A stretch of 24,540 nt of DNA from a virus. Location: positions 1 through 24,540 of the IMG/VR virus record IMGVR_UViG_3300022540_000025; one strand, given 5' to 3'. A program made the translations under genes and the position numbers. Below the pieces are notes generated by a model, which was given only the letters and a program-made list of their open reading frames with translations, made no database searches and was not told the origin of the DNA. The stretch's first letter is position 1, and the number at the start of each line of letters is the position of its first letter. Below are positions 1 to 24,540 of the stretch, in pieces.

Positions 1-2
1 CT

Positions 3-680
3 GCTACTAAGCAGAATGCTAACAACGGGCTAATAGAAGCAGCAATAGAGAATACCCTGTCCTTAGATGGTACTACCCCCAATGCCATGAGTGCCCAGCT
101 AGATATGGGTAATAACAGAATAATTAATGTAGCAGATGGGGTAGGTAATCAAGACCTAGTAACTGTAGTCCAATTAGACGCATTAGAGGCCTCTTTACAG
201 AACGATCATGGGGGGTTAGGCGGACTTACAGACGATGACCATACTCAGTACCTGCTAGTAGATGGTACTAGAGCTCTTACCGGAGACCTAACGACGGCAG
301 GTCTATCATGTGCAGACACAGACATAGCACGTCCTGTAATCAAGGATTATGGCATAACCCATACAACTCCTACAATAGCAGCTAACGTTATTATATACGA
401 TCTTAGCCTAAGTAACTCATTTGATGTGAGTCTTACAGCTAATATCACTACTACTACATTAAGTAATCCTCCTGCTTCTGGTACTTACGGAGAGATTACA
501 ATACGACTTAAACAAGACGGTACGGGTTCTAGAACAGTAGCATGGCCTGCAAGTATAGCATGGCCCGGAGGTACTGCGCCTATAATTACTACAGCAGCTA
601 ATTCAGTTGATAGAGTAGTATTAGCGACAATAGATGGTGGAACTACCTGGGATGGTAACTTCTCACAGGATTATTCTTAA
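3..680 (+). CDS. Tail fibre protein (fibre 1), truncated at the window's left edge
   Basis: The reading frame is open from base 3, so the gene starts before the window. The ATG at 87 is an internal methionine within a conserved motif, not the start. The first residues (ANNGLIEAA, then TPNAMSAQLDMG) align with residues 24-54 of the fibre encoded at 9422 (SNNALIEAA, TPNAMAADLDLG). By that alignment about 18 N-terminal residues are missing. Next come the common phage-fibre motif DDDHTQYLLVDGTRALTGDL (about 232-291) and a C-terminal beta-rich segment with SNPPASGTYGE and QDGTGSRTVAWPAS, a tip domain seen in many phage fibres. The N-terminal part is expected to anchor the protein to the tail; the C-terminal part is exposed and may contact the host surface. 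The stop overlaps the next start by one base (TAATG). The fibre assignment is firm; the receptor is unknown. Confidence 0.85.
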   Translation, partial: ATKQNANNGLIEAAIENTLSLDGTTPNAMSAQLDMGNNRIINVADGVGNQDLVTVVQLDALEASLQNDHGGLGGLTDDDHTQYLLVDGTRALTGDLTTAGLSCADTDIARPVIKDYGITHTTPTIAANVIIYDLSLSNSFDVSLTANITTTTLSNPPASGTYGEITIRLKQDGTGSRTVAWPASIAWPGGTAPIITTAANSVDRVVLATIDGGTTWDGNFSQDYS

Positions 681-1426
681 TGCTAGTAGGTAGAGGACTG
701 GCAGCAGGATTTTCTGTAGTAAGTAATGGCTATTATGATACAATCATAGGAGATAGTCCAGTAGCTTATTGGAGGTTAGGAGAGGCGTCAGGATCTGTAG
801 CAGTTGATGAAATTGGAGTATTAGGCGTAAATGGTACACATACTTTAGTTACTCTAGGTGAAGTGGGCGCTATTACTGGCGATAGTGATACAGCAACACT
901 TATGGAAACTGGTGGTGGAGGGATCTTGAACTGTGGTAGTACTGATGATTTCAGTTTTATTCAGAATACAGCAGTGTTTAGTATAGAGTTTTGGGCAAAA
1001 AAGGCCAACCTACTAGGAACTAGTTGGTATGTTATGTCTAGTGCTCATAACTCTACCCAAAAAACTGTTCTAGTTGTTTTTGAAGCGGCCAGACTAAGAG
1101 CAGCATCTTACTATGGCAGTAGTGGTAATACAGGATTTCGGACCGAAGTAGATGTTGGTGACGCTGTTACAGATACTTTATATCATTATTATGCGATTAC
1201 TGGCGACGGTTCAGATGTTATTATATATATTGATGGGATTGAGGTTAAATCAGATATAGTTACTGCGCTATCTACTGGTAATTCTACGGGTAATTTATAT
1301 ATAGGTGCTCTTAATAATCTTCCAGTAGCATCTAATATATATAATGGCACTTTGGACGAAGTGGCAATATATGATATAACATTATCGCCAGCACAAGTTT
1401 TAGCACATTATAATGCAGGAATTTAA
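680..1426 (+). CDS. LamG/concanavalin A-like lectin-fold virion protein
   Basis: A 248-residue protein. From about residue 22 to the end it matches the pattern of LamG-type (Laminin_G_3) jelly-roll domains: SPVAYWRLGE at the start, FSIEFWAKK for the central strand, YHYYAITGDGSDVIIYIDG for the paired strands, and GTLDEVAIYDITLSPAQV at the end. This family binds sugars or other ligands and is common in phage receptor-binding or capsid-surface proteins. The gene starts on the stop codon of the tail fibre gene (TAATG), so the two are probably translated together; this suggests a fibre-associated adhesin, though a head-surface protein is also possible. The N-terminus (about 20 residues, hydrophobic and glycine-containing) is short and could be an attachment segment. 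No catalytic residues are recognisable. Fold: confident. Target: unknown. Confidence 0.75.
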   Translation: MLVGRGLAAGFSVVSNGYYDTIIGDSPVAYWRLGEASGSVAVDEIGVLGVNGTHTLVTLGEVGAITGDSDTATLMETGGGGILNCGSTDDFSFIQNTAVFSIEFWAKKANLLGTSWYVMSSAHNSTQKTVLVVFEAARLRAASYYGSSGNTGFRTEVDVGDAVTDTLYHYYAITGDGSDVIIYIDGIEVKSDIVTALSTGNSTGNLYIGALNNLPVASNIYNGTLDEVAIYDITLSPAQVLAHYNAGI

Positions 1427-1429
1427 TTA

Positions 1430-1945
1430 ATGGTAAATCCTAATAAATACAAAGATACAATGGGCAGGTTCCGTACCCAATCTCTATTCTATGAGATGAA
1501 GTATGAGGGGTATGCTCCCATGTTTACCCTTAAAGACCAAGACCATGAAGTAGCCGGAGTTGTATATAGAAGTCTAAGAGAGTTATATTTAATGTATGCA
1601 GATCCTACAGAATACTCCTTTGCTATGGGGGTATTTGGATCTCTTAAGTGCTGGTATAAGATAGCAGGAAATAAAGAACTAAGCGAGTTTGTTAATCGTT
1701 GGAGAGCCGATCTGGAAGTTAAGTTACGATCAGAAGGGGTTATGGCTATCAGAGATCTAGCAACAGATGAAGGATCTAAGAGCAGATTAGCTGCCGCTAA
1801 GTGGTTAGCTGATAAAGGCTGGGAAGGAAAGGCTAGAGGACGTCCCGCAGCCCATGAGATCGCTAAGAATGCTAAGACCAAGACTCGTATGGAGGAAGCA
1901 CTATCTGATGACTACGAGAGAATATTTAGTAAGACCGTTCAATGA
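1430..1945 (+). CDS. terS: Terminase small subunit
   Basis: A 171-residue protein directly upstream of the large terminase, overlapping it by four bases (ATGA). In podoviruses the small subunit recognises phage DNA and hands it to the large subunit for packaging into the prohead. The sequence supports this: a basic N-terminus, a helical central part (SLRELYLMYADPTEYSFAMG, about residues 48-67) and the segment AAKWLADKGWEGKARGRPAA (about 121-140), which matches the C-terminal part of many podovirus small terminases (AAKWLADKGW...GRP). The tail is charged. A purine-rich AGGAA lies about eight bases before the ATG, three bases after the LamG stop. Small terminases diverge quickly, so the call rests partly on position. 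Confidence 0.8.
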   Translation: MVNPNKYKDTMGRFRTQSLFYEMKYEGYAPMFTLKDQDHEVAGVVYRSLRELYLMYADPTEYSFAMGVFGSLKCWYKIAGNKELSEFVNRWRADLEVKLRSEGVMAIRDLATDEGSKSRLAAAKWLADKGWEGKARGRPAAHEIAKNAKTKTRMEEALSDDYERIFSKTVQ

Positions 1946-3507
1946 GGGGTAATAAGAGAGGGCAGGATTTTAGGGAACAGATAAAACAGGCAGCTGAAGC
2001 AGATCTGCTAGTCTTTATACGTTTAATAGCTCCCCATAGAGTATTAGGAGCTATCCACGAAGATATGATACGTTGGTGGACGCGAGAGGATGCAGGAGAC
2101 CATCAACTGGTCCTGATGCCACGAGACCATCAAAAGAGCGCAATGGCAGCTTACAGAGTCGCTTGGTGGCTTACAAAGCATCCTGATGAGACATTCTTAT
2201 ATGTGAGCGCTACTACAACTCTAGCAGAGAAACAGTTATACTTCATTAAGAATATACTAACCTCTCCTATATACCGTCAATACTGGCCTGAGATGGTTAA
2301 TAAGGACGAGGGTAAGAGGGAGAAATGGACATCTACTGAGATAATGCTGGACCATCCAATACGGAAAGCAGAAGGTATACGAGACGCCTCTATACAGGCA
2401 GCAGGACTTACAACCACTATAACCGGACTCCATTTTACTAAGGCCGTCCTAGATGATGTGGTAGTTAAGGAAAATGCCCATACGGAGGAAGGAAGAGAGA
2501 AGGTGAGAGCCCTTTACTCCTTACTAGCTTCGGTCGAAACAACGGGATCAGAGGAATGGGTTGTAGGCACTAGGTACGATCCTAGAGATTTATATAACGA
2601 TTTAATATCAATGGAAGAGGATACATATGACGAGGACGGAGAGCTGATAGGCTCTACTCAGGTATATGAGACCTTCCAGAAAGAAGTAGAGGACAGAGGA
2701 GATGGAACAGGCGAGTTTCTGTGGCCAAGACAGCAGAGAAAAGATGGTAAGTATTTCGGGTTCAACATCCAGATCCTTGCAAAGAAAAGAGCTAAGTACC
2801 TTGATCAAATGCAGTTTAGGGCCCAGTACTACAATGACCCGAATGATCCAGATAACGAGGCCATACCGTCCACGAGATTCCAATACTACGACAAGAAGTT
2901 CTTAGAACAAGTAGAAGGTCATTGGGAATATAATGGAGCTAGATTAAACGTATATGCGGCTATTGACTTTGCATTCTCTTTAGCTAGAAAGGCTGATTAT
3001 ACTGCTATATGTGTTATAGGCATCAGTGCTGAAAGTCAGATATATATCTTAGATATCGACAGATTCAAGACAGAGAAGATTTCTGAATACTTTAAGCATA
3101 TATTAGATCTTCATGTTAAATGGGGATTTACTAAGTTAAGAGCGGAGGTTAACGTAGCTCAGAATACAATCGTAGAGAGTTTAAAGAAGGATTATATTAT
3201 AGCTAATGGACTGCAATTATCAGTTGACTCATTCAGACCTACACGTAATGAAGGTAATAAGGAAGAACGTATGAGTGCTATTTTAGAGCCAAGATATGCT
3301 AACATGCAGGTATGGCACTTTAAAGGGGGCCATTGTTTTGCTTTAGAAGAAGAGTTGATTAAGACTAGACCAGCCCATGATGATATTAAGGACAGCCTAT
3401 CTTCGGCAATAGATCTAGCAGTGCCGCCTGTACGTAGGCGTCAGGGAGGAAACAAACAAAGTAATATAGTATATCACCCACGATTCGGAGGAGTTTCTAG
3501 CGGATGA
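1942..3507 (+). CDS. terL: Terminase large subunit (ATPase and nuclease)
   Basis: A 521-residue packaging motor protein. It pumps DNA through the portal using ATP and cuts the concatemer. Visible motifs: a Walker A-like loop MPRDHQKS (59-66), deviating from the classic GKS/T in the way typical of podovirus terminases; the adenine/SAT region LYVSAT (86-91); Walker B VLDD (169-172) followed by VVVKEN; and a coupling segment VGTRYDPRDLY (208-218). The C-terminal RNase H-like nuclease has the acidic residue in AAIDFAF (D342), E402 in RAEVN, and the final acidic cluster HDDIKDS (479-485). Length is usual for the family. It overlaps terS at one end and the portal at the other by four bases each (ATGA), so stoichiometry is probably set by coupled translation. 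Confidence 0.95.
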   Translation: MRGNKRGQDFREQIKQAAEADLLVFIRLIAPHRVLGAIHEDMIRWWTREDAGDHQLVLMPRDHQKSAMAAYRVAWWLTKHPDETFLYVSATTTLAEKQLYFIKNILTSPIYRQYWPEMVNKDEGKREKWTSTEIMLDHPIRKAEGIRDASIQAAGLTTTITGLHFTKAVLDDVVVKENAHTEEGREKVRALYSLLASVETTGSEEWVVGTRYDPRDLYNDLISMEEDTYDEDGELIGSTQVYETFQKEVEDRGDGTGEFLWPRQQRKDGKYFGFNIQILAKKRAKYLDQMQFRAQYYNDPNDPDNEAIPSTRFQYYDKKFLEQVEGHWEYNGARLNVYAAIDFAFSLARKADYTAICVIGISAESQIYILDIDRFKTEKISEYFKHILDLHVKWGFTKLRAEVNVAQNTIVESLKKDYIIANGLQLSVDSFRPTRNEGNKEERMSAILEPRYANMQVWHFKGGHCFALEEELIKTRPAHDDIKDSLSSAIDLAVPPVRRRQGGNKQSNIVYHPRFGGVSSG

Positions 3508-5273
3508 CAGGCAAGGTACAAGAAGTTAGAGATCTGATTAATCGGAATACTCTGGCAGCAGATATATCTAATAAATATGAGTGGTGGATACAGCAGAGGA
3601 GTTCCTGGACAGCCCAGGTCAAAGAATTACGTAACTTCATCTTTGCTACAGATACTACTACTACTAGTAATAAGTCTCTTCCTTGGAAGAATTCTACTAC
3701 GACACCTAAACTATGTCAGATTAGAGATAATCTCCATGCTAATTATATGGCTGCATGGTTCTCTAATGAGGACTGGATGGACTGGGAAGGCGGAGATGAG
3801 GAAGGAGATACCCATGATAAACAACAAGCTATCAAGACGTGGATGGCGAATAAGCTTATCGAGGGGGGCTTTAGAGAAGCTGTTAGCCGTTTAGCATATG
3901 ACTGGATTGATACAGGTAACTGTTTTGCAGAAGTTATCTTTGTAAGAGAGACTAAGTTAGATCCAATAACAGGAGAGAAGATTGCAGGATATGTCGGTCC
4001 TAAATTGGTTCGTAAGAGTCCTTATGAGTCTGTTTTTAATCTGTCGGCACCTTCGTACCGCGAGTCTCCTACTATTACTCGTTATGTTAAAACAATCGGG
4101 GAGCTCAAACAAGAACTTGAAGAAAGACCAGAATTAGGATATAACAAAGATATTATATCATATGTAGAGAATGTAAGATCTGTATTAGGTGGAGGAGGCT
4201 TTAATTCTACTGATATAGATAAAGCAGAAGGTATCAATATTGATGGGTTTGGTACTCTGACAGAATATTATCAATCAGGATATGTCGAGATCTTAGAGTT
4301 TGAAGGTGATATACATGATGAGCAGGGAAATTACTTAAAAGACCAAGTAATCACTGTTATTGATCGTACCCACCTGATCCGCAAGGAAACATCTCCTAGC
4401 TGGATAGGTAAGACTAATAAGTTACATGTAGGCTGGAGGTTACGTCCTGATAACCTTATGGGTATGGGTCCCTTAGACAATCTAGTAGGTATGCAGTACC
4501 GAATAGATCATCTAGAGAATCTAAAAGCAGATGCTATGGATATCCTGGTCCATCCAATGAAGGTACTTAAAGGTAACGTAGAAGAATTTACCTGGGAACC
4601 GGGCGGTACAATCTACGTAGGGGATGATGGTGATGTAGATACGTTAACTGTAGATGCTCAGATACTACTTGCTAACAATGAGATTAACGAATTAGAACGT
4701 AAGATGGAGGAGATGGCCGGAGCCCCTAAACAGGCTATGGGCATACGTACTCCTGGAGAGAAGACACTAGGCGAAGTACAGGCCCTAGAGAATGCAGCAG
4801 GGCGTATATTTACAGACAAGACTACAGAGTTTGAGATAGCTATTATCGAAGCCGCTCTTAATCTTATGCTGGAGATAGGTAGACGTCATATGGATGGAGA
4901 GGACCTAGTAAGGGTTCTAGACGACGATATAGGAGTAGCTAACTTCCTTAAGATTACTAAGAAGGATATTACTGCTAGAGGTAAGCTAAGAGCGCGAGGA
5001 GCACGTCATTTCTCAGCACAAGCATTACTTATGCAGAATATACAGCTAGTATTCAATGGACCTTTAGGTCAGATGATTACCCCACATGTAAGTACTGTAC
5101 GGCTAGCATCACTTGTAGAAGAGATGTTGGGATTAGAGAGAACAGGGCTAATTAGACCTAATGTAGGATTAACTGAGCAAGCAGACTCTCAACGACTATC
5201 ACAATCCTTACAGGAACAGCTAGAGATTGAATCAGCCACTCCTGTTGAGGGAGAAGAAGAGGAGATTGTTTAA
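3504..5273 (+). CDS. Portal (head-to-tail connector) protein
   Basis: A 589-residue protein immediately after the large terminase (ATGA overlap), the usual place for the portal. It has the features of the podovirus head-tail connecting protein family (PF12236-like): an N-terminal helical part with WWIQQRSSW (about 28-36); the segment DNLHANYMAAWFSNEDWMDW (about 75-95); the central wing/stem stretch NLMGMGPLDNLVGMQYRIDH (about 312-331); and the family-typical APKQAMGIRTPGEKTLGEVQ (about 406-425) leading into a long helix, NAAGRIFTDKT. Twelve copies would form the ring through which DNA enters and leaves and to which the tail adaptor binds. The C-terminal tail is strongly acidic (EGEEEEI), in contrast to the very basic protein that follows. 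Confidence 0.92.
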   Translation: MTGKVQEVRDLINRNTLAADISNKYEWWIQQRSSWTAQVKELRNFIFATDTTTTSNKSLPWKNSTTTPKLCQIRDNLHANYMAAWFSNEDWMDWEGGDEEGDTHDKQQAIKTWMANKLIEGGFREAVSRLAYDWIDTGNCFAEVIFVRETKLDPITGEKIAGYVGPKLVRKSPYESVFNLSAPSYRESPTITRYVKTIGELKQELEERPELGYNKDIISYVENVRSVLGGGGFNSTDIDKAEGINIDGFGTLTEYYQSGYVEILEFEGDIHDEQGNYLKDQVITVIDRTHLIRKETSPSWIGKTNKLHVGWRLRPDNLMGMGPLDNLVGMQYRIDHLENLKADAMDILVHPMKVLKGNVEEFTWEPGGTIYVGDDGDVDTLTVDAQILLANNEINELERKMEEMAGAPKQAMGIRTPGEKTLGEVQALENAAGRIFTDKTTEFEIAIIEAALNLMLEIGRRHMDGEDLVRVLDDDIGVANFLKITKKDITARGKLRARGARHFSAQALLMQNIQLVFNGPLGQMITPHVSTVRLASLVEEMLGLERTGLIRPNVGLTEQADSQRLSQSLQEQLEIESATPVEGEEEEIV

Positions 5274-5575
5274 TGTGTCCAAGCGGTAAGAACTATATTC
5301 GCGATTACGCGCAAGAGCAAGTAACAGCAAGGGCTCGCGGAGAGACTAAAGATAGGGCTAAACGTAATGCGGCTAGAGCTAAGTTAAAGAAGAGCGGAGT
5401 TAATGTATCCGGAAAAGACGTGGATCACAAGAAAGGAATACGAGGAGGCAATGGAAAAGCTAATCTACGTACTCAGTCAAAAGCAACTAATAGAGCTGCT
5501 GGGGGACGCAAAGGTAACACAGCCGGAAAGGCGTCTGGAGCCCGAAAGGGGCATAAATCAAGAGGAAAGAAATAA
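5273..5575 (+). CDS. Small very basic HNH-like protein
   Basis: A 100-residue protein rich in Lys and Arg (over a quarter of residues). The middle carries an HNH-like core: DVDHKKG (49-55, D51-H52), then GGNGKANLR (58-66, N64) and KATNRA (70-75, N73), a pattern seen in small phage HNH proteins encoded near the portal or terminase. In HK97, an HNH protein near the terminase is needed for DNA packaging, so a packaging-linked nuclease is plausible. The rest (ARARGETKDRAKRNAARAK and a Gly/Lys/Arg-rich tail) looks like a nucleic-acid-binding extension. The start overlaps the portal stop (TAATG), and the stop overlaps the next start in the same way. Whether it is catalytically active is not known from sequence. 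It could instead be a capsid-internal DNA-binding protein. Confidence 0.65.
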   Translation: MCPSGKNYIRDYAQEQVTARARGETKDRAKRNAARAKLKKSGVNVSGKDVDHKKGIRGGNGKANLRTQSKATNRAAGGRKGNTAGKASGARKGHKSRGKK

Positions 5576-5739
5576 TGGCGGCAGCAAAGAAGAAGAAGCG
5601 TAAAGTAAAGGCTACTGAGAAAGAAAGAGCAGCAGCTAAAAAGAAAGTTTCTAAGATGGGAGTTCTTGAGTTTAAGAGTCAATTTACTAATCTTGTAGTA
5701 GATACCAAACCTACCAAAAAGAAGAATAAAAAGAAATGA
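5575..5739 (+). CDS. 54-aa lysine-rich protein, unknown function
   Basis: A short gene. It begins at the ATG sharing its A with the TAA stop of the HNH-like gene (TAATG) and ends in a TGA overlapping the next ATG (ATGA), so both junctions match the coupling used throughout the operon. The product starts MAAAKKKKRKVKATEKERAA and ends TKPTKKKNKKK. Two lysine-rich ends flank a short less-charged segment (KMGVLEFKSQFTNLVVDT, about residues 27-44) that could form a strand or helix. About 40% of residues are Lys or Arg. No family is recognised. Such polycations could bind DNA inside the head or the acidic portal/scaffold surfaces, but this is inference. The exact overlaps at both ends argue strongly that it is a real gene. 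Confidence 0.7.
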   Translation: MAAAKKKKRKVKATEKERAAAKKKVSKMGVLEFKSQFTNLVVDTKPTKKKNKKK

Positions 5740-5945
5740 GTATCCACGATGATAAAGAGAAGAAGAAATCAGAGAAGGGGATTGTTGATGCTATTATAGA
5801 GGCATTTACTCCTAGTAAGTCTTCTTTAGCTGGGCGTCTCGCTGCTCGCAGGAAAGCATTAGAAGCAGGAGATCCTGAAAAAGCTCAAAAAGCAGGACAG
5901 CCTCGTAAGAAGAAAAAGAAGAAGAAGAAAGACGAGGAGAAATAG
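5736..5945 (+). CDS. 69-aa basic protein with a polylysine tail
   Basis: The third consecutive basic mini-protein after the portal. It overlaps the 54-aa gene by four bases (ATGA). Residues 1-15 are highly charged (KEKKKSEKG), residues 16-46 form a plausible amphipathic helix (VDAIIEAFTPSKSSLAGRL, then AARRKALEAGD), and the C-terminus is nearly pure lysine (PRKKKKKKKKDEEK). The coding run for the lysines alternates AAG and AAA, and its longest A-run is five, so no classical A-AAA-AAG slippery heptamer is present. No family is recognised. Its place between portal and scaffold suggests a head-assembly or DNA-binding role. A shared theme with its two upstream neighbours (Lys-rich tails) is visible, but no convincing alignment among them. 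Confidence 0.7.
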   Translation: MSIHDDKEKKKSEKGIVDAIIEAFTPSKSSLAGRLAARRKALEAGDPEKAQKAGQPRKKKKKKKKDEEK

Positions 5946-5946
5946 T

Positions 5947-6354
5947 ATGAGTTTATTCACTGATATTAGGGATGTGGGTAGAATAGAAGAGGTAGAAGAG
6001 TTGTTCGATTCTCCGTCAGCAGCATCTGAAGCTACAGAACAATCAGCAGCAGAGCAAGGCGCCCGAATAACTGCTGCTGGCCAACAGATAGCGGCTAGTA
6101 GGGCGAGAGCTACGAGTATAGGAGCCGGAACTGCGGCAGAACGTAGGGGAGCAGCAGCCAGTTTTGCACAGACAGCCTTTGAATCGAAGATCAAGACCGG
6201 ACCAGTAATAGAATCAGTATCCGATCCTTCATCTAAGGTAAGTGTTAGAGAAGCTACTAGACTAGATTTTGCAGCAGTAACTGCCCCGCATCTACTCTTA
6301 GAAAGGAAAGGTACTACTGCTAGAGGCGAAGGTGTTGTGAGTAAGAAACGTTGA
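5947..6354 (+). CDS. 135-aa alanine-rich helical protein, unknown function
   Basis: Starts one base after the previous stop. The sequence is low complexity in the middle (Ala, Glu, Gln, Arg; about residues 24-80, e.g. SAAEQGARITAAGQQIAAS), predicting a long helix or coiled coil, followed by a more ordered segment (SKIKTGPVIESVSDPSSKVS, about 79-98) and a basic end, VSKKR. No catalytic motif, signal peptide or membrane segment is visible. Genes of this size between portal and scaffold in podoviruses are often minor head proteins, but I do not recognise the family. Its stop overlaps the next gene's TTG start (TTGA). Confidence 0.6.
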   Translation: MSLFTDIRDVGRIEEVEELFDSPSAASEATEQSAAEQGARITAAGQQIAASRARATSIGAGTAAERRGAAASFAQTAFESKIKTGPVIESVSDPSSKVSVREATRLDFAAVTAPHLLLERKGTTARGEGVVSKKR

Positions 6355-6629
6355 GTAGGAAGATATCCCTATCCTATGTATCTGATCTAAAGACAGATCA
6401 AGACAGAGAGAGGTTTAATCAAGAATATAACCACGCAAGAGGAGTACTATTAAAGTTACGTAAACTACTTATAGAAAAACAAGAGATCAGCAGAAGTAAC
6501 CAACTGAAAGCTGATAACTATGCACTACCAGCGTGGTCTGAGAAGCAAGCCGATAGTATTGGCTACCAAAGAGCACTTAATGAAGTAATAAAACATCTAC
6601 TACCTGACCCGGTAGGAGAGGAGAAATAA
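6351..6629 (+). CDS. 92-aa conserved small phage protein, TTG start
   Basis: The start is TTG, overlapping the upstream TGA (TTGA). An in-frame TAA three codons upstream (6342-6344) and no nearby in-frame ATG leave TTG as the only sensible start. The upstream ribosome-binding signal is poor, so translation probably relies on coupling to the preceding gene. The product is helical and charged: DLKTDQDRERFNQEYNHARG (about 11-30), LLKLRKLLIEKQEI, then ALPAWSEKQADSIGYQRALN (about 58-77) and a short acidic end. The pattern of a Trp-containing segment followed by GYQRAL resembles small hypothetical proteins I associate with podovirus head operons, but no function is established. It immediately precedes the scaffold gene. 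Confidence 0.65.
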   Translation: MSRKISLSYVSDLKTDQDRERFNQEYNHARGVLLKLRKLLIEKQEISRSNQLKADNYALPAWSEKQADSIGYQRALNEVIKHLLPDPVGEEK

Positions 6630-6632
6630 ATA

Positions 6633-7361
6633 ATGAGTAATGAAAGTACAGTTGACCAAACCGTATTTGGAAGTAAAGACAGTGCCCCGACCGGAGCAGA
6701 AGATAACCAGAACCAAGAAACTGTTACGCCTACCGTAGCTAACGAGTATATTGGAGAAGGTAAGAAGTACGCAACAGAAGCTATCGCATTGGCCGCAATT
6801 GCGCCAGCACAGAATCACATTAGTGGTCTGGAGCAGGAGTTAGTTAAGGCACGAGAAGCAAATGAAGCACTCTTAGCAGATTTACAGAAACGTGAGACTG
6901 CCGAAGAGATTATTTCTAGGATAAACCCCACACAACCAGAAGTAGCAACACCAGCACCAACAGTTGATATGGAGTCAGTTAGACAGGCCGCTGCGAAAGC
7001 AGCATCAGATGCACTAGCCGCAGATAGGCAAGTAACCCTGAAACTAGCTAACGAGAAGATGGTATCTGATAAGCTTAAAGCTGATTATGGAGATTCCATA
7101 GCCAGTGTATTGGCTGATAAGTCAGAAGAAGTAGGTATGAGTATTGATGAGTTAAAGGCTATGAGCCAGAGTAATCCAAAGGCTGTATTAGCTATGTTCG
7201 ATAAGTATCAATCAATCGACCTACCTTCTAAATCAAGTAACGGTAGTTCCGTTATATCTTCTCAGATCAAACCGGCTTCTAGTCGGCCTAAGATCATGGG
7301 AGCTAGTACTACAAGTGAGTTAAATGCTGAATGGCGGAGGTGTAAAGACTTAAACAACTAA
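6633..7361 (+). CDS. Capsid assembly scaffolding protein
   Basis: A 242-residue acidic, helical protein directly before the major capsid gene, the standard place for the scaffold that guides coat assembly and then leaves the prohead. The N-terminal 35 residues are disordered and Gln/Asn/Thr-rich. Then comes EYIGEGKKYATEAIALAAIA (about 38-57), a motif typical of podovirus scaffolds (GEGKKY plus an Ala-rich helix). A coiled coil follows (about 62-100, LEQELVKAREANEALLADLQ) and a second helical region around 115-190. The C-terminus has a short basic helix (SELNAEWRRCKDLNN), which in other scaffolds is the coat-binding element. Family sequence conservation is low, so position and composition carry much of the call. 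Confidence 0.85.
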   Translation: MSNESTVDQTVFGSKDSAPTGAEDNQNQETVTPTVANEYIGEGKKYATEAIALAAIAPAQNHISGLEQELVKAREANEALLADLQKRETAEEIISRINPTQPEVATPAPTVDMESVRQAAAKAASDALAADRQVTLKLANEKMVSDKLKADYGDSIASVLADKSEEVGMSIDELKAMSQSNPKAVLAMFDKYQSIDLPSKSSNGSSVISSQIKPASSRPKIMGASTTSELNAEWRRCKDLNN

Positions 7362-7362
7362 T

Positions 7363-7369
7363 AGGAGAG
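7363..7369 (+). promoter_or_regulatory. Strong ribosome binding site of the major capsid gene
   Basis: AGGAGAG lies 4 bases before the ATG at 7374 (AGGAG core spaced 6). This capsid gene has its own strong Shine-Dalgarno signal and a 12-base gap to the scaffold stop, whereas most genes in this block overlap and depend on coupling. This fits the need for hundreds of capsid copies per virion. Confidence 0.75.
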
Positions 7370-7373
7370 ACTT

Positions 7374-8321
7374 ATGTCTCAAAATACTGCGAATACTACA
7401 GCTTTTATCGAAGCTACTCAGTACTCGAACTTTATCTTGGAGAACCTACATGATGGGTTACTTCCTGATACTTTTACTCGTGATGTGAGTGATTTTGGTT
7501 CTGGTACTACTTTAAATATCAAAACTATGGGTACTGCGACTTTACAGGACGTTAGTGAAGAGCAAGCACTTACTTACAACTCTATCGATACTGATACAGT
7601 AACTCTGGCTATCACTGACTACATTGGCGATGCTTGGTCTATTACAGATGTATTGCGTATGGACGGGGCTCAGTTGGAGGCTCTACAGGCCTCTCGTGCT
7701 AAGGAAGCTACTCGGGCTATCCAGGAATATGTGGAAACACGCTTCTTGTCCGTGGCTAACTCGGCACAGACTGCATCGAACCAGAATCTTATCAATAACT
7801 TTGCCCACCGTAAGGTTGCTGAGGGTACTGGACAAATCGTTACTCTTAATGACTTCCGGGATATGAAGTTATCTTTCGATAAGGCTAACGTTCCTCAGAT
7901 GGGTCGTATCGCTATGGTTGATCCAGTCGTAGAGGCGACTCTTAACGGCCTGGTTGGTGCACAAGCATTTATTAATAACCCTATGTTTGGCGGCGTTGTT
8001 AACGAAGGTTTTGCACGGGACCATAAGTTCGTTGCTAATATCTTTGGTTGGGACATCTACACTACTAACTTCTTACCTGCTGTAGCAAGTGAGACTGTTG
8101 ATACTGTAACTGTAACTGGCGGAGTAGCTAACGTATTCATGAGTGTTATGGATGATCATACTAAGCCGATTATGCGCGCATGGCGTCAATCTCCTAAAGC
8201 AGAGGGTGCTCGTAACTCTAAGCTTAAGCGAGATGAGTTCGACGTTACAGCTCGTTTTGGATTAGGTACTCAGCGTACGGATACTTTGGGCATCTTACTT
8301 ACTGATGCTGCAACATACTAG
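7374..8321 (+). CDS. Major capsid protein (HK97 fold)
   Basis: A 315-residue protein after the scaffold, of typical podovirus coat length. Layout fits the HK97 fold: a short N-arm, a glycine-containing early segment DFGSGTTLNIKTMG (about 40-53) for the E-loop region, the long spine helix LEALQASRAKEATRAIQEYV (about 100-119), and a P/A-domain region with RIAMVDPVVEATLNG (about 178-192) and KFVANIFGWDIYTTNFLP (about 218-235). The C-terminus, DEFDVTARFGLGTQRTDTLG, is of the kind that ends many podovirus coat proteins. Codon choice differs sharply from neighbours: all 16 Ile codons are ATC or ATT and all 15 Arg codons are CGN, while neighbouring genes favour ATA and AGA. That indicates selection for high expression. 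Its own strong Shine-Dalgarno precedes it. Confidence 0.92.
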   Translation: MSQNTANTTAFIEATQYSNFILENLHDGLLPDTFTRDVSDFGSGTTLNIKTMGTATLQDVSEEQALTYNSIDTDTVTLAITDYIGDAWSITDVLRMDGAQLEALQASRAKEATRAIQEYVETRFLSVANSAQTASNQNLINNFAHRKVAEGTGQIVTLNDFRDMKLSFDKANVPQMGRIAMVDPVVEATLNGLVGAQAFINNPMFGGVVNEGFARDHKFVANIFGWDIYTTNFLPAVASETVDTVTVTGGVANVFMSVMDDHTKPIMRAWRQSPKAEGARNSKLKRDEFDVTARFGLGTQRTDTLGILLTDAATY

Positions 8322-8332
8322 GAGATTAAATA

Positions 8333-8830
8333 ATGAGTTTTGAAGATAGCGCGGGCCTAAATGTCCGCAATAGTTACGGTCCTCGTACTACCAATAATCG
8401 TTTTGGTGGTAAGTTACCGGGCGACGGAGCTATCAAGCAGTTGGAGTATGTGTTCTCATACGACGACCTGCCTGTAGCTTCTACGTCGGAGATGGAGCAT
8501 CTGATGGGCGACAACGCCCTGATCGTAGATGCATACATTGAGTCCATCGAAACCTTTGTTGGAGGCACTTCCTACGATATCGACGTTGTTGATACCGCTG
8601 GCGGGGCTATTGGTACAGGCGAAGATAAGTTATGGGATGCTTTGATTACTGCTGATCTTGCTGCTGGTGAGCGGAGCGTGAGCTCTACTCATGGCGGTAC
8701 TAATAGTGGTAATGCTTTAAATGTACAGTTAACCGAGCCTGCTCAATTGCAGGTTGTAGCTACAGGTACTTTCACCGCAGGTAAAGCCCGTATAGTTATC
8801 GACTATATCCCTAGTAAATACAATAGCTAG
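8333..8830 (+). CDS. Probable head decoration / second major head protein
   Basis: A 165-residue beta-rich protein right after the coat gene, with its own Shine-Dalgarno (AGGAG, eight bases before the ATG). Features: N-terminal extended arm rich in Asn, Arg and Gly (about 1-35), then alternating hydrophobic strands (ALIVDAYIESIETFVGGTSY, about 62-81; ALNVQLTEPAQLQVVATGTF, about 128-147; ARIVIDYIP near the end). The LTEPAQLQVVATGTFTAGKA segment is of a type common in phage head-decoration or stabilising proteins. Like the coat gene and unlike the rest of the window, it avoids ATA (1 of 10 Ile) and AGA/AGG (0 of 5 Arg), which suggests very high expression and hence many copies per virion. A decoration role is inferred from position, fold and codon use; no family name can be assigned. 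Confidence 0.7.
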   Translation: MSFEDSAGLNVRNSYGPRTTNNRFGGKLPGDGAIKQLEYVFSYDDLPVASTSEMEHLMGDNALIVDAYIESIETFVGGTSYDIDVVDTAGGAIGTGEDKLWDALITADLAAGERSVSSTHGGTNSGNALNVQLTEPAQLQVVATGTFTAGKARIVIDYIPSKYNS

Positions 8831-8838
8831 GAACTAAC

Positions 8839-8863
8839 AGGAGGGGCTTAGGTCCCTCCTTTA
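8839..8863 (+). terminator. Hairpin after the capsid/decoration genes, possible partial terminator
   Basis: AGGAGGG (8839-8845) pairs perfectly with CCCTCCT (8854-8860) around an eight-base loop, followed by only three Ts (8860-8862) and then AAGGAATATAA before the next ATG. It sits in one of the few real intergenic gaps of the block (8831-8873). In T7-like phages a terminator lies after the capsid gene and lowers expression of tail genes; this hairpin is in the equivalent place. The short U-tract makes it a weak intrinsic terminator at best; it may instead stabilise the 3' end of the capsid mRNA. Note that the 5' arm AGGAGGG itself looks like a Shine-Dalgarno sequence, locked in the stem. 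Confidence 0.5.
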
Positions 8864-8873
8864 AGGAATATAA

Positions 8874-9422
8874 ATGGCAACAGAACATAATATAATCACT
8901 GATCCAAATATACATGAGCCTAAAGGCGTTGCCGCAGCATCTGCTAATACTTTGTATATAGCCGACGGCGCAGGAAGCGGGTCATGGGTGAAAGCAAACC
9001 CTCATGGCGGTTGGTACTATGATAATATAGGAACAGGTACTACTTTTACCACACCAACAGCCTATATGTTAATGAATCTATCCTCTACAGCTACACATGT
9101 AGATGAGTTCACTCATAATAGCTCTGGACGTCTTACTTACACAGGAGCAGCTACTAGGCATGTACACATAGTCATAGATATATCCTTTAAGCATTCTACT
9201 GGATCAGGTCAGGATGTATTCTTTGTCTTGTACCATAACGGCGCAGAGCATGTAGGATCGAACGTAGTACAGACAGCTGATTCTGCTAATTATCAGCATG
9301 TAGCCTTTCATTGGGATGAGGTGGCTAATACAAATGACTACTGGGAGGTGTATTTAAAGACAGCTTCTGGTAATATAATCGTACACAAAGCTTATGTGTT
9401 TATTATGGGGATGCCTGATTAA
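8874..9422 (+). CDS. C1q/jelly-roll-like minor structural protein
   Basis: A 182-residue protein. The N-terminal segment ITDPNIHEPKGVAAASANTL (about 7-26) followed by YIADGAGSGSW is a recurrent head-fibre/structural-protein motif in podoviruses. The rest (about 60-182) reads as a C1q/TNF-like beta sandwich: RHVHIVIDISFKHSTGSGQD (about 95-114), VFFVLYHNGAEHVGSN, YQHVAFHWDEVANTNDYWEV and a final AYVFIMGMPD. Such domains trimerise and are used by phages as short spikes or head fibres. Translation is set by AAGGA eight bases before the ATG, downstream of the hairpin. Codon use is ordinary for this phage (8 of 11 Ile are ATA), unlike the two genes before it, so lower expression is likely. Its stop overlaps the tail-fibre start (TAATG). 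Confidence 0.7.
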   Translation: MATEHNIITDPNIHEPKGVAAASANTLYIADGAGSGSWVKANPHGGWYYDNIGTGTTFTTPTAYMLMNLSSTATHVDEFTHNSSGRLTYTGAATRHVHIVIDISFKHSTGSGQDVFFVLYHNGAEHVGSNVVQTADSANYQHVAFHWDEVANTNDYWEVYLKTASGNIIVHKAYVFIMGMPD

Positions 9423-10651
9423 TGGCTAAATTAACTCTCTCAGATCTAACATCACTAGCTAATGATACTAGTGCTGTAAATACTATCAACTCTAACAATG
9501 CTCTGATCGAAGCAGCTATGGATAGTGCGGTATTTAGATCAGGTGCTACGCCTAATGCGATGGCGGCTGATCTTGACTTAGGTACTAACTACCTACTTAA
9601 TGTTAAGTCTCCTAATAACGGAACTGACGGGGCCAGTAAGGCCTATGTAGACAGCCTGCTATCAGGCACTACAGATACAGGTTCAGCACAGCTAAGGGTA
9701 GATATAGCATCTACTGCTAGCACAGAGGGAGCAAGTCTCGTAGGGGTAGAGGACAGTGCAGCTAAGTTCACAGGTACTAATGTAGAGACAGTGCTAGCTG
9801 AGTTAGATACTAATCATGATACACTTATAACTGACCTAGCATCTACTGCTAATACTAAAGGTGCCTCTACGATAGGCATAGAGGACGCTGTATCGGCCTT
9901 TACTGGTACAGAGGTAGAAGCAGTTACTAACGAGATCTTCGACAAAGCGCGCTACATGCAGTATGCTTATCTAGTAGCGTCAGGAACAGATACCTACACA
10001 GCTACTCCTAGTCCAGTATTATCAGCATACACTACTGGAGAGACCTACAGGGTATCATTTGCTAATGCTAATACCTCAGTAGCTCCTACACTTAATATCA
10101 ATAGTCTAGGTGCTAAGACTGTTAAGATACAGAACGGAAGCGCTCTAGTAGCAGGTAATATAGAAGGAGAGCATTTACTGACGTACGACGGTACAGATAT
10201 GATACTATTGAATCCTGTAGACGTGGATGTAGGCCCTGCTATATCTACAGGGACCTGGACACCAACTATTCAAGACAATACACAGAGCGACGCTGAGGGA
10301 CAGACTTACAACTCTCAGGTCGGTTTTTACACCAAAATAGGTGACTCAGTTTTCTTTAAGGGATTCCTTGATATATCTAGCTTAGGAACACTGACTACGA
10401 GTGAGGAGGCTAAGATAGCTGGTCTGCCCTTTACTTCGTCCGCTACATCCGGCTCTCATTCTACAATCAATATAGGTAACGGATCAAATTTGTCTATAAC
10501 AGCTACAGAATCATTGACAGGAACACTACCTCCAAGCAGTTCTCGTATAACTATAAATACCTGGAGCCAGGCCACAGGTATAGCCAATACCTTATTAAGC
10601 GAAATCACTGCTAGTGGTACTTTAGTTTTTTCAGGATTTTATTCAGTATGA
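9422..10651 (+). CDS. Tail fibre protein (fibre 2), complete
   Basis: A 409-residue fibre. Residues 24-62 are paralogous to the truncated fibre at the left edge (SNNALIEAA, TPNAMAADLDLG). After DGASKAYVDSLLSG come two tandem shaft repeats (about 94-129 and 138-173; pattern ASTAxTxGASxxGxEDAxxxFTGTxVEAV), then a fibre domain beginning DTYTATPSPVLSAYTTGETY (190-209) with LNINSLGAKTVKIQ (224-237), and a C-terminal jelly roll opening GTWTPTIQ (277-284) with VGFYTKIGDSVFFKGFLDIS (300-319) and AGLPFTSS. The C-terminal type ends many podovirus fibres and is probably the tip. The start shares a base with the previous stop. The shared N-terminus with fibre 1 suggests both bind the same tail site or one another. 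Confidence 0.87.
   Translation: MAKLTLSDLTSLANDTSAVNTINSNNALIEAAMDSAVFRSGATPNAMAADLDLGTNYLLNVKSPNNGTDGASKAYVDSLLSGTTDTGSAQLRVDIASTASTEGASLVGVEDSAAKFTGTNVETVLAELDTNHDTLITDLASTANTKGASTIGIEDAVSAFTGTEVEAVTNEIFDKARYMQYAYLVASGTDTYTATPSPVLSAYTTGETYRVSFANANTSVAPTLNINSLGAKTVKIQNGSALVAGNIEGEHLLTYDGTDMILLNPVDVDVGPAISTGTWTPTIQDNTQSDAEGQTYNSQVGFYTKIGDSVFFKGFLDISSLGTLTTSEEAKIAGLPFTSSATSGSHSTINIGNGSNLSITATESLTGTLPPSSSRITINTWSQATGIANTLLSEITASGTLVFSGFYSV
9701..9940 (+). repeat. Imperfect tandem repeat in the fibre 2 shaft
   Basis: Two units, 9701-9808 and 9833-9940, offset by 132 bases. At protein level DIASTASTEGASLVGVEDSA is matched by DLASTANTKGASTIGIEDAV, and FTGTNVETV by FTGTEVEAV. At DNA level TAGCATCTACTGCTA is exactly repeated in both. 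This is a shaft motif known from many phage fibres; the units have diverged at most third positions, so the duplication is old. Confidence 0.7.
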
Positions 10652-10676
10652 TGACGTATTTGTTAGGAGCTAGAGT

Positions 10677-11429
10677 ATGAGCAAGCAAACATTACTAGAC
10701 ATGACTCAGGACATCCTATCAGCTATGACATCAGATCAAGTTAACTCTATTACGGACTCAGTGGAGAGCCAGCAAGTAGCTAGGATAGTTAAGAGAACAT
10801 ACGAAGATATTATCTCTATACGTAATGAGCCCGGACTTAAGAAGATGGTTAAGCTAACGTCCTTAGCTAGTACCTCTACCCCGTCCCATTTATTAATACC
10901 TGACAATGTGATGAGTATAGATGGATCAGTAGTTTGGTACGATATAGCAGGAGCTACTGATACTAAGAAGAATATGAGTCAGCTAGAGTTTAAGTATCCT
11001 CTAGACTTTATGATACTAGTTAATGCGAGAGATTCGAGTAAATCTACTATAGATATTATAACAGATATTGATGGGCGAGAGCTATTGATCCAGAATGATA
11101 AGGCCCCACAGTTCTGGACCTCTATCGACGATACCTATATCATACTAGATAGTTACGATAATGCAGTAGAGAGTACCATACAAGAGCATAAAACACAAGC
11201 AATAGTATACGAGGAGCCGCCCTGGGTACATGAAGATACCTTTATACCTAAGCTACATGCCAAGGAGTTTGCATATCTAAAAGCAGAATCAATGAGTGTA
11301 TCATTTAATGAAATAAGGCAGGCATCTAATCCGAAGGCTGAACAGCAGTCTCGTAGATTACGTACCTGGCTATCACAGCAAAAACATAGACAGAACAACA
11401 ACTTGAGGTATCCCGATTATGGTCGCTAG
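10677..11429 (+). CDS. Tail adaptor (T7 gp11-like tail tubular protein A)
   Basis: A 250-residue protein. In podoviruses this ring links the portal to the nozzle. The sequence shows an N-terminal helix set (LLDMTQDILSAMTSDQVNSI, about 5-24; ESQQVARIVKRTYEDIISI, about 30-48), a central beta part (FWTSIDDTYIILDSYDNAVE, about 142-161, where the DSYD motif is typical of this family) and a C-terminal helix ending in NPKAEQQSRRLRTWLSQQKH (about 220-239), a pattern recurrent in podovirus adaptor proteins. AGGAG lies eight bases before the ATG in a 25-base gap after the fibre gene. It directly precedes the nozzle module, as expected. Confidence 0.82.
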   Translation: MSKQTLLDMTQDILSAMTSDQVNSITDSVESQQVARIVKRTYEDIISIRNEPGLKKMVKLTSLASTSTPSHLLIPDNVMSIDGSVVWYDIAGATDTKKNMSQLEFKYPLDFMILVNARDSSKSTIDIITDIDGRELLIQNDKAPQFWTSIDDTYIILDSYDNAVESTIQEHKTQAIVYEEPPWVHEDTFIPKLHAKEFAYLKAESMSVSFNEIRQASNPKAEQQSRRLRTWLSQQKHRQNNNLRYPDYGR

Positions 11430-11709
11430 TACAAATACTTTAGTAATTCGATCTAAACCAACAACAGGCATGTATGAGATTATACGAACTACAGGAGGTC
11501 CTGTTAGTACAGACCTTGGTGGATTGTTTACTAGTACTACCCTTGCTCAGAGAGCTATTGACTTCTATAAAAATAATATTGAGAAGGAGATGGAGAAGCA
11601 AGATCTAGCCAAGGATAAAAAAGAGTACTTACTACGTGCTAAGATCAAGGAAGAGAAGAAGATAGCTAAGGCCTTGAAGGCAGAGAAACCTAAATCAGAG
11701 AAGAAATAA
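11419..11709 (+). CDS. 96-aa conserved tail-module protein with Lys-rich tail, function unknown
   Basis: The start overlaps the adaptor gene by 11 bases, with GAGG ten bases upstream. The N-terminal 60 residues look like a small folded domain (NTLVIRSKPTTGMYEIIRTT, about 6-25; VSTDLGGLFTSTTLAQRAID, about 29-48) resembling a small protein found between adaptor and nozzle genes in other podoviruses; that resemblance fixes the start upstream of the later Met at residue 18. The last 40 residues are a charged helix with many lysines (EKEMEKQDLAKDKKEYLLRA, ending EKPKSEKK). It ends directly against the nozzle ATG with no gap. Possibly a tail-assembly factor; no function is established. Confidence 0.65.
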   Translation: MVASTNTLVIRSKPTTGMYEIIRTTGGPVSTDLGGLFTSTTLAQRAIDFYKNNIEKEMEKQDLAKDKKEYLLRAKIKEEKKIAKALKAEKPKSEKK

Positions 11710-13983
11710 ATGGCTAAGAGCAGTACAAAGAAACTGTACAACTCCTTTGTTAGGGGGTTGCTTACAGAAGCAGGTCCTTTAACGTTTCCAGATGGAGCTG
11801 CTCTAGATCTAGATAATATGGTGCTGAATAGAGATGGGAGTCTCCAGCGCCGTTTAGGCATGGATTATGATAATAACTACGTAGTAAGCGCAGCTATAAG
11901 TAACGATGAATATGAAGATAGAGTAGTCTCTACAATAGAATGGTATGGAGCTGGGGGTGATAGTAGTAACCAATTTCTCTTGATTCAGATAGGTAGTAAG
12001 GTATATATCCATGATATGAGTGGCAGTACTCCTGCCGCTGTTACCCATACAGTAGATCTATCTATCCATCAGACTACGTACGCCGTAGATGTGGGTAGTA
12101 ATCCTGTAGCAGGAGTAGCTGGTAAAGGATATATGTTTATAGTAGCTAGGGACATAGAGCCCTTCTACATAACGTATAATGGAGGTACCTTTGAGGAGAC
12201 TCCTATTAATATGCAAACAAGAGACTTCCTCGGGGCTATAGATGACAGCCTTGGTATAACAGGACAGGACGTTTTACTAGATATCTGGCATGATTATAAT
12301 CTACGTAACCAAGGATGGAATCCGGTAAATGCGATAGATTATGCTATAGATGGGACTAATAACCCGCCTCCAACCAATTACTACCCTGACAACACTCAGG
12401 TATGGAGTTTAGCAAAGAATGCTACAGACGACTTTGATGTATCTAAGCTTATAAAGTTAGGGGTTACAATAATTAACTTTGGTAATACAAGAGCTCCTAA
12501 TGGTCATTATATACTAAGTGAATTCGATAAGGACAGATCTACAGCCTCTGGGGTAGTTGGAATAGAGAAGGATACTTACAAATGGAGACCTACAGCAGTA
12601 GGATTCTATGCTAGTAGGGTATTCTATAGCGGAGTAGAGCATGAAGCTATAGCCCATACAGGTCTTGGTATTAAACCAGCTACCAGCTTAAGTGGTAATA
12701 TATACTTTAGTCAGCTACTTACAGAGATAGCTCTGGCAGGTAACTGCTACCAGGCAGCAGATCCTACATCTGAGAATGTGAGTGATTTAGTAGATACAGA
12801 TGGAGGAGTAATAGTACTTCCTGAGTCTGGTAAGATACTGAAGATGATAGAGTTACAAGAGTATCTAGTAGTTATAGCAGAGAATGGTATATGGTCTATA
12901 CGTGGAGGGAATGATACTGGCTTCGTAGCTACCAGCTATATTGTAGAGAAGGTATCTACTATACGAGCATCTAATGCAAATACAATAGTACAAGTCGATA
13001 CTGATATCGTAGTATGGGCCCAGTCAGGTATATACTCTGTTACCTACAACCCCCAGACAGTTAAGGTAGATGTTGGTAATATAAGTGAGAAGACAGTACA
13101 GACTTACTACGATACGATACCAGAGATAGCTAAGAGATATGCTACAGGAGTATACGACCAGATAAGTAGGAAAATTAGGTGGTTGTATAATGATACCTCT
13201 AATTATGATGGTACGTCTTCTGTTAACTCCTATAATAGAGAGTTAATACTAGATACCTCCTTATCAGCATTCTCGCCCAATACAATATCAGATCTAGTTA
13301 CAGATTCTCCAAAGGTAATAGGATTCTATAATCCTCCTAACCTTACAAACACTACTGCTGATATTAATGTAGTAGCAGGAGCAGATACTGTAGAAGCTAG
13401 TGGGGTACAGGTAGTAGTATCTAAGACAGTTCCTACTAATGGAGATGCTGGTATTAAGTATATATTTAAGATACCAGGAACAACTACTTCTCAGTACACA
13501 TTCGGTAGATACCTGAATACTGGCTTTAAGGATTGGGTAACTGAGGATTCTACAGGAATTACTTATGATTCCTTCTTAATTACAGGACATGAACTAGTAG
13601 GAGATCCTACTGTAATTAAGCAAGCTCCTGCATTACTAACCTTTATGAACAGAACGGAGACACAATACATTGATGATGGTAGCGGAAACGCTGTATTTGA
13701 TTTACCAAGTGATTGCACAATCCAAGCTAGGTGGGAATGGAGCACCTCTTCAGGAACTGCTGCTAGATGGAGTAATCCTTTTAGCGCCTACAAACTCATA
13801 CAGCTACCTATGGCTTCGGGAGTACTTCCTGAAACAATAGACTTTGGTTATGATGTGGTTACTAATAAGAACGTAATAAGAGGCCGAGGTAGGTCTCTGT
13901 CCTTATACTTCTATTCTACAGAGGGTAAGGATATGCATATAATTGGCTGGAGTATTGACTTCACAGGAGCAACTAAGACGTAA
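11710..13983 (+). CDS. Tail nozzle (T7 gp12-like tail tubular protein B)
   Basis: A 757-residue, beta-rich protein following the adaptor, matching the size and place of T7 gp12, six copies of which form the tail nozzle that also binds the fibres. The N-terminus is highly typical of the family: SFVRGLLTEAGPLTFPDGAA (about 12-31) and NMVLNRDGSLQRRLGMDYD (about 36-54). The family's propeller-like centre is represented by segments such as ILKMIELQEYLVVIAENGIW (about 376-395) and NTIVQVDTDIVVWAQSGIYS (about 425-444), both recurrent in gp12-like proteins. Its stop overlaps the acetyltransferase start (TAATG). Confidence 0.88.
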   Translation: MAKSSTKKLYNSFVRGLLTEAGPLTFPDGAALDLDNMVLNRDGSLQRRLGMDYDNNYVVSAAISNDEYEDRVVSTIEWYGAGGDSSNQFLLIQIGSKVYIHDMSGSTPAAVTHTVDLSIHQTTYAVDVGSNPVAGVAGKGYMFIVARDIEPFYITYNGGTFEETPINMQTRDFLGAIDDSLGITGQDVLLDIWHDYNLRNQGWNPVNAIDYAIDGTNNPPPTNYYPDNTQVWSLAKNATDDFDVSKLIKLGVTIINFGNTRAPNGHYILSEFDKDRSTASGVVGIEKDTYKWRPTAVGFYASRVFYSGVEHEAIAHTGLGIKPATSLSGNIYFSQLLTEIALAGNCYQAADPTSENVSDLVDTDGGVIVLPESGKILKMIELQEYLVVIAENGIWSIRGGNDTGFVATSYIVEKVSTIRASNANTIVQVDTDIVVWAQSGIYSVTYNPQTVKVDVGNISEKTVQTYYDTIPEIAKRYATGVYDQISRKIRWLYNDTSNYDGTSSVNSYNRELILDTSLSAFSPNTISDLVTDSPKVIGFYNPPNLTNTTADINVVAGADTVEASGVQVVVSKTVPTNGDAGIKYIFKIPGTTTSQYTFGRYLNTGFKDWVTEDSTGITYDSFLITGHELVGDPTVIKQAPALLTFMNRTETQYIDDGSGNAVFDLPSDCTIQARWEWSTSSGTAARWSNPFSAYKLIQLPMASGVLPETIDFGYDVVTNKNVIRGRGRSLSLYFYSTEGKDMHIIGWSIDFTGATKT

Positions 13984-14429
13984 TGAATTACCAGATCAAC
14001 AGCATTGTAGATGTTATTCAGAATAATATAGATCTTGTAGCCTCCCATTGGGATGAGGTAATAGCAGATCAGCCTACAGCAGCCTTAAGGATAAGTGATA
14101 GTAAGTACGAGTGGTTAGAAGCTAATTCCAATCTTGCTGTTTATACAGCCCATGATAAGAATAAGATGGTTGGGTATGCTGTTTGGATTGTTATGGAATC
14201 TCTCCATTCAGGTAATATGCAGGCCCTTAATGATTGTATCTACGTTAAGCCAGAATATAGAAAGCGCGGAGTAGGTAAGGAGCTAATAGCTTTTAGTGAG
14301 GGAGATCTTAAAGAGCAAGGTATTGTCCATATGGGTATATCTATGAAGAGTTATAATAAGTTTGAGGGCCTAGTAACCAGTCTAGGATATAAATTAACGG
14401 AGCTAACTTACTCCAAAGACTTAGGATAA
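13983..14429 (+). CDS. GNAT-family N-acetyltransferase
   Basis: A 148-residue protein. The acetyl-CoA binding motif A is clear: DCIYVKPEYRKRGVGKELIA (84-103), with the pyrophosphate-binding loop RKRGVG (93-98) and the preceding beta strand. Motif B follows as a helix and strand (GIVHMGISMKSYNKFEGLVT, 113-132) ending in SLGYK, a classic GNAT finish (GFxxxxxx). The N-terminal half is the variable substrate part. Encoded between nozzle and ejection proteins and overlapping the nozzle stop by one base, it is part of the late operon, so it may modify a virion or host protein late in infection. The acceptor cannot be told from sequence. GNAT genes occur at this position in several podoviruses, but their role is unproven. 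Confidence 0.85.
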   Translation: MNYQINSIVDVIQNNIDLVASHWDEVIADQPTAALRISDSKYEWLEANSNLAVYTAHDKNKMVGYAVWIVMESLHSGNMQALNDCIYVKPEYRKRGVGKELIAFSEGDLKEQGIVHMGISMKSYNKFEGLVTSLGYKLTELTYSKDLG

Positions 14430-14433
14430 TAAT

Positions 14434-14862
14434 ATGGGAGTATATGTAGCTGCGGCAGCTCTTGCAGTAAGCGTTTATCAGGGAGCAGAGACTTCTAAAG
14501 AGCAGAAGAAGAGTAATGAAGAGCAGCGCAGACAGAACAGACTAAACCAGCGTAAGACGGACGTACGTAACTCCAGACAGCGTGTTAACCTAGTACGCAA
14601 GGCTAGGATAGCCCGAGCTCAAGTAGAGGCCTCAGCGGCTGCTACGGGCGGCGCGGGGGGTTCTGGAGTAGCAGGAGGGGTAGCTTCTATAGGCAGTCAG
14701 GTAGCTAGCAATCTTGGGTTCGTTAATCGAATAGGATCAGTAGATGAGGCCATAACCCAGTCTAGAGATCGAGAGGGACAGGCTCTAGGTAGTGCAGCAA
14801 GATCACAAGCTATCGGCGGGTTGGCTGATACTATATTCTCGACAGCAATAAGTAGGACTTAA
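14434..14862 (+). CDS. Internal virion protein, T7 gp14-like ejection protein
   Basis: A 142-residue protein with the pattern of gp14-like ejection proteins: an N-terminal hydrophobic helix (VYVAAAALAVSVYQG, 3-17), a strongly charged helix with many Arg and Gln (EEQRRQNRLNQRKTDVRNSR, about 30-49; VRKARIARAQVEASAAA), a Gly-rich hinge (GGAGGSGVAGGVASIGSQVA, about 72-91) and a short C-terminal helix. In T7, gp14 inserts into the outer membrane as the first part of the DNA ejection channel; a similar role is inferred here. It is followed, as in T7, by two larger internal proteins, with a TAATG junction to the next gene. Confidence 0.8.
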   Translation: MGVYVAAAALAVSVYQGAETSKEQKKSNEEQRRQNRLNQRKTDVRNSRQRVNLVRKARIARAQVEASAAATGGAGGSGVAGGVASIGSQVASNLGFVNRIGSVDEAITQSRDREGQALGSAARSQAIGGLADTIFSTAISRT

Positions 14863-17800
14863 TGACAGAAGAAACTCAAGAATTTAATCTATCCTCGTCT
14901 CAAGTCGCAGAAGGTATATCTAATATGCCTACTGCTATTGAGATTGAAGGAGAGCCTAGTACTAATGTTATTACAGATAAATCCCTGATAAGCACTATTA
15001 CTACGATTAGAGATATAACTAATCCTGATATAGATACTGGGCAGCATTACGTCAATGCTCAAGCACAATTACAGATGAGTCCTAGAGAGGCTGTAATCGA
15101 CTCTGTTGTGGGTGAGTATAATGATTACTATAATGGCGTGATCAATGAGATGTTGGTAGAAGAGAGTGGTATGAGTACTGTTGAAGAAGCCGCCTCTATT
15201 GCTGACGGTGTTATAGCAGTTAAAGAAGAACAGAGAGATATGCTGGCAGGACCTGATAAACTAGAGGTAGCCCAGATTCTAGCCCTTACAGGTAAGATTG
15301 ATAAGGTAGCAGCAGAACGTAATTACTATTCCCGTAAGGTAGCAGAGATGACAGATAGTCTTAGTACTGCTCAGTTTGCGTGGGATATTGTGAAGACATT
15401 GGCCCCTGGAGATGCTTTTATAGACGCTGCACAACTTACAGGCGGTAGTGTATTTGATGTAGTTGGGGATCTTAAGAAGTTCTTCACTGAGTGGAGAAGT
15501 CTCCCTTCTGAAGAGCGTATGATTATGTTTCCTAAACTATTAGCAGATATAGAAGAGGTTACAGATGGTAATGCTGTAGCAGCTCAACGTCTAGCTTCTA
15601 TTATGATAGATCCTACTAAGGACCATGACATAGTAGGAGAGATGCTATTTGATGCGATGGATATAGCAGGAGCTTTATCTTTAGCCGTAAGTGGTGCTAA
15701 TATAATCAAGAACTTAGCTACTGGAGGCTCTAAGGCCGAAGCAGCTAGAGTTAACCAACAAATCCTAGCAGACGCCACTGGGCAAGTAGAAGAAGCTACT
15801 GGTGTTAATCGAGTAGTAGCAGCAGCTAATACCTCCCCCTTTAAGTTTGATTCTCATGGACTTAAATCAGCTACAGATGATCTATCAGCTGAGATATCTA
15901 AAGTAGAACAAGCTATACTTAACAAGAGAGCAGAAGTGCAGGAAGATCTTACTGAGATTGTATCTCGTAGAGAGAGTCTTACTGAGTCTGCTCTTACAGC
16001 AGAAGAGCAAGCACTGGCACAAGAACGAGGACTTACCTCAGTTAAAGAGCTACAACAAGCTATGCTGGAGCAACAAGGATGGCATTCGTCGGAGGCTAAG
16101 ATTGTAGGACACACAGACACTGATTTTACTATAGCTTATAAGGTAGAAGGTAGTCCTATAGAAAGGCAATTTGATTATACACAATATGATAAGACAGGAG
16201 TATATGAGACTAATGCATCTGGTAAGGTAGAGCAGAATATATTCGAGAGGTGGTTCTCTAGTCCATTAACTTCGATTGAGAAGCTATCCCCAGGAACTGT
16301 TGGGGCAGCGACTAGGGTTAACTTTGCTCAAGATTCAATGTTGCTATCCTTGCAGAAAGCAGCTACTAAGATCTTTAGTGGGTTAGGTAGTCCTAAGCTG
16401 CCGGCAGGTATAAGATCACGTAATAAGGTAAATGATGTATTATTATCAGGAGATGAGGCTCTTGCAGGAGAGGGTAAGGTATTCTCTTTAGCAGAGTTAG
16501 ATGCTGGGATAATGACCCCTAATGGATTAGTTAAACTTAGCGGAAAGGAGCAGGCAGCCTACTACGCCTCTAGAGATTATTATGATGCCCTCCATTTCAT
16601 GGAGAGTCAGAGACTTAGTGAGAGCTTACGATTTCAGGGGTTTAAGAAGATTGCTTTACGAACAAGTATAGATGAGGATGCTTTTGCGTCTACAGCGGCG
16701 CGCCCTTTAGATAGGTCTTCTCTTCCTACTGATCTTATGAGAGATCCTAACGCAGTTCTATGGAGTGCGGGAGCTAAAAATGGGAAGGGCGGTAAGATCA
16801 AGTTTAAGAACCTAGATGTAGATAGACTGTATGACGAAGGCTTTCAGATGGTTAGGCTGCTAGAGAAGCAGAAGATTGGGGCTGAGTACGTAGAATTTGC
16901 TATGGTTAAAGGTAGTGATATCAAGAATATAGGCCTCCACACTATCCATAAGAAGACAGGTTATATTCCTAAAGAGGCTGTAGATGGATTCTATTTCGTT
17001 AAGCAAGTAAAATCTGCTAAGGTTAATGGTAAGATGAGACAGGGTGGATTAGCTACTACGGTAGGTAGGTTTGCTACTAAGCAGGAAGCTGATAAGTTTG
17101 CCTCACAACTAGTTAGCGGAGAAGTGCTTCCGCCTAAAGGTGCAGGAGTAGGTGCACGTAAAGTAGATTATACAGTAACCCATGACAGGGAGCTTACAGC
17201 AGCACAGCGAGAGAGAGAAGCAGTTAATGGTATGGGAGGGTTATTCTACTCTAGCCGATCTAAGATCGATATAGTTAATTCCTTAACAGGAGAAACTCCT
17301 AGGCGTATCAATGCTTTAGAGGCTATGGAAAGGCAGATGGGTCATGTGGCTCGTAATATACCTCTTAATCAATACCGTATGGGAATACAGCAGGAATGGT
17401 TGAATACTTATAAGACCCATCTAGTAGATCCTACGGACTTTAATTCTCCTTTGATCTTTGAAGAAGGTAGCAAAGAGCTGAGGGCCGCCGAGGGCAGCCG
17501 TACCTGGATTCGAGATCAGATGAGGATACCTACACAAGCAGAGATATTCTGGGAAGCACAGACACGTAATATGGCTGAGTGGATGGAAGGGAAACCAGTA
17601 CTTAATACTAATCTGTTAGGCAGAGAGACATCTCTTCGTAGAGGAGTACAGTCATTATCTCATAAAGATCCTTTCTCCTTACTACGTGCTACGACGTTCC
17701 ATTCTCTTATTGGTGCAGGTAATCCTGCCCAACTATGGATGCAGGCACAAGGAACTAGTATGGCTATGGCCCTAGAGCCGCTGAGAGCTCCTCAGCACCT

Positions 17801-19247
17801 TCGTATGTTTCTAGCCCTGCGGTCTGGTATCTTCATGAAAGGGAGCGCAGCACCAAAGGCTATGAAGACGTTAGAGAAAGCTGCTGGTATGAAGGCAGGA
17901 GAACTTGAAACGATAATCAAAGAGATCAATGCTAATGGACTATTCAAAGCGATTAAATCGACTGCGGATTATGCAGCAAGCCAACAATCGTATGGTTTTA
18001 CTGGAGCAGCTATTAGAGATATTGCAGATAAGGCACTTATATTCTTCCGGGAAGGGGAGATGGTTAATAGAGGATTTGGCTACATTACAGCACGAGGTAG
18101 GTGGCAGAGAAAGAATCCGGGTAAAGATATAAGTACTCAAGAAGCTCAGAAGGAGATATTAAGTGATACTATGGATATTATACTTAACCTTAATCGCTCT
18201 GCTAGAGCTGCTTGGCAGAAAGGGCCTGTAGGTAATACTACACAGTTCTGGCAGGTTAATGCTAAGTTTATGGAGACTATACTTCCTAAAGCTTTAGGAG
18301 GACGGAGCAAGTTCACAGGAGCTGAGAAGAGTAGATTAATATTAGGACAGTTGGCGTTGTATGGTGGTGCAGGAGTTCCTTTAGGTAACTGGATAGCAGA
18401 AGAGGCAGCCCATGCATATGGATTAGAACCAGGAGATATGAGTCCAGAAATACAAGCTACTATTACAGACGGGTTCTGGGGATTCTTAGCTAATGAGTTG
18501 TTTGGAGATACACTTAACCTAGGACAGCGGGGCGGTATGATGAGTAGTGCTACTGATATGATAGACGCTCTAGTTATTAAGCGTATGCCCCTTGAGGCAG
18601 TTAAGACTATGATGGGTGCTAGTGGTAGTCTTCCTCCTAGAATCAAGAGAGTATTTGATACTACGTTACCTTTGATGCTCAGCCCCCAAGAGACGGACTG
18701 GAGCCTTGATGAATTCCTTAATGTTATGAGCTCTATGGGAGCAGTTACTTCTACCTGGAATAACTACACTAAGGCTAAGATGTGGTATGATATAGGGCAG
18801 GTAAGAGATACTAAGGGTAGATTGATGTTTGATATAGATCGTAACGAGGATATGGCCCTAGTATTTGCACAAGCTCTTGGGTTTAATCCAGCCAGACTGT
18901 CTAATATATACGATCTACGTAATGCTGCTTTTACAACTGATCAGGAAAAATCAGATAAGGTTAATGCTCTTATACCTATATACTTAGATTATTATAACAG
19001 TAAGATGGATGAGGGGGCTCAACGTAACTTAGCCTTAAGACAGAAATGGATAGTAGGTGCTATGAGTCCAGATGCTATTAGAGGTCTAGAAAAGACTGTA
19101 GCAGAAGCTATACTAAATGCAGAGAGTGAGGAGACTAAGCAGATAGTTAAAGCAATGGAACGTCATCTAGAAACAGGGAATACAACAACAGGATTAGATG
19201 GTATGTTATTTAATCCAGAAGTAGGACAACGAGGAGCAGCACGTTAA
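14862..19247 (+). CDS. Very large internal virion (ejection) protein, T7 gp16-like in size and place
   Basis: At 1461 residues, the largest gene in the window. Largely helical: an acidic N-terminal part, a coiled coil about residues 337-405 (LSAEISKVEQAILNKRAEVQ), a mixed alpha/beta middle (about 550-780), and a helical C-terminal third containing LRATTFHSLIGAGNPAQLWM (about 942-961) and FFREGEMVNRGFGYITARGR (about 1063-1082), patterns recurrent in large internal proteins of podoviruses. Such proteins are ejected ahead of the DNA and help it cross the envelope. T7 gp16 carries an N-terminal lytic transglycosylase; I looked for the SLT signature (an ES...GA.GL.Q pattern) and did not see it here. 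Position after the gp14-like gene (TAATG) and size support the call; the exact match to gp15 or gp16 is uncertain. Confidence 0.8.
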   Translation: MTEETQEFNLSSSQVAEGISNMPTAIEIEGEPSTNVITDKSLISTITTIRDITNPDIDTGQHYVNAQAQLQMSPREAVIDSVVGEYNDYYNGVINEMLVEESGMSTVEEAASIADGVIAVKEEQRDMLAGPDKLEVAQILALTGKIDKVAAERNYYSRKVAEMTDSLSTAQFAWDIVKTLAPGDAFIDAAQLTGGSVFDVVGDLKKFFTEWRSLPSEERMIMFPKLLADIEEVTDGNAVAAQRLASIMIDPTKDHDIVGEMLFDAMDIAGALSLAVSGANIIKNLATGGSKAEAARVNQQILADATGQVEEATGVNRVVAAANTSPFKFDSHGLKSATDDLSAEISKVEQAILNKRAEVQEDLTEIVSRRESLTESALTAEEQALAQERGLTSVKELQQAMLEQQGWHSSEAKIVGHTDTDFTIAYKVEGSPIERQFDYTQYDKTGVYETNASGKVEQNIFERWFSSPLTSIEKLSPGTVGAATRVNFAQDSMLLSLQKAATKIFSGLGSPKLPAGIRSRNKVNDVLLSGDEALAGEGKVFSLAELDAGIMTPNGLVKLSGKEQAAYYASRDYYDALHFMESQRLSESLRFQGFKKIALRTSIDEDAFASTAARPLDRSSLPTDLMRDPNAVLWSAGAKNGKGGKIKFKNLDVDRLYDEGFQMVRLLEKQKIGAEYVEFAMVKGSDIKNIGLHTIHKKTGYIPKEAVDGFYFVKQVKSAKVNGKMRQGGLATTVGRFATKQEADKFASQLVSGEVLPPKGAGVGARKVDYTVTHDRELTAAQREREAVNGMGGLFYSSRSKIDIVNSLTGETPRRINALEAMERQMGHVARNIPLNQYRMGIQQEWLNTYKTHLVDPTDFNSPLIFEEGSKELRAAEGSRTWIRDQMRIPTQAEIFWEAQTRNMAEWMEGKPVLNTNLLGRETSLRRGVQSLSHKDPFSLLRATTFHSLIGAGNPAQLWMQAQGTSMAMALEPLRAPQHLRMFLALRSGIFMKGSAAPKAMKTLEKAAGMKAGELETIIKEINANGLFKAIKSTADYAASQQSYGFTGAAIRDIADKALIFFREGEMVNRGFGYITARGRWQRKNPGKDISTQEAQKEILSDTMDIILNLNRSARAAWQKGPVGNTTQFWQVNAKFMETILPKALGGRSKFTGAEKSRLILGQLALYGGAGVPLGNWIAEEAAHAYGLEPGDMSPEIQATITDGFWGFLANELFGDTLNLGQRGGMMSSATDMIDALVIKRMPLEAVKTMMGASGSLPPRIKRVFDTTLPLMLSPQETDWSLDEFLNVMSSMGAVTSTWNNYTKAKMWYDIGQVRDTKGRLMFDIDRNEDMALVFAQALGFNPARLSNIYDLRNAAFTTDQEKSDKVNALIPIYLDYYNSKMDEGAQRNLALRQKWIVGAMSPDAIRGLEKTVAEAILNAESEETKQIVKAMERHLETGNTTTGLDGMLFNPEVGQRGAAR

Positions 19248-21229
19248 TGGCGGGTTTTCAGCAAGACATAGGTCAAATAGAAATACAAGCAGCAGAGCAT
19301 AGGATTGTTGTAGATAACTCAGCAGCGGCGGAAGCTGCTGCATTAGGCAGCCTTGTAAAAGGCGGGGCTGCTTTAAATGATGTGAGACTTAAGAATGAGT
19401 TTGCATCAGAGATATCAGATATAGAAGAAGGAGCTAGTGTATTTGCTAGTGTACAGAAGGCAGCTAAGACCGACTTACTAGAAGCCCTATCTGAGGGAGT
19501 TATCTCAGGATCAGATGCTGCTAAGGTAGACGCTCTTAATGCTCGCCTTAAGGTTATCGAGAAGGGAGAGAATGGACAGAAGTTATCTCCTGGTGCTGCT
19601 AGTGCTATGAGAAGTGCTGCCCTTAAGCAGGCTATTACAGACAACCCCTGGTTAGCTAGTGATTTTAGATCTATAGCCACTAGATCTGGTCCTCTTACTG
19701 CTCGTAAACCAGTATCGAGCAGAACAGAGAAAGATCTAGAACAGGCACAATCAGATGCAGTTCTCCATGGGATACCTCTGTCTCAGGTGATTAAGCAGAA
19801 CAACAGAGTACGTCAGTTAGAACAAGAAGCTGTTGAATTTAATTCTCAGAAGCAGCAAGGGTTAGCAGGGTTTGGAGAAGTTAATAAACAGGTTAATAGT
19901 GATGCTAGGCTAATGAGTTCTGGACTACGAGCAGAAATGTTTAAAGCTTTCCAGAATGATCCTAAGTCTCTAGATGCTCCTGAATGGCAAGAGCGTATAG
20001 ATCAAGTTAAGAGCCAGCTACGTGCTGGTATGATTAATAGGACTGCTGGTGTTGTACTAGGTAAGCCTGAGAGAGACTCCTTAGAGGCTACTATACGTAC
20101 AGAGATGAGTTTTGCAGATGGATTTGCTAAGTCCCATGATAGGGTAGCTTATGTAGAAAGGCAGCAGAAACTAATGAAAGCCCAATCAGATGAGTGGTTA
20201 TTTGACAGTAATCCAGCTATCTTTAACTGCCAACTCCATCAAGGATCTGATTACTGTGCTAAGTTGCAGTATGATGTTTGGCCTACGTTCTTAGCTAAGT
20301 TAGGTAAGCATGGAGGTATTAGTGCTATACGGGATATAGCTAATAGAGGTAATGATCTAAAAGCCATCCAGTTTATGCAGATGTGGGACTTTAATAAGAA
20401 AGTCATGAGTCCTATGTTACTAGAGAAGGTGCGGAGAGGAGAGAGTGGGGATTCGGTATATGAGCAGTTTCTTATAGACGGTATGGCAGGATCAATCCTT
20501 GCTACAGAGTCAGTAGGAGATAAGTCTACAGAAGATAACATTAAAGTAGCTGCTACAGCATCAATAGCGGATAAAGAATTATCCCACTTCAATAGACCTG
20601 ATGTAATAAACTCCAGTTCTGATAACAAGAAGGTTCGTACTGAGTTAGATAATAGTATGAGTTTTCAAACAGATGCAGCTATGAATCGTATTGCTATATC
20701 AATGCTGGAGCGTAAAGGAATAGAGCTGGTATGGGATAAGTTATCTAATGGGTTTGTTATAGAAGATACTAAAGGTAAGATACTGCACGTAGCTGGAGGT
20801 CCAGAAGCCCAAGGTGCAGGAGCTGAGATAGGTGCTATGGTTAACTATCTGAATACTGCCGCCAATGTACGTCGTAATTGGATATTATATCCTGAAGGCG
20901 GTAGGCAGGGATGGGTTAATAGTATTGTAACTGCTACTAAGGAGCGACACAGAGCTGCTAGCAAGCCTCCTACAGAGGGACAAGTAGCTAGGGGTAAGGT
21001 AGTACGAGAAGAGACAGCAGAGAGTGTTAGGGGGGCTGGTGAGCCTACTCCTGAACCTCTTATAACTATAGAAGATGGTGATGGTGGTTGGGTTAATATA
21101 TCTACTGTTATCGACGGTAAGCAGGTAAGTGAGAGTGATGCTATAGATGCCTTCCGTGATGGGAGAAATCCCGAGAAAGGAAAGATATTCAAATCATTAG
21201 AGGAGGCCGAACGTGCAGCGGGACGATAG
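19247..21229 (+). CDS. Internal virion (ejection) protein, 660 aa
   Basis: A helical, Ala- and Lys-rich protein of 660 residues after the large ejection protein (TAATG). The N-terminal 100 residues are Ala-rich and amphipathic (NSAAAEAAALGSLVKGGAAL, about 24-43), the middle is long helices with coiled-coil character, and the last 48 residues (613-660) form a separate small module: GGWVNISTVIDGKQVSESDA, then KIFKSLEEAERAA. This module is a known C-terminal or linker element in phage internal and lysis-related proteins (usual form VNIPTV.DGK...EA). Size suits a gp15-like ejection protein, although the order gp14-gp16-gp15 would then be swapped compared with T7. A transglycosylase motif was not seen. 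The ribosome-binding site of the next gene lies inside its last codons. Confidence 0.75.
   Translation: MAGFQQDIGQIEIQAAEHRIVVDNSAAAEAAALGSLVKGGAALNDVRLKNEFASEISDIEEGASVFASVQKAAKTDLLEALSEGVISGSDAAKVDALNARLKVIEKGENGQKLSPGAASAMRSAALKQAITDNPWLASDFRSIATRSGPLTARKPVSSRTEKDLEQAQSDAVLHGIPLSQVIKQNNRVRQLEQEAVEFNSQKQQGLAGFGEVNKQVNSDARLMSSGLRAEMFKAFQNDPKSLDAPEWQERIDQVKSQLRAGMINRTAGVVLGKPERDSLEATIRTEMSFADGFAKSHDRVAYVERQQKLMKAQSDEWLFDSNPAIFNCQLHQGSDYCAKLQYDVWPTFLAKLGKHGGISAIRDIANRGNDLKAIQFMQMWDFNKKVMSPMLLEKVRRGESGDSVYEQFLIDGMAGSILATESVGDKSTEDNIKVAATASIADKELSHFNRPDVINSSSDNKKVRTELDNSMSFQTDAAMNRIAISMLERKGIELVWDKLSNGFVIEDTKGKILHVAGGPEAQGAGAEIGAMVNYLNTAANVRRNWILYPEGGRQGWVNSIVTATKERHRAASKPPTEGQVARGKVVREETAESVRGAGEPTPEPLITIEDGDGGWVNISTVIDGKQVSESDAIDAFRDGRNPEKGKIFKSLEEAERAAGR
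21201..21206 (+). promoter_or_regulatory. Ribosome binding site fixing a GTG start
   Basis: A perfect AGGAGG lies six bases before GTG at 21213, inside the end of the 660-aa gene (it encodes EEA of SLEEAERAA). No in-frame ATG occurs until residue 12 of the product, so this signal decides the start. The following gene would be translated from within its neighbour. Confidence 0.75.
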
Positions 21230-21428
21230 TCAGAAGTTAGATTATATGGTTGAGTTACTTGAAGGTACTCATGCTAGGATAGAGAAGTTAGAAGGGAGAG
21301 TAGAGAAGACAGAGACCCAACTATTTCTATACAAGACAGCTATACAGGTCCTTAAATGGGTATTTGGAGTACTAGGGGCTATACTTACTCTTAAATTTGG
21401 TGATGTGGGGAAATACTTTCATGGGTGA
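21213..21428 (+). CDS. Small coiled-coil plus single-membrane-helix protein, XhlA-like holin candidate
   Basis: A 71-residue protein starting at GTG, overlapping the 660-aa gene by 17 bases. Residues 8-38 are a charged amphipathic coiled coil (KLDYMVELLEGTHARIEKLE, then GRVEKTETQ). Residues 42-62 form one hydrophobic helix (TAIQVLKWVFGVLGAILTL) followed by a short basic/aromatic end (KFGDVGKYFHG). This arrangement, soluble coiled coil first and one C-terminal membrane helix, is that of XhlA-type haemolysin/holin-associated proteins and of some class III holins. It lies at the end of the late operon, where a holin would be expected. A second holin candidate exists on the other strand (21580-22005). 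The function is inferred from topology only. Confidence 0.65.
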   Translation: MQRDDSQKLDYMVELLEGTHARIEKLEGRVEKTETQLFLYKTAIQVLKWVFGVLGAILTLKFGDVGKYFHG

Positions 21429-21603
21429 TGATAAAGACAACGATAGTATACTAGATATATTTGATTATGAGGACTACGAAGAGATATATAAGTGTGGGGA
21501 ATGTGATTGTGAAAGCTGGAGGTACTTGGTTAATGGAACCATGATATGTACCTCCTGCTATATGGAATATGATAAAGACTTATTTACTCTTCCCGAAGTA
21601 TAA
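21421..21603 (+). CDS. Small acidic zinc-ribbon protein
   Basis: A 60-residue protein from the ATG at 21421, which overlaps the previous gene by 8 bases; an in-frame ATG at 21397 would add eight residues (MVMWGNTF) but has a poorer upstream signal and a larger overlap. The N-terminal half is very acidic (DDKDNDSILDIFDYEDYEEI). Then CGEC (25-28 from this start), a second CxC, and CTSC (44-47) form a four-cysteine zinc ribbon with a typical hairpin between (WRYLVNGTMI). Such mini zinc ribbons are common in phages and usually of unknown function; some bind nucleic acid or host proteins. It is the last gene of the rightward block, and its 3' end overlaps the 3' end of the convergent holin-like gene by 24 bases. 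Confidence 0.65.
   Translation: MGDDKDNDSILDIFDYEDYEEIYKCGECDCESWRYLVNGTMICTSCYMEYDKDLFTLPEV
21518..21555. terminator. Inverted repeat inside the zinc-ribbon gene, possible leftward terminator
   Basis: GGAGGTAC (21518-21525) is perfectly repeated inverted as GTACCTCC (21548-21555). Within the loop a second pair TGGTT (21527-21531) / AACCA (21537-21541) closes an inner five-base-pair stem. Read leftward, it lies 25 bases beyond the holin-like stop codon and is followed by AGCTTTC, a weak T-run. It could end the leftward transcript. It is coding sequence for the zinc ribbon's beta hairpin, so the structure may be coincidental. Confidence 0.35.
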
Positions 21604-22005
21604 ACCAGCTATCGCGGATAGGAAATGAGTATCGAAGGGGGTTATTACGATTCCCTTCGCGGTTTTCCATTCCACGCTGTTGCTCCCGTCTAGGAAGAGA
21701 AATCCAGGATTCCACTGAGTCCAACCAACTACAACGTCCATCCACGTTGGGATGAATAATGGCGCGAACTTTGGCCAAACTATAATTGCTAGTACTGCTA
21801 TGATTGCTATTGTCCTTCGTGTCCACTGAAATCCCTTGTCCTCGTACTCTCTTGCTTCCTTGAATAGCATTCCTTGTGCTTTTGTTCTCGCTGCTTCTAT
21901 TAGAGCTTTTTGTTTGTCTGCTTCTACTTTTGTCTGCCAGACCTTCAATACTCCTCCAAGTACCGCTCCGCCTGCCATTGTTAAAATCTCAAGAGGTAGA
22001 ACCAT
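21580..22005 (-). CDS. Holin-like membrane protein
   Basis: A 141-residue protein at the end of the leftward operon. A hydrophobic N-terminus (VLPLEILTMAGGAVLGGVL, 2-20) is followed by a charged helix (VEADKQKALIEAARTKAQGM, 27-46), a clear membrane helix after two arginines (TIAIIAVLAIIVWPKFAPLF, 65-84), an amphipathic loop and a final weakly hydrophobic helix (about 118-138, THFLSAIAGLYFG). The combination RRTIAI...WPKF, GWTQW.PGFLF and ITPFDTH..SAI.GLYFG matches a membrane protein I associate with marine podovirus lysis cassettes. GGAGT lies about seven bases before the ATG. Its start overlaps the end of the HNH gene by 17 bases. With the endolysin upstream, a holin role is likely but rests on topology and position. 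Confidence 0.7.
   Translation of the reverse strand: MVLPLEILTMAGGAVLGGVLKVWQTKVEADKQKALIEAARTKAQGMLFKEAREYEDKGFQWTRRTIAIIAVLAIIVWPKFAPLFIPTWMDVVVGWTQWNPGFLFLDGSNSVEWKTAKGIVITPFDTHFLSAIAGLYFGKSK
21633..21666 (+). terminator. Possible rightward terminator within the convergent holin-like gene
   Basis: CGAAGGG (21633-21639) pairs perfectly with CCCTTCG (21653-21659), and two G-T wobbles can extend the stem inward. It is followed by CGGTTTT. It sits 30 bases after the last rightward stop codon, the expected place for a terminator of the late operon, but inside the coding sequence of the leftward gene (encoding the TAKGIVITPF region). The short T-run makes efficiency uncertain. Confidence 0.45.
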
Positions 22006-22468
22006 ATCTTACTCCTTTTCGTTTGTTATCTTCACTAAATAATAATTGTAAATTATACTCACAATGAAGTCCACACACTGTTTTGCTGGTTAATGGTATA
22101 ATATGATCCACTTCTACTCTCCTTCCTGTTCTTTTAGTTTCTATAGCAGCAAGCTTGTAGAATAACTTAACGTACTTCTGGCAGGCCCAGTCGGGTATAG
22201 CATATAATTTCCTGGCCCTGTAGGAGGCTCCGGTAAAGGCACTGAATCCTGGATTATCTCTAGAATACTGCATAGTCTTGGCGATCTTAATTTCAGCGTT
22301 CTTAGCATACCATTTCCTGTGATCTTCTCGGATCTTAGCGGGATCTCTGTGCTCTTTATGTGTTCTTCTCCAGACCCTCTTATACTCGCGGAAGCAGGGA
22401 ATGCATCTGCTCTTTCCGTTAGTAGGGTTGGTATACCTCTCTGTACTTCCACACTTAGTGCATTCCAT
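21989..22468 (-). CDS. HNH homing-type endonuclease embedded in the endolysin 3' end
   Basis: A 159-residue protein. The N-terminus has a zinc knuckle: CTKC (3-6) and CIPC (22-25). A basic helical linker follows (YKRVWRRTHKEHRDPAKIRE). The HNH core is VEVDHIIPLTSKTVCGLHCE (118-137) with D121-H122, H135, N139 (EYNLQLL) and N148 in EDNKRKG, so all expected metal-binding and catalytic positions are present. It probably cuts DNA at a specific site and may spread itself. Its ATG lies inside the endolysin frame (at codon 149), and its whole 5' two-thirds overlap that frame in another register. GAGGG lies about nine bases upstream. Its position between lysis genes is typical of free-standing homing endonucleases. 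Confidence 0.87.
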   Translation of the reverse strand: MECTKCGSTERYTNPTNGKSRCIPCFREYKRVWRRTHKEHRDPAKIREDHRKWYAKNAEIKIAKTMQYSRDNPGFSAFTGASYRARKLYAIPDWACQKYVKLFYKLAAIETKRTGRRVEVDHIIPLTSKTVCGLHCEYNLQLLFSEDNKRKGVRYGSTS

Positions 22469-22914
22469 CTAGGTTGACCCTCAAAGGTAATACCATTTAT
22501 CACTCTCCTTATTAAACTTACAGGATAGGGATTACTCCCGTTCTCCATCTTTATGATAGCCATAACCAATGAGCCCACTTGAGTGGGATGAAAGGTAAGA
22601 TGGCTGTCAGAAGCAACACCAAGCCTATTAGCCACGAAGTTAATATAGCTTTCTGTCGGGTTCCCATCTTGTCTAGGAGCCCATCGACTAATGATTTGTC
22701 TAACTGTTCTGAGCTTTCTTTTTTCATAATATGTCCTCAAAGTTATAACTGTAGCTCGTATGCCGTAGTAAGGGGTAGAGAAGCACTCAAACCTAGACTT
22801 CTTCTTACATTCAACCTTACCTATCCAGTGGTTATTCTTATTACGCTCCAGGTTGCCGGGATTGTTATTTAACAACCCAACAACCAACAAAGATACCCCT
22901 AATATACTAATCAT
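22141..22914 (-). CDS. Endolysin with N-terminal hydrophobic segment; C-terminal 108 codons overlap the HNH gene
   Basis: A 257-residue frame. Residues 16-146 match a phage muramidase-like family: NNNPGNLE (16-23), WIGKVE, FSTPYYGIRATVITLRTYYE (45-64), IISRWAPRQDGNPTESYINF (74-93) and IIKMENGSNPY (120-130). Family members usually end some 10-15 residues after NPY, that is near residue 146 here. Residues 149-257 are read through the HNH gene in a different register and look like no folded domain (repeated Pro/Ser, PLPEPPTGPGN). This tail is therefore probably an addition caused by insertion of the HNH gene just before the original stop. Residues 2-15 (ISILGVSLLVVGLL) form a signal peptide or signal-anchor. 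The start overlaps the preceding gene (ATGA), with GGAG eight bases upstream. The role is degradation of the cell wall at lysis. Confidence 0.8.
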   Translation of the reverse strand: MISILGVSLLVVGLLNNNPGNLERNKNNHWIGKVECKKKSRFECFSTPYYGIRATVITLRTYYEKRKLRTVRQIISRWAPRQDGNPTESYINFVANRLGVASDSHLTFHPTQVGSLVMAIIKMENGSNPYPVSLIRRVINGITFEGQPRWNALSVEVQRGIPTLLTERADAFPASASIRGSGEEHIKSTEIPLRSEKITGNGMLRTLKLRSPRLCSILEIIQDSVPLPEPPTGPGNYMLYPTGPARSTLSYSTSLLL

Positions 22915-23126
22915 TTATTTAACTCCTTCTTATTAAAATGTTTCAGTATAGGATACTCCTCTTCTCTAAGACCTAACCCTTGTACATATTCCTCTGCTTT
23001 CTTACGACTATTCAAATACAGAGGGATAAATACTTTAGCATACTTAGTATATCTAGCTATCTCAAACTCCGATAGCGACTCTATTCTCTGCTGTAGAGAC
23101 TTCTCTGGACTCTTTACTTTCAACAT
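22911..23126 (-). CDS. 71-aa charged protein, unknown function
   Basis: Starts inside the SLOG-like gene (65-base overlap). GAAGGA five bases before the ATG supports this start, and there is no other Met in the frame. The product is a soluble, Lys/Glu-rich helical protein (SLQQRIESLSEFEIARYTKY, 10-29; NSRKKAEEYVQGLGLREEEY, 39-58) with no membrane segment. Its TGA overlaps the endolysin ATG. I do not recognise it. Being directly upstream of the endolysin it could be a lysis regulator, but nothing in the sequence shows that. No lipobox or signal peptide, so it is not an obvious spanin. Confidence 0.6.
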   Translation of the reverse strand: MLKVKSPEKSLQQRIESLSEFEIARYTKYAKVFIPLYLNSRKKAEEYVQGLGLREEEYPILKHFNKKELNK

Positions 23127-23526
23127 GGTTATCCTTCAGTTCTACTACAAATACTTCCTTACCTTGCTCCTTAGCATAAGAGATAAGCTGTCTATCAGAA
23201 GAGTCTTTCTTGTAAGCAAAGACTAATACCTGATCACAGTTATCTACCAGCTGCTTATTACGTATAAAGAAGTGGCGAGCATTGTGAGCAGCTGCTCTGT
23301 CTAAAATAAAGTATGGTTCGAACTTTATAATATCTAGGCCGTAGATATCTGCAAAATCCCCTGCGAAGGCAGACACGCCTACTGATTCCCCTCCTGTTAC
23401 GACAGTAACTCGGGGAGCGTTTATGTCGAAGTTGTCCAAGGTATGGGTATCGAAGATATGTGCTATGTTTTCTAGAACGAACCTTTGATCTGTACATTTT
23501 CTATTACCTACTATTCCTACCCTCAT
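23062..23526 (-). CDS. SLOG / DUF2493-like nucleotide-binding domain protein
   Basis: A 154-residue single-domain protein with a Rossmann-like SLOG pattern: MRVGIVGNRKCTD (1-13), the glycine-rich loop VTGGESVGVSAFAGDFADIYG (43-63), then RNKQLVDNCDQVLVFAYKKD (89-108) and SYAKEQGKEVFVVEL (116-130). The usual phage DUF2493 form is SGGAxGVDxxA; here GVS replaces GVD, so a commonly conserved acidic residue is missing. SLOG domains bind nucleotides or nucleotide-derived ligands; some act in defence signalling, others in nucleotide processing. GGAG lies eight bases before the ATG, and the ATG overlaps the stop of the 33-aa gene (ATGA). The last 21 residues are coded by DNA shared with the next gene and look tail-like. 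Function here unknown. Confidence 0.72.
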   Translation of the reverse strand: MRVGIVGNRKCTDQRFVLENIAHIFDTHTLDNFDINAPRVTVVTGGESVGVSAFAGDFADIYGLDIIKFEPYFILDRAAAHNARHFFIRNKQLVDNCDQVLVFAYKKDSSDRQLISYAKEQGKEVFVVELKDNHVESKESREVSTAENRVAIGV

Positions 23527-23624
23527 TTATTATCTCCTTGCATATATCTTATTAAATAACCAACACCAACTACAAATACAAAAAATCCTATAACAAATCC
23601 AATCAAAAACTGTACTATATCCAT
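23523..23624 (-). CDS. 33-aa single-span membrane peptide
   Basis: Between the metallophosphoesterase and SLOG genes a short frame starts at ATG 23624 and ends in a TGA overlapping the SLOG start (ATGA). The peptide is MDIVQFLIGFVIGFFVFVVG followed by VGYLIRYMQGDNK: one membrane helix (about 3-25) with a short, mostly polar end. It begins four bases after the upstream stop, and AGAGGA stands about ten bases before the ATG. The precise coupling at its 3' end, the composition and the lack of any other explanation for the 102 bases argue for a real gene. It could be a membrane anchor partner, a small lysis-modulating peptide or a superinfection-related peptide; none is shown by the sequence. Confidence 0.65.
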   Translation of the reverse strand: MDIVQFLIGFVIGFFVFVVGVGYLIRYMQGDNK

Positions 23625-23628
23625 AATC

Positions 23629-24321
23629 TTATATCCTCTTGTTCCATCTGCCGCTTTTAGTCATGACCAAAGGAACTAGTTGTGGAGTATCATCAATTAT
23701 AAGTCCACACCCTATTAATGGTCTTTTTAACACAGTCTTCTTGTTGTATGTGAAGACAGGAGAGTGGTCATTAATCAAGCATCCAACAGTCATACTCCAT
23801 CTAAGTGTATTAGTATCTCCAAAGTATTCTATACCCATAAGGCTATGATGATGTCCCATAATAGAGCAGTGAGAGAATTGTTTAGCATTATTAAGAGTAC
23901 TGCCTGATATAGAATGAGTTAACAAGCAATCCTGATCCTTATTAATCTTAAAGAAGTCTCTCTCTTTCCATTCCCAATTGACATCGTATATATCGTTAGG
24001 ACTACGTATATGTTCTTCTGGTATATTAGCTGTACGCGCTTTGCGCTTAGTAAGTATATCGTGATTTCCCTCTACTATAACCATTTCAGGAAATATCGCC
24101 TCTAATTTTTTTACGGCTATGCGAGATTGTCTAAGCTCCTCCTTCCCGGAGAGCGCTCCACTCTCTATCTCATGATAGCTGGAAAAGTGGTTATCTGTTA
24201 GGTCGCCTGAGTTCTTAGCCACCTTAATATCGTATACATCTTTAATAGCCGCTAAGAATGCAAAGGCGTCCCTGTGATGGTAAGGTAGGTGTAAATCACT
24301 AATTATAATACAATTTTTCAA
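23629..24321 (-). CDS. Calcineurin-like metallophosphoesterase
   Basis: A 230-residue enzyme with the full two-metal motif set in order: SDLH (8-11; D9, H11), GDLTD (39-43; D40), GNHD (85-88; N86, H87), LTHS (134-137; H136) and GHHH (156-159; H157, H159). This predicts hydrolysis of phosphate mono- or diesters with Mn or similar metals. Phage members include protein phosphatases and nucleotide or nucleic-acid phosphodiesterases; the substrate cannot be told here. The start is TTG, overlapping the TGA of the gene before it (TTGA); the protein motif begins within eight residues of this start and there is no nearby in-frame ATG upstream. A moderate AGGA lies nine bases upstream. Part of the leftward operon leading to lysis genes. 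Confidence 0.9.
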   Translation of the reverse strand: MKNCIIISDLHLPYHHRDAFAFLAAIKDVYDIKVAKNSGDLTDNHFSSYHEIESGALSGKEELRQSRIAVKKLEAIFPEMVIVEGNHDILTKRKARTANIPEEHIRSPNDIYDVNWEWKERDFFKINKDQDCLLTHSISGSTLNNAKQFSHCSIMGHHHSLMGIEYFGDTNTLRWSMTVGCLINDHSPVFTYNKKTVLKRPLIGCGLIIDDTPQLVPLVMTKSGRWNKRI

Positions 24322-24497
24322 GTATGTTTGTCCTTTGCTACTATTTCTTTTGCTATTATTTTAATAGCTCTATTATAAAGAGCCGAATCAAAGCTCATCC
24401 TATTTACTGTGAATCCTCCTACAACCCTATCATTGTCAGCAATCTGTACCATATCACGTAATAGTTGATGAGCTGCTGCATCATTATCAGTCTTCAA
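24318..24497 (-). CDS. 59-aa protein, TTG start, unknown function
   Basis: A short gene read from TTG at 24497. GAGGAG stands seven bases before this TTG, an excellent signal, and the TGA stop overlaps the metallophosphoesterase TTG start (TTGA), matching the operon's coupling pattern. The product is a small soluble helical protein (MKTDNDAAAHQLLRDMVQIA, then DNDRVVGGFTVNRMSFDSAL and a helix YNRAIKIIAKEIVAKDK). No family is recognised. The GGFTVNRMSFDSALY segment suggests a short beta element between two helices. Confidence 0.65.
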   Translation of the reverse strand: MKTDNDAAAHQLLRDMVQIADNDRVVGGFTVNRMSFDSALYNRAIKIIAKEIVAKDKHT

Positions 24498-24540
24498 AAT
24501 CCAACTCCTCTATCTTATTAGGGTATAATATAGGAAAATC
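24487..24540 (-). CDS. C-terminal end of an unidentified gene, cut by the right edge
   Basis: A minus-strand frame open to the window edge gives the last 17 residues DFPILYPNKIEELDFED and a TGA at 24489-24487. It overlaps the start of the 59-aa gene by 11 bases and contains that gene's ribosome binding site, consistent with an operon. Too little is present to assign a family. Confidence 0.5.
   Translation of the reverse strand, partial: DFPILYPNKIEELDFED
24505..24510 (-). promoter_or_regulatory. Ribosome binding site supporting a TTG start
   Basis: On the minus strand GAGGAG precedes the TTG at 24497 by seven bases. No in-frame ATG occurs until residue 16, so this signal decides the start of the 59-aa gene. 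It lies within the last codons of the upstream gene. Confidence 0.65.

Follow-up and report, generated by a model that had tools for sequence, protein, structure and literature searches.

The described systems closest to the locus presented here are the capsid cement proteins of phages such as GP4 and BPP-1, together with the capsid genes of gene transfer agents. Namely, GP4 carries 540 copies of its capsid protein and 540 copies of its cement protein, the latter arranged as trimers at the quasi-three-fold axes (available text of PMC9698820), and the cement protein of BPP-1 forms dimers at the two-fold axes (available text of PMC3863775). In gene transfer agents, the major capsid gene exhibits strong codon adaptation, which is related there to copy number (available text of PMC9765227). 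Unlike the case described in that text, a second, unannotated gene shares the adaptation in our locus, and we use the match between the two genes to predict the role of its product.

This second gene encodes 165 amino acids and belongs to a family that includes RIO-1 gp47, ICP2 gp15 and VpV262 ORFL (gp56 according to a note in the RIO-1 record) and that corresponds to PHROG 18422 and 17024, all of which are annotated only as hypothetical or of unknown function. In the literature, we found no paper that assigns a function to the family, and a search of Pfam gave no match for the 165-aa protein. For one phage, PSA-HP1, virion proteomics has been published (available text of PMC5498523).

Gene arrangement around the capsid

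The window, by which we mean the whole 24,540-nucleotide stretch analysed, is a fragment whose proteins match PHROG terminase, portal-type head-tail adaptor, capsid and tail proteins. When compared with ICP2, MEP401, MEP402 and MW202697, its capsid is 56-60%, its portal 49-52% and its terL 51-57% identical. Moreover, the terminase-portal-scaffold-capsid order is the same in the window and in the named Zobellviridae, and the named relatives of the window phage in that family are ICP2, RIO-1, HP1, MEP401 and MEP402. Judged from these sequence comparisons, the phage is Zobellviridae-like and of a marine type. The features on which our argument turns are the following:

6633-7361, plus strand: scaffold-type gene, not codon-adapted, the upstream edge of the codon island (homologous to MEP401 and MEP402 proteins annotated as scaffold)
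7374-8321, plus strand: codon-adapted gene for the 315-aa major capsid protein, which has the HK97 fold (match to PHROG 267, major head protein, E 1.1e-39; model; codons)
8320-8325, plus strand: AGGAGA, ribosome-binding-like, overlapping the capsid stop codon (sequence read directly)
8333-8830, plus strand: codon-adapted gene of the 165-aa protein, a probable capsid cement (decoration) protein of the jelly-roll type (codons, synteny, predicted model)
8333-8407, plus strand: conserved N-terminal arm of that protein, residues 1-25, partly disordered in the model (invariant positions; pLDDT)
8839-8860, plus strand: RNA hairpin of 9 pairs with a loop of 4, the downstream edge of the island (z -3.29)
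8874-9422, plus strand: 182-aa gene without codon adaptation, the next one downstream (related to SIO1 gp29 and CRP-4 gp45)

The capsid model matches HK97-fold capsids with Z up to 19, and the 182-aa protein is 31% identical to SIO1 gp29 and 30% identical to CRP-4 gp45 by blastp (E 2e-22 and 4e-24, respectively). Since the AGGAGA of the 165-aa gene starts inside the capsid stop codon, translational coupling of the 165-aa gene to the capsid gene is suggested, and in the mechanism that we propose the gene would probably be co-transcribed with the capsid gene as well as coupled to it. A sigma-70 scan of positions 6000-11800 gave no plus-strand site before 9092 and none just upstream of the capsid gene; the 10 sites found in this interval, as compared with 12.2 expected from shuffles, represent no excess. 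A search of Rfam gave no match within the window.

The position of the 165-aa gene is a property of the family as a whole. Namely, the family gene lies directly 3' of the capsid gene in all 118 loci in which both genes were called, including all 67 of those that came from a capsid-based scan, where the family gene was not a selection criterion, and the commonest gap between the two is 11 nt (50 of 118 loci). Nine more loci were recovered by hand, and in these the family gene again follows the capsid gene. Ten loci had been without a capsid call, namely these nine, in which a longer antisense ORF had blocked it, and a tenth that is a fragment; in 8 loci, no gene followed the capsid gene. The family is absent from two cobaviruses, SIO1 and CRP-4, in which the post-capsid gene is related to the 182-aa gene of the window.

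Two observations on the loci themselves may be added. In nine loci, i.e. L026 (8987-10522, minus strand), L027, L057, L059, L063, L073, L113, L115 and L116, the capsid and cement genes are overlain by long antisense ORFs (about 390-545 aa); they are probably a by-product of the biased codons, and gene prediction programs could mistake them for genes. In addition, there is a short form of the family protein, 114-123 aa, with the N-terminal arm kept and a smaller body (L016, 6710-7072; L018, 10001-10348; L146, which is PA11, 9953-10309; L149, 8227-8598; L150, 5850-6194).

Codon use in the window and in diverged relatives

The preliminary description had singled out the capsid and 165-aa genes by their codon use, and all of its codon counts were exact on recount. 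By direct count, ATA makes up none of the 16 isoleucine codons of the capsid gene and 1 of the 10 of the 165-aa gene, and AGA or AGG none of their 15 and 5 arginine codons, respectively. Taken together, the pair uses ATA at 1 of 26 isoleucines, against 252 of 457 in the other 22 window genes (Fisher p 9e-8), and AGA or AGG at 0 of 20 arginines, against 210 of 355 (Fisher p 4e-8); for the 165-aa gene by itself the effect is weaker and still significant (p 0.007 for ATA and 0.012 for AGR). As had been claimed, ATA is frequent in terL (21/35), the portal gene (15/43), the nozzle-type gene (39/58) and the 1461-aa ejection gene (43/85). The island had also been described as having sharp edges, and this is true downstream, where the gene at 8874 has 8 ATA among 11 isoleucine codons; the upstream edge is softer for isoleucine, the scaffold gene being intermediate (3 ATA of 13), with an overall capsid-likeness of z 0.6.

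The same two genes stand out when no codons are preselected. In a codon deviation test of the 24 window genes, with a resampling null in which the amino acids are kept, the capsid gene is the most deviant (z 12.2) and the 165-aa gene comes second (z 3.8). Third is the gene m159 (z 3.5), which deviates in a direction that is not the capsid's (capsid-likeness z -2.2). In addition to the codons already mentioned, the bias of the pair extends to ATC, CGT, GGT and GCT, which are preferred, and to GGA, which is avoided; the asparagine codons differ within the pair, with AAT at 8 of 9 positions in the 165-aa gene and AAC at 13 of 21 in the capsid gene. The codon island in these two genes is thereby confirmed as real.

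Does the match hold outside the window? In a capsid-trained test, weights were derived from the capsid gene of each genome and the other genes were scored against an amino-acid-keeping null, using a ranking set of 36 genomes with less than 90% capsid identity (82 of the 118 loci were excluded, 73 as redundant and 9 as having too few other genes). By per-codon score, the family gene exceeds all others in capsid-likeness in 33 of the 36 genomes, where chance would give 2.6, and it comes first in all 15 genomes of the capsid-scan subset; when the genes are ranked by z instead, it is first in 26 and among the top two in 32 of the 36. Reciprocal training, from the family gene to the capsid, places the capsid first in 34 of 36, and in eight control gene pairs the number of first places ranged from 0 to 10, with the maximum for portal to capsid (10/36). 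The three genomes that miss first place are ICP2 (3rd of 46), L002 (2nd of 17) and L006 (5th of 17), and relatives of L006, taken before redundancy removal, fail as well (L004, 2nd of 11; L005, 4th of 5; L007, 12th of 16).

The direction of the bias is seen in a ribosomal test, for which weights were derived from 21 E. coli ribosomal versus 17 ordinary genes, without any training on the phages. With these weights, the capsid and family genes are the top two in 30 of the 36 genomes (0.4 by chance) and in all four extra isolates (PA11, VpV262, CVT22 and Vibrio 384E50-1). Translational selection on the two genes, as originally proposed, is thus supported both by the recurrence of the match in diverged genomes and by its direction toward ribosomal-gene codons. 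In particular, we propose that the capsid and the cement are needed in similar amounts and that, for this reason, both genes are held to the codons of ribosomal protein genes.

One could argue that the match stems from the base composition of the region or from the mere proximity of the capsid gene, given that the two genes are adjacent and that GC over them, 0.45-0.46 in 500-base windows, is at the high end of the profile. However, the scaffold gene, which lies on the other side of the capsid gene, comes first in 0 of 33 genomes in the capsid-trained test. Moreover, in the cobaviruses SIO1 and CRP-4, the gene that occupies the post-capsid position is outside the island, ranking 4/11 and 12/15 with capsid weights and 5/12 and 13/16 with ribosomal weights, so that the island tracks the gene and not the position. 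The likeness to E. coli ribosomal genes speaks against such an explanation as well, and we give it hardly any credence: as a cause of the island, adjacency and composition are rejected on the basis of the cobavirus control and the neighbour-pair controls.

As for tRNA genes, neither the window nor the nearest capsid relative, over its 46-kb contig, contains any, and four of eight related records do. The related contig L018 carries a tRNA-Arg(tct), and its capsid gene still has 0 AGR of 20; this tRNA gene lies together with a tRNA-Pro(tgg) at 7990-8148, between the portal and scaffold genes.

Predicted fold and probable role of the 165-aa protein

How codon likeness relates to amount was calibrated on described phages, with virion copy numbers for lambda, T4, T7, P22 and epsilon15. 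In T4, the sheath, tube, scaffold and vertex proteins rank first to fourth of 44, with Hoc 15th; among the 51 genes of lambda, J is first, D second and V third; in epsilon15, the portal is first and the gp10 staple fourth. By the same codon test, the BPP-1 cement is 1st of 32, the KHP30 cement 3rd of 22 and the single-strand-binding protein of T7 1st of 31. In other words, cements and non-cements such as the T7 single-strand-binding protein and lambda J both rank high, from which it follows that the score marks high expression. On a finer scale, with held-out capsid halves, the gene/capsid ratio has a median of 0.88 over the 36 genomes of the family (0.150 vs 0.235 in the window). The ratio is 0.38-1.03 for four cements of about 1:1. 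For T4 proteins below 1:1, with the portal excluded, it runs from 0.06 (Hoc) to 0.35, those that amount to 6-60% of capsid giving 0.26-0.35, and lambda J has a ratio of 0.81. Using codons as a proxy, we infer that the 165-aa protein is likely present at near-capsid copy number. It counts against our reading that the island does not include the scaffold gene, whose product would presumably be required in large amounts too.

Scaffolds rank 2nd to 5th in T4, P22, T7 and Syn5, yet the scaffold gene of the window (6633-7361) is not codon-adapted; perhaps its product is recycled. In Syn5, gp58 is 1st of 32 with a held-out ratio of 0.96, and gp55 is at background (-0.05). The scores of these two genes (L143, 42286-42795 and 41207-41677, respectively) bear on the assignment of the capsid-surface densities of this phage, which is unsettled (available text of PMC9207676).

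Codon likeness marks expression and not location, as the first places of the T7 single-strand-binding protein and lambda J illustrate. It could therefore be that the 165-aa protein is highly expressed without being a cement, i.e. that it is an assembly factor or an abundant late protein that is absent from the virion or minor in it. We consider this unlikely, as the gene is always the next one after the capsid gene, its codon ratio is at the capsid level, and the predicted fold matches cements.

Namely, the AF2 model of the protein, built from 33 sequences (pLDDT 80.7, falling below 50 at residues 1-17), contains a jelly-roll/Ig-like beta-sandwich at residues of about 22-165, and five of its best six matches among solved structures are phage cement proteins: KHP40 (Z 9.0, 109 residues aligned, 2.8 A), Pam1 (8.5), KHP30 (8.2), GP4 (8.0) and BPP-1 (7.4). 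The fifth match is a siphophage baseplate-tail chain (Z 7.7), the seventh a 129-residue chain of the Carin1 capsid entry (Z 6.4), whose role is not stated there, and other jelly-rolls have values of 6.3 and down; unrelated structures can come close to values of 6.4-9.0, and a common arrangement can also give them. Foldseek returned no solved structure at E <= 0.001 for this model, its best match being the Pam1 cement at 1.1e-3. A sequence profile searched against the PDB gave five matches up to E 10, all sub-threshold, of which three are cements (KHP30 0.055, Pam1 0.37 and GP4 0.69), and a single-sequence search of solved structures gave no match for the capsid or the 165-aa protein.

Like KHP30 gp15, the Pam1 cement, GP4 gp1 and BPP-1 Bbp16, the 165-aa protein is thus small and single-domain, with a predicted beta-sandwich (Z 7.4-9.0), and as in KHP30 and BPP-1, whose cements are also capsid-like in codons, its gene adjoins the capsid gene. 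There is no significant sequence similarity to the KHP30, Pam1, GP4 or BPP-1 cements (best E 0.055), and a shared fold alone does not prove cement function. That said, the original suggestion of a decoration protein gains support from the predicted fold. All things considered, the 165-aa gene probably encodes a jelly-roll capsid cement protein that is made in capsid-like amounts under translational selection, with copy number and virion location being the parts that we infer. Of the ten positions that are invariant or nearly so in the family, six are within residues 1-25, and the N-terminal arm is a possible capsid-docking segment; as we picture it, the arm would probably dock on the capsid and the beta-sandwich body would sit on the shell. 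By analogy with GP4, Pam1 and KHP30, the cement would most likely be arranged as trimers at the quasi-three-fold axes.

The hairpin and the history of the pair

The hairpin of the window starts eight nucleotides past the stop codon of the 165-aa gene. For the 60 nt that follow the family gene, the median folding z over the 36 genomes is -2.93, with z < -2 in 28 of 36, as compared with medians of -0.4 to +0.5 after the capsid, scaffold, portal, terL, tube A and tube B genes. These figures come from shuffle-based tests, on which we relied because a hairpin-boundary test with a crude energy cut-off was too noisy, owing to folded coding sequence. The stems differ in sequence among relatives. In SIO1 and CRP-4, the hairpin comes directly after the capsid gene (z -2.4 and -3.1), and in PA11 it comes after an additional small gene (z -3.5); this gene, of 88 aa, is annotated as head fiber and has somewhat capsid-like codons (z 2.6).

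The T7 Tphi terminator and the P22 stem-loop after gene 5, as annotated in their records, likewise bound the capsid block before the tail genes. Unlike in T7 and P22, the hairpin here comes after the cement gene, and a U tract is weak or absent in several relatives as well as in the window, whose hairpin tail, TTAAGGAA, is U-poor; a terminator scan of the window region did not have the hairpin among its matches. In our proposal, the block ends at the hairpin, which would probably lower the expression of the downstream tail genes or stabilise the capsid-cement mRNA.

The preliminary description had named recent import from a phage with different codon use as a finding that would overturn the selection argument, and there is indeed a sign of movement. 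Namely, the nearest relative of the pair is L043 (73% for the capsid and about 60% for the 165-aa protein), which differs from the nearest relatives of the terL, portal and tube genes, and of the seven genes compared none is less congruent than the 165-aa gene. By these sequence comparisons, the capsid and 165-aa genes have moved between phages as a pair. However, a recent joint import does not explain the codons: L043 itself exhibits this island when compared with the rest of its genome, the codons at conserved residues agree about as often as expected under saturation, and nearly all of the diverged genomes possess the island, which points toward ribosomal codons. We therefore reject import as the cause of the island and, in keeping with translational selection, regard it as very improbable. 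In L008-L011, the similarity to the window is 34% for the capsid, 54% for the 165-aa homologue and 54% for the portal, a mismatch which indicates that capsid and cement can have separate histories too.

One may go a step further and suppose, tentatively and with less confidence than doubt, that capsid and cement form one hairpin-bounded cassette, that its output is set by codons, by the overlap of stop codon and ribosome site and by the hairpin, that it is exchanged as a unit, and that ribosomal-codon likeness can find unannotated cements across tailed phages (for instance, Syn5 gp58 over gp55). Independently of this, the cement reading provides a likely and testable role for a family so far annotated as unknown (PHROG 18422 and 17024, ICP2 gp15 and RIO-1 gp47), whose gene follows the capsid in every Zobellviridae-like locus examined except for the two cobaviruses. 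Finally, our results suggest that a codon score used without any phage training may flag high-output virion proteins in uncultured phages.
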